Shown: positions 1 to 64,000 of the stretch, piece after piece
Layout of the letters: each line of letters starts with the position of its first letter
Numbering within the stretch: position 1 is the first letter of the stretch
Assembly: GCF_004101865.1 (NCBI RefSeq)
Contig: NZ_CP026118.1
Coordinates: 2,807,001 to 2,871,000 of the forward strand
Length of the DNA: 64,000 bases
Direction of reading: 5' to 3'
DNA from: Halobacillus litoralis
Lineage (GTDB): Bacteria > Bacillota > Bacilli > Bacillales > Halobacillaceae
The notes under the pieces: generated by a model
What the model was told of the DNA's origin: nothing
Seen by the model: only the letters and a program-made list of their open reading frames with translations
The model's database searches: none
Position numbers and translations under genes: made by a program

Positions 1-2
1 AT

Positions 3-56
3 GAAGGTACACAGGAAATTCAAAGGCTTGTTATCGGCCGTATGATGACGAAATAG
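3..56 (+). CDS. acyl-CoA dehydrogenase, C-terminal end only
   Basis: The window opens inside a reading frame whose last 17 codons spell a typical acyl-CoA dehydrogenase C-terminus (EGTQEIQRLVIGR, then MMTK and a TAG stop). In this family the EGT(x)EIQ segment near the C-terminus lies by the FAD and CoA pocket of the flavin-dependent alpha,beta-dehydrogenation of acyl-CoA thioesters. The stop lies 15 bases before meaB, so it is probably the preceding gene of the same acyl-CoA operon. Only the 3' end is visible, so substrate range cannot be judged. Confidence 0.75.
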   Translation, partial: EGTQEIQRLVIGRMMTK

Positions 57-71
57 AAAGGTGAATGAATT

Positions 72-1010
72 ATGCATCCACTCGCGGAACGGATTCAAAA
101 ACAGGATATGCGTGCATTGGCACGGGCGATCACATTGATTGAAAACGACGATGATCAGAAGCTCTCTTTGATGAGCGATATTTTTTCCATCCAAAAGCAA
201 GCCCACTATATAGGGATCACTGGTTCTCCAGGGGCAGGAAAAAGTTCACTGATCAATCGGCTGCTCACTTTTTTGAGACAGCAGAATCTTACAGTCGCTG
301 TCATCGCTGTCGATCCTACGAGCCCGTTCAGCGGAGGTGCTTTGCTTGGTGATCGCACGCGCATGAACCAACATTTCCTCGACCCTGGTATTTTCATCCG
401 CAGCATGGCCACAAGAGGAAGTCTTGGAGGGCTCGCCCGTGCCACGAAGGACAGCATCCGCGTTTGTGATGCTTATGGGTTTGATATCGTGCTGGTTGAA
501 ACTGTAGGTGTCGGCCAATCAGAGCTCGACATTATGAAAGTGGTGGACACGACAGGGCTTGTACTCACTCCGAACAGTGGGGATGTGCTGCAAATCTTCA
601 AAGCGGGGATCATGGAAATTGCTGATTTGTTCATCATTAATAAAGCTGACTTACCTGGTGTAGGGAAATTGAAGTCTACCCTTGAAGAATACATGATGAT
701 TGTTCAGCCCAAAGGGTGGCAGCCCCCCATTGTGCAAACAATTTCCACTGAATCAGAAGGTATGGACGAATTGTGGAAGAATATGAATGACCATCATTCC
801 TATTTATATCGTACGGATTCAGGAACAGAACGGAGAAAGCAACAGCTGAAATTAGAAGTCTATGATTTAATTCGAGAAGAGATTTGGCGGGATGTCAAAA
901 CAGAAATTGAACGGGATGAGCAGAAATTGGAGGTCTTTCAAAATCCTGATGCTGATCCTTATCAGCTGGCCCGTTCTTGGGTTAAAGAATGGGGGAGGAA
1001 GGGTGAGTGA
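72..1010 (+). CDS. meaB: MeaB/ArgK-family G3E GTPase, chaperone of a B12-dependent mutase
   Basis: A 312-residue P-loop GTPase of the MeaB (ArgK) group. These proteins gate loading of adenosylcobalamin into, and protect, acyl-CoA mutases in the cytoplasm. Visible motifs: Walker A GSPGAGKSS at about residues 51-59, switch segments [15 protein letters not shown] at 81-95 and ETVGVGQSE at 143-151, and the base-specificity motif NKAD at 190-193. Length is normal for the family. It overlaps the downstream tetR gene by 4 bases and sits two genes before icmF, which contains its own fused G domain, so the locus encodes two MeaB-type GTPases. Start ATG at 72 follows a GAAAGGTGA SD. Confidence 0.93.
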   Translation: MHPLAERIQKQDMRALARAITLIENDDDQKLSLMSDIFSIQKQAHYIGITGSPGAGKSSLINRLLTFLRQQNLTVAVIAVDPTSPFSGGALLGDRTRMNQHFLDPGIFIRSMATRGSLGGLARATKDSIRVCDAYGFDIVLVETVGVGQSELDIMKVVDTTGLVLTPNSGDVLQIFKAGIMEIADLFIINKADLPGVGKLKSTLEEYMMIVQPKGWQPPIVQTISTESEGMDELWKNMNDHHSYLYRTDSGTERRKQQLKLEVYDLIREEIWRDVKTEIERDEQKLEVFQNPDADPYQLARSWVKEWGRKGE

Positions 1011-1642
1011 CATTGGCTGAAAAACAAGTACCCTCTACCATAAAAGATGAAGCACTCGTCACCAAACGGAGAAATCAGATGATCAGAGGTGCCGTAACAC
1101 TTTTTATAGAAAAAGGATTTCACAAAACGACAACCCGGGAAATTGCAAAAGCCTCAGGTTTCAGCATCGGCACGCTCTATGAGTATATCCGGAAGAAAGA
1201 AGATGTCTTGTTTCTCGTCTGTGACTCGATCTATAAACGAGTGAAAGAGAGGATGGAAGCCTCTATCGACCCGAATCAGACTAGTGTACAAAGTTTGGTT
1301 CACGCCATACGCTCTTACTTCCAATTGATGGACGACATGCAGGACGAAGTACTTGTCATGTACCAAGAGGTGAAATCATTATCACGCGATGCTCAGGATT
1401 ATGTCTTGCAGAAAGAAAGAGACATGGTGAGTATGCTGGAACAAGTCATCTTTAACAGCCTTCCCGGTCAAAGGTCAGAAACACAAGTGAAACTGATTGC
1501 GAACAATATATTTGTCCAGGGGCAGATGTGGGGTTTCCGCAGGTGGATTCTCCAACGGACATTTACGATTGAAACATACACAGAAATTCAAATTCAATTG
1601 TTATTGGAAGGTCTCAATAGCAAAGTAGAGGAATCATCTTAA
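1007..1642 (+). CDS. TetR/AcrR-family transcriptional regulator
   Basis: A 211-residue regulator. The N-terminal helix-turn-helix is clear at about residues 24-70 (RGAVTLFIEKGFHKTTTREI then AKASGFSIGTLYEYI), followed by a helical ligand-binding domain. The GTG start at 1007 overlaps the meaB stop and has a GGGGAGG SD about 9 bases upstream; an in-frame TTG at 1013 is the alternative. Being sandwiched between meaB and icmF, it most likely senses an acyl-CoA or fatty-acid intermediate and controls this operon; that role is inferred from context and from FadR/PaaR-like TetR proteins of Bacillaceae, not from the sequence itself. Confidence 0.88.
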   Translation: MTLAEKQVPSTIKDEALVTKRRNQMIRGAVTLFIEKGFHKTTTREIAKASGFSIGTLYEYIRKKEDVLFLVCDSIYKRVKERMEASIDPNQTSVQSLVHAIRSYFQLMDDMQDEVLVMYQEVKSLSRDAQDYVLQKERDMVSMLEQVIFNSLPGQRSETQVKLIANNIFVQGQMWGFRRWILQRTFTIETYTEIQIQLLLEGLNSKVEESS

Positions 1643-1660
1643 AAGAAAGGGAGATGGGAT

Positions 1661-4600
1661 ATGGAACAACCGACGGTATATAAGCCGAAGAACCCCGTTC
1701 GTTTTGTAACCGCTTCCAGTTTGTTCGATGGTCATGATGCGTCCATTAATATCATGAGGCGTATTCTGCAATCGACAGGTGCGGAAGTTATTCATTTAGG
1801 ACATAATCGCTCAGTAGAAGATGTGGTGAATGCAGCGATTCAGGAAGATGCTCAAGGAATTGCGATTTCCTCTTATCAGGGGGGGCACGTCGAGTACTTT
1901 AAATATATGGTAGACCTTCTGAATCAAAAAGGTGCCGGCCATATCCGCGTTTATGGTGGCGGCGGTGGTGTCATCATTCCTAGAGAAATCAAAGAGCTTC
2001 ACGAATATGGCGTCGCCCGCGTTTTTTCTCCGGAAGATGGGCGGTCCTACGGCCTTCAAGGTATGATCAATAACATGATCGAGGAATGTGATTTCATCCC
2101 TCCTTTAGACGTCGAGCAGGGAGTGAAAGATTTATCTGAAGGAAACCATCAAGCGATGGCACGGTTCATTACTTATGTCGAAAACACCCCGAAAGAAGAA
2201 CGTGAAGCGGTCGCCGCTTTTAAAACAGCTGTGGAAAAAGTTCAGGAAAAGACCATCCCAGTCCTTGGAATTACAGGGACAGGTGGAGCTGGGAAAAGTT
2301 CACTTACGGATGAATTGATTCGCCGGTTCGTCAATGAAGTACCTGATAAGAAAATAGCGATTTTATCTGTCGACCCGACGAAGAAGAAAACAGGTGGAGC
2401 TTTGCTTGGAGATCGTATCCGGATGAATGCGATTTTCAATCCGAGAGTTTATATGCGCTCCCTGGCGACAAGGGAGGCTCGCTCTGAACTTTCAACAGCA
2501 GTCGAAGAAGCGATCCAGGTCGTCAAAGCTGCAGGTGTAGATTTTATCATTATTGAAACGAGCGGGATCGGGCAGGGGGATGCGGCCATAACGGATGTGA
2601 CTGATTTGTCCATGTATGTCATGACGGCTGAGTTCGGCGCCCCTTCCCAGTTAGAGAAAATCGACATGATCGATTTCGCAGACTTTATCGTGATCAATAA
2701 GTTTGAACAAAAAGGTTCTGAGGATGCTATGAACCAAGTGAAAAAGCAGTACCAGCGCAGTCACATGCTTTTCCATGAAGATGACAGCAAGTTTCCGGTA
2801 TATGGAACTATTGCAAGTCAATTCAATGACCCCGGCACCAACACTTTATTCGCAGCCTTGATCGATCAATTGAATGAGAAATATGCTTGGGAGGATGACA
2901 CTTCTTTTACTGGTGTAGATAAAGTAGAAAAGCAAAACGTCATCATTCCTAATGAGCGGAAGCAATATTTAAGAGATATTTCCTTAGCCGTCCGTAATTA
3001 CCATACAGAAACAGAAGATCAAGCTGACAAAGCCCGTAAGCTTTACCAGCTCAAAGGTACATTGGAGTTGCTGGGTAATGAAGAGGTCGATGAGAGCATA
3101 ACACGTCTTGTCGACGATTATGAGCGTTCATTGAATCGTGAAACGATAGATAAGCTGGAAGACTGGGATGACCTTCATGAAAGGTACAGTGGTGATACGT
3201 ACACATTCAAAGTGCGTGATAAAGAGATTACCATGGATTTGAACACCGAAAGTTTAAGTGGAACAAAAGTACCTAAAGTCGCACTGCCGAAATACTCTGA
3301 CTGGGGCGATCGATTGTCATGGCTGCTTCGTGAAAATGTTCCTGGTGCCTTTCCATTCACGGCAGGAGTATTTCCTTTCAAACGCAAGGGGGAAGATCCG
3401 AAACGTCAATTTGCTGGCGAAGGGACACCGGAACGTACAAATAGACGTTTTCATTACTTATCAGAGGGTGATGACGCCAAACGTTTAAGTACAGCGTTCG
3501 ACTCTGTCACCTTATATGGAGAAGACCCTGACGAACGCCCGGATATTTACGGGAAAGTCGGAGAGAGTGGAGTGAACATTTGCACACTCGATGATATGAA
3601 GAAGCTGTATGATGGTTTCGATCTTGTCGATCCTTCAACTTCTGTATCGATGACGATCAATGGTCCGGCACCGATTATTCTTGCGATGTTTTTCAACACG
3701 GCCATCGATAAGCAATTGGAGAAATTCAAAGAAGAGAATGGCCGTGCACCGAGCGATGAAGAAGCGGCGAAAATCAAAGCGGAAACGATTCATGTCGTTC
3801 GCGGTACCGTCCAGGCAGATATCCTGAAAGAAGATCAAGGCCAGAACACATGTATCTTTTCCACAGAATTTGCATTGAGAATGATGGGGGATATTCAGCA
3901 ATACTTCATCGATCATGAAGTGCGCAACTATTATTCCGTTTCTATTTCGGGCTACCATATTGCTGAGGCAGGAGCGAATCCGATTACACAGCTTGCGTTC
4001 ACACTCGCAAACGGATTCACCTATGTCGAGTACTATTTGAGCAGAGGCATGGATATCAATAAATTCGCGCCGAACTTATCGTTCTTTTTCTCAAATGGGT
4101 TGGATCCGGAATACACTGTCCTCGGACGCGTCGCACGTCGTATATGGGCGATCGTCATGCGGGATAAATACGGAGCAAATGAACGAAGTCAGAAGTTGAA
4201 ATATCATATCCAGACGTCAGGACGCTCCCTGCATGCCCAGGAAATCGACTTCAACGATATTCGCACGACTTTACAAGCGTTAATCGCGATTCAAGATAAC
4301 TGTAACTCCTTGCATACAAACTCTTATGATGAAGCGATCACAACACCGACAGAAGAATCTGTTCGACGCGCAATGGCGATTCAGATGATCATCAGCAAAG
4401 AGTTTGGATTGACGAAGAATGAAAACTCTTTACAAGGCTCCTACATTATCCGCGAACTGACAGATCTAGTTGAGGAAGCGGTCCTGCAGGAATTTGAACG
4501 CATCAATGATCGCGGCGGCGTACTGGGTGCAATGGAACGCCAATATCAGCGTGGTAAAATCCAAGAAGAGTCTTTATATTATGAAGGGAAAAAGCATTCA

Positions 4601-4906
4601 GGAGAGTTGCCGATCATTGGTGTCAACACGTACCTGAATCCGAACCCGCCTTCTGAAGAAGAAATCGACTCTATGGAACTTGCCAGAGCTGGTAAGGATG
4701 AAAAAGAGCACCAAATCCGTGAGTTACGTAATTTCCAAAACGAGAATGAATCGGAAGCAGATCAAGCGCTTAATCGTTTGCAGGAAGTCGCTGCAAGCGG
4801 AGGGAATATTTTCGCAGAACTCATGGAAACCGTAAAAGTAGCAAGCCTCGGCCAAATCACCAACGCCCTCTACCAAGTAGGCGGACAGTACAGAAGGAAT
4901 ATGTGA
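1661..4906 (+). CDS. icmF: fused isobutyryl-CoA mutase IcmF (B12 domain + GTPase + mutase)
   Basis: A 1081-residue fusion. Residues about 12-145 form the cobalamin-binding domain, with the base-off His motif as DGHDAS (D23, H25) and a glycine run near 98-103. Residues about 200-420 form a MeaB-like G domain with Walker [10 protein letters not shown] at 206-214 and a degenerate NKFE at 346-349 in place of NKxD. The rest is the substrate-binding TIM barrel. IcmF interconverts isobutyryl-CoA and butyryl-CoA using adenosylcobalamin; orthologues from Geobacillus and others also rearrange related branched acyl-CoAs. Length matches the family. An AAAGGGAG SD precedes ATG 1661. It ends the acyl-CoA dehydrogenase-meaB-tetR-icmF operon. 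Confidence 0.95.
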
Positions 4907-4907
4907 T

Positions 4908-5164
4908 AGTAAGTGTGGAGAGGGACGTGTAGACCTGACCCGCATAAGCAGACCATCGTAGTGAAGGGAATTTTTCACGCAGGTGGACTGCTTATGTCGT
5001 GAAGGTCTGTCCCTTGCAACCGGATAAGTAAGTGTGGAGAGGGACATGGAGACCTGACCCGCATAAGCAGAACAACGTAGTGAAGGGTTTTTTCACGCAG
5101 ATGGACTGCTTATGAAGCGAAGGTCTGTCCCTCGCAACCGGATAAGTAAGTGTGGAGAGGGACG
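4908..5164 (+). repeat. tandem 118/119-bp hairpin repeats (family C), 2.2 copies
   Basis: Two near-identical units start at 4908 and 5027; a third starts at 5145 but only its first 20 bases remain. Each unit carries an inverted repeat: CATAAGCAG (4943-4951; 5062-5070) pairs with CTGCTTATG (4988-4996; 5106-5114), extended by AGACCT pairing with AGGTCT. A diverged relative with compensatory changes in the outer arm lies at 63778-63898. No open frame or CRISPR-like spacing. The unit starts directly after the icmF stop. Confidence 0.9.
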
Positions 5165-5203
5165 CTTTCTAAGGAGGCTGAGGGCATTTCCGCTGAAAGC
5201 GAT

Positions 5204-5292
5204 GCGGAGCGGTTATGCATATATTGCTTCATAAATAAAACCCGAACGATTCGTTCGGGTTTTCTAGTGGAAAAATCCTTTTGTTCCAGCCT
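5204..5292 (+). repeat. dispersed repeat with built-in terminator (family D), copy 1
   Basis: About 89 bases that recur in opposite orientation at 54203-54285. Shared blocks include GCATA(T)ATTGCTTCATAAA, AAAACCCGAA, TTCGGGTTTTCTAG and CTTTTGTxCCAGCCT. The centre is a perfect hairpin that reads as a bidirectional terminator. Most differences between the copies lie at the hairpin apex and in single substitutions. Confidence 0.8.
5237..5263. terminator. bidirectional intrinsic terminator between icmF region and the minus-strand gene
   Basis: Perfect 13-base arms AAAACCCGAACGA and TCGTTCGGGTTTT around one base. A-run and T-run flank both sides, so it can stop transcription from icmF (+) and from the 5301-5618 gene (-). 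Confidence 0.85.
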
Positions 5293-5300
5293 CACTTCTA

Positions 5301-5618
5301 TTAGTGACCTCCACCAACTTGATCTTTGTCATGAGCCTGGTTCACATCAGTTACATAAGGTTTTTTCATGCCGTACCATTCGTAAGTGATATTATAGGTC
5401 TCACCAGTTTCAAGCAGCATCCAGGTGCTTGTGTCCTTTACATGGACCTTTTTATCTTCCACGATGATGAAGTAATCTTCCTCATCATGTGTCTTTTCGG
5501 TAATCACAGCTTCTTCCATATGTTTTGAATGAATCATGCCAAAGCTTGTAAATAGCCATATTCCAATTGCCAGCACTGCGATTAAAGTTGCAATCCAATT
5601 AAAAGGATGGGATTTCAT
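5301..5618 (-). CDS. small membrane-anchored protein of unknown function
   Basis: A 105-residue protein with an N-terminal hydrophobic segment at about residues 9-27 (WIATLIAVLAIGIWLFTSFG) that reads as an uncleaved anchor, followed by a hydrophilic, probably extracytoplasmic domain of beta-strand character (EDYFIIVEDKKVHVKDTSTW, then ETGETYNITYEWYG) ending in a Gly/His tail. The ATG has a good AAGGAGA SD. It ends just before the bidirectional hairpin at 5237-5263. I do not recognise a named family; it resembles short secreted or anchored Bacillaceae proteins of unknown role. Confidence 0.75.
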   Translation of the reverse strand: MKSHPFNWIATLIAVLAIGIWLFTSFGMIHSKHMEEAVITEKTHDEEDYFIIVEDKKVHVKDTSTWMLLETGETYNITYEWYGMKKPYVTDVNQAHDKDQVGGGH

Positions 5619-5631
5619 TACGTATTTCTCC

Positions 5632-5766
5632 TTACTTTAAGTATTTTTTTGTTGTACAAGGTGCTTCTGCATTTAAGATAGGATTGCCGTCATTTCCCAG
5701 CCAACCAACTTCATCATGGGGAACGGACTTTTTTCTCCACGAACCTGAACATTTGTGAAGAAATGC
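5632..5766 (-). pseudogene. possible 3' remnant of a gene upstream of the 105-residue protein
   Basis: On the minus strand an open stretch of about 45 codons without any start codon ends at a TAA that overlaps the SD of the 5301-5618 gene. Its end reads DEVGWLGNDGNPILNAEAP then CTTKKYLK, which looks protein-like rather than random. No promoter-proximal part is visible upstream. It may be the truncated end of a former first gene of that operon; chance is also possible. Confidence 0.2.
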
Positions 5767-5934
5767 TGGTAGTCATTTTTAAGATACAAAAACAATAATG
5801 ACAGTGAATATAACCTATTTTAAAGTAAAATGGCATGAACACCAAGATTATTGTCTAATCAATATTTTAAATGAAAAGTTTAGTTTCATGTTACTTTGGC
5901 TACAAAAGATAATAAAGTGAAAGGCGTTCCCTAT
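5767..5934. other. intergenic, nothing recognised
   Basis: AT-rich stretch between the divergent small membrane gene and rpoE. I see no gene-like frame, strong hairpin or copy of the repeat families here; the rpoE promoter lies at its right edge. Confidence 0.5.
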
Positions 5935-5963
5935 TTGATTTTTGTAAAGTCAACTCATATAAT
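5935..5963 (+). promoter_or_regulatory. sigma-A promoter for rpoE
   Basis: TTGATT at 5935-5940, 17-base spacer, perfect TATAAT at 5958-5963, about 80 bases upstream of the rpoE start. Confidence 0.6.
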
Positions 5964-6041
5964 GGGTGGTATGATTATATGTGATTAGTATGCCTATGAA
6001 GTCATTAATTCTATTTTGTCTATATAAAGGAGTGCTGGACC

Positions 6042-6590
6042 GTGAGCTTAAAAGAATTTAGCCAAGCCCAAATTAATGAAATCTCCATGATTGAACTGGC
6101 TACCATTATATTGGAAGAGGAAAGAGAAGCCATCGATTTTAATGAGATTTTCCGCCGTATTGCGACGATGAAGAAATTCAATGCCAAACAAAAACAAGAG
6201 TACATCGCCCAATTTTACACAGACATGAATATCGATGGGCAGTTCATGACGATCGGTACGAACCGCTGGGGGCTTAAACGCTGGTACCCTGTAGAGCAGA
6301 TGGAAGAGGAAATTGCCAGCCTCCCACAAAAACGTAAAAAGAAAAAGAAAAAGAGGAAAAAGAAACCTTCCAAGTTGCTTGAAGAGGAATTGGGCGTTTC
6401 TGAGTATGACGATACAGAAGAAGATGGTCTTGAAGATGATGTGGAATTAACGGATGAAGACCTTGACCTTGATGATAATGATGATTTCGAAGGTGACTAT
6501 GATGAGGATGATCTCGATGAAGAAGAGGAAGAAATAGTCGAGGATGATATCAGCTTCATTGGTGACGATGATGATGAAGAAGAAAAATAA
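6042..6590 (+). CDS. rpoE: RNA polymerase delta subunit
   Basis: A 182-residue protein with the two-part layout of Gram-positive delta. Residues about 1-90 are the folded HARE-HTH domain (IATMKKFNAKQKQEYIAQFY, then WGLKRWYPVEQ). A short Lys-rich linker follows at 98-115, and then an extremely acidic Asp/Glu tail to the end that displaces nucleic acids and speeds polymerase recycling. GTG start at 6042 with AAAGGAG SD 9 bases upstream. It stands alone between its promoter and a strong terminator, directly before pyrG as in B. subtilis. Confidence 0.95.
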   Translation: MSLKEFSQAQINEISMIELATIILEEEREAIDFNEIFRRIATMKKFNAKQKQEYIAQFYTDMNIDGQFMTIGTNRWGLKRWYPVEQMEEEIASLPQKRKKKKKKRKKKPSKLLEEELGVSEYDDTEEDGLEDDVELTDEDLDLDDNDDFEGDYDEDDLDEEEEEIVEDDISFIGDDDDEEEK

Positions 6591-6660
6591 TGTGGTTGAC
6601 TTTTAAAAGTCATATCAGTAGAATCTTATTTGGGCTCTTTAATTTCTTAATCGAAATTCC

Positions 6661-6691
6661 AAACGCTCCCCGAACCGGGGGAGCGTTTTTT
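6661..6691 (+). terminator. intrinsic terminator of rpoE
   Basis: AACGCTCCCC paired with GGGGGAGCGTT around a short loop, followed by a T-run. Confidence 0.9.
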
Positions 6692-8541
<1,850 letters not shown>

Positions 8542-8547
8542 AAGGAG

Positions 8548-8583
8548 AAAGTGCTATGTCCTACGGGCGTAGCACTTTTTTCG
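8548..8583 (+). terminator. intrinsic terminator of pyrG
   Basis: AAGTGCTA paired with TAGCACTT around a GC-containing loop and followed by a T-run, starting 7 bases after the pyrG stop. Confidence 0.85.
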
Positions 8584-8621
8584 TGGGATTTCGGGGTGTA
8601 TTTTGGAGTATTTCTGTTTAT

Positions 8622-8696
8622 TTTGTCATATGAACTAACAGAAATTTTGACATACCGAACATATATGCGCAGGAAATGAGAGAGAAGTCCTCGAAT
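8622..8696 (+). promoter_or_regulatory. candidate sigma-H promoter and Spo0A boxes before spo0F
   Basis: AGGAAAT at 8671-8677, a 12-base gap and CTCGAAT at 8690-8696 fit the sigma-H pattern (AGGAWWT / RnnGAAT). Upstream, TTTGTCA (8622-8628) and TTTGACA (8646-8652) are one mismatch from the reverse 0A box TTCGNCA. B. subtilis spo0F is controlled by sigma-H and phosphorylated Spo0A, so the match is biologically expected. Confidence 0.5.
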
Positions 8697-8769
8697 GTAA
8701 ATAACAGGGATAAAAGAGGGATTAGTTTAACCAGCTATAAAATTGCAGGAGAAAGGAAGGGGAAAAATC

Positions 8770-9141
8770 ATGTCGAATAAAATCCTTATCGTAGATGACC
8801 AACCAGGAATACGACTTCTTTTAGTGGAAATTTTGAAAACAGAGGGATATGTTACGGTATGCGCGAAAACGGGTAAGGAAGCTTGTGACCTGGTTGAAGA
8901 ACACAACCCGGATCTCATCATCATGGATTATAATCTGCCGGTCATGCATGGCAGAGAAGTTCTTCAGTATCTAGAAAAAACAGACTTTGATGCCCCTGTG
9001 ATCATAATCACTGGCTCATCTAAAGACTCATTGGAAAAAGACGTTGATTTTCCTTTTGTTACAGATATCATAGCAAAGCCATTCGACATCCATAATTTGA
9101 AAAAAATGGTCGAAAATACCCTTGTTCATAGTCGGTCATGA
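8770..9141 (+). CDS. spo0F: sporulation initiation phosphotransferase Spo0F
   Basis: A 123-residue single-domain response regulator that passes phosphate from the sporulation kinases to Spo0B in the phosphorelay. The acidic pair is D9-D10 (VDDQ), the phosphoacceptor is D53 (IIMDYNLP) and the conserved Lys is K103 (AKPFD); there is no output domain. The ATG at 8770 has an AAGGAAGGGG SD and gives the family length; an upstream TTG at 8743 would add nine residues overlapping that SD and is rejected. Position between pyrG and fbaA is as in B. subtilis. Confidence 0.95.
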   Translation: MSNKILIVDDQPGIRLLLVEILKTEGYVTVCAKTGKEACDLVEEHNPDLIIMDYNLPVMHGREVLQYLEKTDFDAPVIIITGSSKDSLEKDVDFPFVTDIIAKPFDIHNLKKMVENTLVHSRS

Positions 9142-9180
9142 CTTTTTTTACAATGTAAGCGTTATATAATTCTCCTGCTG

Positions 9181-9209
9181 TTGCACCATGGAAAGGGTAT
9201 TGGTATTCT
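9181..9209 (+). promoter_or_regulatory. sigma-A promoter for fbaA
   Basis: TTGCAC at 9181-9186, 17-base spacer, TATTCT at 9204-9209, about 90 bases before fbaA. Confidence 0.45.
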
Positions 9210-9297
9210 AATACTGTAACCAAACTTACATGGTGTGTTTTCTTATGGAAACAGGCTTGTAAATAGGCGTAGTACGTAACTAAAGGAGGATTCTTTC

Positions 9298-10161
9298 ATG
9301 CCACTAGTATCTATGAAAGAAATGCTAGAAAAAGCGAAGGAAGAACGCTACGGTGTAGGTCAGTTCAACCTGAATAATTTAGAATATGCTCAAGCCATTC
9401 TTCAGGCTGCTGAAGAAGAGCAGTCCCCGGTTATCCTGGGAGTATCAGAAGGTGCTGGACGTTACATGGGTGGTTTCAACGTGGTCGTCGATATGGTGAA
9501 AGCACTTATGAAATCATATGGTACGACAGTCCCTGTTGCGATTCACTTGGATCACGGTTCAAGCTTTGAGAAATGTGCAGAAGCGATCCATGCTGGTTTT
9601 ACTTCTGTCATGATCGACGCTTCCCATGACCCATTGGAAGAGAACATTGCAGTAACTCGTAAAGTTGTTGAACTTGCTCACATCCACGGCGTATCTGTAG
9701 AAGCAGAACTTGGCCGCGTAGGTGGACAAGAGGATGACATCATCGTAGACGACGCTGAAGCTGCGTATGCGATTCCTTCTGAATGTAAGCAATTGGTCGA
9801 CGAAACGAATGTTGATGTATTTGCACCAGCACTAGGTTCTGTCCACGGACCTTATAAAGGCGAGCCGAACCTTGGCTTTGATCGCATGGAAGAAATCATG
9901 GGCCTTGTAGACAAGCCGCTTGTTCTTCACGGTGGTACAGGAATCCCGACAGAAGATGTTAAAAAAGCAATTTCTTTCGGTACAGCAAAAATCAATGTAA
10001 ATACAGAGAGTCAGATGGCTCAAGGCAAGGCTGTGCGTCAAGTACTAGCTGACCAGCCTGAACAATATGATCCTCGTAAATATCTGGGACCTGGACGCGA
10101 CGCTATCAAAGAAACCGTCATCGGTAAAATGCGCGAGTTCGGTTCTTCTCAACAAGCGTAA
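9298..10161 (+). CDS. fbaA: class II fructose-1,6-bisphosphate aldolase
   Basis: A 287-residue zinc-dependent aldolase splitting fructose 1,6-bisphosphate into dihydroxyacetone phosphate and glyceraldehyde 3-phosphate in glycolysis and the reverse in gluconeogenesis. Key segments: HLDHGSSFE with the metal-binding His and catalytic Asp near residues 82-84, [12 protein letters not shown] near 133-144, a metal His in SVHGPYKG near 181, and the phosphate-binding LHGGTG near 209-214. ATG 9298 follows AAAGGAGG at ideal spacing. It has its own promoter and terminator and precedes the transaldolase gene, as in B. subtilis. Confidence 0.96.
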
Positions 10162-10168
10162 AAATATT

Positions 10169-10205
10169 AAAAGGAAAACCGCTACCATGTAGCGGTTTCC
10201 TTTTA
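10169..10205 (+). terminator. intrinsic terminator of fbaA
   Basis: AAAAGGAAAACCGCTAC paired with GTAGCGGTTTCCTTTT around a 3-base loop. Confidence 0.9.
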
Positions 10206-10276
10206 ATGAGCTATGAAAACGCCATCATTCGACAATTTTCACGATTGCCAAAAATAGAGGGAAGAGGAGTGGGGAT

Positions 10277-10918
10277 ATGAAATTTTTCATCGATACAGCG
10301 AACATTGAAGATATACGCGAGGCGAACGCTTTAGGAATATTAGCAGGGGTGACGACAAACCCGAGTCTTGTAGCTAAAGAAGGTGTCTCTTTTCATGAAC
10401 GTTTGAGAGAGATTACAGATGAAGTGGATGGTTCTGTAAGCGCAGAAGTAATCTCGGAAGATGCAGAAGGCATGATTCAAGAAGGAAAAGAGCTCGCTGC
10501 AATCGCCCCGAACATTACTGTTAAAGTTCCGATGACTTTAGAAGGTTTGAAAGCAGTGAAAGCATTCAGCGACTTGAATATCAAAACGAATGTGACCCTT
10601 GTTTTCTCTGCGAACCAGGCTTTACTAGCTGCCCGCGCAGGTGCTTCCTTTGTTTCTCCATTCTTGGGACGCCTGGATGATATCGGCCATAATGGTGTAG
10701 AGCTGATCGCACAAATCTCTGAGATTTTCGATCGTCATGCGATAGACACGGAGATTATTGCAGCGTCTGTCCGCCACCCGGTCCATGTGACAGAAGCAGC
10801 TTATCATGGGGCGCATATTGCGACAGTACCTTTTAAAGTATTCAGCCAAATTGTGCAGCACCCATTAACCGATCAAGGCATTGAAAAGTTTTTAAATGAC
10901 TGGAATAAACAAAAATAA
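10277..10918 (+). CDS. tal: transaldolase (short, fructose-6-phosphate aldolase-like type)
   Basis: A 213-residue transaldolase of the short (TalC/FsaA) group, which transfers a dihydroxyacetone unit in the non-oxidative pentose phosphate pathway. Motifs: [10 protein letters not shown] at 4-13, GVTTNPSL at 24-31 and the Schiff-base lysine K83 in NITVKVPMT; a C-terminal [15 protein letters not shown] closes the barrel. Length equals the family norm. GAGGAGTG SD before ATG 10277. Same neighbour order as ywjH of B. subtilis. Confidence 0.94.
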
Positions 10919-10986
10919 TTGGTGTGTAATGGAAAATATTGCACATACTAAGGTTATAATCTTTACCTTAAAGCGAGGAGTTATCC

Positions 10987-12273
10987 ATGCATAAACTATT
11001 AGTAGAAGGCGGAACCCTTCTTCGTGGTCAAGTACGGGTCAGTGGAGCGAAAAATAGCGCTGTAGCCTTGTTACCTGCAGCTATTCTAGCAGAATCGCCC
11101 GTGACGATCGAAGGACTTCCTGACATATCTGACGTTGGAATTTTGTCTGACCTGTTAGAAGAAATTGGCGGAACAGTCCGCAAAGAAGATAGTACTGTTC
11201 ATATCGATCCTTCTGAAATGGTGGACATGCCACTGCCGAATGGAAAAGTTAAAAAATTGAGAGCTTCCTATTACTTCATGGGAGCAATGCTCGGTCGTTT
11301 CAATAAGGCTGTCATCGGTCTTCCCGGCGGGTGTCATCTTGGGCCGCGCCCGATCGATCAGCACATCAAAGGTTTTGAAGCTTTAGGCGCTGAAGTGACA
11401 AATGAACAAGGGGCGATCTACCTCAGGGCCAAGGAGCTCCGTGGGGCAAGGATCTACCTTGATGTCGTCAGTGTCGGTGCTACCATCAACATTATGCTGG
11501 CTGCTGTAAGGGCTAAGGGGAAAACTGTCATTGAAAATGCAGCTAAGGAACCTGAGATCATTGATGTAGCCACATTACTTACAAGTATGGGAGCAAAGAT
11601 CAAAGGTGCAGGGACAGATGTGATTCGTATCGAAGGTGTCGATAGCCTCCAGGGATGTCTGCATACGATTATTCCAGACAGGATCGAAGCAGGGACCTAC
11701 ACGATCATGGCTGCTGCTCAAGGAGAGGAAATGATTATTGATAACGTCATCCCTCAGCACTTGGAGTCGCTTTTGGCAAAACTGAGAGAAATGGGTGTCA
11801 CGATTGAGGAAAACGATGAACAACTGTATGTTCGTCCAGGGAAAAACATGCGTAGTGTTGACATTAAGACACTTGTATACCCCGGTTTTCCAACGGATTT
11901 ACAACAGCCGTTCACTTCTCTCCTCACGCAGACTCATGGAACAGGTGTAGTGACAGATACGATCTATCAAGCACGTTTTAAACATGTAGATGAACTGAGG
12001 AGAATGAATGCTTCGATCAAGGTCGAAGGCGGTTCAGCCATAGTGACTGGACCATCTAAGCTGCAAGGGGCAAAAGTGAAAGCGACGGACTTACGTGCTG
12101 GCGCAGCCCTTGTCATAGCTGGTCTGATGGCAGAAGGTACAACAGAGATTACTGGTGTTGATCATATAGAACGCGGGTATGACAACATTACGACTAAGCT
12201 GAACAACTTAGGCGCAAAGGTCTGGTTCGAGGAAATGTCTGAAGAAGAAATTGAGCAATTCCAAAATTCTTAA
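10987..12273 (+). CDS. murAB: UDP-N-acetylglucosamine 1-carboxyvinyltransferase (second MurA)
   Basis: A 428-residue MurA enzyme that adds enolpyruvate from PEP to UDP-GlcNAc, the first committed step of peptidoglycan synthesis. It shows K22 (SGAKNS) and the fosfomycin-target Cys C116 in [10 protein letters not shown]. This is the MurAB/MurZ paralogue by position (tal before, rho after); a second enzyme, MurAA, is at 42341. B. subtilis has glpX between this gene and rho, which is absent here. SD GCGAGGAG before ATG 10987. Confidence 0.94.
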
Positions 12274-12469
12274 GCGCCATATCGTTCCATGAGAAATGAG
12301 GACAAACCTTTTCTGAATGGAGAGAAATTCTGGCATCCATTTCATATGGATAAGGTAGCGACAACGACCCGAACGGTGACCAGGCAATCTCCGTTTACAG
12401 ACGGATATCAAAGCCTGATGAAAAACGAATCTGGTTATTAAACCACGATTCAAATCTTTATTCTTCATC
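12274..12469 (+). other. murAB-rho gap, left part: nothing convincing
   Basis: This is where related genomes often keep glpX. I see no fructose-bisphosphatase remnant. A 50-codon frame at 12289-12441 lacks an SD and resembles nothing I know, so it is not called. Confidence 0.4.
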
Positions 12470-12510
12470 ATAAGAGGAAGTCGTATTGCGCGGCTTCCTC
12501 TTATCCTATA
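12470..12510 (+). terminator. strong hairpin, probable murAB terminator
   Basis: Perfect 14-base arms ATAAGAGGAAGTCG and CGGCTTCCTCTTAT around a 7-base loop, about 200 bases after murAB. The T-tract is poor, so it may need help or act as a barrier before rho. Confidence 0.65.
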
Positions 12511-12544
12511 ATAACCCCCTCCAAAAAGTTTTCGTAAATTAGGA

Positions 12545-12573
12545 TTGAAACTGTGTAAGGACAGGAGTACAAT
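12545..12573 (+). promoter_or_regulatory. sigma-A promoter for rho
   Basis: TTGAAA at 12545-12550, 17-base spacer, TACAAT at 12568-12573. Confidence 0.6.
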
Positions 12574-12930
12574 AAAGGTTGTTTGATAGCGATAGAAGAT
12601 AATGGCGACCATAGACCTCCGAAAGCTTCTATAAATATTACTTCACATAACTTCTCCTGGATCTTCTATTCGGGCATTCATACTTAGAGAAGTCATTACT
12701 TTCCAAATGAAAAGCTTTTCGGGATTTATTTATTATCATAAGACAAAGCAGTGATGAGAATGACAACCAGCTCCAGAGTTTTCAGGGAAAACGACAGGAG
12801 GCATCAAACTCAAAGGAGGAAGATACCTTCATTGAGAAAGTTTGCTTTAGCGTGACGGGGCTCCAAAGCTTCGCGCTTTTGGCTTACGAACTTGACAGAT
12901 ATAAAGAAATATAAAAAAAGTGGTGATTAC
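12574..12930 (+). promoter_or_regulatory. long rho leader with an SD-led mini-cistron
   Basis: About 350 bases separate the promoter from the rho start. At 12812-12819 a strong AAAGGAGG is followed by TTG at 12832, opening a 7-codon frame (MRKFALA) that ends at TGA 12853. That frame is in phase with rho. A small hairpin (CCAAAGC with GCTTTTGG, near 12862-12882) follows. The rho GTG itself has only a weak SD. Translational coupling or leader control of rho is possible but unproven. Confidence 0.4.
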
Positions 12931-14220
12931 GTGGCAGATATAACTATCTCCAATTTAGAAACAATGACACTGAAAGGTCTTTATGCAAAGGCTAGACAGT
13001 ATAAAGTATCTTACTATGCGAAACTTACGAAAAGAGAATTGATTTTTGCAATCTTGAAGGCTCAAGCTGAAAAAGATGGCTTTTTATTTATGGACGGGAT
13101 TTTGGAGATTATTCCTTCTGAAGGGTTTGGCTTCCTGCGTCCGATCAACTATTCTCCGAGTGCGGAAGACATTTACATCTCAGCCTCTCAAATTCGTCGC
13201 TTTGACCTGAGGAATGGGGATAAAGTTTCCGGAAAAGTCCGTCCTCCGAAAGAAAATGAGCGTTATTACGGGTTGCTCCACGTAGATGCAGTGAATGGGG
13301 AGGACCCGGACTCTGCCAAGGAAAGAGTACACTTCCCGGCACTTACTCCTCTTTATCCGGACCGTCCCATAAAACTTGAGACCGAGACAAAAAAACTGTC
13401 TACTCGAATCATGGATCTCATGGCTCCTGTAGGGTACGGACAACGTGGACTCATTGTTGCTCCTCCAAAAGCAGGGAAAACGATGTTGTTAAAGCAGATG
13501 GCCAACAGCATATCCACCAATCAGCCTGATGCGAAATTGATTATTTTACTTGTGGATGAGCGTCCGGAAGAAGTGACGGACATTGAACGTTCTGTCGCCC
13601 CTGATGTTGATGTAGTCAGCTCGACTTTTGATGAAGTGCCGGAAAATCATATTAAAGTTTCAGAACTTGTGTTGGAGCGAGCCATGCGTTTAGTTGAACA
13701 CAAGCGTGATGTCATCATATTGATGGATAGCATTACAAGACTAGCAAGAGCTTACAACCTGGTCATCCCTCCGAGTGGACGTACACTTTCAGGAGGGATT
13801 GACCCAGCGGCTTTCCACCGTCCGAAACGTTTCTTCGGTGCAGCTCGGAATATCGAAGAAGGGGGAAGCTTGACGATTTTAGCTACTGCCCTTGTAGATA
13901 CAGGCTCACGTATGGATGACGTCATCTATGAAGAATTTAAGGGAACTGGAAATATGGAACTGCATCTGGACCGCAGTTTGGCCGAACGCCGGATTTTTCC
14001 TGCCATCGATATATTGCGTTCAGGTACACGGAAAGAAGAGCTGCTGCTGTCCCAGGCTCACCTTGATAAAGTTTGGGCGATCCGTAAAACGATGTCAGAT
14101 GCCCATGATTTCTCAGATCGCTTCCTACGCCGTTTGAGATCGTCAAAAAATAATGAAGAATTTTTCGATTTAATGGACAAGGATATGAAAGGGAAAGCGA
14201 CTCCTGCACGGCGTTCGTAA
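12931..14220 (+). CDS. rho: transcription termination factor Rho
   Basis: A 429-residue hexameric RNA helicase/ATPase that ends transcripts lacking strong intrinsic terminators. The N-terminal Rho-N and OB RNA-binding parts ([40 protein letters not shown]) are followed by the RecA-like core with Walker A APPKAGKT, Walker [15 protein letters not shown] and the R-loop near [13 protein letters not shown] 12931 gives the B. subtilis-like N-terminus and length; an in-frame TTG at 12892 would add 13 residues with no SD. Followed by rpmE and tdk as expected. Confidence 0.95.
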
Positions 14221-14225
14221 ATGTT

Positions 14226-14251
14226 AAGGAACTCTTAGCAGTCCTTTTTTA
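14226..14251 (+). terminator. weak intrinsic terminator after rho
   Basis: AAGGAACT pairs with AGTCCTT (one bulge) and is followed by six T. Confidence 0.55.
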
Positions 14252-14266
14252 ATTATCAAGTTCATC

Positions 14267-14295
14267 TTGCATTGGGGTTGTCCCCCTGTTATAAT
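14267..14295 (+). promoter_or_regulatory. sigma-A promoter for rpmE
   Basis: TTGCAT at 14267-14272, 17-base spacer, perfect TATAAT at 14290-14295, about 100 bases upstream of the L31 start. Confidence 0.65.
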
Positions 14296-14397
14296 CATTC
14301 TATGTGAGTTTCAGTACAAGGTGTTATCACGAACCTTCGACGGCTCTTACAATAACTCTGTTTCTTAAGGACTCAGGGCAAAAAGGAGTGGAAGAAC

Positions 14398-14643
14398 ATG
14401 AAAGCAGGAATTCATCCAGAATACCGTAAAGTCGTATTCCTAGACACAAGTTCTAATTTCAAGTTTCTAACAGGTTCTACTCAGAATTCTGAAGAAACAA
14501 TCGAGTGGGAAGATGGAAACACATACCCACTGATCCGTGTAGAGATTAGTTCTGCGTCTCACCCGTTCTACACAGGTAAGCAAAAAGCTGATAAAGCTGG
14601 CGGCCGTGTGGATCGCTTCAAGAAGAAATATAACCTTTCATAA
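14398..14643 (+). CDS. rpmE2: 50S ribosomal protein L31, zinc-free type B
   Basis: An 81-residue L31 that contains no cysteine at all, so it is the C-minus (type B) form rather than the zinc-ribbon form. Family signatures are [14 protein letters not shown] at the N-terminus and [13 protein letters not shown] followed by [11 protein letters not shown] at the C-terminus. L31 bridges the ribosomal subunits. At this locus (rho-L31-tdk) B. subtilis encodes the zinc form RpmE, with the zinc-free YtiA elsewhere and Zur-controlled; here the zinc-free form holds the housekeeping position. AAGGAGTG SD before ATG 14398. Confidence 0.93.
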
Positions 14644-14690
14644 TAATGATACACCTTCTTTTGAAGGAAATTTCATCATTTTGAACAAAA

Positions 14691-14728
14691 ACAGGCAAAT
14701 TGTCTCAAAGGTTTGCCTGTTTTTTTGT
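14691..14728 (+). terminator. intrinsic terminator of the L31 gene
   Basis: ACAGGCAAA paired with TTTGCCTGT and followed by a T7 run. Confidence 0.92.
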
Positions 14729-14798
14729 CAAAAAAAGGGGTGTGAGGAGATTTCCTAGGAAGTCTTTTACCCTTTAAATAGTTTTCAATAAATGAGGG

Positions 14799-14861
14799 GA
14801 GCTGTCCTTGGCGATTTATAGCCGCTGATTCATAGGGGTTGATCAAGGTAGCTCTTTTTTG
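14799..14861 (+). terminator. terminator-like hairpin in the tdk upstream region
   Basis: GAGCT and CCTTG near 14799-14811 can pair with CAAGG and AGCTC near 14843-14854, followed by six T. It lies about 90 bases before tdk and could be a read-through barrier or attenuator. Confidence 0.35.
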
Positions 14862-14948
14862 ATGATAAGGTCGTTCGAAAGTGTAAGGCTCTTAAGTTTT
14901 TCTTGCACTATTGGATCTTGATCGAGTGAGAAGGGAGCGACAGTGGAC

Positions 14949-15578
14949 GTGTATGTAATGAAACAAAGCGGATGGGTAGAGCTTATTTGTGGAAGTATGT
15001 TCAGTGGTAAATCAGAAGAACTGATACGCCGCGTGAGAAGAGCGACATTTGGCAATTTGACCGTCCGTGTATACAAACCTGCGATAGATAAGCGGTATAA
15101 AGATGATGCCGTTGTCTCACATAATGGTACATCAGTGATGGCCCGGCCTGTGGAAAGCTCTTTGGACATCCTCCAGCATGTGTCGGACGAGGTGGATGTA
15201 GTCGGAATTGATGAAATGCAGTTTTTTGATGAACATATTGTAGAAGTAGTTGAATGTTTGGCGGACAGAGGCATACGCGTCATCGTCGCAGGTCTAGATA
15301 CAGACTTTAGAGGAGAGCCTTTCGGAAAAATGCCTGAAATGATGGCTTTGAGCGAAAGTGTAACTAAATTGAACGCGATTTGCCCGATTTGCGGATCGCC
15401 GGCTAGTCGTACACAACGTTTGATTGACGGAGCTCCCGCATCGTATGATGATCCGATCATCTTAGTCGGAGCTTCCGAATCCTATGAGCCTAGATGCCGT
15501 CATCACCATGAAGTTCCCAATAAACCCAGGCAACAAGAAGTGAAAGCAGCTTATGCTGAAAAAACGATGAATAAATAG
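14949..15578 (+). CDS. tdk: thymidine kinase, type II
   Basis: A zinc-containing thymidine kinase (209 residues from GTG 14949) of the pyrimidine salvage pathway. It shows the P-loop [14 protein letters not shown], the [11 protein letters not shown]alker B-like segment and a lasso region ending [14 protein letters not shown]. Of the four usual zinc cysteines, CPICG and CRH remain, while the last (normally in CRHCH) is His here. Start choice: GTG 14949 matches the B. subtilis MYxMKQSGW N-terminus; GTG 14943 and ATG 14958 are alternatives under the same AAGGGAG SD. Confidence 0.94.
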
Positions 15579-15586
15579 GTCTCCCC

Positions 15587-15615
15587 GGCAGCTGAAATCT
15601 CAGCTGCCTTTTTTT
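15587..15615 (+). terminator. intrinsic terminator of tdk
   Basis: GGCAGCTGA paired with TCAGCTGCC, followed by T7. Confidence 0.92.
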
Positions 15616-15650
15616 GTATATCAACAAAGCTCCCTTATCTTGAATACTCA

Positions 15651-16023
15651 GTTTCGAGACTTCAGTGGAAGTTTAGGGGCTGCGGGAAAAGGTTCGCTTT
15701 CCATGGGGCGGGCGCTGAGCCTCCTCGGACTGTCCTGTGGGGTCTCAGCTGTCCCGCACATCCCAGTTCTTAAACCATTGGAGGCTGAATTTTGGTAGGA
15801 GATCTTAAACCTTACAAGTGCTATCCAGCTCCAGTACCTAGCGGCTAGTGAGACTTCCCTCGCTTCTGTACGATAAGTCAACATCGAATCGCTATGCTCT
15901 TCGTGTTTCCTTTATCTCCTCCAGCTCAGTCCAGTCCATACGCCCCTGATCAAGGCACTTCCGCTTTAAAGTTAGGAGTCTCACCGTTTCCCTCCGCCCC
16001 TATACCCTACAGATTCTCGAAAC
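15651..16023. repeat. family A palindromic repeat, interrupted by family B insert
   Basis: Outer arms GTTTCGAGA (15651-15659) and TCTCGAAAC (16015-16023) are exact complements; inner arms GGGGCTGCGGGAAA and TTTCCCTCCGCCCC pair with few mismatches. Compared with the uninterrupted copy at 63354-63524, about 207 bases are inserted at 15766-15972. Confidence 0.85.
15818..15967 (-). repeat. family B dispersed repeat, copy 1
   Basis: About 150 bases matching 28731-28881 in reverse orientation at roughly nine of ten positions by eye, from AAAGCGGAAG through TATGGACTGGACTGAGCTGG and GAGGGAAGTCTCACTAGCC to GGAGCTGGATAGC. Nested in family A. Confidence 0.85.
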
Positions 16024-16191
16024 CGCTTTTGGAATAAGCATCTATGGGTTATAGGGAAGTAGAGGGTCGATGAATTCCAAGCCAGTAATTCTGATCATGA
16101 AAGCTTGATACATAGCGTTTGATGCCTATACACAGCGATAGTGGAAGACTCTCCTTATGGGGTAAGGGGGTCGTTTTCACATGCATCGAAT

Positions 16192-16314
16192 GGGGTGGTG
16201 GGGAAGCTGCGAGACTCCCGTGGGAGAAGGAGATAGGCGAGATCCCGCAGGGCGGTAGCCCGAGGAAGCTTGCCAGGTCCCCCACAGGAAAGCGAGCTGC
16301 TTCCCCACCACCCC
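16192..16314. repeat. family A palindromic repeat, short form
   Basis: Arms GGGGTGGTGGGGAAGC and GCTTCCCCACCACCCC are perfect 16-base complements. The interior holds GAGACTCCCGTGGGA, GAGATCCCGCAGGGC and CCCACAGGAAAGCGAG, the shared core of the family. Confidence 0.85.
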
Positions 16315-16480
16315 TAACACTCAACATGATGACTAGCCCCGGTTATCTAGGAAAACGAGTCTTACGCAATCCTGCTATAATATTGAATAACCTTTGTTGA
16401 TTTAACGAGACGTTTCGTTTAAATAGTAAAAAGTTGTGGAACTTTAATGAGCAGATACTTAAAAATGACGGAGGTCAATT

Positions 16481-17161
16481 ATGGATAAGCAATCTGTACA
16501 ATCAGAAATGTCCAGTTATGTAGGTAAACTATTGCGCGATCATTTCGGGAAAGGACCATCATCAGTCTTCGTCTCCCTGGAAGCACCCTACCTCACCATT
16601 TATTTAAAAGATTTTTTAGCACCGATGGAACGTGTTTTGGTCGGACAAAAAAATCATAATAAAGTGGAGGAAACACGAGATTTGATGATGAGAGAACTGA
16701 TTCCGGATATTAAGGCTACTTTTCGTGCGAGTGTAGGAATTGAAGTTGAATCGATCTATTATGACTGGTCCTTCCCCAATAAATCAGGAATATTAATCGG
16801 AATCGTGAAAAGCGACCAGCAGAGCCCTAACCTTAAATCATATGACCCTGGCTCTACTTTATATGAAGAAGTAGAAAAGGTAAGCGAACAAGCTGAGAAA
16901 GCACCGGAGTCGATAAATTCCTATTTATTGAATGACCGGACGCTCCTTATTGTAAGGTCAGGTATTTTGGTAGCCATTGAAAAAGAACTGATTGATTCCG
17001 GTTATGAAGAGCCTCTGAAGATTTCGAAACGGCGTCTGGAGAAGCGTTTACTCAGCAGGGCTTCTTTTGAGAAAATTCTTGGAAAACCAATCGAGGATAC
17101 CTTTGTGGACTGGGATTTCCAAAATGATCGAAGTTATATCGTCTTTCTCTTACGTCTATAA
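16481..17161 (+). CDS. DUF2294-like protein with two tandem domains
   Basis: A 226-residue soluble protein that looks like two copies of the DUF2294 fold. The N-terminal copy ends EVESIYYDWSFPNKSGILI near residues 88-106 and the C-terminal copy ends EDTFVDWDFQNDRSYIVFLL, with parallel SxxVxLxxPYLTIYL and RTLLIVRSGILVAIEK strands. The second copy is more diverged. The family is known in Bacillaceae and cyanobacteria but its biochemical role is not settled as far as I know. ATG 16481 has an ACGGAGG SD. Stands alone between a repeat block and two terminators. Confidence 0.7.
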   Translation: MDKQSVQSEMSSYVGKLLRDHFGKGPSSVFVSLEAPYLTIYLKDFLAPMERVLVGQKNHNKVEETRDLMMRELIPDIKATFRASVGIEVESIYYDWSFPNKSGILIGIVKSDQQSPNLKSYDPGSTLYEEVEKVSEQAEKAPESINSYLLNDRTLLIVRSGILVAIEKELIDSGYEEPLKISKRRLEKRLLSRASFEKILGKPIEDTFVDWDFQNDRSYIVFLLRL

Positions 17162-17234
17162 AAAATTTGCAGGATATCACACCTGCTCAATAGTGAAAAA
17201 TTCTCGAAACATCCAACAAAAGCCGAGGGAGGAG

Positions 17235-17260
17235 CCCCTTTTCACCAGGGGGTTTTCATT
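17235..17260 (+). terminator. intrinsic terminator after the DUF2294-like gene
   Basis: GCCCCTT paired with AGGGGGT around TTCACC, followed by TTTTC. Confidence 0.6.
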
Positions 17261-17391
17261 AAATAATTTTTCTACTATAATGATAAGTGGGATGAAACGA
17301 AGAGCCGTTTGGTCCTTACGTGTATAAACCATTTATTAAAAAAAGGTAATCAATATTATCGGCAAAATTGAGCTGGACAATAGAGCTAGAC

Positions 17392-17438
17392 AAAAATCCG
17401 AGAAGTACTCCATCCTGTGGGGACTTTTCGGATTTTTT
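17392..17438. terminator. hairpin with A-run and T-run
   Basis: AAAAATCCGA pairs with TCGGATTTTT and AAGT with ACTT across a 16-base loop, followed by a T-run. It sits 45 bases before the small gene at 17483, so it may stop read-through or attenuate that gene. Confidence 0.7.
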
Positions 17439-17482
17439 ATTTTCCTTTTATTGTAAAAAGCACGTAGTAGAAAGGGGTATCT

Positions 17483-17650
17483 ATGGTATATCGTATTGTC
17501 GGAGTCGACGACCAGCATATAGTAATTGAATTCAGAAGAAATGATGAAGAAGTGACGTTCGAGTCTTATGAAGAGGCTGAAGAGTATTTGCAACACATAA
17601 AGAGTGAGGGAGTCATCCCGTCCAAATATACGCTAGAAATCCAAACCTAA
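17483..17650 (+). CDS. small conserved-looking protein, 55 residues, unknown
   Basis: ATG 17483 has a GAAAGGGG SD 6-7 bases upstream and opens a 55-codon frame ending at a TAA that forms the first bases of a strong terminator. The protein begins MVYRIVGVDDQHIVIEFRRN and continues with an acidic helix (FESYEEAEEYLQHIKSEG) and VIPSKYTLEIQT, a compact alpha/beta pattern without membrane segments. SD, codon use and a dedicated terminator support it as real. I do not recognise a family. Confidence 0.75.
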   Translation: MVYRIVGVDDQHIVIEFRRNDEEVTFESYEEAEEYLQHIKSEGVIPSKYTLEIQT

Positions 17651-17688
17651 AATGCATCAGGTCAGCACATGACCTGGTGCATTTTAAG
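17649..17688 (+). terminator. intrinsic terminator of the 55-residue gene
   Basis: AAAATGCATCAGGTCA paired with TGACCTGGTGCATTTT around 5 bases; it includes the stop codon. Confidence 0.88.
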
Positions 17689-17885
17689 TTTTAATTATAA
17701 TACCAATTAATGTTATGTGAACCTTAATGATGTTGGTTCGTTTCTTCTTTCCCTCATTGCTAATCCTGTAACTGAACCTGAGTGGAATAACTGACCTAAC
17801 AAAGGTGGAGTTTACAGGGGATGCTTTTTACATAATCAAGGTGGTTCGGGAAATAATAATGAGCAAAAGAGAAGAGGTGAGGAAG

Positions 17886-18287
17886 ATGTTTCGATTTATT
17901 CTAATGCTGGCAGTGTCCCTTATGCTTATGACAGCGTGCGGACTGCAAATGGAAAATTATCAGGGTCAAACCAGTCGTGATGATGTGGAGAATATGGGTA
18001 TGAATAATGAGGCGACTGAGGAAACGGAAAATCCCCGATCAATAAGTAAAGTCGGTGATACATGGGGGATGAAACAGGATCGCGAGTTGATTAAAGAGTC
18101 GGCCCAAGAGCTTCCTGGCGTTGAGGTTAAACGGGTCATATTAGAAGCGAATAAAGTGTGGGTGACGGTAGATATCGCCGGTGAAGATGAGATGTCTGAG
18201 AAAGAGAAGGAAGAATGGAAGGCACAAGTGGAAGAAGCGATTTATCAAGCAGTGCCAAGCTATGATATTCAAGTGAAAATCAAGTGA
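17886..18287 (+). CDS. YhcN/YlaJ-like sporulation lipoprotein
   Basis: A 133-residue lipoprotein. The signal sequence FILMLAVSLMLMTACG ends in a lipobox with the acylated Cys at about residue 18. After a variable linker, the C-terminal domain (LPGVEVKRVILEANKVWVTV, then VEEAIYQAVPSYDIQVK) fits the YhcN/YlaJ spore lipoprotein family, whose members sit in the spore inner membrane and influence germination and outgrowth. ATG 17886 is preferred because GAGGTGAGG precedes it and a signal peptide follows directly; the open frame continues upstream to a further ATG at 17859 with a poor SD. Confidence 0.7.
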   Translation: MFRFILMLAVSLMLMTACGLQMENYQGQTSRDDVENMGMNNEATEETENPRSISKVGDTWGMKQDRELIKESAQELPGVEVKRVILEANKVWVTVDIAGEDEMSEKEKEEWKAQVEEAIYQAVPSYDIQVKIK

Positions 18288-18301
18288 TCAAGTGATTTAG
18301 T

Positions 18302-18344
18302 CAGCCCGGAGCTATCCGACTATGGAGGTTCAGGGCTGTTTTTT
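18302..18344 (+). terminator. probable terminator of the lipoprotein gene
   Basis: AGCCC pairs with GGGCT over a loop containing GGAGCTATCCGAC, followed by six T. Confidence 0.5.
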
Positions 18345-18366
18345 ATGCAGTAAGGAAGGTGTGCGG

Positions 18367-18395
18367 TTGTATCCGTGATCTCTCTATAATATAAT
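18367..18395 (+). promoter_or_regulatory. sigma-A promoter for prfA
   Basis: TTGTAT at 18367-18372, 17-base spacer, TATAAT at 18390-18395, just upstream of the prfA SD. Confidence 0.5.
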
Positions 18396-18426
18396 TAGAA
18401 TGTTATGGAGAAAGAGGTGCATACCA

Positions 18427-19497
18427 TTGATTGAACGTTTACAAACATTAGAAGATCGTTATGAAAAATTGAATGAATTATTAAGTGATCCTGAAGTGAT
18501 ATCTGATACAAATAAACTCCGTGAGTATTCAAAAGAGCAATCCGGCTTGCAAGATACAGTGACCGCTTATCGCGATTACAAAGAGGTTACTGAACAGTTG
18601 GATGATGCTAAAGCAATGCTTGATGATCAGCTCGATGATGATATGACCGAAATGGTCAAAGAGGAAATAAGTGAACTGTCCAAAAGGAAGCAAGAGCTGG
18701 AAGAAAGTTTGAAGGTCCTTATGCTTCCGAAAGACCCGAATGATGATAAAAACGTCATCATGGAAATCCGCGGGGCAGCAGGTGGCGATGAAGCATCCTT
18801 ATTTGCTGGGGATTTATATCGGATGTACGCTCGTTATGCTGAAATGCAGGGGTGGAAAACAGAAGTCATTGAGGCGAACGCCAATGACGTAGGTGGCTAT
18901 AAAGAAATCATCTTCATGCTTAATGGACATATGGCTTTCTCGAAAATGAAATTTGAGAACGGTGCCCATCGTGTCCAGCGCGTGCCCGAAACAGAATCAG
19001 GTGGGCGAATCCATACGTCAACCGCTACTGTTGTCGTTATGCCGGAAGCCGAAGAAGTCGAAGTCGAAGTCCATGACAAGGACATTCGTGTCGATACGTT
19101 CGCTTCCAGTGGTCCAGGGGGGCAAAGTGTGAATACGACGATGTCTGCCGTGAGACTCACTCACGTACCTACCGGGATTGTGGTTTCTTGTCAGGATGAA
19201 AAGTCCCAAATCAAAAATAAAGAAAAAGCGATGAAGGTCCTTCGTGCCCGGATCTATGATAAGTTCGAGCGGGAGGCACAAGCAGAATATGATGAAAGCA
19301 GGAAGTCTGCCGTGGGAACCGGAGACCGTTCGGAGAGGATCCGTACCTACAATTTCCCACAGACGCGTGTAACTGATCACCGTATTGGCTTGACTTTGCA
19401 GAAGCTTGATCAAATTTTGCAGGGAAACATGAATGAAATCATTGAAGCTTTATTGATAGAAGAACAAACCAATAAACTTGAACAGCTTGGTGAATGA
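18427..19497 (+). CDS. prfA: peptide chain release factor 1
   Basis: A 356-residue class I release factor that reads UAA and UAG and triggers peptide release. The N-terminal coiled-coil domain ([20 protein letters not shown]) leads to the GGQ loop [18 protein letters not shown] at about residues 225-242, the catalytic tip in the peptidyl transferase centre. TTG 18427 is preferred: AAAGAGGTG lies 8 bases upstream and [15 protein letters not shown] matches family N-termini; ATG 18400 would add nine atypical residues. prmC, its methyltransferase, follows at once. Confidence 0.95.
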
Positions 19498-19498
19498 T

Positions 19499-20374
19499 AT
19501 GCAGCCTACTTTTACGACGATCCGGGAAGCCCGCCGCTGGGCTTCTCTTTTTTTACAAAAGCACGGGAGAGAAGCGCGTGTGGGGGACCTTTTGATTGAA
19601 AACCTTTTAGGGTGGTCACAAGCAAAAATACTAGCTTATGAAATTGAGGAATTCCCGTTAAGCCAAAGAGAGGATTTTGTGAATCAAATCCATACACATG
19701 CCGAAACGGGTGTTCCAGTCCAACACATAACCGGCTTCGCACACTTTTACGGGCGTGAATTCAAGGTCAGTCCCCATGTACTTATTCCTCGGCCTGAAAC
19801 AGAAGAGCTTTTGCTTGGAGTGATTGAATTTATCCGCTCTCATAACATTGATCGTCCCAAAATCGCTGATATCGGGACAGGAAGTGGAGTCCTCTCGATT
19901 TCGGCTGCTTTGGAAATACCTGATAGCGAAGTCATAGCTGTGGACATTTCTGAAGATGCGCTCGCTGTAGCTGCGCGTAATGCGGAGGCAATGCAAGCTG
20001 ACATTCAGTTTTATCAAGGAGACTTCCTCGACCCGTTGAAAAATCATTCGATCGATATTGTTATATCCAACCCTCCCTACATCTCTCATCAGGAAAAGAG
20101 CGGGATGGATGATACTGTCGTCAACTTCGATCCTGAACTGGCACTTTTTGCTGATGAGGATGGTTTAGCGGCTTATCGGATTATGCTTGAACAATTATCC
20201 ACGTTTGAAAAGAAACCTTTGTGTATCGCTTTTGAAATTGGTCACCAACAAGGAGCAGCTGTGGAGGGCATGATCAGAAAACTTTTACCTGAGTACGAAA
20301 CGGAAATCCGTAAAGATATGAATGGCAAGGATCGGATGGTTTTTGGCTTCCATAAAGAATTAAGAGTTTCATAG
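19499..20374 (+). CDS. prmC: release factor glutamine methyltransferase
   Basis: A 291-residue SAM-dependent enzyme that N5-methylates the Gln of the GGQ motif of RF1 and RF2. N-terminal helical substrate domain, then the methyltransferase with IADIGTGSGVLSIS (SAM loop, about 125-138) and the diagnostic catalytic NPPY in VISNPPYISHQEK. ATG 19499 starts one base after the prfA stop region and gives an N-terminus like B. subtilis PrmC; a TTG at 19478 inside prfA is the alternative. Operon with prfA and probably spoIIR region. Confidence 0.94.
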   Translation: MQPTFTTIREARRWASLFLQKHGREARVGDLLIENLLGWSQAKILAYEIEEFPLSQREDFVNQIHTHAETGVPVQHITGFAHFYGREFKVSPHVLIPRPETEELLLGVIEFIRSHNIDRPKIADIGTGSGVLSISAALEIPDSEVIAVDISEDALAVAARNAEAMQADIQFYQGDFLDPLKNHSIDIVISNPPYISHQEKSGMDDTVVNFDPELALFADEDGLAAYRIMLEQLSTFEKKPLCIAFEIGHQQGAAVEGMIRKLLPEYETEIRKDMNGKDRMVFGFHKELRVS

Positions 20375-20442
20375 AATTTTGATTAAAGTTCTTTTCCTCT
20401 GACCATACTAGCGACTAGTACAGGGACAGGGAGGAAAACAAT

Positions 20443-21057
20443 ATGAAAAACAGCTTACTTTTATTAATGGGATTGACAGTCATTCTTACAGTCCTCCCTT
20501 GGGGACAGCGTATGGAAGCGGAATATGGACAAAACTTTCAAGTGATTCCAGATGAAGCCATTCGTCTGCGGATATTAGCGGATAGTAACGATGAAGAAGA
20601 TCAACAGGTCAAACGAGAAGTAAGAGACCAAGTGAATGCGGAAATCACTGAGTGGGTGGAAGACTTGACATCAGTCGAAGCCGCCCGTCAATTGATCGGG
20701 GACCGTTTACCTGAACTTGAAAAGATCGTAGCTGAGACACTGGAAGCCAAAGGTGTCGACCAAACTTATACAGTGGATTATGATTCCAGTGTTACCTTTC
20801 CGACAAAATTGTACGGCTCATATATTTATCCTGCAGGAGAATACGAAGCGATATTGATTACATTAGGCAGGGGAGAAGGGGATAACTGGTGGTGTGTATT
20901 ATTCCCGCCTCTATGCTTCCTGGATTTCTCCAACGGGACGAGTGTTGCTGAAGCAGAAGAAATCCCTGCAGAAGAAGCACCAGTAGAAACAGAAGAAAAG
21001 GAAGAGAAAGAAGTGAAGTTCTTCGTCGTGAAAATATGGGAAAGTATATTTTCCTAG
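20443..21057 (+). CDS. spoIIR: stage II sporulation protein R
   Basis: A 204-residue secreted signalling protein. Made in the forespore under sigma-F, it crosses to the intermembrane space and triggers SpoIIGA to process pro-sigma-E in the mother cell. An N-terminal signal segment (LLLLMGLTVILTVLPWG) is followed by the SpoIIR core IPDEAIRLRILADSNDEEDQ, VKREVRDQVNAEI and FPTKLYGSYIYPAGEYEAI, ending GEGDNWWCVLFPPLCFLD. An acidic tail of about 35 residues is longer than in B. subtilis. ACAGGGAGG SD before ATG 20443. I could not fix a sigma-F promoter. Confidence 0.93.
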   Translation: MKNSLLLLMGLTVILTVLPWGQRMEAEYGQNFQVIPDEAIRLRILADSNDEEDQQVKREVRDQVNAEITEWVEDLTSVEAARQLIGDRLPELEKIVAETLEAKGVDQTYTVDYDSSVTFPTKLYGSYIYPAGEYEAILITLGRGEGDNWWCVLFPPLCFLDFSNGTSVAEAEEIPAEEAPVETEEKEEKEVKFFVVKIWESIFS

Positions 21058-21063
21058 CATATC

Positions 21064-21106
21064 ATCCACACCCCTTTTCATAGAGTAGGAGAAAAGGGGT
21101 GTGGAT
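21064..21106 (+). promoter_or_regulatory. perfect 16-bp stem overlapping the next gene's start region
   Basis: ATCCACACCCCTTTTC (21064-21079) and GAAAAGGGGTGTGGAT (21091-21106) are exact complements. The 11-base loop holds TAGGA of the SD and the right arm includes the GTG at 21101. No T-run follows, so it is a poor terminator and could instead limit ribosome access. Confidence 0.65.
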
Positions 21107-21424
21107 TCTGTTATGTATATTGAAAAAGTGGAAGAAGAGCTCTATCAATTGAAAAAGAAAGATCAAACGATCGGGACTTTCAAACTCATTGAATTTGCGG
21201 GTGACATAGGAAAACTGGAGCAATTGCAGGTCGCTGATCACATCTCTCCGGGGCGGGTGCTTGAAGTCTTTGAAGTTATTCAATCCTTTGTGGAGGAGGA
21301 AGGTTTTGCTGAATTGCATGTGGAAAGTCACTCGCAAACGCTCGATTTTCTTTTACAACATCAACAGTTCAAATTAGATGATGTCGAAAAAAGTTTGTGG
21401 ATATTCACAGTTAACCACAAGTAA
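21101..21424 (+). CDS. small protein between spoIIR and ywlC, possibly GNAT-related
   Basis: A 107-residue (GTG 21101) or 103-residue (ATG 21113) soluble protein starting VMYIEKVEEELYQLKKKD. The middle (HISPGRVLEVFEVIQSFVEE then GFAELHVESHSQTLDFLLQH) has the order of helix and strand seen near the C-terminus of GNAT acyltransferases, but the acetyl-CoA loop is not convincing. B. subtilis carries ywlA/ywlB at this position; I cannot say it is either. The upstream hairpin overlaps its SD, and its 3' end lies inside the DnaA-box cluster. Confidence 0.6.
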   Translation: MDSVMYIEKVEEELYQLKKKDQTIGTFKLIEFAGDIGKLEQLQVADHISPGRVLEVFEVIQSFVEEEGFAELHVESHSQTLDFLLQHQQFKLDDVEKSLWIFTVNHK

Positions 21425-21442
21425 CTGTTAATAAGTGAGTTA

Positions 21443-21476
21443 CTTATACACAAAAAACCTATTTTTTGTGTATAAG
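21443..21476. terminator. bidirectional hairpin formed by two inverted DnaA boxes
   Basis: CTTATACACAAAAAA and TTTTTTGTGTATAAG flank a 4-base loop. The arms contain the first two DnaA boxes; as RNA the same hairpin with A/T runs could end transcripts from the preceding operon. Confidence 0.55.
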
Positions 21477-21590
21477 CTGTGAATAGATATTTTTAGATGC
21501 GTAAAATTACTAACGGAAATTTTGGATATGTGGGTATCTTTGTGGATAACTCGACTCATCATGAGGACATCCTGTGAATAATGTCTGAAT

Positions 21591-21619
21591 TTGCGATATT
21601 TTGTAGAATTATTCATAAT
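21591..21619 (+). promoter_or_regulatory. candidate sigma-A promoter for ywlC
   Basis: TTGCGA at 21591-21596, 17-base spacer, CATAAT at 21614-21619, immediately downstream of the last perfect DnaA box. Confidence 0.4.
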
Positions 21620-21701
21620 AATATTTAGAGAAAAAACAACGGTAGAGAGCCATCCACAAATACATCTTTTATCATTTCTTAGATAAGCAGAAGGAGTACG
21701 T

Positions 21702-22736
21702 ATGATGAGCATGGAAACAAAGGTTTGGAATGAAGCTATTGAATTTGATTCTTCAATAAAAGAGGCGGCACAATTCCTCCTGAACAAGCAAGTCGTCGCC
21801 TTTCCAACAGAGACCGTTTATGGCCTTGGTGCCGATGCTACGCAGGAAGCTGCCGTGCAACGGATTTTCGAAGCGAAAGGGAGGCCGTCTGATAATCCAT
21901 TGATCGTCCACGTAGCGGATAAAGACCAAGTCGAAAAATTGGTGCACGTTATACCTCCTATCGCTCGACAGCTCATGGATGAGTTTTGGCCCGGTCCGCT
22001 GACGATTATTATGGAGAGTAACGGGTCTGCCGCTGAAAATGTCACAGCCGGCTTATCCACAATCGCCATCCGTATGCCTGACCATCCACTGGCGCTCGCT
22101 TTATTACGTACTACGGATCGACCACTAGCCGCCCCGAGTGCAAACCGTTCCGGCAGGCCCAGCCCGACCACGGCTGAGCATGTTTTTCAAGACTTGAATG
22201 GACGGATCGCCGGCATCCTTGATGGTGGACCCACTGGGGTCGGTGTGGAGTCTACTGTTGTTGACTGTACCACCGAAATCCCTGTCATTCTTCGTCCAGG
22301 AGGCGTAACTAAAGAAGATTTGGAACAAGTGCTTCCAGAAGTCATCATTGATCCAGCGCTTGCTAATGAAGAGCAATCTCCAAAATCTCCGGGGATGAAA
22401 TATACTCATTATGCCCCTGAAGCGCCACTATGGTTAGTGGATGGGGAAGAAGATTTCTTCCATGACCAGATGGAAGAGTTATCGAAGCAAGGTTACCGAG
22501 TCGGTGTAATTGCAAGTGATCAGTTGGCTGCTCAATTGGAGCACGCTTCACTGATTACATGTGGATCAAGAGATGATTTAGCGCAAATAGCTGAACGGCT
22601 CTATGGAGCATTAAGAGAATTCAAGAAGGCAGACATCGATATCATCTTATGTGAAACATTCCCGGAAACCGGGGTCGGTGCTGCCATTATGAACCGATTG
22701 ACAAAGGCAGCTGTGAAAAAAATCAAGCAGTACTAA
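21702..22736 (+). CDS. ywlC: L-threonylcarbamoyladenylate synthase (Sua5 type)
   Basis: A 344-residue Sua5/YwlC enzyme that makes threonylcarbamoyl-AMP from Thr, bicarbonate and ATP for the t6A modification of ANN-decoding tRNAs. The YrdC domain spans about residues 15-205 (FPTETVYGLGADATQ; KGRPSDNPLIVHV; RPLAAPSANRSGRPSPT) and the C-terminal Sua5 domain about 230-344, joined by SPGMKYTHYAPEAP. Length matches B. subtilis YwlC. AGAAGGAG SD before ATG 21702. The upstream DnaA-box cluster suggests replication-linked control, as known for the B. subtilis orthologue. Confidence 0.95.
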   Translation: MMSMETKVWNEAIEFDSSIKEAAQFLLNKQVVAFPTETVYGLGADATQEAAVQRIFEAKGRPSDNPLIVHVADKDQVEKLVHVIPPIARQLMDEFWPGPLTIIMESNGSAAENVTAGLSTIAIRMPDHPLALALLRTTDRPLAAPSANRSGRPSPTTAEHVFQDLNGRIAGILDGGPTGVGVESTVVDCTTEIPVILRPGGVTKEDLEQVLPEVIIDPALANEEQSPKSPGMKYTHYAPEAPLWLVDGEEDFFHDQMEELSKQGYRVGVIASDQLAAQLEHASLITCGSRDDLAQIAERLYGALREFKKADIDIILCETFPETGVGAAIMNRLTKAAVKKIKQY

Positions 22737-22796
22737 CATAGAGTCCCCCTTCCGCGCATACGATGATATAGCATGTCCGAGGAGGGGGATTTTCAG

Positions 22797-23333
22797 TTGG
22801 AGCAGCTGACTTCATTGATTTTGTTATCCATTGCCTTAGGTTTAGATGCTTTTTCCGTGTCCTTAGGGATGGGCTTACAAGCGGTACGTTTAAAACATGC
22901 TTTTGTCGCAGGGATCGTCATAGGTGTTTTTCATATTTTCATGCCGGGATTAGGAATCCTGCTAGGAAAATGGCTCTCGGTTAGTGCAAGCGAATGGGCG
23001 ACATTAGCTGGTGGGGTCATGCTGTTCGGTTTAGGTGCCTATGCTGTATTCGCTTCCTTTACAGAGAAGCACTCCTTCTCGTATCGGATGACAGGTGTAG
23101 GTATATGGTTATTTGCCTTGAGTGTGAGCATTGATAGTTTCCCGGTCGGTTTCAGTATAGGCTTGAGGGAAGCAGAAGTTTGGATATATGTTCTGTCTTT
23201 TGGAGTATTCAGTATGGTGCTTACATGGGCTGGGTTCATCATTGGACGCAGAGCTGGTAGTCTTCTCGGCACCTACAGTGAATTGCTTGGCGGAAGTATT
23301 CTGTGTGCTTTAGGTTTAAATGCCATATTCTGA
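22797..23333 (+). CDS. mntP: MntP-family manganese efflux protein
   Basis: A membrane protein of 178 residues with six predicted helices arranged as two DUF204 halves. Each half carries an acidic motif: LSIALGLDAFSVSLGMG near residues 9-25 and LSVSIDSFPVGFSIGL near 106-121, the residues that bind Mn2+ in MntP. Exports manganese from the cytoplasm. TTG 22797 is chosen because GAGGAGGGGG lies upstream at suitable distance; an ATG at 22773 would place the SD inside the gene. Equivalent to ywlD of B. subtilis by position. No yybP-type riboswitch fits in the short upstream gap. Confidence 0.88.
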   Translation: MEQLTSLILLSIALGLDAFSVSLGMGLQAVRLKHAFVAGIVIGVFHIFMPGLGILLGKWLSVSASEWATLAGGVMLFGLGAYAVFASFTEKHSFSYRMTGVGIWLFALSVSIDSFPVGFSIGLREAEVWIYVLSFGVFSMVLTWAGFIIGRRAGSLLGTYSELLGGSILCALGLNAIF

Positions 23334-23398
23334 CAAATTTTTAGTCGAGCATCTTCCTGTGATATTATAGAGAAAATGGACTATGGGTTAGGAGAAGA

Positions 23399-24016
23399 AT
23401 GGTTATGAATATTTTATTTGTCTGTACTGGAAATACCTGCCGAAGTCCGATGGCGGAGGCAATATTGAAATCAAAACTTGCGGATGGACAAGTTCGATCT
23501 GCAGGGATTTTTGCAGGCAAAGGGGAAACGCTTGCGAAAAATTCCGAAATCGTCCTTGGTGAAATTGATTTAACCCTGGACCATCAAACAAATCCTGTGG
23601 ATAAGGATTCCTTAGCCTGGGCGGACCTGGTCCTTACTATGACAGATCGCCATAAACAAACATTGGCTTTGCAATACCCTGAACACGAGGACAAATATTA
23701 TACGCTCAAGGAGTATGTGTTGGTGGACGAGGTCCAATGGGATAAATTGAAAGATTTATACAGCAGCTTTGAAGACAAGCGTTCAGCGATTCTAAGTGAA
23801 TATCAGTCTTCTTTGGATGATTATGAACTGGAGAAGAAGCTGCTGGAAGAGTTGGGAAAGGAAATTGAAGAAATTGAACAATTGGAAAATGACCTGCCTG
23901 ACTTGAATATAACCGATCCTTTTGGCGGAAATGTTAGCATCTACCGAAATACTCGGGATGAACTGGAAGAGCATATTGAGCTTCTAATAAAAATGTTGGA
24001 AAGAAATGATAGTTAA
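23399..24016 (+). CDS. ywlE: protein arginine phosphatase YwlE with a charged insertion
   Basis: A low-molecular-weight phosphatase of 205 residues that removes phosphate from phospho-arginine, opposing the McsB kinase. The P-loop is C9-TGNTC-R15-SP with T13 at the position that gives arginine selectivity in YwlE, and the general acid is D173 in TDPFGG. B. subtilis YwlE has about 150 residues; the extra length is a charged, coiled-coil-like insert at about residues 108-168 between YTLKEYV and the DPFGG loop. ATG 23399 follows TTAGGAG. Between mntP and rpiB as in B. subtilis. Confidence 0.92.
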   Translation: MVMNILFVCTGNTCRSPMAEAILKSKLADGQVRSAGIFAGKGETLAKNSEIVLGEIDLTLDHQTNPVDKDSLAWADLVLTMTDRHKQTLALQYPEHEDKYYTLKEYVLVDEVQWDKLKDLYSSFEDKRSAILSEYQSSLDDYELEKKLLEELGKEIEEIEQLENDLPDLNITDPFGGNVSIYRNTRDELEEHIELLIKMLERNDS

Positions 24017-24301
24017 AGTTTCCTTTAAGGTGAGCCTGAAGTGTAGAGAAACCGATTCAGTTTACGTTTGAAACCATTCCTTTATTAGTAAGGAATTGGT
24101 TCTCATTACATATTCATTTCATGCTTTATCCAATAACTGGACTGCATTCGCCGGCCGGGAAAGAGGGAAAGGTCAGGCGAGAAGAAAATCACTTATTACA
24201 TAATAAGAGGGCCTATTGAAGCAAATCCACCGCTACTGATTGACAGTTGAGAGGGAAACTGTCACGATGAGATTGATTATAGTAGACGGGAGTGTCAGAA
24301 G

Positions 24302-24742
24302 ATGAAAGTAATCCTTGCTTCAGATCATGGCGGCATCAATTTACGTAAAGAAGTGGCGGATGTTTTGGAAGAACTTCAAATAAAATTTGAAGATATCGGA
24401 TGTGAATGCGAAAGTTCTGTCGATTATCCTGATTACGCTATTCCGGCAGCAGAACGTGTTGCTGACGGTGAATTTGATAAAGCGATCTTGATTTGCGGGA
24501 CAGGCATCGGTATGTCCATTTCTGCAAACAAAGTAAAAGGCATACGCGCTGCCTTAGTCCACGATCTCTTCACTGCTAAAGTGACAAGGGAGCATAATGA
24601 CTCCAATGTACTTTGTATGGGTGAGCGTGTGATCGGTCCTGGTCTGGCGAAAGAAATTGCTAAAACTTGGGTTTCTACAGATTTTGAGGCGGGCCGTCAC
24701 GAAAGACGTGTCAGTAAGATTGCCGAATACGAAAATAAGTAA
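24302..24742 (+). CDS. rpiB: ribose-5-phosphate isomerase B
   Basis: A 146-residue LacAB/RpiB isomerase interconverting ribulose 5-phosphate and ribose 5-phosphate in the pentose phosphate pathway. Signatures: ASDHGGINLRKEV at 6-18, the catalytic Cys in ILICGTGIGMSISANK near 64-79, and VTREHNDSNVLCMGERVIG near 97-115. ATG 24302 lies after ACGGGAG. The 285 bases before it hold no gene I can see, only a short hairpin GACAGTT/AACTGTC near 24241-24262. Confidence 0.95.
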   Translation: MKVILASDHGGINLRKEVADVLEELQIKFEDIGCECESSVDYPDYAIPAAERVADGEFDKAILICGTGIGMSISANKVKGIRAALVHDLFTAKVTREHNDSNVLCMGERVIGPGLAKEIAKTWVSTDFEAGRHERRVSKIAEYENK

Positions 24743-24796
24743 TACAATGGAATATAGAAAAGCGGATGCATATGTATGCGGAAGCTGACAATTGAA

Positions 24797-24826
24797 GGAG
24801 GAGCCGATTGCTTCTCCTTTTTTCAT
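24797..24826 (+). terminator. intrinsic terminator of rpiB
   Basis: GGAGGAGC paired with GCTTCTCC and followed by T6, between rpiB and ywlG. Confidence 0.7.
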
Positions 24827-24851
24827 ATCCCCTTGGAGGAGGTGGAGTAAA

Positions 24852-25424
24852 ATGATGGATTTAGAACAGAATCAAGCGGATGTCAACAATGTAGTCAACC
24901 AGTTGATAGAGGATGGTTCTACTAGACACGGCTTATTTGTCATCGGATGTTCGACGAGTGAGATTGCAGGTAAACGAATAGGTACTTCGGGAAGTGAAGC
25001 GATTGCTGAAGTCGTATTTAGTGAACTGAAGAAACTGGAAGATCGAACAGGTGTACAATTAGCTTTCCAGTGCTGTGAGCATTTGAACCGTTCGCTGGTC
25101 ATAGAACGATCAGTTCTTGAACAGCAACGCTTAACAGAAGTTGCAGCAATCCCAGTCCCTCAAGCCGGGGGCTCGATGGCTTCGTATGTTTTTAAACAAA
25201 TGAAGGATCCAGTTCTCGTGGAACGGATTGAAGCTGAAGGTGGTCTTGATATAGGAGATACCTTGATCGGGATGCACTTGAGGCGAGTCGCTGTTCCGCT
25301 TCGGATTGAGCAAACGTCCATCGGCCATGCTCATGTAACGGCTGCTAAAACTCGACCCCCTCTCATTGGCGGGGAAAGAGCTGTCTATGTAAATCGTTCA
25401 GAAGAAGGGTCATGTGATCATTAG
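24852..25424 (+). CDS. ywlG: YwlG family protein (DUF436)
   Basis: A 190-residue protein of the conserved YwlG family (TIGR01440-type), found in Firmicutes next to glyA. Segments LFVIGCSTSEIAGKRIGTSG, FQCCEHLNRSLVIE and AGGSMASYVFKQMKDPVLVE are typical; structures of this fold resemble aminoglycoside 3-N-acetyltransferase-like proteins, but the substrate is unknown. ATG 24852 has AGGAGGTGGAG directly upstream; the open frame extends 20 codons further through the rpiB terminator and is not used. Likely co-transcribed with glyA. Confidence 0.88.
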   Translation: MMDLEQNQADVNNVVNQLIEDGSTRHGLFVIGCSTSEIAGKRIGTSGSEAIAEVVFSELKKLEDRTGVQLAFQCCEHLNRSLVIERSVLEQQRLTEVAAIPVPQAGGSMASYVFKQMKDPVLVERIEAEGGLDIGDTLIGMHLRRVAVPLRIEQTSIGHAHVTAAKTRPPLIGGERAVYVNRSEEGSCDH

Positions 25425-25448
25425 GAATGGAAAGGGGAACGTTTGACC

Positions 25449-26705
25449 ATGAATCATGTTAAATCAACAGACGCAGAAATTTTTGCAGCAATCAAGGATG
25501 AGAAGGATCGCCAACAGGATAATATTGAACTGATTGCCTCAGAGAACTTTGTATCAGAGGCTGTAATGGAAACGATGGGGACTGTGTTGACGAACAAATA
25601 TGCAGAAGGCTATCCTGGCCGCCGTTATTATGGTGGATGCGAACACGTGGATGTGGTTGAGAATCTAGCTCGTGACCGCGCGAAACAGCTGTTCGGAGCA
25701 GATCACGCGAATGTCCAGCCGCATTCTGGGGCCCAAGCGAATATGGCCGTTTATTTCACAGTTCTGGATCATGGTGATACGGTATTAGGAATGAATTTGA
25801 ATCATGGTGGTCACTTGACTCATGGCAGTCCGGTCAACTTCAGTGGAAAGCTTTATAACTTTGAAGAGTATGGTGTAAATGATCAAGTTGAAACCATTGA
25901 TTATGATGCTGTATTAGCGAAGGCTAAAGAAGTAAAACCGAAACTTATCGTCGCCGGTGCCAGTGCCTATCCAAGAAAGATCGACTTTGCTAAATTCCGT
26001 GAAATCGCGGATGAAGTTGGCGCCTACCTGATGGTAGACATGGCCCATGTGGCAGGGTTGGTAGCTACTGGACTGCACCCGAACCCAGTGCCGCATGCTC
26101 ATTTCGTTACGACCACCACTCACAAAACATTGCGCGGACCTCGTGGTGGTATGATTCTTTGTGAAGAATCCTTTGCTAAAAAAATCGACAAAAACGTTTT
26201 CCCTGGCATGCAAGGAGGACCGCTTATGCATATCATCGCTGCAAAGGCTGTATCCTTCAAAGAGGCATTAGAACCTGAATTCAAAGAGTACTCACACCAA
26301 CTTGTCGCAAATGCCAAACAGCTGGCTCAGTCTCTTTTAGATAAAGGAGTCGACCTCGTTTCTGGTGGTACGGATAATCACCTTCTCCTATTGGACTTGC
26401 GTAACAAAGGACTGACAGGAAAAGTGATTGAGAAAGCTTTAGATGAAATAGGAATTACGACGAATAAAAATGCGATTCCGTTTGACCCTGAAAGTCCATT
26501 CGTCACAAGTGGAATCCGTATTGGTACAGCAGCGGTGACAAGCCGAGGCTTCAAGGAAGCTGAAATGGAAGAAATCGCTGACCTGATTGCATATACTCTT
26601 GAGCATCATGAAGATGAAGCGAAAATGAAAGAAGCAGAAGAGCGTGTGCGTCAGTTGACTGGCCGTTTCCCTATGTATCAAACACTGAATTATTCTTCCC
26701 TTTAA
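25449..26705 (+). CDS. glyA: serine hydroxymethyltransferase
   Basis: A 418-residue PLP enzyme converting serine and tetrahydrofolate to glycine and 5,10-methylene-THF, the main one-carbon source. The PLP lysine is in [15 protein letters not shown] near residue 226; other hallmarks are [29 protein letters not shown] and [13 protein letters not shown] 25449 gives the usual N-terminus; TTG 25443, two codons earlier under the same AAAGGGG SD, is possible. Follows ywlG by 24 bases and ends in a strong terminator. Confidence 0.96.
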
Positions 26706-26713
26706 TAGACCGA

Positions 26714-26745
26714 AGAGCCACTAGTAACTGCTAGTGGCTCTTTTT
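26714..26745 (+). terminator. intrinsic terminator of glyA
   Basis: AGAGCCACTAG paired with CTAGTGGCTCT and followed by T5. Confidence 0.93.
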
Positions 26746-26894
26746 CGAAAATCGCAGTCGCCTATTACCGTGACAGCGGGGTTCGTTACCATATAAGAGT
26801 TAGGGGTGGCTTTGAAACAACTCGCATTCCTGCGGGGGAACTGGCAAGCCTCCTCGTTCATTGTGTGCTGACCCCATAAAATTGGACACATAGT

Positions 26895-27701
26895 TTATGC
26901 TGCTTTTTCATACATTTGCCTTTCTAAGACAGGACTGTTTCCCTTTAACCTGGATTTGACTCTAAGATGGTTGTAGTAATGCATATATGTCTCAAAACGA
27001 TCTTTGAAATGTTGAATACTATCAAATTCTTCATAGTATAAGAATTCCGATTTAAAGATGCCGAAAAAATTCTCCATCACTGAATTATCATGACAGTTCC
27101 CTTTCCTAGACATACTTTGAGTGATGTTGTGATCTTGGAGTTTCTTTCGGAACTGAGCCATTTGGTAATGCCAACCTTGATCCGAATGGATGAGAAGATC
27201 TTCGTGTTCCTCCTTCTTTTCCAGTGCTTGGTCAAGCATCTCCTCTACAAGAGAAAAAGTCGGTCTTTCGCCTAAGGTGTAGGAAATGATCTCTCCATTG
27301 AATAGGCCAAGGACAGGAGACAAGTAAAATTTCTGGGAGAACACGCGGAATTCCGTAATGTCTGTGACCCATTTCTGATTGGGGCGATCACTCTTGAAAT
27401 GGCGGTCTAGTACGTTATCGGCGGTTTTCCCAACCTTCCCTTTATAAGAGACGTATTTCTTTTGGTTCACCTGACATGCAATGCCCAGCGCTACCATGAT
27501 TCGGTAGACTTTCTTGTGGTTAACCTTATAATTTTTTCTCACGAGGATGTCCGTAATTCTACGGTATCCTACACGGCCATTATGAGTGTTATAGATGAAG
27601 AGAACCCTCCTTTTCCACTTGCGGTCAGGGTCGGGCTGGCTTAGCTTTTTACTGGCATAATAAAAGGTACTGTGTGCTAGGCCGGCGACCTTAATCAGCA
27701 C
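26895..27701 (-). CDS. IS3-family transposase OrfB (DDE integrase core)
   Basis: A 268-residue catalytic subunit from GTG 27701. The rve-type core shows the triad: Asp in WVTDITEFRV, Asp in LLIHSDQGWHY and Glu in GNCHDNSVMENFFGIFKSE. The frame stays open upstream to about 27757 (VIQELRHAF and RLQVLIKVAG before the GTG codon region), so the functional product is probably the OrfAB fusion made by -1 frameshifting in the A-rich stretch at the end of orfA. It ends inside the left inverted-repeat region. Confidence 0.93.
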   Translation of the reverse strand: MLIKVAGLAHSTFYYASKKLSQPDPDRKWKRRVLFIYNTHNGRVGYRRITDILVRKNYKVNHKKVYRIMVALGIACQVNQKKYVSYKGKVGKTADNVLDRHFKSDRPNQKWVTDITEFRVFSQKFYLSPVLGLFNGEIISYTLGERPTFSLVEEMLDQALEKKEEHEDLLIHSDQGWHYQMAQFRKKLQDHNITQSMSRKGNCHDNSVMENFFGIFKSEFLYYEEFDSIQHFKDRFETYMHYYNHLRVKSRLKGNSPVLERQMYEKAA

Positions 27702-27733
27702 TTGGAGGCGGAATGCGTGCCTTAGTTCTTGGA

Positions 27734-28264
27734 TTACTTGCGCTTTTTCTTTTGTGCCGATTTTTCCTTCTCGTGAACTAAGGCATTCAACTTTTTTAAA
27801 TAAGCGTTCTCCGCACGTAATTGTTCGTTCTCTCTCTTAACTGACTCAATAGACTCATCGGTGTTGTTTTTCTTTTCCGACACGGCTTTCGACCCCTTTT
27901 CATACATCCGAAGGGCATCGTATCCACCTTTTTTCCACTTTTCCTTCCACCTTCGAGCCATAGAAGAGTCAGGAATATGGTAAATCGCCGATGCCTCCCG
28001 AATGGAACAACCCGTTCGTTCGATAAATTGAATTAATTCCAGTTTAAAGGCAGGCGAATAGTTTGTATAGGGAAAAACAAAGGCTTGATCACCATGATGT
28101 CGAACCAACTTCACCCAATAGCGAATAGATGAATCATCAACACCTGTTTCTGACGCTAAATCCCTATAACTGATGAATCCTTGTAAGTAGCGTTTAGCAA
28201 TTTGTAATTTCAGTTCTGAACCAAATTTCGTCACTTTAGACACCTCTTTGAAAGTGTCCAACAA
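27734..28264 (-). CDS. IS3-family OrfA, DNA-binding subunit
   Basis: A 176-residue protein with two helix-turn-helix units (ELKLQIAKRYLQGFISYRDL; KLELIQFIERTGCSIREASA) and a C-terminal leucine-zipper-like helix (VKRENEQLRAENAYLKKLNA) followed by a Lys-rich tail coded by an A-rich run. The HTH units bind the IS ends and the zipper mediates multimerisation. The tail codons overlap the upstream extension of orfB in the -1 frame. The start lies within 15 bases of the right end of the IS. Confidence 0.9.
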   Translation of the reverse strand: MLDTFKEVSKVTKFGSELKLQIAKRYLQGFISYRDLASETGVDDSSIRYWVKLVRHHGDQAFVFPYTNYSPAFKLELIQFIERTGCSIREASAIYHIPDSSMARRWKEKWKKGGYDALRMYEKGSKAVSEKKNNTDESIESVKRENEQLRAENAYLKKLNALVHEKEKSAQKKKRK

Positions 28265-28477
28265 TAAGGGGTCGCTTCATTGATACTCACTGCGGGGTCT
28301 CGACTAGCTCCTTCTCCCGCGGGAGTCTCGTCATTTCAAAGCCACCCCTTCCAACATAGGATGAACGAACCTTGGATGGGTATATTTGTACTCCAATACG
28401 GTTCTCTTTCATAGGGAGCGCTCTTCACTAGAAGCACCGAAGTTGAGGTTTCCGTTCTCCACATAAAAGAAGGAAGG

Positions 28478-28556
28478 TACGGGAAATTGCGAGACTCCTA
28501 TGGGATGACAGGCATGTGGTGAGATCCTGCATGAGTTTCCCCGTTTCCCACGCCCC
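28478..28556. repeat. degenerate family A repeat
   Basis: ACGGGAAATTGCGAGACTCC near 28478 and CCCCGTTTCCCACGCCCC near 28539 form the arms, with GTGGTGAGATCC between. Parts of the core are missing compared with other copies. Confidence 0.65.
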
Positions 28557-28674
28557 TCACGATATGAGTTTCTCGAAATCGTTGTGTACTCTTTAATGGG
28601 TGATGAATAAGTCATGCTTAAGTGCTGGGATGATAGCACCTTTTATTCGCAAAAGCTCTTTACAAATAAAGATT

Positions 28675-29049
28675 GTTTCGAGTACCTTACAATTGTAAGG
28701 TGGCTGGGAAAACGGTGAGACTCCTCATTTGAAAGCGGAGGCGTCTTGATCAGCGGCGTATGGACTGGACTGAGCTGGAGGAGATAAAGGAAACACGAAG
28801 AACAAAGTGATTCGGTGTTGAGTTATCGTACAGAAGCGAGGGAAGTCTCACTAGCCGCTAGACGCTGGAGCTGGATAGCGCATGTATGGCTAACCTACTA
28901 TTTAGAGATTCTGCTAAATCCCATATAATAAACGGGATGAACATGATCGGTGAGATCCCGGAAGGCGAAGCCTGAGGAAGCTCACCACATGCCCACGGAA
29001 AGCGATCCGTTTTCCCAGCCACCATTTCCTTATACAAAAGTCTCGAAAC
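28675..29049. repeat. family A palindromic repeat interrupted by family B
   Basis: Outer arms GTTTCGAG (28675-28682) and CTCGAAAC near 29042-29049; inner arms GGTGGCTGGGAAAACGG (from 28699) and CCGTTTTCCCAGCCACC (to 29023) are complementary. A family B copy and some extra bases sit in the left half, right after GAGACTCCTC. Confidence 0.85.
28731..28881 (+). repeat. family B dispersed repeat, copy 2
   Basis: Matches the reverse complement of 15818-15967 from GAAAGCGGAGGC to GGAGCTGGATAGCGC at about nine of ten positions by eye. Like copy 1 it lies inside a family A element and points inward in a comparable place. Confidence 0.85.
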
Positions 29050-29110
29050 TAAATTTTCCTGATACGGAGCTTTTATTGGAGGAGAATGGTTGGGGGTCAT
29101 TGTTGTGGGT

Positions 29111-29139
29111 TGCAGTAGTGTCTCTTTTTCAGTACAATT
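29111..29139 (+). promoter_or_regulatory. sigma-A promoter for upp-mnaA
   Basis: TTGCAG at 29111-29116, 17-base spacer, TACAAT at 29134-29139, 35 bases before the upp start and just outside the repeat. Confidence 0.6.
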
Positions 29140-29174
29140 TAAAGGATGTAAACTTTGAGAAGGAGTGATTGGCA

Positions 29175-29807
29175 ATGGCAAACGTTTATGTACTGGATCA
29201 TCCCTTGATTCAACACAAATTGACGTACATACGTAAAAAAGAAACAGGAACGAAAGATTTCCGTGAGTTAGTGGACGAAGTAGCTGCATTGATGGCTTTT
29301 GAAATTACACGTGACCTTCCTCTAGAAGAAGTCGAAATCGACACACCTGTGGTAGAAAATGCGAAAGCGAAAGTGCTGACAGGTAAAAAAATCGGACTCG
29401 TTCCTATCTTACGTGCTGGTCTTGGTATGGTAGACGGAATCATTCAGTTGATTCCTGCTGCAAAAATCGGGCACGTTGGCCTTTATCGTGATCCAGAGAC
29501 GTTAAAGCCGGTAGAGTATTATGTCAAACTTCCTAGTGATATTGAAGAGCGTGAACTGATCGTTATCGACCCGATGCTGGCGACAGGGGGATCAGCGAAT
29601 GAAGCCATCGAATCCTTGAAGAAACGTGGTGCTCGCCAAATCCGTTTAATGTGCCTTGTTGCTGCTCCAGAAGGTGTCGATGCTGTACAAGCAGAGCATC
29701 CGGACGTTGATATCTACTTAGCCGCTCTTGATGAAAAATTGAATGAAAAAGGATACATTGTACCTGGTTTAGGCGATGCGGGTGATCGCTTATATGGAAC
29801 GAAGTAA
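29175..29807 (+). CDS. upp: uracil phosphoribosyltransferase
   Basis: A 210-codon-range enzyme (209-210 residues) that makes UMP from uracil and PRPP in pyrimidine salvage. The PRPP loop is [17 protein letters not shown] near residues 130-146 and the uracil-binding C-terminus has [19 protein letters not shown] 29175 is preferred, with AGAAGGAG at good distance; TTG 29169 is two codons earlier. mnaA follows 40 bases downstream, probably in the same transcript. Confidence 0.96.
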
Positions 29808-29847
29808 AAAAATAGACTAGAACTTCCTCATTAAAGGAGGAGAATAC

Positions 29848-30996
29848 ATGAGTAATCGTATTAAAGTAATGACGATTTTCGGTACAAGACCAGAAGCGAT
29901 AAAAATGGCGCCGCTTGTATTGGAATTGAAAAAAAGGTCTGAGCAATTCGAGCCGATTGTTGCCGTTACAGCCCAGCATAGAGAAATGCTCGATCAAGTG
30001 TTATCTATTTTCGATATTGAACCAGATTATGATTTGAATATCATGAAAGCTCGTCAGTCTTTAGCACAAGTGACGACTCGTGCGTTAGAGGGTCTGGACG
30101 AAGTGATGAAAGAGACGGAACCTGATATCGTTCTCGTCCACGGTGACACAACAACAACATTTGCGGCTTCATTGGCAGCATACTATAACCAGATTCCTGT
30201 CGGTCATGTTGAAGCTGGTTTGCGTACGTGGAATAAATATTCGCCTTACCCGGAAGAGATGAACCGTCAGTTGACGGGGGTCATGGCTGATCTGCATTTC
30301 GCACCTACCAACAAGTCACGTGACAACTTAGTTGCTGAAAATAAATCGGAAGACCATATCTTCGTAACTGGAAATACAGCAATCGATGCTCTGCAAACGA
30401 CGGTGGATGACAGCTACACTTCCGACGTTTTGGCAGAAGTCGATGGAAAACGACTAGTTTTGATGACTGCTCACCGGCGGGAAAACCTTGGTAATAACAT
30501 GCAGCAGATGTTCCGTGCAATCAAACGTCTTGTGGAAGAACATGAAGAGATACAGGTCGTTTATCCTGTTCATTTGAATCCTGTGGTCAAAGAAACAGCA
30601 GATGAGATTCTTGGGAATGATGAACGTATTAAATTGATCGACCCACTTGACGTCATCGATTTTCATAACTTTGCTGCAAGAGCACACTTGATATTGACGG
30701 ATTCTGGCGGGGTACAAGAGGAGGCTCCTTCTCTCGGAGTGCCTGTCCTTGTCCTTCGCGATACAACAGAGCGTCCGGAAGGTATCGAGGCAGGAACATT
30801 GAAGCTTGCGGGAACGGAAGAAGACCATATTTTCCATTTAGCACATGAGTTGCTATCAGATGAAAGTAAGCATGAAGCTATGGCAAAAGCTTCGAATCCT
30901 TATGGAGATGGTCAAGCTTCCGCACGTATCGCTGAAGCCATCCGCTATTTCTTTGGACATCGGGAAGACAAACCTGCGCCATTTGAAATTGAATGA
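29848..30996 (+). CDS. mnaA: UDP-N-acetylglucosamine 2-epimerase (non-hydrolysing)
   Basis: A 382-residue GT-B fold enzyme interconverting UDP-GlcNAc and UDP-ManNAc, which supplies ManNAc for teichoic-acid linkage units and other wall polymers. Typical segments: VMTIFGTRPEAIKMAPL at the N-terminus, VHGDTTTTFAASLAAYY, VGHVEAGLRTWNKYSPYPEE, MTAHRRENLG and DSGGVQEEAPSLGVPVLVLR. AAAGGAGGAG SD before ATG 29848. Same neighbour (upp) as in B. subtilis. Confidence 0.94.
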   Translation: MSNRIKVMTIFGTRPEAIKMAPLVLELKKRSEQFEPIVAVTAQHREMLDQVLSIFDIEPDYDLNIMKARQSLAQVTTRALEGLDEVMKETEPDIVLVHGDTTTTFAASLAAYYNQIPVGHVEAGLRTWNKYSPYPEEMNRQLTGVMADLHFAPTNKSRDNLVAENKSEDHIFVTGNTAIDALQTTVDDSYTSDVLAEVDGKRLVLMTAHRRENLGNNMQQMFRAIKRLVEEHEEIQVVYPVHLNPVVKETADEILGNDERIKLIDPLDVIDFHNFAARAHLILTDSGGVQEEAPSLGVPVLVLRDTTERPEGIEAGTLKLAGTEEDHIFHLAHELLSDESKHEAMAKASNPYGDGQASARIAEAIRYFFGHREDKPAPFEIE

Positions 30997-31002
30997 ATGA
31001 GT

Positions 31003-31035
31003 AAAGACTGGGCTCTTGGAGCTCAGTCTTTTTTT
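31003..31035 (+). terminator. intrinsic terminator of upp-mnaA
   Basis: AAAGACTGGGCTC pairs with GAGCTCAGTCTTT around TTG, followed by T-run. Confidence 0.9.
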
Positions 31036-31203
31036 GAATGAATTCATAAAAGCCGACGGTGAGTATGGAGCCTTCCAACATTTCTCCCACTTCTTCTTTT
31101 ACCCTCCTTTCCTTTTTTGAGTAATCCTATCAGCAAATATTTTTCACCTTTAGTATAAACACATTACACTGACAGAAGATAAAAGAAAAAGGAGCGCTGT
31201 TTG

Positions 31204-33366
31204 ATGAGGTTTTATATTTCTATCTTCTTAACTTTTGTCATACTTTCAGGATTTAGTGCTCCTCCAACACCTGCAGCACCGGAAGAAGAAGTAACGATCA
31301 TCGTAGAGCTGAAAGAAGATACTGCCCCGTTTATTTCAGAGTTGAAAAGAAGGTTACCTCGTCTTGAAGTAGTGGCTGAATACGATACGATTTTTAATGG
31401 AATTGCCATACGCGGTACAGCCGAGGAACTGGAAAAATTAGTGCGAATGGATAACGTCGTCAATCAGTACCCTGTTCAAACATACAGATCACTCGGTGAA
31501 AAGCCTCTGAGTTTCACAACGGAAGATATTCGTAATCGAATTCAGTCTCCTTATACAGGAGAAGGGATAAAGGTCGGAATCATTGATACAGGTATTGATT
31601 ATACACATCCAGATTTAGAAGCCAATTATAGCGGTGGATTTGATACGGTCGATTTTGACGAAAATCCAATGGAGACAGAAGGGGAAGGAAAAACTGTACA
31701 CGGAACCCATGTAGCTGGAGTTATCGGAGCGAATGGGGAAATGGAGGGAATTGCTCCTGAGGCAGAACTATTTGCCTATCGAGCTCTTGGACCCGGCGGC
31801 GTAGGTTCCTCTGTGCAAGTGATAGCGGCTTTAGAAGAAGCGGTGAAACAAGGAATGGACGTGATCAATCTATCCCTCGGTAATGACGTGAACGGACCGG
31901 ATTGGCCTACCACTCATGCCGTAAACAAAGCTGTAGAGTTAGGGGTGGTTGTGGTTGTGGCAGCAGGAAACTCTGGCCCTGATTCCTGGACTGTCGGTTC
32001 CCCGGCTACATCATCAGATGCTATCACTGTAGGAGCTTCAGCTTTATCAATGAAAGCACCTATATTAAAAGTACCAGGAGAAAGAAGTAAGGTCGCTGTC
32101 CAAGTGTTATCTGGTTCACAGAAGTGGAAACTGGATAAAAAGTATCCTATTGAATATGTGGGCACAGGAGAAAAGGATCTCGAAAATGTTTCAGGCAAAA
32201 TTGCTTTGTTTGAAAGAGGAGGGATTCCTTTCAGTCAAAAAGCTTTGCGAGCCTATAAAGCAGGAGCGAAAGGTGTGCTCATTGCTAACAATGAAAAAGG
32301 GATGTTTTATGGAGGATTGGATGGTCTGAACCTGCCGATTCCCGTTGGTGCGATTTCGCAAGAAGCTGGAAAGTGGTTGGTGGAGAAAGCGGTCCAGCAA
32401 AATCAATGGATAGAGACAGTGCAAGAATCCTTAGGTGATCAAGTGGCGCCTTTCAGCTCACGCGGTCCTGTGACCACCAGTTGGGAAATCAAACCTGACC
32501 TCCTTGCACCTGGGGTGGATATCATGAGTACTGTGCCGGGGGGATACCAGGCACTTCAAGGGACAAGCATGGCGGCTCCCCACGTGGCGGGAGTTGCGGC
32601 ACTGATGAAAGAAGCGCACCCTGATTGGAATGCGGAACAAGTGAAAAACGCACTAACAACATCGGCACAACTGATTTATAATAAGGAAACCCCTTTTCCT
32701 CCAACCCAGCAGGGGGCTGGCTTTATCGATGTCAATAAAGCTCTTGACCCTGAGATTGTAATTAGTGCAGCTCCACTTTCTTTCGGGAAAGCAGACGATA
32801 CTTTCTTCAGAAAGAAGCTCTCATTTAAAGTAGAAAACCTATCAGATGAACCTGTCCAATTGCAGATGGAAAGACCGAAATCCGAAAACGGGGAATCATG
32901 GACAGTACCGATGACGATGGAAATTCCACCAGGGAAGTCTGAAGAGGCAGACGTGGAGTTGCGTTTGAATAATGCGTTTTTAGAAGAGGGAATCCACGAA
33001 GGATACTTGACTCTTAAAGGGGATACTGATTATCAACTGCCATATGTCTATGTAAAAGAGCGTTCTGACTATAATAAGGTCTCAGGCTTTGAGCTGACTC
33101 AAAATTGGAATGATGAAAAGGGGGGCATGTATCGTTTTCACCTTGCTGAACAGGTGGAAAAAGTGACGATTGACTTATATCGCTCTGGGACATTGTTGAA
33201 TATTGGGACGATTGCAGAAATTGATCAACCTCGACCTGGAATGATAGAAGGGGGAGCCGGGTTGAAAAATCTTGACCTGAAGGGGGCTTACCTGGCAGTT
33301 GTTACTGTTAATTCCAATGAGGGATCTGATAGCTATTCTTTCCCAGTTTATATAGAAGGAGAATAA
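31204..33366 (+). CDS. secreted Vpr-like subtilisin-family serine protease
   Basis: A 720-residue exported S8 protease. Signal peptide at 1-22 or so; an I9-type propeptide at about 28-95 (VTIIVELKEDTAPFISELKR); catalytic domain with D128 (IIDTGIDYTHPD), H166 (HGTHVAG) and S455 (GTSMAAPHVAGVAAL). A PA domain at about 300-390 (GKIALFERGGIPFSQKAL; AGAKGVLIANN) is inserted before the Ser, as in Vpr. After about 510 comes a C-terminal beta-rich extension of about 200 residues. ATG 31204 has AAAAAGGAG upstream; TTG 31201 is adjacent. Role: extracellular protein degradation. Not part of this locus in B. subtilis, so an accessory gene here. Confidence 0.92.
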   Translation: MRFYISIFLTFVILSGFSAPPTPAAPEEEVTIIVELKEDTAPFISELKRRLPRLEVVAEYDTIFNGIAIRGTAEELEKLVRMDNVVNQYPVQTYRSLGEKPLSFTTEDIRNRIQSPYTGEGIKVGIIDTGIDYTHPDLEANYSGGFDTVDFDENPMETEGEGKTVHGTHVAGVIGANGEMEGIAPEAELFAYRALGPGGVGSSVQVIAALEEAVKQGMDVINLSLGNDVNGPDWPTTHAVNKAVELGVVVVVAAGNSGPDSWTVGSPATSSDAITVGASALSMKAPILKVPGERSKVAVQVLSGSQKWKLDKKYPIEYVGTGEKDLENVSGKIALFERGGIPFSQKALRAYKAGAKGVLIANNEKGMFYGGLDGLNLPIPVGAISQEAGKWLVEKAVQQNQWIETVQESLGDQVAPFSSRGPVTTSWEIKPDLLAPGVDIMSTVPGGYQALQGTSMAAPHVAGVAALMKEAHPDWNAEQVKNALTTSAQLIYNKETPFPPTQQGAGFIDVNKALDPEIVISAAPLSFGKADDTFFRKKLSFKVENLSDEPVQLQMERPKSENGESWTVPMTMEIPPGKSEEADVELRLNNAFLEEGIHEGYLTLKGDTDYQLPYVYVKERSDYNKVSGFELTQNWNDEKGGMYRFHLAEQVEKVTIDLYRSGTLLNIGTIAEIDQPRPGMIEGGAGLKNLDLKGAYLAVVTVNSNEGSDSYSFPVYIEGE

Positions 33367-33377
33367 ATAGAAATGAA

Positions 33378-33412
33378 AGCATCGCTCTTGGTTAAAAGGC
33401 GGTGCTGTTTTT
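33378..33412 (+). terminator. intrinsic terminator of the protease gene
   Basis: AGCATCGC pairs with GCGGTGCT (one G-T pair), followed by a T-run. Confidence 0.75.
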
Positions 33413-33635
33413 ATTTGTAGCTCTATTAAGTGCTTTTTTTAATAAGTTTTTCGCCAAATCAGACAGAAGAACTTTTCAGCGGCACAAAAAGTTAAATAAT
33501 GGAACACAACCCATTATTTTGAATGAAGAAAGGCTGGATTTTTCTAGTGAAATACATGTTTTATGTGAAAGGTAAAATTGTGACAAAAATGTGATCGAAT
33601 TTTGTCATCCATTTGTACTTTTGCTCACAAACTCA

Positions 33636-33664
33636 TTGACATCAAACCACCCCTAATGTATTCT
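33636..33664 (+). promoter_or_regulatory. sigma-A promoter of the atp operon
   Basis: Perfect TTGACA at 33636-33641, 17-base spacer, TATTCT at 33659-33664; about 80 bases before atpZ. Confidence 0.7.
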
Positions 33665-33745
33665 TACATAGTGTGGAATGATAAGGTTTTCATCAGTGAC
33701 AGCAAAGGTTTCAACCCTTTTTTATTTGTCAAGAAAGGTCAAGTC

Positions 33746-33964
33746 ATGAAACGAACCAAACCACCTTTTCAAGCAATGGCTTTAACGAGCAGCATCGCTT
33801 CCCAACTTGCTGGCGGACCACTTGCCGGCGCATTTCTGGGGAAATGGATTGATGGTCATTATTCCACCGGACCCACATTCTTAATCATTGGAATTTTCCT
33901 CGGGTTAGGTGCAGGTACATATGGAACTATTCATTTAGTACGGACGTACACGGGAGACGATTAA
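33746..33964 (+). CDS. atpZ: AtpZ/AtpI-family small membrane protein
   Basis: A 72-residue protein with two hydrophobic helices (about 12-30 and 41-64) and the family pattern LAGGPLAGAFLGKWIDGHYSTGPTF. AtpZ and AtpI together assist assembly or Mg2+ supply of the F-type ATP synthase in alkaliphilic Bacillus. ATG 33746 has AAGAAAGG at proper distance; the frame is open for 48 more codons upstream, but those contain the promoter. First gene of the atp operon, 1 base before atpI. Confidence 0.85.
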   Translation: MKRTKPPFQAMALTSSIASQLAGGPLAGAFLGKWIDGHYSTGPTFLIIGIFLGLGAGTYGTIHLVRTYTGDD

Positions 33965-33965
33965 C

Positions 33966-34334
33966 ATGGAGACATATCAGCATATGATGGCCCGTCAACG
34001 AAAATGGATGTTCTATCTTCTGGCTTTATTAGTACTTGGTTGGGGCATCACCCCTTGGCAGCCAATTTTCCTCGGACTTCTGCTAGGAAGTGCATTAAGC
34101 TTTTACAACCTCTGGCTTATGCAACGGAAAATCCGCAAGCTTGGAGAAGCTTCTGCAGAGAGCCGCTCTGTAAGAGGAATTGGTACTTTTACGCGATTGG
34201 CTTCCGGTGCTTTAGCCGTAGTCATTGCCCTTCAGTTTGAAGAATATTTCCATTTAATTTCAGTAGTATTGGGCTTAATGGCAGCCTATTTTGTCATTTT
34301 AATAGATTATCTGTTCAATAAATCAACAGTTTAG
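33966..34334 (+). CDS. atpI: ATP synthase protein I
   Basis: A 122-residue membrane protein with four predicted helices (WMFYLLALLVLGWGI; FLGLLLGSALSFYNLWLM; LASGALAVVIALQF; ISVVLGLMAAYFVILIDYLF). AtpI is a non-structural assembly factor of the Fo c-ring. It sits in the standard first position of the ATP synthase operon, directly after atpZ and 24 bases before atpB. No catalytic residues are expected. Confidence 0.9.
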   Translation: METYQHMMARQRKWMFYLLALLVLGWGITPWQPIFLGLLLGSALSFYNLWLMQRKIRKLGEASAESRSVRGIGTFTRLASGALAVVIALQFEEYFHLISVVLGLMAAYFVILIDYLFNKSTV

Positions 34335-34349
34335 CATGATGGAAGGTAG

Positions 34350-35081
<732 letters not shown>

Positions 35082-35086
35082 TATAA

Positions 35087-35344
<258 letters not shown>

Positions 35345-35365
35345 CAAGGAAGAGCGAATACGCTT

Positions 35366-35400
35366 ATGGCGAAGTTCAACTCCATCGATCTTCGCCTTTC
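35366..35400 (+). terminator. terminator-like hairpin between atpE and atpF
   Basis: GGCGAAG (35368-35374) pairs with CTTCGCC (35390-35396), then TTTCCTTT. A second weaker hairpin with GCTGT/ACAGC lies near 35458-35472. Partial termination here could raise subunit c output relative to downstream subunits. Confidence 0.5.
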
Positions 35401-35573
35401 CTTTACCTTACGAAAACTTTATACCCGTGAGTCATGGTAAGAAAACTTCGACGGAAGCTGTTTTTACAGCGGAAGCCGGGTTTTTCGCTTGTCTAGCTGT
35501 ATTGTTTATCGCGAATAGACGCTCTATATAAGTGAAAGCCTGTTATGAGATGGTGTGGAGAGGAGTGAAAACT

Positions 35574-36095
35574 GTGCAAGGATTTACAGAGAGTATGGTC
35601 CTCGGAGCTGGAGGACTTAACATAGGTGACATGATCATTCAACTCGTTTTTTTCCTTGGTCTACTGGCCCTTTTAGGTAAGTTTGCTTGGGGACCATTGA
35701 TGAATATGATGAAAGAACGTGAAGATTACGTAGCTAATGAAATCAACACGGCTGAGAAAAGTCGCGAAGAAGCTCAACGTATGCAACGCGAAGCCTCTGA
35801 GGAATTGAAATCAACACGTCAAGATGCACAGAATATCATCGAGGATGCCCGTAAAACGGCAGGCCAGCAAGAAAGGGATATTCTGGAAAATGCTAAAGCA
35901 GAATCAGAACGTATCAAAGAGTCTGCTCGTCAGGAAATTGAACAGGAGAAAGAAAAAGCAGTACAAGCCCTTAAAGACCAAGTGGCATCCATGTCTGTCA
36001 TGATTGCTTCGAAAGTGATTGAAAAAGAACTTTCTCAAAAAGATCAAGAGGCATTGATCAATCAGTATATCGATAAGGCAGGCGAAGATCGATGA
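35574..36095 (+). CDS. atpF: ATP synthase Fo subunit b
   Basis: A 173-residue peripheral-stalk subunit: one N-terminal membrane helix ([20 protein letters not shown], about 19-38) then a long charged right-handed coiled coil to the end. GTG 35574 is chosen because AGAGGAG precedes it at good spacing and the length matches B. subtilis (170). The upstream GTG at 35532 would add 14 untypical residues. The stop overlaps the atpH start by 4 bases. Confidence 0.94.
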
Positions 36096-36640
36096 GCCAG
36101 TCTATCATTGCCAAACGCTATGCTGATGCCCTTTTCCAACTGGGAAAAGAAAGATCGAAATTAGATCAATTTGAAACTGAACTACTAACTTTACGTGAAG
36201 TTTATCGTGATAACAACAAAATCGTCTCTTTCCTGAAGCACCCTCGTGTATCTGTAGATCAGAAGAAGAAAGTCATGACGGATTCTTTTCAGTCATTCTC
36301 TGAAGAGATCGTAAATACACTGAAACTCCTGGTCGAGAGACACCGTGAAGATATTATCGCAGATATGATCCAGCATTATATCGGGATGATGAATGATGCA
36401 AAAGGAATTGCAGATGCGGATGTTTACTCCGTCCGCGAACTTTCGGAAGCAGAGAAACAACGTCTTTCAGAAACATTCGCACCTAAGGTCGGTAAACAAT
36501 CCTTGAACCTGACGAATATCGTAGATTCTTCCATCCTCGGCGGCATTCGATTGAGGGTGGGTAACCGTATATTTGATGGTTCTGTCAGTGGAAAGCTTCG
36601 CCGCATAGAGCGCGAGCTAGTTTCTACGAACAAAAGATGA
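36092..36640 (+). CDS. atpH: ATP synthase F1 subunit delta
   Basis: A 182-residue stalk subunit linking b2 to the top of alpha3beta3. It begins [16 protein letters not shown], the delta/OSCP signature, and ends with the conserved [20 protein letters not shown] and a Lys/Arg-rich tail. The ATG overlaps the atpF stop (ATGA), implying coupled translation; atpA starts 15 bases further on. Confidence 0.96.
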
Positions 36641-36649
36641 TAGGGGTGA

Positions 36650-38164
<1,515 letters not shown>

Positions 38165-38191
38165 ATGAATCATAGCTGGAAAGGGTGGTGA

Positions 38192-40516
<2,325 letters not shown>

Positions 40517-40530
40517 ACAGTTCAATGACT

Positions 40531-40998
<468 letters not shown>

Positions 40999-41001
<3 letters not shown>

Positions 41002-41031
41002 ACTGCTTTCATCTTGAGAGCAGTTTTTTTG
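40999..41031 (+). terminator. intrinsic terminator of the atp operon
   Basis: AACTGCT pairs with AGCAGTT, followed by T7; it includes the atpC stop. Confidence 0.88.
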
Positions 41032-41253
41032 TGAAAATTATGACATGATAAGAGTTTGGTTAATCAACGAACTTTATCATCCTCGAATCGTCAGCAAACG
41101 CTGGGTTTAAAAGTCAAAATGAAGGGAATCCATCTTTATTGCTCGGGAAATGAAGCGGAATATTCCTTCTTTTGTCGTCTGTTGGTTCCTTCTGCGAACA
41201 AAGTTTGACGTAAAGAAGGACATGTCGACAAACAGTAGAAAGGAGTGATCGTT

Positions 41254-41487
41254 TTGGAACAATACTTTGCTGAAGAAGCTTTGCTTAGTATGACATCACA
41301 TTTGATTTTCATTGTCATAACATGGAGGGTTTTGCAATCGGTCAACTTTGATGCTTTTTTCAAAAAAGATCGGGTATTTGAGGCCAGGGCTTTAATTATT
41401 ATGATTACCATCGCATTAGGTACAGCGGTCAGTAACTTCTTTTTAGAGTTCATATCATGGTCGAACAGTCTTGTCTATTTGTTTTAG
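41254..41487 (+). CDS. ywzB: DUF1146 membrane protein YwzB
   Basis: A 77-residue protein with two membrane helices (MTSHLIFIVITWRVLQSV and LIIMITIALGTAVSNFFLEF) and the DUF1146 pattern VNFDAFFKK...ARALI. Function unknown; the family sits between atpC and ywmB/murAA in Bacillaceae. TTG 41254 is 9 bases after AAAGGAG and is preferred over GTG 41245, which overlaps the SD. The 250 bases before it hold no other gene. Confidence 0.85.
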   Translation: MEQYFAEEALLSMTSHLIFIVITWRVLQSVNFDAFFKKDRVFEARALIIMITIALGTAVSNFFLEFISWSNSLVYLF

Positions 41488-41595
41488 CACCATACATGTG
41501 TGAAATTGTCTAATGTTGTTAGGAATTGTATCGTATGATTGTTGTCTTCTCAGGCCAAACTTATAGTAAGTCAATGCTTGGGGAGGCATTTAAAG

Positions 41596-42306
41596 ATGAA
41601 AAGTATGTTTGCTGGAATTATCGCTTTACTTATTATAGGAACAGGTGCTTATCCACAGGAAATGACAGAAATTCAAGAAGTCATTATGGAGTTTTCGTCA
41701 TTTGCTGCGGATAAGCAGCTAGATGTGAATGAGTGGACGATCACAATGAAAGAAAAAACGACACCAGAAGAAGCAGAAAGAATCAAAGCAGATATGACGA
41801 TGCTTTTTGAACGACCAATTATTCAAAAAGAAATAATGACAAACGCGACAAAATATACAATTACGGACAGTCAAAAAAACAAAAATTTCGTCGAAACTTA
41901 TATATTGATCTATCCTACAAATAAGAAGAGCAGTACAGAAATGGTTTACACCGTGCAAGGTCAGGGAAAACCTTCATTAAGTAAACATGATACAAAAATT
42001 GTAAATGAAGTGAAAAGTCGATTTTTCTCGAAAAATGTCACTATTTTCTCTTGTCTTAAGGCGACATATAGTGGTATTATGAATGATGTTTTAGTCTATG
42101 AAAAATTCGAACAAGCATTCAATATTACAACAATAAATGAAATCGACGACGAAAACGGTTGGACTAGCAGATCCGGCTATACAAATCAATGGGGTAATAC
42201 CTTGCCAGTAGGGGATCAAACTGTGAATGTTCAGTTTGCTACAAGAACTTTGGGCGGGGAGACAACCATCACTATTGGCACACCCATTATTACTGCTGAA
42301 TATTAA
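41596..42306 (+). CDS. ywmB: YwmB family secreted protein
   Basis: A 236-residue protein with an N-terminal signal or anchor (MFAGIIALLIIGTGAYP) and the YwmB domain (VNEWTITMKEKTTPEEAERI; NAFNITTINEIDDENGW-like region), a TATA-box-binding-protein-like fold of unknown role found in spore formers next to murAA. ATG 41596 follows TTGGGGAGG; the frame extends 19 codons upstream into the SD region and is not used. It may share a transcript with murAA and spoIID. Confidence 0.85.
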   Translation: MKSMFAGIIALLIIGTGAYPQEMTEIQEVIMEFSSFAADKQLDVNEWTITMKEKTTPEEAERIKADMTMLFERPIIQKEIMTNATKYTITDSQKNKNFVETYILIYPTNKKSSTEMVYTVQGQGKPSLSKHDTKIVNEVKSRFFSKNVTIFSCLKATYSGIMNDVLVYEKFEQAFNITTINEIDDENGWTSRSGYTNQWGNTLPVGDQTVNVQFATRTLGGETTITIGTPIITAEY

Positions 42307-42340
42307 TAATAGTGAATATGGACGCGGAGGAGAATGAACC

Positions 42341-43651
42341 TTGGAAAAAATCATCGTCCGTGGTGGGAGGCAGCTGACCGGCACCGTGAAAGCTGAAGGT
42401 GCTAAGAATGCCGTACTGCCTGTCATCGCAGCAAGTATAATTGCAAGTGAAGGAAAAAGCGTACTACACGAAGTACCTGCTTTAGCTGATGTATATACAA
42501 TTAATCAAGTCATTCGACATATGAATGCAGATGTAAATATGGTAGGAAATACAGTGACTGTGGATGCTTCAGGTCAATTGTCTACTGAAGCACCAATTGA
42601 ATACGTTAGGAAAATGCGTGCTTCTGTTCTTGTATTGGGACCACTTTTGGCCCGGTATGGCCGTGCTAAAGTTGCATTGCCAGGTGGGTGCGCGATTGGA
42701 TCACGCCCACTCGATCAGCATTTGAAAGGCTTTGAAGCTATGGGAGCTGAAGTAACCGTAGGAAACGGGTATATCGAAGCTGAAGTGAAAGGTCGTTTGC
42801 AAGGCGCTAAGATTTACTTTGATGTACCAAGTGTTGGTGCAACAGAGAACGTAATGATGGCTGCCGCTTTGGCAGATGGAAAGACAATCTTGGAAAATTG
42901 CGCAAAGGAACCAGAAATCGTCGACTTGGCCAACTACCTGAATAAGATGGGTGCACATGTCGTCGGTGCAGGAACAGAGACCATTCGAATCGAAGGTGTA
43001 GAGAAACTTGTTGGTGCTACCCATACGATTATCCCTGACCGTATTGAAGCAGGAACGTTCATGGTTGCTGCTGCCATAACAGGCGGGAATGTCCTTATAA
43101 AAGGTGCGATGCATGAGCACTTGCGTTCACTCGTTTCTAAAATGGAAGAAATGGGCGTCATCATCCAAGAGGAAGATGATGGACTGCGAGTCATCGGTCC
43201 TGACATCTTGAAAGCTACAGACCTTAAAACGATGCCTCATCCAGGTTTCCCGACTGATATGCAGTCACAAATGATGGCTCTTATGTTAAGTGCCACGGGA
43301 ACAAGCGTCATTACTGAAACGGTATTTGAAAATCGTTTCATGCATGTGGAAGAGTTCCGCCGCATGAATGCTAACCTGAAAATTGAAGGCCGCAGTGTAA
43401 TCGTTGAAGGACCGTCTTCTCTGCAAGGGGCAGAGGTTGCAGCAACAGATTTGCGAGCTGGGGCAGCCCTGATTTTGGCTGGGTTAGTCGCTGATGGTTA
43501 CACAAGAGTAACTGAGTTGAAGCACTTGGATCGCGGTTATGTGGAATTCACTGAGAAATTAGCACAAATCGGCGCTGACATTGAACGAGTCAAAGAAGAA
43601 GAAGTGTATATGGAAGAAGCTGAACCAAGCGAATCTGTATCGACATTATAA
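42341..43651 (+). CDS. murAA: UDP-N-acetylglucosamine 1-carboxyvinyltransferase (principal MurA)
   Basis: A 436-residue MurA with K22 (EGAKNA) and fosfomycin-target C117 in [14 protein letters not shown]. Catalyses enolpyruvyl transfer from PEP to UDP-GlcNAc. Its position before spoIID marks it as the MurAA paralogue, the essential one in B. subtilis; the second enzyme is at 10987-12273. TTG 42341 start with CGGAGGAG SD at good spacing. A C-terminal acidic extension ([18 protein letters not shown]) is longer than in MurAB. Confidence 0.96.
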
Positions 43652-43667
43652 TATATACATCATGATT

Positions 43668-43708
43668 GCTTGCCTGTTTCAATATTTTTGAAATAGGCGA
43701 GCATTTTT
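43668..43708 (+). terminator. intrinsic terminator of murAA
   Basis: GCTTGCCTGTTTCAA pairs with TTGAAATAGGCGAGC (two mismatches), then T5. Confidence 0.88.
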
Positions 43709-43777
43709 AGTTCTATCATCTTTCAATTCTGGATACATTTTAGTAGAGGGATCTACTTTGTGACCAGGAGGATGCGG

Positions 43778-44797
43778 ATGAAAAAAAATAATGGAATCGG
43801 ACTGATTGCTTTATGCAGCTTATTTGCAACTATGCTTATTATACCTACACTGATCGTCGTCCCCTTTACAAATTCCGGTAATACCGAGAAAGTGGAAGAA
43901 ACACCACCTACTGAGCAAGTGGCAGAGGTTGAAGACTCCGCCTTCTCTGTAAGTGTGTGGAGAAGTGAGTCGGAAAAGGTGGAGGAAGTTCCTCTGGAAA
44001 CCTATGTCTCTCGCGTTGTGGCTTCTGAAATGCCGGTTAATTTTGAGATGGAGGCATTGAAGGCGCAGGCATTGGCGGCGAGGACATATATCACACGTCA
44101 CTTAGTCGAAGGAGAAAAGGTTTCTTCCGAAGCAGATGTGACAGATACGGTTTCTCATCAAGTGTATAAGGATGATAAAGAACTGAGAACTTTGTGGCAG
44201 GACAGTTATGCTGATAATATGGAAAAAATCAACCAGGCCGTGAAAGCGACAGCAGGCGAAATCATAACATATGAGCGGGAACCGATCGAAGCTTCTTTCT
44301 TTTCGACGAGTAATGGTTTTACAGAAAATGCGGGAGATTACTGGGAGCATGACATTCCTTATTTAAAAAGTGTAGAAAGCCCCTGGGATCAAGGGTCACC
44401 TAAATTCACGGACCAAAAAATCATTACGGTCGCTCAGCTCGAACAAACACTGGGAGTCAGCGTAGGTGCGGGTATCCAACAATCTACGATGACCAAAACA
44501 GAAGGAAATCGTGTAGATGAAGTACACTTAGGTTCTCAAACATTTTCCGGGAGAGAAATCCGTGAAAAGTTCGAGCTGCCTTCCAGTGATTTTTCTATTC
44601 AACAAAAAGGTGAACACGTTATTTTTACAACCAAAGGTTACGGCCATGGCGTAGGGATGAGCCAATATGGAGCTAATGGCATGGCAAAAACGGGGAAAGA
44701 TTATAAAGAGATCATCCACCACTATTATCAAGACATAGAAATTTCCCCATTGAGTACACAGACGGCTTCTCTTAACGGGGAAAAACCAGTCAATTGA
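43778..44797 (+). CDS. spoIID: stage II sporulation protein D, peptidoglycan lytic transglycosylase
   Basis: A 339-residue membrane-anchored enzyme of the SpoIIDMP engulfment machinery, which degrades septal peptidoglycan in the mother cell. N-terminal membrane helix at about 8-30; SpoIID domain with the catalytic Glu E84 in SRVVASEMPVNFEMEALKAQ and the conserved C-terminal TTKGYGHGVGMSQYGANGMA. ATG 43778 has AGGAGG 8 bases upstream; GTG 43760 would precede the SD. GATACATT at 43732 resembles a sigma-E -10, but its -35 is weak. Confidence 0.95.
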   Translation: MKKNNGIGLIALCSLFATMLIIPTLIVVPFTNSGNTEKVEETPPTEQVAEVEDSAFSVSVWRSESEKVEEVPLETYVSRVVASEMPVNFEMEALKAQALAARTYITRHLVEGEKVSSEADVTDTVSHQVYKDDKELRTLWQDSYADNMEKINQAVKATAGEIITYEREPIEASFFSTSNGFTENAGDYWEHDIPYLKSVESPWDQGSPKFTDQKIITVAQLEQTLGVSVGAGIQQSTMTKTEGNRVDEVHLGSQTFSGREIREKFELPSSDFSIQQKGEHVIFTTKGYGHGVGMSQYGANGMAKTGKDYKEIIHHYYQDIEISPLSTQTASLNGEKPVN

Positions 44798-44799
44798 GC

Positions 44800-44825
44800 G
44801 AGCTGCAGAGGCAGCTCTTTTTTTA
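44800..44825 (+). terminator. intrinsic terminator of spoIID
   Basis: GAGCTGC, AGAG loop, GCAGCTC, then T8. Confidence 0.93.
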
Positions 44826-44998
44826 TGATATGAGAAAAGGGGTGGGGTGACTCAACATTTTTCCTTATGTTTCATTACTGAATAATCATTTTAAAAAGGG
44901 GCATGAGAAGATCTTCTACAGAGTAATTCATATAAAATTTTCCTCTGAATGTATATAATCCCTCATAAGTGTTCAGAATGGTTTTTGAGGTGATGAAC

Positions 44999-45946
44999 AT
45001 GAAAGAGGAAGGTAAAAAAAGCGTGACAAAATTAAAGTTTAAACGCTTGATGCGCAAGAAATGGTTGTATCCAGCTTTGTATTTGTCCGTAGCCGCATTA
45101 GTTCTAGTAGGAGTGTTCTGGTATCAGCAGGGAGCGAGTGATTTGGAAGACCAAATCGCTGAGCAGCCACAGTCTGAAGTACAAGATGAATATCTGACAA
45201 ATGATAACGGTCAGGATTCTGTGCCAGTCATGGACAATCAGGAAAACTTGGAAATGCCGGTAGCAGATGAGCAAACAGCTTCGATTGTCACAAAATTCTA
45301 TGACTATGACGCGTCCGAGGAAGATCAAGAAAGTGCACTGGTCCTATACAACAATAAGTACTACCAAAGTGAAGGCGTAGATATTACTAGAGAAGATGGA
45401 GAAGCATTTGAAGTAACAGCTGCTCTATCAGGAACAGTCACAGAAGTGAAAGAAGACCCGCTTTATGGGAATGTCGTCGAAGTCAAACATGATAACAATT
45501 TGGTAACGGTCTATGCTAGTTTAGAAGAGGTTGAAGTTTTGGCCGGTTCTGATGTTTCTCAAGGGGATGCACTCGGAGCAGCAGGTCGTAATTCCTTTGG
45601 ACAAGCAAGCGGTGTCCACGTCCACTTCGAAGTTCGTAGTGATGGCCAACCGGTAAACCCGGAAGATTTCTTCGGTCAACCAATGAGCCAAATTGCGGAT
45701 GAGGCTGGAAAAGCGACAGAGGAAGCGCCGACAGATGAAGCTTCAGAAGAAGAAGAAGCACCATCTGAAGAGCCTACTGAAGATAAAGAACAGCCGACAG
45801 AAGACACAGAACAACCAACAGAAGATAAAGAACAACCAACAGATGAAGAAACAAATAGCGATGAAGGTACTACTCCTGGATCAGAAGAAGAAGAGCAAAC
45901 ACCAGATGAAGATAGTGCATCTTCCATCTCTAATACTCAAGCTTAA
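44999..45946 (+). CDS. spoIIQ: stage II sporulation protein Q, forespore engulfment protein
   Basis: A 315-residue forespore membrane protein that pairs with SpoIIIAH across the intermembrane space. Membrane helix at about 25-44; LytM-like domain at about 125-225 retains the HVHF motif but the first zinc His is absent (SEGVDI where active enzymes have HxGxD), so it is probably catalytically inert, as in B. subtilis. The last about 90 residues are an acidic, repetitive tail built on (E/D)xEQPTED units. ATG 44999 with TTGAGGTG SD; upstream in-frame GTG at 44969 has none. Confidence 0.93.
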   Translation: MKEEGKKSVTKLKFKRLMRKKWLYPALYLSVAALVLVGVFWYQQGASDLEDQIAEQPQSEVQDEYLTNDNGQDSVPVMDNQENLEMPVADEQTASIVTKFYDYDASEEDQESALVLYNNKYYQSEGVDITREDGEAFEVTAALSGTVTEVKEDPLYGNVVEVKHDNNLVTVYASLEEVEVLAGSDVSQGDALGAAGRNSFGQASGVHVHFEVRSDGQPVNPEDFFGQPMSQIADEAGKATEEAPTDEASEEEEAPSEEPTEDKEQPTEDTEQPTEDKEQPTDEETNSDEGTTPGSEEEEQTPDEDSASSISNTQA

Positions 45947-45947
45947 A

Positions 45948-45976
45948 AAATGAGGGTTATGCCCTCATTTTTTTTT
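45948..45976 (+). terminator. intrinsic terminator of spoIIQ
   Basis: AAATGAGGG pairs with CCCTCATTT around TTATG, followed by a long T-run. Confidence 0.92.
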
Positions 45977-46266
45977 GGCCAAAAACTCTATTCCACTATA
46001 TTTCCATCCTCTTGCAACGGTAAGAAGCCCCAAGAATAAACTTCCGTAATTATAAATCCACTATATCTATCTTCAATTCTCAAAAAGTTCTGTTCTTGCT
46101 ATTCATGGTGAAGGTCACCATCGCTGCTTAAAGCTATCATTATTCATATAAAAATATTCGCCGGGAATTTAATGGATTTCTGTTTTATGTTACTGTAAGC
46201 AAAAAAAGTTTCTTTTTTTCATTTGCAAGTGATGGTAAGAAAATCTGGAGTGAGGAGTGAGAAAAT
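45977..46266 (+). other. spoIIQ to small-gene gap, nothing recognised
   Basis: About 290 AT-rich bases without a gene-like frame or strong hairpin. It should hold the promoter of the 46-residue gene, but no convincing sigma motif was found. Confidence 0.4.
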
Positions 46267-46407
46267 ATGGTGGAAATCCTATTGGCTGGAATTTTACTCG
46301 TTTTAGTTATTATCGCTCGTAATTTAAAACTGATCGGTGAGAAATTACCTGGTACCCCGGACAGAAAGAGCAACTCAAAGAAGGAGGGTGAAGGTCCCCC
46401 TTTATAA
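46267..46407 (+). CDS. small single-span membrane protein, 46 residues
   Basis: ATG 46267 follows GTGAGGAGTGAG at suitable distance and opens 46 codons. An N-terminal hydrophobic helix (VEILLAGILLVLVIIARNL) is followed by a short Lys-rich cytoplasmic tail (KLIGEKLPGTPDRKSNSKKE). The position between spoIIQ and spoIIID hints at a sporulation role, but nothing in the sequence proves it. I do not recognise a family. Confidence 0.65.
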   Translation: MVEILLAGILLVLVIIARNLKLIGEKLPGTPDRKSNSKKEGEGPPL

Positions 46408-46534
46408 ACAACAGCTTTTTGTCCTGATGATGCTTTTGTGAAATAAATGAAGAACTTCGCCGACTGCTAAAAAACAGCTTATGAAAACACAACAACAGCT
46501 GAATTGGTCTAATTCATCAGTCCTTGCATCCTGT

Positions 46535-46564
46535 GGCATATCTGGGAACTTTTATTAATACAAT
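46535..46564 (+). promoter_or_regulatory. sigma-E promoter for spoIIID
   Basis: GGCATATC at 46535-46542 and AATACAAT at 46557-46564 with a 14-base spacer fit sigma-E (KMATATT / CATACAMT). B. subtilis spoIIID is transcribed by sigma-E in the mother cell. It lies about 140 bases upstream of the gene. Confidence 0.65.
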
Positions 46565-46702
46565 GAGGATAACCGAGCACTCGGTAACATCCAGGGTGAT
46601 ACATCATGAAAAGACATCTAGAGTAAACCACCCCTATAACCTAATAAAAGCGCTTTTCTAGTAGCCCCTCCCCTGGATAGTCAATCACAGGAGGCGAGTG
46701 GA

Positions 46703-46984
46703 GTGCATGATTACATCAAAGAGAGGACCATCAAGATTGGGGAACACATTATTGAAACGAAAAAAACGGTGAGAGTGATCGCCAAGGAATTTGGCGTTTC
46801 AAAGAGTACGGTCCATAAAGACTTGACAGAAAGACTTCCTGAAGTGAATCCTGAGTTAGCTAAGGAAGTAAAGAAAATTCTCGATCACCATAAAGAAATA
46901 CGTCATTTGCGCGGTGGAGAAGCGACACGCAGAAAGTACAAGTCACAATTCCTGGATGATCAACCAGTCCAGCCCCTTTTATAA
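46703..46984 (+). CDS. spoIIID: mother-cell sporulation regulator SpoIIID
   Basis: A 93-residue DNA-binding regulator that activates and represses many sigma-E-dependent genes and helps start sigK. Starts HDYIKERTIKIGEHIIETKK, with the helix-turn-helix at VRVIAKEFGVSKSTVHKDL (about 23-41) and the C-terminal basic helix LRGGEATRRKYKSQF. GTG 46703 follows AGGAGG and gives the exact family N-terminus. Followed by mbl as in B. subtilis. Confidence 0.97.
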   Translation: MHDYIKERTIKIGEHIIETKKTVRVIAKEFGVSKSTVHKDLTERLPEVNPELAKEVKKILDHHKEIRHLRGGEATRRKYKSQFLDDQPVQPLL

Positions 46985-47235
46985 GCAAGACACCTCCCTT
47001 TGTCAAAATTCCTCGATACTTGGTAACTTTTTTCATTTCCCATAAGACGAATGTCGTAATTTTGTGATAGAATATAGAATTAGATGTGCAATATTTAATT
47101 GAAAATATACTTTCAACAATTGGGAAACATAAGTTATCGAAGTTTCGATTTCATTGCCCGCATAGCAGCTCCTAAAGACCTGCTATGTTTCAAGGGGCGA
47201 TTATGCTTTTTTACAATAGGGAGGATCTACAGGAC

Positions 47236-48234
47236 ATGTTTGCGAGAGATATAGGAATTGACCTTGGTACAGCCAATGTGCTCATCCATGTGAAAGGTAA
47301 AGGAATAGTATTGAATGAACCATCAGTGGTGGCTATGGACCGTAATACAGGTAAAGTACTTGAGGTGGGGGAAGAGGCTCGTCGAATGGTGGGACGTACG
47401 CCAGGAAACATTGAAGCTATCCGCCCGCTGAAGGATGGTGTCATTGCTGATTTTGATGTGACAGAAGCGATGCTTAAGCATTTCATTCAAAAAACTAATG
47501 TGCGGGGCTTTTTATCCAAACCGCGCATGTTGATCTGCTGCCCGACGAATATCACCAAAGTGGAGCAGAAAGCTATCAAAGAAGCGGCAGAAAAATCAGG
47601 CGGTAAAAAAGTATATCTAGAAGAGGAGCCCAAGGTGGCAGCGATCGGCGCCGGAATGGATATCTTCCAACCGAGTGGAAATATGGTTGTAGATATCGGT
47701 GGTGGCACGACAGATGTCGCTGTACTATCCATGGGTGATATTGTCACGGCTTCTTCTATCAAAATGGCCGGAGATAAGTTTGATCATGAAATTCTTCAAT
47801 ACATTAAGAAAGAATACAAGCTTCTCATAGGGGAACGTACGGCAGAAGATATTAAAATAAGTGTAGCAACTGTATTTCCAGGTTCGAGGAATGAGGAAAT
47901 CGAAATCCGCGGGCGTGACATGGTGTCAGGATTGCCACGTACGATTTCCGTTAATTCTAATGAAATAGAAAAATCACTGCGTGAATCTGTTCAAGTGATC
48001 ATTCAAGCTGCTAAACAAGTGCTGGAGCGCACTCCACCTGAATTATCTGCAGACATCATCGACCGTGGAGTGATTATGACAGGCGGCGGTGCACTTCTCC
48101 ATGGCATCGACCAGCTGCTTGCAGAAGAATTGAAGGTTCCTGTCCTTGTTGCAGAAGCGCCGATGGACTGCGTAGCTACAGGTACAGGCATCATGCTTGA
48201 AAATATCGATAAGCGTATTTCTACGAAGTTCTAA
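47236..48234 (+). CDS. mbl: MreB-like cytoskeletal protein Mbl
   Basis: A 332-residue actin-like protein that moves with the elongation machinery and guides lateral wall synthesis. Phosphate-1 loop DIGIDLGTANVLIHVKGKG, VVDIGGGTTDVAVLSMG, and adenosine motif GVIMTGGGALLHGID are present. ATG 47236 follows TAGGGAGG and gives the B. subtilis Mbl N-terminus MFARDIG; the frame runs 17 codons upstream without a better signal. flhO follows 33 bases later. Confidence 0.95.
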   Translation: MFARDIGIDLGTANVLIHVKGKGIVLNEPSVVAMDRNTGKVLEVGEEARRMVGRTPGNIEAIRPLKDGVIADFDVTEAMLKHFIQKTNVRGFLSKPRMLICCPTNITKVEQKAIKEAAEKSGGKKVYLEEEPKVAAIGAGMDIFQPSGNMVVDIGGGTTDVAVLSMGDIVTASSIKMAGDKFDHEILQYIKKEYKLLIGERTAEDIKISVATVFPGSRNEEIEIRGRDMVSGLPRTISVNSNEIEKSLRESVQVIIQAAKQVLERTPPELSADIIDRGVIMTGGGALLHGIDQLLAEELKVPVLVAEAPMDCVATGTGIMLENIDKRISTKF

Positions 48235-48267
48235 TTCACACGGACCACTACGGAAGGAGCGATCACC

Positions 48268-49092
48268 TTGTTAAGAGGATTTTACACAGCTGCCTCAGGT
48301 ATGATGGCGAATCAACGCATGCAGGAAACATTGTCGAACAACATGTCGAATGCCAATACTCCAGGATATAAAGCGGATCAAGGAACGATGAGAGCATTTC
48401 CAGAGCTTTTGATTGAGCAAATGGGAAGCGAATCGATTCCTGTGTCACGAGGGTTGAATGTACCTGTACGCGGCCATGTAGGGTCCCTTAACACAGGTGT
48501 ATATATGCAAGAAGCCATTCCCTCCTTTGCCCAGGGAGACATAAGGGAAACAGGGGTTGGCACAGATTTCGCCCTTATCCAGGGAACAGTTCCTGATGAA
48601 TCAGGCTCAATCTTTTTTAATGTACAAAACGAAGCGGGAGAAGAAAGATATACTCGAAATGGAAACTTCACTGTGGATGGAGAAGGGTTCTTAACAACGA
48701 ATCAAGGATATTATGTGCTTGATGATACAGGGAATCCGATCAACACTGGCGGTATGGAGTTCGATCTTTCTTCAAATGGTACCTTGGAGGTTGATGGACA
48801 GGAAATCCCCCTTGGACTTTCTTACAGCCCGGAGGCCGGGAGTATGGTGAAAGAAGGAAATGACTTGTTCCAAGCGGCAGAAAATGGGGAACCGGTCGAG
48901 AATGCAAGAGAAAATGAAGCTGTAGAATTCAATGTACGGCAAAATTTCCTTGAGCAGTCGAATGTGGATGCTAATAGAACGATGACGGAAATGATGAATA
49001 CATATCGCTCGTTCGAAATGAATCAACGGGTGTTAAAAGCGTATGACCAGAGCATGCAGAAAACAGTGACAGAAATCGGTAGAATACGTTAA
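48268..49092 (+). CDS. flhO: flagellar basal-body rod/hook family protein FlhO
   Basis: A 274-residue flagellar rod protein of the FlgE/F/G family. N-terminal FYTAASGMMANQRMQETLSN and NNMSNANTPGYKAD, central TRNGNFTVDGEGFLTTNQGY, and C-terminal NVDANRTMTEMMNTYRSFEM, then NQRVLKAYDQSM form the coiled-coil ends that pack in the distal rod. TTG 48268 follows GGAAGGAG. Paired with flhP downstream of mbl as in B. subtilis. Confidence 0.93.
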   Translation: MLRGFYTAASGMMANQRMQETLSNNMSNANTPGYKADQGTMRAFPELLIEQMGSESIPVSRGLNVPVRGHVGSLNTGVYMQEAIPSFAQGDIRETGVGTDFALIQGTVPDESGSIFFNVQNEAGEERYTRNGNFTVDGEGFLTTNQGYYVLDDTGNPINTGGMEFDLSSNGTLEVDGQEIPLGLSYSPEAGSMVKEGNDLFQAAENGEPVENARENEAVEFNVRQNFLEQSNVDANRTMTEMMNTYRSFEMNQRVLKAYDQSMQKTVTEIGRIR

Positions 49093-49105
49093 GGGAGTGT
49101 CAGCA

Positions 49106-49930
49106 TTGATTAATCGTTCGATGATCCAATCAGCAGTCACAATGGGGCAGCTGCAAAGCAAGTTGGATTTGATAGGGAATAACTTGTCTAATAGTGAGAC
49201 CACGGGCTATAAAAGTCGAAGCGCTGACTTTTCTTCGTTACTTTTTCAACAAATCGATAATCAATCACATGAGCATGCTCAGGTTGGACGTACAACCCCT
49301 GAAGGTGTCAGAATAGGGGCAGGTGCTAGACTTGGACATACGAACCTCGATTATAGACAAGGGAGCCTGCAAAATACAGGGAGAGACCTGGATGTTGCCC
49401 TTTTAGGGGATAATCATTTATTTCAGCTCCGTGTTGAGACAGAAACCGGGCCAGAGACACAATTTACGAGAGCTGGTAACTTTTATTTGAATCCGATCGA
49501 CAACGGACAAGTCCTGCTCACAAACTCTAATGGACATCCGGTAATCGGAGAAGATGGAGAGAATATTGTCTTAGAAGAAGGGTTCCAAGGGATTTCTATC
49601 GATCAAGATGGTTCCATTCTAGTGAAACGCGGAGATGGACAGGCGGTAGAAGGGGAACTTAGCGTGACAGAAGCAGTCCGTCCTCGTATGCTTGAAGCGA
49701 TAGGAGATAACCGCTTCCGTATTCCGGATGGTATAAACCCGGATGGAATCATGGAAGACCTGCCCCGTGGTGATATTGAAATGAAAAACAAGACACTCGA
49801 GGCATCCAATGTGGATGTATCGAAACAAATGACAGATATGTTGATGGCACAGCGAGCTTACCAATTCAATGCGAAATCCATATCGACAGGTGATCAGATG
49901 ATGGGGCTTGTTAATCAACTGAGATCATAA
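49106..49930 (+). CDS. flhP: flagellar basal-body rod/hook family protein FlhP
   Basis: A 274-residue paralogue of FlhO: MGQLQSKLDLIGNNLSNSET then TGYKSRSADFSSLLFQQ at the N-terminus, central FTRAGNFYLNPIDNGQVLLT, and C-terminal NVDVSKQMTDMLMAQRAYQF, then NAKSISTGDQMM. TTG 49106 lies 8 bases after AAGGGAG and is preferred over GTG 49097, which overlaps it. Starts 13 bases after flhO; the two are co-transcribed. Confidence 0.93.
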   Translation: MINRSMIQSAVTMGQLQSKLDLIGNNLSNSETTGYKSRSADFSSLLFQQIDNQSHEHAQVGRTTPEGVRIGAGARLGHTNLDYRQGSLQNTGRDLDVALLGDNHLFQLRVETETGPETQFTRAGNFYLNPIDNGQVLLTNSNGHPVIGEDGENIVLEEGFQGISIDQDGSILVKRGDGQAVEGELSVTEAVRPRMLEAIGDNRFRIPDGINPDGIMEDLPRGDIEMKNKTLEASNVDVSKQMTDMLMAQRAYQFNAKSISTGDQMMGLVNQLRS

Positions 49931-49950
49931 ACGTAAGGAGTATGACGACC

Positions 49951-50289
49951 ATGGCAACAAATCCTAATTCAAAAGGGAAAAAGCTTAATAAAGAGCAGGA
50001 AAGAGAAAAAAAGCGTAAAGCCCTAGATGAAGCAACGAAACAGAATACAGCGAAGAAAGAATCGTCCAAGAAGCAAAAATCTGTGAAGGAAGAAAAAGCT
50101 TCAAAGAAAGGACGCCGCCGCGTTCTGCCTATTTGGCTGCGTATCATCCTTGTCCTGCTCTTCAGTGCAGTCGCTTTAGTGTTAGGATTGATGGTCGGTT
50201 ACGGTGTGATCGGTGAAGGAAACCCAACGGATGCGCTGGAAATGGATACGTGGAAACATATTTGGAATTTTGTAACGAAAACGGAATAG
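49951..50289 (+). CDS. EpuA-like membrane protein (often annotated RNA polymerase subunit beta-related)
   Basis: A 112-residue protein: a Lys/Glu-rich cytoplasmic half (about 1-58), one membrane helix (LRIILVLLFSAVALVLGLMVGYGV) and a short outside tail with MDTWKHIWNFV. The helix plus GYGVIGEGNPTDALEMDTW fits the EpuA family (PF11772 type), which is misleadingly named for RNA polymerase beta. Function unknown. ATG 49951 is 11 bases after TAAGGAG; ATG 49942 is too close to it. Follows flhP by 20 bases. Confidence 0.75.
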   Translation: MATNPNSKGKKLNKEQEREKKRKALDEATKQNTAKKESSKKQKSVKEEKASKKGRRRVLPIWLRIILVLLFSAVALVLGLMVGYGVIGEGNPTDALEMDTWKHIWNFVTKTE

Positions 50290-50340
50290 AGAAGAAGGCA
50301 GCTTGTCCTACATTATATGTGCAAACAGCCTTTCTATGCG

Positions 50341-50370
50341 AACACGAGCCAACCTGGCTCGTGTTTTTTC
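50341..50370 (+). terminator. intrinsic terminator after the EpuA-like gene
   Basis: ACACGAGCCA, ACC loop, TGGCTCGTGT, then T-run. Confidence 0.93.
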
Positions 50371-50629
50371 TTTATATGAGAAAAGAAACTCCCTCTCTCA
50401 CTCCACGAAAGTCCCCTTTATCTGGGTGACTCAGCTATTAAGACACTTTGGGTCCGCTGCGTTATGGGGAGGTGGGCTGACTGGGGTGCATAAATCACTT
50501 CACAGAAGGATTTTGCTCCAAAAACAAGTGGCCGTCTTTCAATGGACTCTACATTAGGCGGCTGAGCAATTCACTGCCATTCCAATAATAGATAGCACAC
50601 TGAACGGCGCCGAGGTACGTTATATGGCA
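50371..50629. other. gap before a family A repeat, no gene seen
   Basis: About 260 bases with a higher G+C patch and a short open frame but no SD or protein-like sequence. It may be decayed repeat or mobile DNA; I cannot assign it. Confidence 0.35.
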
Positions 50630-50750
50630 GGGGGCGGAGGGAAACGATGAGACTCCTGTGGGACACGCGGGTTAGATGAGACCCCGGAAGGCGTAGCCTG
50701 AGGAGGCTCAGCGCACGCCCACGGAAAGCGAATCGTTTCCCGCAGCCCCC
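50630..50750. repeat. family A palindromic repeat, intact
   Basis: GGGGCGGAGGGAAACGAT (from 50631) pairs with ATCGTTTCCCGCAGCCCC with two mismatches. The core holds GAGACTCCTGTGGGA, GAGACCCCGGAAGGCGTAGC, CTGAGGAGGCTCAGCGC and CCCACGGAAAGCGAATCG. An outer AGTCTCGAAAT lies just downstream near 50764. Confidence 0.85.
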
Positions 50751-50877
50751 TTATTCACACTATAGTCTCGAAATCCAGTCTTATCTAACATATTCAACCC
50801 CTACACAGATGTTTTCAACTTATGATTTAGGGAATGAAAAACATACAACGAGTTGACGCAGAAGGGAGGGTCCAGGC

Positions 50878-52209
50878 TTGAAAACAGAGGTATTCATTGC
50901 TGGTGGAGGAGTAGGAGGTCTGACGCTGGCGGTGAAATTAGCGAGACGGGGTGTCCACGTCGTCATTGCAGAACAGTTATCTAAGGAATCCAACGCTTAT
51001 AAAGGAGAGCTTATTCAACCGAAAACATTAGCCATCCTTGAGCGTCTGGGAGTGTTAGACCATATTGAAGAAAACGGACATCCTATCGATCAATTGAGGT
51101 TCCAGGAGGTGCATCGCAATCATGGAGAACTGCCTCAGGAAATCAATCTTACTGAACTGAATTATAGCAGGGTCGCAAGTAATTACGATCATGCGTTGAT
51201 GGTGCCCCATGAGAAGACTAAAGAGATCCTCAGGAATAAAGGAAAGTCATATGAAGAGTATTTTCATTATCTACCCGGAACGAGATTTTTAGGATTTGAA
51301 AATGGCATGGCAAAAGTGAAGCGGAAAAAGGAAACATTCCATATCCAGGCTCAGGTGTACATAGGGGCGGAAGGACGAAGTTCGCCTACACGTGATGCCA
51401 TGAATGTCCAAGTGGAACGGAAAGATTATAACCACCATTTTCTGACCGTGACGATACCCAGACCAGAAGATTTTACAAAAGGTAAAATCATTACGACTAC
51501 CAGTTGTTTTCTCGGCTTATTCCCTTTACCTGATAATGAAGTGAGGACTGTTTTCCTCATTAAGGCAGGAGAGTACAAGACGATCAAGGAGAAGGGCTTG
51601 GAGTATCTTTATCAAGCCTATAGTGAACTGGAACCGGAACTGTCCGCAGGGGTGAGAAGTATTAAGGACTGGAAAAAAGTCCAGTTGATGATTCCTTACA
51701 CTTATCATGTAGATCGTTATTATACAGGCAGTTTGGCTATTATCGGAGATGCGGCTCACACTGTTCATCCGATGGCTGGTGAGGGGATGAACTTGGCGAT
51801 CCAGGATGCAGATGTGCTTGGAGAACTATTGGCATGGTGCAAGGAAGAAAATAAGCGCTATATCGACCATCTTCATTATTATGAAGATGTCAGAAGACCT
51901 CGTGTCTCCTTTTTACTGACCTTGAGTCACTTGTCCGCTCTTGTATATTCCTTTCAATATGAATGGTGGCGCAAGTTCAGAATGCTTGCAGTGCAGCGAA
52001 TTTATGACGATGATCAGCTTCATGTCAAACAAATGCTGAATATATCCGGACTTGGGAGATGGGATTTCAATTTGCTGGATCGAGCGATACAGGGAAGTAT
52101 GCTTCCGGCGAGAAAGAAAAAGGTATCGGATCGTAAACAGCAACAATACCTATTCTCAGAAGCTGAAGATTATCCCTGGAAAAGGAATGAGAAAGGAATG
52201 ATTACATGA
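50878..52209 (+). CDS. FAD-dependent aromatic-ring monooxygenase
   Basis: A 443-residue class A flavoprotein hydroxylase (UbiH/PHBH type). GxGxxG at the N-terminus (VFIAGGGVGGLTLAVKLARR), the DG-like segment VYIGAEGRSSPTRDAM and the second FAD motif LAIIGDAAHTVHPMAGEGMN all fit; these enzymes add hydroxyl groups using NAD(P)H and O2. TTG 50878 follows GAAGGGAGGG. It overlaps the next gene, a methyltransferase, by 4 bases, so the two very likely act on one substrate: hydroxylation followed by methylation, as in quinone or phenazine tailoring. No prenyl or polyketide genes are nearby to name the substrate. Confidence 0.9.
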   Translation: MKTEVFIAGGGVGGLTLAVKLARRGVHVVIAEQLSKESNAYKGELIQPKTLAILERLGVLDHIEENGHPIDQLRFQEVHRNHGELPQEINLTELNYSRVASNYDHALMVPHEKTKEILRNKGKSYEEYFHYLPGTRFLGFENGMAKVKRKKETFHIQAQVYIGAEGRSSPTRDAMNVQVERKDYNHHFLTVTIPRPEDFTKGKIITTTSCFLGLFPLPDNEVRTVFLIKAGEYKTIKEKGLEYLYQAYSELEPELSAGVRSIKDWKKVQLMIPYTYHVDRYYTGSLAIIGDAAHTVHPMAGEGMNLAIQDADVLGELLAWCKEENKRYIDHLHYYEDVRRPRVSFLLTLSHLSALVYSFQYEWWRKFRMLAVQRIYDDDQLHVKQMLNISGLGRWDFNLLDRAIQGSMLPARKKKVSDRKQQQYLFSEAEDYPWKRNEKGMIT

Positions 52210-53300
52210 ATGAGTGGATAAACGTCATGCAGGCTAGAAAGTGGATGAAAAAAAATGAGTCATTTCTTCCGAGTTGGCATGCGTATGTCGGGTCAGAATT
52301 AGGGTTATTTGATGAATTCGAAAGTGCGCGGACGGTAGAAGCCATCAGTGAGAAAACAGGATACCCTCATGATTTGTTGGCTTCCTGGGTGAAAGTCGGG
52401 GTAGCTGTTAAACATTTGAAAAAAAGACCGAATGACCGCTACCGCACGTCTAAAAGAAGATGTGCCAGCCTGATGGGAAATGATGCTTCTCCTGGTGTGA
52501 AAGCATTACTGAAAGAGATGATGGAACTGCATTTTCCGACGATGCTGCAATACCCTGTTATCATGAAATCGCAGGAACGTGCGGAGTTCAATCATGACCT
52601 TCACGGGGAAGTCGTGGCTGAGACATCAGCTTTGCTGGAACACTTCGCCATTAAAAAAATCAAGAAAATGATTCGGGATAAAAAGGTAGAAACCATCGTC
52701 GATCTTGGATGTGGACATGGGGGATACCTGAGGAAGCTGGCTGCGGAGTTTCCACATGTCCAGATGACCGGTGTCGATATCAACCAAAAAGTAATCGACC
52801 GTGCGCGAGAGCTATCAGAAGAATTTCCGAACGTTCAATTTGAAGTCGGGGATATCAATGAATGGAAGCCTGCGAATGATGAAAAGGTGGATGTTGTCTT
52901 ATTGCATAATATTTTTCATTATATTCATCCCTCGTCAAGGAGAGGGTTATTGAATCATCTTCATCACTATGTGAGGGGTCAGGGGCTGCTTTCTGTCATC
53001 ACTCCTATCAATGAAACAGAACATGGGGAAGCCTTTTCCTCTGCTTTCAACAGTTTTTTTGTAGCTCATTCCAATCTTTTCTCATTACCGAACAAAAACG
53101 AACTTAAAGAAATATCTGAGCACTGCAGCTATGACCTTTTTGATTTGGACCCGGTCATAAAAGAAGGATCATGGTACACATGCTGGATGAGTCCTTCCAG
53201 CCCGGTCAAAGAAATGAAGCACACGCGAATGGCCGGCAGTTCAGAACAGACTTTGGCAACAAGTTCATTCGACCAGTCTGAGCTTACTCGAAGCTCCTGA
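52206..53300 (+). CDS. SAM-dependent methyltransferase with winged-helix-like N-terminus
   Basis: A 364-residue class I methyltransferase. Residues about 8-90 (WHAYVGSELGLFDEF; VEAISEKTGYPHDLLASWVK) resemble the dimerisation winged helix of plant-type O-methyltransferases and PhzM. The SAM loop is IVDLGCGHGGYLRKLAAEFP near 160-179, then GVDINQKVIDRA and LHNIFHYI. The last about 25 residues are Ser/Thr-rich and probably disordered. The ATG overlaps the monooxygenase stop, and a strong terminator follows, so the pair is a two-gene operon. Confidence 0.88.
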   Translation: MNEWINVMQARKWMKKNESFLPSWHAYVGSELGLFDEFESARTVEAISEKTGYPHDLLASWVKVGVAVKHLKKRPNDRYRTSKRRCASLMGNDASPGVKALLKEMMELHFPTMLQYPVIMKSQERAEFNHDLHGEVVAETSALLEHFAIKKIKKMIRDKKVETIVDLGCGHGGYLRKLAAEFPHVQMTGVDINQKVIDRARELSEEFPNVQFEVGDINEWKPANDEKVDVVLLHNIFHYIHPSSRRGLLNHLHHYVRGQGLLSVITPINETEHGEAFSSAFNSFFVAHSNLFSLPNKNELKEISEHCSYDLFDLDPVIKEGSWYTCWMSPSSPVKEMKHTRMAGSSEQTLATSSFDQSELTRSS

Positions 53301-53320
53301 AAAATTAATAATACAAGGAA

Positions 53321-53357
53321 AAACCGCTGAGACCATTAAGTCTCAGCGGTTTTTTTC
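53321..53357 (+). terminator. intrinsic terminator of the monooxygenase-methyltransferase pair
   Basis: AAACCGCTGAGAC pairs with GTCTCAGCGGTTT around CATTAA and is followed by T-run. Confidence 0.93.
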
Positions 53358-53418
53358 CGTTCAAAGGTTTACTTTGCTTAAACATGTCGGATTGATTATA
53401 GAATTCACGCTTTTATCC

Positions 53419-53565
53419 CTATAATCCTCCCCGTCCTTGTACAAGACGTACAATAAGAACGATAAGAGCAATGACCAGCAGCAGGTGAATCAGATTACCT
53501 GCGATACCGCCGATTACACCGAGCAGCCAAAGTACAAGGAGCACTATCAAGATGGTCCAAAGCAT
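53419..53565 (-). CDS. small hydrophobic protein (lmo0937/DUF5670-like)
   Basis: A 48-residue protein that is almost all membrane: MLWTILIVLLVLWLLGVIGG then IAGNLIHLLLVIALIVLIVR and a short QGRGGL end. It fits the lmo0937-type family of two-span stress-induced peptides; role unknown. The ATG at 53563-53565 has AAAAGGAGG upstream. The frame is open further upstream but without a start as good. Divergent from fabZ. Confidence 0.8.
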   Translation of the reverse strand: MLWTILIVLLVLWLLGVIGGIAGNLIHLLLVIALIVLIVRLVQGRGGL

Positions 53566-53658
53566 AAGGAGTCCCTCCTTTTCTAATGTTGTAAAATGTG
53601 AACTTAAAGATATAATTTCCCATTTCTCATTATCTAAAACAGAAACCCCGAAAAAACT

Positions 53659-53687
53659 TTGTCCCATAGTGGTTGTACCCTTATAAT
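53659..53687 (+). promoter_or_regulatory. sigma-A promoter for fabZ
   Basis: TTGTCC at 53659-53664, 17-base spacer, TATAAT at 53682-53687, 30 bases before the fabZ start. Confidence 0.6.
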
Positions 53688-53717
53688 AAAGTAATGAAAG
53701 AAGAAAGGAGCCAGATG

Positions 53718-54140
53718 ATGTTAGACATACAAGCAATCAAAGAAATTATCCCCCACCGTTATCCTTTTCTGTTAATTGATCAAGTCGAAGAACTCGTAGA
53801 AGGAGAGCGTGCGGTCGGGTACAAAAATGTAACCGTAAATGAGCCCTTTTTCCAAGGTCACTTCCCGGATTATCCGGTAATGCCTGGAGTGCTGATTACA
53901 GAAGCCTTAGCGCAAATGGGTGCAGTAGCCATGTTGAAAAAAGAAGAAAATCAGGGGAAACTCGCTTTCTTTACAGGCATTGATAAGTGTCGCTTCAAAC
54001 GCCAAGTGAAACCGGGGGACCGTTTGAAACTGGAAGTGGAAATCGTCCGGATCAAAGGCCCGATGGGGAAAGGTAAAGCTACAGCTTCTGTTGATGGAGA
54101 AGTTGCTTGTGAAGCGGAAATCATGTTTGCCTTGAAATAA
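53718..54140 (+). CDS. fabZ: 3-hydroxyacyl-[acyl-carrier-protein] dehydratase
   Basis: A 140-residue hotdog-fold enzyme that dehydrates beta-hydroxyacyl-ACP in fatty-acid elongation. [17 protein letters not shown] at the N-terminus; catalytic His in [15 protein letters not shown] and Glu in [16 protein letters not shown] 53718 gives the family start MLDIQ; the adjacent ATG 53715 shares the AAAGGAG SD. Located downstream of the flhO-flhP region as in B. subtilis (ywpB). Confidence 0.96.
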
Positions 54141-54895
54141 GCACAAAAAATCCGCTGTCAATCTAAATAGTTTAAATAACAGAACAATAGTAAGTAAAAA
54201 CAAGGCTGGTACAAAAGAATTTTTCTGCTAGAAAACCCGAATTCGTTCGGGTTTTCTTTATGAAGCAATAAATGCATACGCTCCGATTGATCCATTCTCC
54301 TTTATTATTCGTCTATACAAGCGGCAGTCATCGTTTTGTCCCAGTCTCGTCCTGTTTTATATTCCCTTTTACACTGAAGACGTTTATTATTGATATAACC
54401 AAATATCATATACTCCTCTTATAAATAAAATCAAGTCACCAATGGTACCGACACAAAAGAAAATGAAATAATAGCTTGAAATAGTAACCTCCTTATTAAA
54501 CAACTCTTTAAATGCTTGGATGTACATTCAATTGATTTAAACCAGCTTAATATCCCAGACGGAAACTGACGATCATCATTTATGATCACCTTCTTTACCA
54601 ATCACTCTTTTCTTCCTGACGAAAAAGCTTCTGCCATGTTGCTTTCAGTACAACTTCCTTACGATATCTTCCTTCACTTTAACATCAATCCCGTTTTCCT
54701 ATCGCTTTATCAACTAACCATAGTAAATGACGCTTTTAATTGAATGATGATTTCTTAAGCTGAATCATAACATTGCCGGACTTCTATATTCAGGCAGGAG
54801 GCTATAGTTTTTTTATATAATTTTTGATTTTATGGATGAATTTTCCCATATGGGACATACTAGATTTCGTAATCATTAAAAAGGAGGAATCACCA
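54141..54895. other. fabZ to lipoprotein gap, no intact gene
   Basis: About 750 bases. The left part holds a family D repeat. On the minus strand near 54380-54500 there is a short hydrophobic reading (FIFFCVGTIGDLILFIRGVY) downstream of an AAGGAGG but without a usual start codon; it may be a decayed membrane protein. The rest is AT-rich and unassigned. Confidence 0.4.
54203..54285 (-). repeat. dispersed repeat with built-in terminator (family D), copy 2
   Basis: Reverse complement matches 5204-5292, including the AAAACCCGAA/TTCGGGTTTT hairpin (54232-54256), ATTGCTTCATAAAG and TTTTGTACCAGCCT. Confidence 0.8.
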
Positions 54896-55183
54896 ATGAA
54901 AGCATTGCTATTAAAACTTTCGGTTGCGATTTTGGCCATCTCTTTGCTTGGTGCTTGTGCTTCGGAGGAAGAACCGCAGGATGAGGGCACTGAGGAAAAC
55001 GTGGAAGAAGGAAATAACAACGAAAATGGAGATATGGAAGACCAGGGCACTGAAGAAAACGACATGAACAAGAATGATGATAAGAAAGAAGACCAGGGTG
55101 ATATGACTGATGGTGAAAACGGAAATGGTGAAGATGGCGCCACTAACGAAGACACCATGGAAGACGAAAACAATAATGAGTAA
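54896..55183 (+). CDS. small acidic lipoprotein, low complexity
   Basis: A 95-residue lipoprotein: signal LLLKLSVAILAISLLGACA with the lipidated Cys at about residue 20, then 75 residues made almost only of Glu, Asp, Asn, Gly, Met and Lys, with near-repeats of (D/E)QGTEEN and DMEDxGT. No folded domain is evident. ATG 54896 has an ideal AAAGGAGG SD and a terminator follows. Such acidic surface lipoproteins are common in halophilic Bacillaceae; function unknown. Confidence 0.8.
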   Translation: MKALLLKLSVAILAISLLGACASEEEPQDEGTEENVEEGNNNENGDMEDQGTEENDMNKNDDKKEDQGDMTDGENGNGEDGATNEDTMEDENNNE

Positions 55184-55191
55184 ACTTACTT

Positions 55192-55220
55192 AGCCGCTGT
55201 TTTTAGCGGCTTTTTTTTTA
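55192..55220 (+). terminator. intrinsic terminator of the acidic lipoprotein gene
   Basis: AGCCGCT pairs with AGCGGCT around GTTTTT, followed by T9. Confidence 0.92.
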
Positions 55221-55358
55221 TTTGTGAAAGAGGGTGTCCTCCCTCACATAAATGCGAAAACTCCCCATCCTTTTTAACGATACACTTCATCGCTCTCCCG
55301 GCACCCTCTGCCACACAAAAAATTCGGATGTATTTTTTTAATATCCTGCTTTATTCGA

Positions 55359-55526
55359 TCACATCTCACGTCTAATGGAGAGGATTGTGGCAATTGCCAT
55401 TATACATATACCGCCAATGGTGAGCAGTGGGACGAGGAAGTGGAAGGGTGTCATGAAGTTAATTAGAAAAATCCCGATCCCCGCCATAAACATAATGAAT
55501 CCAGTCCAAGCTAATTTCTTTGCCAT
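55359..55526 (-). CDS. small two-span membrane protein, unknown
   Basis: A 55-residue protein with two hydrophobic helices (LAWTGFIMFMAGIGIFLINF and FLVPLLTIGGICIMAIATIL) joined by MTPFH and ending in a basic SIRREM tail. ATG at 55524-55526 has AAGGAG nine bases upstream; the frame extends 15 codons further without an SD. Function not recognised. It lies downstream of, and in the same direction as, the YjfB-like gene. Confidence 0.7.
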   Translation of the reverse strand: MAKKLAWTGFIMFMAGIGIFLINFMTPFHFLVPLLTIGGICIMAIATILSIRREM

Positions 55527-55589
55527 CAATGACAGCTCCTTCATGATAGATAGAAAGACAGCGGCTCTCAACCACTGCCTTCCTTATGC

Positions 55590-55769
55590 TCATCCTTTTA
55601 CATCAATACGGTTACCAAGGTCAGGATGAGGAACGGATTGTTCAAGCATCTCCACCATTTGATTCCCTTTCTCTTCTGCATCACCCTTAACTTTGTCCAT
55701 CATTGCCAAGCTGGATTGCTGTTTTAACTGGGTGGTGCTCATCGCCATTGATAAGGCTGCAATGTCCAT
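55590..55769 (-). CDS. YjfB-family putative motility protein
   Basis: A 59-residue protein, MDIAALSMAMSTTQLKQQSS continuing to MVEMLEQSVPHPDLGNRIDV. The MDIAALSM start and the SVPHPDLGNRIDVK end are the pattern of the YjfB family (putative motility protein), small proteins found with flagellar genes. The ATG at 55767-55769 has GGAAGGAGGG at good distance. Too short for usual gene callers but well supported by SD and family pattern. No flagellar gene is adjacent; flhO-flhP are 6 kb away. Confidence 0.82.
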   Translation of the reverse strand: MDIAALSMAMSTTQLKQQSSLAMMDKVKGDAEEKGNQMVEMLEQSVPHPDLGNRIDVKG

Positions 55770-55977
55770 TAAATCCCTCCTTCCTTTCTACTATCGGTTA
55801 ATCAGAAATGTCCTCAAGCAAAATCCCGGACTCGTTTTTCTCAGTGCGGATATTTGATTTTCTTTGGAATATAACTGTTTATTATGTAAAATAGAATTAG
55901 AGATAGTTATAGAATCTTTTCTTTTAGGGGTTTCCCGGTTTCAATTGTGTGGAATAAGCGAATAGAGGTGATTATTG

Positions 55978-56598
55978 ATGAAATACAGAACGGCGAACGA
56001 CTTGAAAGATTTATTGTTAGAAGATCACGAAAAAGTGGTGAATCGAATACCGCTTGAAAAACTGGATGTGTATCTTTACCTCCATACCATCTATCAAGAT
56101 ACGTACGTCCCGGACGACACATTGTATCAATTCATCTTCCGTCACTTTTTCCGATTGGACAATCCGAGTTTGACGAAAGAGTTTGAAAACTATTACTTCA
56201 AGCTGATGGAAGAACAAAGGGGTTATGAGCGACCGAACATCGTTCAAATTACAAAGAGTTTATACGAAGTGAAGAACCACAAAGGGAATCCTACCATGCA
56301 GTTTCCTTTAGCAGCCTCAATGCTGCACACCCTCAACCCTAGTTTTCCGACTTATGATAGTGACATTGTCAAAGCTTTTGACTATTCATCAACATATCAC
56401 TTGTCAGGGTTCGATAAGAAGATGAAACGGTACATCCGCCAATATCAGCATACGTTCAAAACTTACGAAGAATTACTGGAAGATGAAGCTCTAGAGCCGC
56501 TCTTTTCCCATTTTGATGAGCGTTTTCCTGAATATGATCTGCCGAAAGTCAAAAAACTGGATTTGATTGTAGCTCAGATCGGGAACAACCTACAATGA
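55978..56598 (+). CDS. uncharacterised soluble protein, 206 residues
   Basis: An alpha-helical soluble protein without signal or membrane segments. Features: acidic N-terminus (TANDLKDLLLEDHEKVVNRI), aromatic-rich middle (YQFIFRHFFRLDNPSLTKEF), and a conserved-looking NPSFPTYDSDIVKAFDYSST segment near 120-139 that resembles helix-hairpin-helix DNA glycosylase-type ends only loosely. I do not recognise a family. ATG 55978 (or TTG 55975) after GAGGTG; own terminator downstream. Confidence 0.7.
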   Translation: MKYRTANDLKDLLLEDHEKVVNRIPLEKLDVYLYLHTIYQDTYVPDDTLYQFIFRHFFRLDNPSLTKEFENYYFKLMEEQRGYERPNIVQITKSLYEVKNHKGNPTMQFPLAASMLHTLNPSFPTYDSDIVKAFDYSSTYHLSGFDKKMKRYIRQYQHTFKTYEELLEDEALEPLFSHFDERFPEYDLPKVKKLDLIVAQIGNNLQ

Positions 56599-56605
56599 AT
56601 TCTTT

Positions 56606-56635
56606 GCCGAACCTATAAGGGTTCGGCTTTTTTTC
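56606..56635 (+). terminator. intrinsic terminator after the 206-residue gene
   Basis: GCCGAACC, TATAA loop, GGGTTCGGC, then T-run. Confidence 0.92.
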
Positions 56636-56961
56636 TGTCCTCTGCTTTCCATCGGTTACAGTCCTTAAAATAGGAATGGGGATATGCTGGGCAGCTATTC
56701 ATATCATTCCACAGTGAAAATGAACAGTAACAGGACTGAATCAGACACAATTTTGTCAATTTCGATTCCATACTACAAGTTGCATTACAATTCGCAGTTT
56801 AGTAACATTAATCGTAATTATGACTACTTGGTCAGTGTGGAGATAGTCTTAAAATATCGGGATTTTAAGCTTGTTTGCAGGGGAGTATATACTTAAGTCG
56901 GAAAAGTGCGAGAATAACATAGATGTTTGTTATTGAAAGTTTTAATGAGAGGGAGTATTGA
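56636..56961 (+). other. gap before the RND operon, no gene called
   Basis: A 70-codon frame at 56684-56896 exists, but it lacks a clear SD and its composition (Ser/Asn/Tyr-rich) looks random. The RND operon promoter should be here; no confident -35/-10 pair was found. Confidence 0.35.
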
Positions 56962-58308
56962 ATGAAACGGTTGTCCATTTTGATAGTGCTGCTCATCTTT
57001 GTAACCGCTTGTACACAGGAGGATGCAAGTGAAGATGTCGAGGAACGAATCACTCCTGTAGAGGTAGAGAACATTAAGAAAGAGGACTTTGTTGTCGATC
57101 GCAAAATAGTCGGACGTGCTACATCAGCTGATTCGTCACCTGTGACAGCGCGGACCCCAGGTGAACTGGTAACACTGAACGTTTCTAAAGGTGACCGGGT
57201 AGAAGAAGGGGAAACGATCGGTGTCGTGGACCCTGGGACAGGGGAGAGCCAGGTGGAACTTCAACAGTTGGCTGTTCAACAAGCAGAAAAACAGTTGGAA
57301 AATGCTCGAATTTCTGAACGACAGGCAGAACGGGGAGTTGAGAATGCAAAGGAGCAAGTAGATCTTGCTGAACAAGCTTCCCAGTCAGAAGCAAGTCAAT
57401 CTGCTCAAGCGGCTCAGGCTGCTCAACAACAATACGAGCAAGCCCAGCAGCTTGCAGATGAAACAAAGAAGTTGGTGGAGGAAGGGACCGTCCCTGAAGC
57501 CCTTTATGAACAGGCACAAAATAGAGCAGATCAAGCAAAAGCTCAGTACCAGCAATTGCAAGGGCAAAAAGGCCAATCCTCATCAGCTGCAGGACAAGCT
57601 GAGGCACAGGTTGATCAGGCTGAACAGCAGTTGGAGCAGGCACGTGTAGCTGTTGACCAAGCAGAACTGCAGGTCGAACAAGCGAACGTCCAACTAAGCC
57701 AGGCACAGGACCAGGCTTCCAATGAGGCTGTTACAGCACCTGCCACAGGAGAAGTCTCTACTATGAACGCTGGCGAAGGAGACTTTGTTACGAACCAGCA
57801 GCCTTTTGCCACAGTCGTCAGTTTGAACCCGATGACAGTCACAGCATCTGTCACGGCTGAACAACTGCCTTTGTTTGAAAAAGGAGAAGAAATAGAGGTA
57901 GAGATTTCTTCTTTAGATCAGAAAGTGACAGCAAAGGTAGCCTATGTATCGTCCGTGCCGGATGATACTGGTCTGTATCCGGTAGAAGCTACTGTCGGTA
58001 ATGATAAAGAAAAAATTAAGCCAGGTATGATGGCAACATTCCTGCTGCCGGAAAATGTGGTTGAAGATACGTTGATAGTGCCGACTGACAGCGTTGTAGA
58101 GGAAAATGACGACACTTATGTGTACCACGTGGTGGATGAAAAGGTGGTACGTGTGGATGTCGAAGTTTTGGAAGGGCAATCAGATTTCACTGCTATTTCA
58201 GCTGATCTCCCGGAAAATGCTGAAGTGATTACGACGGGCCAGTTGACTCTTTCTGATGGAGATAAGGTGAGCATCATGAAGGAGGAAGACTCTGATGAAG
58301 CTCGTTAA
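56962..58308 (+). CDS. RND efflux adaptor (membrane fusion protein), lipoprotein
   Basis: A 448-residue HlyD/AcrA-type adaptor. Lipobox VTAC with Cys at 17 anchors it outside the membrane. Lipoyl halves (VTARTPGELVTLNVSKGDRV; VTAPATGEVSTMNAGEGDFV) flank an unusually long Gln/Ala-rich coiled coil at about 95-250. A beta-barrel (PMTVTASVTAEQLPLFEKGE) and membrane-proximal part follow. It pairs with the RND pump, whose start overlaps its end by 14 bases. ATG 56962 with GAGAGGGAG SD. In a Gram-positive cell it would bridge to the wall side rather than an outer-membrane channel. Confidence 0.92.
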   Translation: MKRLSILIVLLIFVTACTQEDASEDVEERITPVEVENIKKEDFVVDRKIVGRATSADSSPVTARTPGELVTLNVSKGDRVEEGETIGVVDPGTGESQVELQQLAVQQAEKQLENARISERQAERGVENAKEQVDLAEQASQSEASQSAQAAQAAQQQYEQAQQLADETKKLVEEGTVPEALYEQAQNRADQAKAQYQQLQGQKGQSSSAAGQAEAQVDQAEQQLEQARVAVDQAELQVEQANVQLSQAQDQASNEAVTAPATGEVSTMNAGEGDFVTNQQPFATVVSLNPMTVTASVTAEQLPLFEKGEEIEVEISSLDQKVTAKVAYVSSVPDDTGLYPVEATVGNDKEKIKPGMMATFLLPENVVEDTLIVPTDSVVEENDDTYVYHVVDEKVVRVDVEVLEGQSDFTAISADLPENAEVITTGQLTLSDGDKVSIMKEEDSDEAR

Positions 58309-61300
58309 TCTTTCTGTCAAAAGACCAGTCGGGGTCATTATGGTTGTTGCGGCTATTCTTGCTCTTGGTTTCGTATCACTGAGGAGTTTGACCATCGATC
58401 TTTATCCTGAAATCGATTTGCCGATTGCTGTCGTTTCTACATCTTACGAGGGGGCAGCCCCTCAAGAGGTGGAAAAGCTCGTCAGCCGACCTGTGGAATC
58501 ATCGGTAAGCAGTATTGAAGGGCTTGAAGTGCTTCAGTCGCAATCTCAGGCTGGAGCTTCACTCGTTTTATTACAATTTAACACAGGTGTGGATTTAGAT
58601 AGTACCTTGCTCCAAGTCCGTGAAAATGTCGATCAGGTTACAGATCTTCTTCCGGAAGGAGCTACAGATCCAAGCGTACTGCGATTCGATCCCCAGCAAC
58701 TGCCGATCATGACTGTCGGATTATCGGGAGACACACCAGCAGAACTTCAGGAAATTGCTGAAAATCGCCTCGTACCTTTTCTGGAAAGGCAGGAAGGTGT
58801 CGCTTCTGTAAGTGTTGAGGGTGGTAAAGTCAGTGAAGCTCAGGTCCTTGTTGATAGAGCCCAGATGGCTCAGTACGGCCTTGATTCTCAAACGGTGATT
58901 CAAGCGCTGAATGCGAGTAACCAGTCCGCTTCAGCAGGGAGTATCGAAAAAGGACAAAAAGATCTGCAAATTCGTATAGATGGGGAATTCGGTTCCATTG
59001 ACGATGTGAAAAGTACTATTATTCAATCGCCGACAGGAGCTCAAGTCACGCTTGATCAAATAGCCGAGGTCAAAGAAACATTGACCAATTCGAATACAAT
59101 CAGCAAAGTGAACGGATCTTCCTCAGTAGTATTGTCCATCCTGAAAAAAACGGATGCGAATACAGTGGAGACATCCGATAACGTACGCGCGGCTATGGGT
59201 GAGTTGGAAGGCGATCTTCCAGAAGGTGTCGGAACAGATATCGTGCTCGACACATCCGAATTCATAAAAATATCCATCAATAGTGTCGTTTTGAACATCA
59301 TCCTTGGTGGGATTTTCTCGGTACTCGTGCTCTTGCTTTTCCTTAAAAGCATACGAGCAACCCTTGTCATCGGGCTATCGATTCCGATTGCCATCATTTC
59401 CACCTTCACCTTAATGTACTTCACTGGAGAAACATTGAATGTGTTGACAATGGGAGGCCTTGCTCTCGGAATCGGGATGATGGTGGACAGCTCGATCGTC
59501 ATTTTAGAGAACATCGTCAGTTATCGGCAGAGGGGTTACTCGATGGTGGAGGCGGCCAAAGAAGGAGCATCAGAGCTTGCTCCTGCAGTTGTAGCTTCTG
59601 CAACCACTACACTAGTGGTTTTTCTTCCGATTATTTTTGTTGAAGGTATCGCTTCAGAACTGTTCACACCGCTGGCGCTGACGATCATGTTCGCTTTAAT
59701 CGCATCACTCGCTGTTTCTGTAACGTTGATTCCGATGCTTTCGTCAAAATTGCTTACCAAATCATTAAAAGAAAACGGGCGCCGCTATTGGTTCGATCGG
59801 TTTCTTGAGAAAGTCAATGATGGATACCGATCGATATTACGCTGGGTGCTGAAATTCAGGAAAACCACACTCGCGATCACCGCTGCACTCATCGCAGGCA
59901 GTGTCGCTTTAATTCCGCTGATAGGGACAGAGTTCATTCCGCCTTCTGATCAAGGACAGGTCGAAGTCCGGGTCAACATGCCAGAAGGTACGTCAATGGA
60001 AGAAACAGAGGTGCTCACTGAGGAAGTGGATTCCCGTATCGAGGATTTCCAGGAGATCATTGATGTCAGTTATCTGTCGATCGGCGGTGGCGGCATGGGG
60101 AGTGTAGGCAATGGGTCTTCTGATTTTGCCTCCTATACGATCCAGCTTGTCGAACCAGGAGAACGGGAGAAAACGACACAGCAAGTGATGGAAGAAATAG
60201 ATGAATCTCTATCAAGTATCCCAGGAGCTGAAATTCAGGTAAGTGAGATGGATGCAGGTCTAGGCACTGGTGCACCATTGCAAGTTCAATTGAATGGTGC
60301 GGAATATGAAGTGTTGGACCAGCTGGCCGGCCAAGTTGCTTATATGATGAATGAAATTGATGGTGTCAATAATGCCACCTCTTCGACTGAAGAGGGCCGT
60401 CCTGAAATGCAAATTGATGTCAATCAAGAGAAAGCGGCACAGTATGGTTTGACAGATCAACAAGTGATTGGACAAGTCCAACTGGGTTTCAATGGGCAAA
60501 TTGCGACACGATATCGAGATGGAGCGGATGAAATCGATGTCCGATTCATTTTACCGGAAGAAGAGAGGCAGACCATTGCAGATCTAGAGGGGATGCTTGT
60601 GCAAACACCGAATGGAGCCCTGATTCCACTAGCGACGATAGCTGAGCTGAAGCAAGTTCAAGGCCCTGTATCACTTCTCCGCCAAAACCAGCAGCCTCAA
60701 GTGAATGTGGAAGCGGAAATCGGAGATGTCGATTTAGGTACAGCAACAGAAGAAGTTAGAGCTGAATTGGAGAGATTGAATTTTCCTGATGGTTATTCCT
60801 ATAGCATCGGGGGAGAAGCTCAGGATATGCAGGATGCCTTTGGTGACTTATCACTAGCCCTGATTTTTTCAATCTTTCTTGTTTATGCTGTAATGGCGAT
60901 TCAGTTTGAAAACTTCCTGTTCCCTTTTATCATCATGTTTTCACTTCCTGCTACTGTCATTGGAATTTCAGGCGGGCTGTTTATGACAGGACTGCCATTC
61001 AGTCTGCCTGCCTTTGTCGGGATCATTATGCTGGCAGGTATTGTGGTCAACAATGCGATCGTCTTAGTAGATTACATTAATATTCTAAGACGGAAATCCT
61101 ACGATCGTTATGAAGCAATTCTGGAAGCAGGTCCTAACCGGATGCGACCGATTTTAATGACGACATTGACGACAATCTTAGGAATGGTCCCACTGGCTAT
61201 CGGGATTGGCAGAGGGGCAGAAGCTCAGCAGCCATTAGCAGTCACGATCATTTTCGGGTTGACCGTTTCAAGTTTCTTTACACTTGTGCTTATCCCGGTC

Positions 61301-61372
61301 GTCTATACGTATTTCGATGATTTATCAACGAAAGTGACAGGATTCTTCCGTCGCAGAGCAGCAAAGGAATAA
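58295..61372 (+). CDS. RND-family efflux transporter (HAE1/SwrC-like)
   Basis: A 1025-residue proton-driven pump with 12 membrane helices and two large periplasmic-type loops. N-terminus LSVKRPVGVIMVVAAILALG; helix 4 motif GGLALGIGMMVDSSIVILEN keeps one Asp of the Asp-Asp pair of AcrB (the second is Ser), as in Gram-positive SwrC-like pumps. Typical duplicates: LVIGLSIPIAIISTFTLMYF and FIIMFSLPATVIGISGGLF. AAGGAGGAAG SD before ATG 58295, inside the adaptor end. Probable substrates are lipophilic or surfactant-like molecules; not determinable here. Confidence 0.93.
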   Translation: MKLVNLSVKRPVGVIMVVAAILALGFVSLRSLTIDLYPEIDLPIAVVSTSYEGAAPQEVEKLVSRPVESSVSSIEGLEVLQSQSQAGASLVLLQFNTGVDLDSTLLQVRENVDQVTDLLPEGATDPSVLRFDPQQLPIMTVGLSGDTPAELQEIAENRLVPFLERQEGVASVSVEGGKVSEAQVLVDRAQMAQYGLDSQTVIQALNASNQSASAGSIEKGQKDLQIRIDGEFGSIDDVKSTIIQSPTGAQVTLDQIAEVKETLTNSNTISKVNGSSSVVLSILKKTDANTVETSDNVRAAMGELEGDLPEGVGTDIVLDTSEFIKISINSVVLNIILGGIFSVLVLLLFLKSIRATLVIGLSIPIAIISTFTLMYFTGETLNVLTMGGLALGIGMMVDSSIVILENIVSYRQRGYSMVEAAKEGASELAPAVVASATTTLVVFLPIIFVEGIASELFTPLALTIMFALIASLAVSVTLIPMLSSKLLTKSLKENGRRYWFDRFLEKVNDGYRSILRWVLKFRKTTLAITAALIAGSVALIPLIGTEFIPPSDQGQVEVRVNMPEGTSMEETEVLTEEVDSRIEDFQEIIDVSYLSIGGGGMGSVGNGSSDFASYTIQLVEPGEREKTTQQVMEEIDESLSSIPGAEIQVSEMDAGLGTGAPLQVQLNGAEYEVLDQLAGQVAYMMNEIDGVNNATSSTEEGRPEMQIDVNQEKAAQYGLTDQQVIGQVQLGFNGQIATRYRDGADEIDVRFILPEEERQTIADLEGMLVQTPNGALIPLATIAELKQVQGPVSLLRQNQQPQVNVEAEIGDVDLGTATEEVRAELERLNFPDGYSYSIGGEAQDMQDAFGDLSLALIFSIFLVYAVMAIQFENFLFPFIIMFSLPATVIGISGGLFMTGLPFSLPAFVGIIMLAGIVVNNAIVLVDYINILRRKSYDRYEAILEAGPNRMRPILMTTLTTILGMVPLAIGIGRGAEAQQPLAVTIIFGLTVSSFFTLVLIPVVYTYFDDLSTKVTGFFRRRAAKE

Positions 61373-61384
61373 ATGGAATATCAA

Positions 61385-61425
61385 GGGACCTCAGGTCATC
61401 CAATATTTGGATGACCTGAGGTCCC
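61385..61425. promoter_or_regulatory. perfect 19-bp palindrome after the RND gene
   Basis: GGGACCTCAGGTCATCCAA and its exact complement flank a 3-base loop (TAT). It lies between the convergent RND and PilZ genes. No T-run follows on either strand, so it is either a terminator variant with adjacent A-run or a transcript-end/protein-binding element. Confidence 0.7.
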
Positions 61426-61452
61426 TAAAAAAACCAAATAAAAGAGCCTCCA

Positions 61453-61890
61453 TTATGGAGACTGTGATTCCAACAGTGGATTTGTGACCTCATCAAGTGA
61501 ATCTCCCAGTTGTTGGATGATGTTTTTCAAACGGTCCGGAAATCCGAATACATGGACGCCACATGTCATGTTTTGGTCTTCCGATTTCAACCAAATGACT
61601 CTGCCTTCTGCTGTGAATGTCTCATTTTCATAGATGAACGAAAGATATATTTCGTCTTTCGTGGACAAGCCGGGTTCGGGAGCGGCAGAAAAACGTAAGC
61701 CGTTCATACTTATATCATTAATGCTTATAGGACCGGATATATGTCTGTTGGTTTTTTTGTTATAAAACCCCGGGAGTGGTACGTGGAAGGGGTAACGGAA
61801 AGGCTCATGTCTGCGTTCGTGCAAAATCGAACATTCCCTTCTCCAAATAGTTGTTGCTTCCATCATATACCTAAACAGCCGGGCGTTCAA
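61453..61890 (-). CDS. PilZ-domain protein
   Basis: A 145-residue protein. The core (RRHEPFRYPFHVPLPGFY, then GPISINDISMNGLRFSA and YENETFTAEGRVIWLK with CGVHVF) fits the PilZ beta barrel; DISMNG matches the DxSxxG c-di-GMP motif, while the arginine motif is spaced atypically (RHEPFR). It may bind c-di-GMP or be a degenerate relative. TTG 61890 has TAAGGA upstream; internal ATGs near 61864 are alternatives. Sits between the palindrome and the CBS-protein gene, all on the minus strand. Confidence 0.78.
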   Translation of the reverse strand: MNARLFRYMMEATTIWRRECSILHERRHEPFRYPFHVPLPGFYNKKTNRHISGPISINDISMNGLRFSAAPEPGLSTKDEIYLSFIYENETFTAEGRVIWLKSEDQNMTCGVHVFGFPDRLKNIIQQLGDSLDEVTNPLLESQSP

Positions 61891-61919
61891 TCATGTTCCT
61901 TATGATTCAGATGAACAAT

Positions 61920-62639
61920 TCATTCATCGTCTTCCTGACGGTCGACTTTAATCAAATCCCATGTTGTGACAATACCCATCGGCAAGTCATCAGGACTTCC
62001 TGACTCCGTTAAAATGACAGCTTTTAGCTTCCGATCCTCATCCAAGCTTTTTTCGAAACGTTCTTCAAGCTCGAAAACGGTCGCATTTGCTCCTAAAAAT
62101 TCTACATTAGTATTTTTTTCGTGATGTAACACTTCTTTTGGGGTGATGTCTTCTAATCGTGCATGGCCGTCTACCATCGTTTGAGAGAGCCAGCGAACGA
62201 TGCCATCATTTGTGAGCAGCCCGAGAAAATTCCGTTCCTTAGTATAAATAGGAAATTGCGAAATTCCGTGCTGATCAAAAGCTTCTATGATATGTGTAAT
62301 AGCTGTATCTTCTTTAAAGAAAAGGACGGGACGGGTCGCAAAATCAAGGGCTTCAGGCGGTTGATCAAGCGTTTGTTTAATTTTCTTCAAATGCTCGACA
62401 ACATCTTTATGAGGTGTTGCAATAAAGTAATCTCCACTGATCCGCTCGTGCACGATTGCATTCCTCAACTTCGCATACTGCTTCAGTTGATCGAAGTGAA
62501 CACGGATCACACTGTGCTTCAATTTTGATCGTTGTAGGAGTTCAGCGAAATTATCATTTTTCGGGAAGCCGTTCAATTCCTTCAAATGCTGATGGATTTG
62601 ATTGAATGTGACTTCGAACTGTTCCACAATTTCATTCAT
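61920..62639 (-). CDS. HEPN-like domain fused to a CBS pair
   Basis: A 239-residue cytoplasmic protein. The helical N-terminus (about 1-95) carries R59-N60-A-I-V-H64 in QYAKLRNAIVHER, the RN(x3)H pattern of HEPN ribonucleases. Two CBS motifs follow at about 103-158 (AITHIIEAFDQHGISQFPIY; FLGLLTNDGIVRWLS) and 168-233 (ATVFELEERFEKSL; MGIVTTWDLIK). CBS pairs bind adenine nucleotides and regulate attached domains. The minus-strand ATG at 62637-62639 follows AAAGGTGAGC. Catalytic HEPN activity is inference from one motif. Divergent from sinR. Confidence 0.8.
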   Translation of the reverse strand: MNEIVEQFEVTFNQIHQHLKELNGFPKNDNFAELLQRSKLKHSVIRVHFDQLKQYAKLRNAIVHERISGDYFIATPHKDVVEHLKKIKQTLDQPPEALDFATRPVLFFKEDTAITHIIEAFDQHGISQFPIYTKERNFLGLLTNDGIVRWLSQTMVDGHARLEDITPKEVLHHEKNTNVEFLGANATVFELEERFEKSLDEDRKLKAVILTESGSPDDLPMGIVTTWDLIKVDRQEDDE

Positions 62640-62896
62640 CTTGCTCACCTTTTTCCTCGTTTCCCTATAGTATATCTTTTCTGGACACATCTCACTCATA
62701 TTGGGTAAAAAGAACAAAATATGCCCAGGACTTAAATAATCATTAAGAAGAGACGATAATAAAAGGTGAGGAATACGGAGTATACATTTGTAACTTGATT
62801 GAACAAATCTAGGACTCCCTCAGGATTTTTGTGCTTTAAATAGAACGGACCTTTAAAATATGCTATACTCAAATTACTAAGAAAGAAGGTGAGATT

Positions 62897-63226
62897 ATGA
62901 TCGGTGAACGCATTAAGAAAATACGTAAAGACCGACATATGTCGCTATCTGAATTAGCTGAAAGAGCGGGTGTCGCCAAATCTTATCTAAGTTCGATCGA
63001 ACGGAATATCCAAACGAATCCGTCTGTTCAATTTCTGACTAAAATATCCCAGGAATTAGATGTTTCTATAAATTTCTTGTTACATGGGGAAGCAGAACCA
63101 AAAGACGAAACACTTGATGAAGATTGGACGCACCTCGTGCAAGAAGCTATGAACTCAGGTATATCAAAAGAGCAATTCCGCGAGTATCTGGAATTCAATA
63201 AATGGAAAATCCATCAGAATAAATAA
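62897..63226 (+). CDS. sinR: SinR-type biofilm/sporulation regulator
   Basis: A 109-residue XRE-family regulator. N-terminal helix-turn-helix (MSLSELAERAGVAKSYLSSI, about 15-34) with ERNIQTNPSVQFLTKISQEL, and the C-terminal SinI-like dimerisation helices (LDEDWTHLVQEAMNSGISKE, then FREYLEFNKWK). SinR represses biofilm matrix genes in B. subtilis. ATG 62897 follows AGAAGGTGAG; an extended -10 TGCTATACT is at 62861-62869. No sinI gene is adjacent, unlike B. subtilis, so an antagonist must be elsewhere or absent. Confidence 0.9.
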   Translation: MIGERIKKIRKDRHMSLSELAERAGVAKSYLSSIERNIQTNPSVQFLTKISQELDVSINFLLHGEAEPKDETLDEDWTHLVQEAMNSGISKEQFREYLEFNKWKIHQNK

Positions 63227-63265
63227 ATCAGCCTGTCTCATTACAAAGAGTCAGGCTATCTTTAT

Positions 63266-63300
63266 AAAAGAAGGTCGTGATTTTCACGACCTTCTTTTAT
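63266..63300. terminator. bidirectional terminator after sinR
   Basis: AAAAGAAGGTCGTGA and TCACGACCTTCTTTT around a 3-base loop. Confidence 0.92.
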
Positions 63301-63353
63301 TTCTGCTCTGTTAAATTTCAGTGTTGATTAAGCTCCCGATTGTTTAAGACTCA

Positions 63354-63524
63354 GTTTCGAGACTTTAGTGGGAGTTTAGGGGCTGCGGGAAAAGGTTCGC
63401 GTTCCATGGGGCGGGCGCTGAGCCTCCTCGGACTTTAAAGTCCTGTGGGGTCTCAGCTGTCCCGCACATCCCATAGGAGTCTCACCGTTTCCCTCCGCCC
63501 CTTACAATATGAGGTTCTCGAAAC
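63354..63524. repeat. family A palindromic repeat, uninterrupted reference copy
   Basis: About 171 bases between GTTTCGAGA and TCTCGAAAC arms. Inner arms GGGGCTGCGGGAAA and TTTCCCTCCGCCCC. An extra GGACTTTAAAGTCC palindrome sits in the core. Serves as the empty site for the family B insertion at 15766-15972. Confidence 0.87.
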
Positions 63525-63777
63525 TACTTCTGGAATAGGCATCTATGAGCTTAAGGGAAGTAGAGGAAGGTATTCTGATCATGAGAGCTTGATATAAAGC
63601 CTTTTACGACTATAACACAAGGATAGTGAAGACAATCCTCCTGAGTAAGGGGGTTCGTTTCTCCCATACATTGGATGGGTTGGTGGGGAAGCTACGAGAC
63701 TCCCGTGGGAGAAGGAGATAGGCGAGATCCCGCAGGGCTTTAGCCCGAGGAAGCTCGCCAGGTCCCCCACAGGAAAG

Positions 63778-63898
63778 TGTTCAAATGCAGAATCGTCCTG
63801 GTAGACACGACTGGCATAAGCAGAATAGCAACGGAATGTGTCTTTTCATTCCATTGCTATTCTGCTTATGACGCGAGTGTCTGGACGATGGAGCTAGA
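63778..63898. repeat. family C hairpin element inserted in family A
   Basis: CATAAGCAGAATAGCAA (from 63815) pairs with TTGCTATTCTGCTTATG (to 63870), and AGACAC with GTGTCT outside it. Compared with 16192-16314 it splits GGAAAG from CGAG, so it looks like an insertion of about 121 bases. Confidence 0.8.
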
Positions 63899-64000
63899 CG
63901 AGTTGCTTCACAACCAGCCCTGAAGCTCAACACGGCAACGAACCCTTATTATCTCAATCGCGTCTTCAAGAATCCTGCCATATAAGTGAATAACTCTCAT

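Follow-up and report, generated by a model that had tools for sequence, protein, structure and literature searches.

Clusters of DnaA boxes situated outside oriC are known from both Escherichia coli and Bacillus subtilis. The E. coli cluster datA, which resembles the cluster described here in being a non-oriC DnaA-box cluster, restrains initiation and works with IHF to hydrolyse ATP-DnaA. B. subtilis lacks both IHF and datA (PMC13220808), and its own non-oriC clusters, as given in Table 1 of PMC4447404, lie at loci that include trmE, tsaD (gcp), yqeG and ywlC, the last with nine sites and an apparent Kd of 0.25 µM for ATP-DnaA. DnaA is described as repressing ywlC in B. subtilis (PMC4447404, PMC12112137), and removal of six clusters as resulting in early initiation (reviews PMC5295017, PMC13220808). 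Holding of DnaA and regulation of genes are hard to separate at non-oriC Bacillus clusters where the two effects coincide; lineages with a gene intervening between the cluster and ywlC, together with a genus carrying a young cluster at argC, provide natural experiments that make the question directly testable.

The cluster analysed here lies in a 64,000-bp stretch of the Halobacillus litoralis chromosome (the window, to which coordinates without a prefix refer). As a predicted DnaA-box cluster it is well supported by its sequence, and its kind is already known from the ywlC locus of B. subtilis; what we add is its conservation in the family and order, the boxes inside the start of ywlC, the cases of separation from ywlC, a phasing of about 10.5 bp, and a genome-wide map of close box pairs that includes argC.

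The DnaA-box cluster upstream of ywlC

The genes in this part of the window are arranged in the order prfA, prmC, spoIIR, a 107-aa ORF occupying the ywlB position, ywlC, mntP, a phosphatase gene and rpiB. The 107-aa ORF yielded no Pfam or NCBIfam match. Pattern search placed 10 DnaA boxes in 222 bp (21396-21617), between the 3′ end of this ORF and ywlC, four of them exact copies of TTATNCACA and six with one mismatch; the initial annotation had reported four exact and at least three one-mismatch boxes in about 190 bases. The features are the following (boxes by pattern search):

20443..21057, plus strand, spoIIR, the upstream neighbour (TIGR02837 over cut-off, PF09551)
21101..21424, plus strand, 107-aa ORF in the ywlB position (name positional only); its last codons hold three one-mismatch boxes
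21382..21388, plus strand, TGTCGAA inside the end of the ywlB-position ORF, matching the Spo0A-box consensus; present at the corresponding alignment position in 22 of 22 genomes of the genus and 0 of 11 of genus g3
21396..21404, minus strand, one-mismatch DnaA box ATATCCACA
21401..21409, plus strand, one-mismatch DnaA box ATATTCACA
21411..21419, plus strand, one-mismatch DnaA box TTAACCACA
21426..21434, minus strand, one-mismatch DnaA box TTATTAACA, aligned with an exact box in many genus relatives
21444..21452, plus strand, exact DnaA box TTATACACA, within the left hairpin arm
21467..21475, minus strand, exact DnaA box TTATACACA, within the right hairpin arm
21478..21486, minus strand, one-mismatch DnaA box CTATTCACA
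21541..21549, minus strand, exact DnaA box TTATCCACA, one of the best conserved boxes of the genus
21573..21581, minus strand, exact DnaA box TTATTCACA, 32 bp from the 21541 box (22 bp in most genus relatives)
21591..21619, plus strand, predicted ywlC promoter TTGCGA-17-CATAAT, weak by itself (one site versus a shuffle mean of 1.8)
21609..21617, plus strand, one-mismatch DnaA box TTATTCATA, overlapping the predicted ywlC -10
21702..22736, plus strand, ywlC, Sua5-type threonylcarbamoyl-AMP synthase (TIGR00057 over cut-off, PF01300, PF03481)
22053..22061, plus strand, an exact DnaA box on its own within ywlC, 350 bp from the start of the gene and outside the cluster

The 270-bp stretch around the cluster holds four exact boxes, and 10 when up to one mismatch is allowed, while 2000 dinucleotide shuffles of the same stretch gave means of 0.041 and 0.68 and maxima of 2 and 4, respectively, so that in the density check proposed earlier the local boxes exceed every one of the shuffles. 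The whole window contains nine exact boxes, compared with 2.66 expected by shuffling, and four of the nine are in the cluster. All exact boxes of the cluster lie upstream of the predicted ywlC promoter; 36 of the 44 family genomes have a promoter-like TTGNNN-17-[CT]ATAAT in the 130 bp preceding ywlC.

The B. subtilis ywlC cluster (region 6 in Table 1 of PMC4447404) has in common with the window cluster the interval ywlB-ywlC, many TTATNCACA-type sites and a place outside oriC, a likeness by locus and not by aligned B. subtilis sequence. In the window, too, several consensus boxes, beyond chance, occupy a few hundred base pairs 3′ of ywlB, as identified by position, and 5′ of ywlC. The initial annotation had named the ywlC region as a known DnaA cluster of B. 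subtilis, and spoIIR upstream, the TIGR00057 match of ywlC and that table all point to the window cluster as its counterpart.

A Spo0A-type motif occurs anywhere in the 700 bp upstream of ywlC in 12 of 64 other genomes of the order, and the match in the window sits in coding DNA. Elsewhere in the window, two minus-strand ORFs at 26895-28264, near glyA, resemble by eye an insertion-sequence transposase pair.

Conservation and helical phasing of the boxes

All 44 family genomes, our own included, have at least two exact boxes in 250 bp within 1 kb upstream of ywlC, and 38 of them have at least three; in 42 the cluster is already found within 330 bp. Exact-box density over the 44 loci is 10.3 per kb in these 330 bp versus 0.18 per kb elsewhere. 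For the order, 150 genomes were drawn, 144 of them outside the family, and 64 were read (24 best-scoring plus 40 mainly one per family; family f33, in which the ywlC match is partial, was left out). The 1 kb upstream alone qualifies in 49 of the 64, from 34 families, and the region from -1200 to +100 contains at least two exact boxes in 250 bp in 59 of the 64, representing 42 of 45 families. The stretches outside -1200 to +100 (mean 3.4 kb) do so in 6 of 64, a control that stands at 39 of 64 if boxes inside ywlC are still counted, and the densities are 6.3 per kb from -450 to +100 versus 0.24 per kb outside.

Among named loci (the best 80 of 591 confirmed), which were sorted by title, the cluster was found in 19 of 22 of Bacillales type, counting as such a locus titled Roseburia (L065) for its spoIIR-ywlB-ywlC order, and in 0 of 58 others, made up of Clostridia, Paenibacillus and a varied remainder in which unplaced bins are numerous. 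Since 5 of the 64 order genomes and 3 of the 22 Bacillales-type loci among these best 80 of 591 have a weak cluster or none, it is not indispensable. Mean column identity across 22 genomes of the genus is 0.92 in the boxes versus 0.77 in other intergenic positions, to be read, like all conservation and phasing figures here, as inflated because relatives are not independent. Outside the boxes, the genus shares a conserved block (ACTAACGG...TTTGGATATGTGG), which by eye looks like degenerate boxes, judging from a fuller box at a like place in L047, and was rejected as a separate element.

The spacings between same-strand boxes peak at 11-12, 21-22, 33 and 43 bp. At a period of 10.5 bp, the vector strength is 0.64 for 238 same-strand pairs from 51 lineages, as opposed to a maximum of 0.19 in 500 random placements; it amounts to 0.69 for upstream pairs only, 0.62 for the 39 exact pairs and 0.71 in nine lineages of the window clade, with random placement reaching at most 0.34 in any of these pair sets. 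Three genomes of the genus have an extra 10 or 11 bp, i.e. one turn, between two conserved boxes, and since two of them (G015 and G018) are sisters, this corresponds to about two events. The third is our own, in which the 21541-21573 spacing exceeds that of most genus relatives by 10 bp, or about one helical turn. We propose that the cluster has been kept in Bacillales because several DnaA molecules are bound cooperatively on one face of the DNA.

DnaA boxes inside the start of ywlC

The majority of the other families read also have boxes in the ywlC start, whereas the window organism has none there. Of 65 tree rows outside the window clade, 58 carry an exact box within the opening 100 bp of ywlC, most often near +29, +41 or +59; within the clade (SH-aLRT 94, quick tree), this interval is free of boxes in 33 of 35 rows, and 41 of the 44 family genomes lack exact boxes over the stretch -60 to +100. 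The boxes outside the clade coincide with particular codons. At the motif VD[KN] near codon 10, V is encoded by GTG in 26 of 27 families and D by GAT in all 27, with a preceding T in 24, and at the motif YPQ all 21 families that have it use TAT and CCA, with a preceding T in 14; these counts take one genome per family, exclude families without the motif and, the families being related, do not represent independent trials. Background usage is 0.28 for GTG, 0.72 for GAT, 0.73 for TAT, 0.32 for CCA and 0.31 for T in the third base. Codon choice at the ywlC start has apparently been held for the DNA in these other Bacillales families. Examples of boxes coded in the first 25 codons (GTG-GAT-AA, TAT-CCA-CA) can be seen in L144, L168 and L183.

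Since the exact boxes of the window lie upstream of the predicted promoter and the ywlC start has no boxes, repression of ywlC in this organism may be weaker, different or gone.

Separation of the cluster from ywlC

Nine loci have other DNA between the cluster and ywlC. An opposite-strand gene intervenes in five genomes of Pontibacillus type (L138-L141, L051); it encodes OsmC in L051 according to Pfam, and by eye the same protein in L138-L141. In G037 (locus L047) an HTH_3 gene and an unknown gene intervene, and ywlB is gone as well; in G023 (locus L011) a repeat-like insert is found downstream of the predicted promoter; and in L056 and L065 there is intervening DNA in which no gene was found. 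All nine loci keep at least two exact boxes beside the 3′ end of ywlB (of spoIIR in L047), those of L065 being about 240 bp after ywlB. The majority of exact boxes lie 0.5-1.1 kb away from ywlC in the Pontibacillus-type genomes and G037. L139 and L141 each have one of their four counted exact boxes within the OsmC gene, and L051 one of its three. As the insert of G023 is downstream of the predicted -10, transcription of ywlC there may still start from the old promoter. These separated relatives suggest that the cluster has been retained to hold DnaA: its persistence fits a site maintained for DnaA better than an operator of ywlC, and does not prove it.

Locus L011 has two similar short inserts, one upstream of ywlC and the other upstream of ywlB, with ends GTTGTTCAAAAAGT and TTTTTGAACA, which appear MITE-like by eye.

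Other DnaA-box clusters in the genome

The genome-wide count proposed in the initial annotation yielded 188 exact boxes in 4.28 Mb, compared with 122 for the reversed pattern (among single boxes of the A/T type, 16 of 116, past C1:3.65 Mb, lie outside the matches listed). As single boxes are only mildly enriched, it is their closeness that constitutes the signal. Close pairs, defined as exact boxes with a gap of 0-30 bp in any of three orientations, with palindromic pairs counted once and every match listed, number 11 in the genome (four inverted, three same-strand and four divergent) and 0 in the reversed control, which over 13 genomes gave a single pair, an inverted one in G017. Three of the 11 pairs are located at dnaA/dnaN, the oriC locus, one each at trmE, tsaD (gcp) and yqeG, three at argC and two at ywlC.

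The product of dnaA, located at C1:2311132-2312454, matches three DnaA Pfam families, and the gene is flanked by clusters on both sides. It is 516 kb from ywlC (C1:2828702) on a contig of 4.145 Mb, which places the ywlC cluster outside oriC, as the initial annotation had it, and without adjacency to dnaA/dnaN. A second origin at ywlC, which was also considered, is not supported, dnaA having clusters of its own at that distance. In 22 genomes, own included, dnaA and ywlC are 135-663 kb apart, and ywlC is always on the arm that lies upstream of dnaA (22 of 29 genomes were used, with G020, G006, G124, G158, G178, G078 and G055 left out for rounded lengths, and 6 of the 22 distances assume a closed circle). 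The coordinate in Table 1 of PMC4447404, together with the length of the B. subtilis chromosome, puts the ywlC cluster of that species at about 416 kb from dnaA, as compared with 516 kb in the window organism.

The clusters at trmE, tsaD and yqeG have counterparts by locus among the non-oriC clusters of B. subtilis (trmE/jag, gcp/ydiF, yqeG/sda, yydA); tsaD and yqeG were tested by family, while trmE, dnaN, ydiF, walJ and htrC were read by eye. After walJ/htrC-like genes come 2 exact and 10 one-mismatch boxes within about 230 bp (L034 5002-5235), an array that, by gene order, is probably the yydA cluster. The tsaD cluster (L031 4313-4517) is situated where tsaD and an ABC-F gene (ydiF by eye) converge, between the ends of the two genes. 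Two clusters adjoin t6A genes (tsaD and ywlC), and a third adjoins trmE, another tRNA modification gene.

Holding site or operator

We read the window cluster, which corresponds to the ywlC cluster of B. subtilis, as probably an old DnaA reservoir, kept in Bacillales as a predicted cooperative DnaA-binding site with a loose link to ywlC. The boxes, their conservation, helical phasing and persistence on separation from ywlC are read directly from sequence. DnaA would bind the boxes of the cluster, the bound copies would lower the level of free DnaA, the more so once the fork doubles the sites, and lowered free DnaA would delay re-initiation. In the window clade, the link to ywlC transcription would be secondary, given that the predicted promoter lies downstream of the exact boxes and can be separated from them. 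The initial annotation had proposed both a conserved DnaA reservoir and replication-coupled control of t6A synthesis; conservation and persistence on separation support the former, while the latter, borrowed from B. subtilis, is putative in this organism.

Alternatively, the cluster could be mainly an operator through which DnaA represses ywlC and ties t6A supply to replication, with titration as a by-product. Repression of ywlC in B. subtilis, as described in PMC4447404 and PMC12112137, is in line with such a role, as are the exact boxes in the ywlC start of 58 of 65 rows outside the clade, the prevalence of GTG (26 of 27 families) and CCA (21 of 21) over their background usage, the weak box overlapping the predicted -10 in the window, and the cluster adjoining the gene for TsaD, another t6A enzyme, in the same genome. 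However, 33 of 35 clade rows lack a ywlC-start box and 41 of 44 family genomes lack an exact box from -60 to +100, a gene intervenes in the Pontibacillus-type genomes and G037, leaving most exact boxes 0.5-1.1 kb from ywlC, and the tsaD cluster, being between convergent gene ends, has no promoter position; we regard a primarily operator role as rather unlikely. Much less probable still is a structured element, such as a terminator or an RNA, in which box-like sequences are incidental. Two exact boxes form a perfect inverted repeat (21443-21476) with 15-bp arms, 21443-21457 and 21462-21476, and 4 nt between them, confirming the hairpin noticed initially, and the single-strand fold is strong (z -4.5), mostly owing to this hairpin. 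It is not conserved, though: a stem of 12 or more is found in 3 of 44 family genomes only, while the boxes are kept, no terminator-like site is predicted in the cluster region, and Rfam gave no match in the five loci searched, and the hairpin was rejected as a functional element. Finally, a low GC content (31% in the cluster region versus 44% in the window) could favour chance occurrence of boxes in AT-rich intergenic DNA, but the shuffle maxima, the lack of reversed-pattern close pairs in this genome, with one in G017, and conservation across families leave it a negligible probability, and it was rejected.

The cluster upstream of argC

The region upstream of argC (TIGR01850) contains four exact boxes in 75 bp (C1:2613420-2613494; L033 4921-4995), 301 kb from dnaA and on the same arm as the ywlC cluster. 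It corresponds to none of the B. subtilis loci compared from Table 1 of PMC4447404, and our search of the literature returned nothing on an argC cluster, or on Bacillaceae for these points, which is no proof of absence from print. Among 30 family loci read, of 39 genomes with argC, three or four exact boxes were found upstream of argC in 13 of 22 genomes of the genus and in 0 of 8 others. In a tree of ArgC plus YwlC, the argC-cluster label needs one change (support 92/87); the eight outgroup rows do not form one side, and G034 groups with the genus. One gain within the genus would be the simplest reading.

On a broader and more tentative view, which we would rate somewhat short of an even chance, the DnaA clusters of Bacillales may have been selected as a distributed, position-constrained reservoir of DnaA and not as a regulon, with the ywlC cluster outliving its contact with the promoter and a new cluster of like design arising a single time at argC, which is on the same arm some 300 kb from oriC. 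In one of the loci (L205), the argC boxes are shifted some 300 bp upstream.
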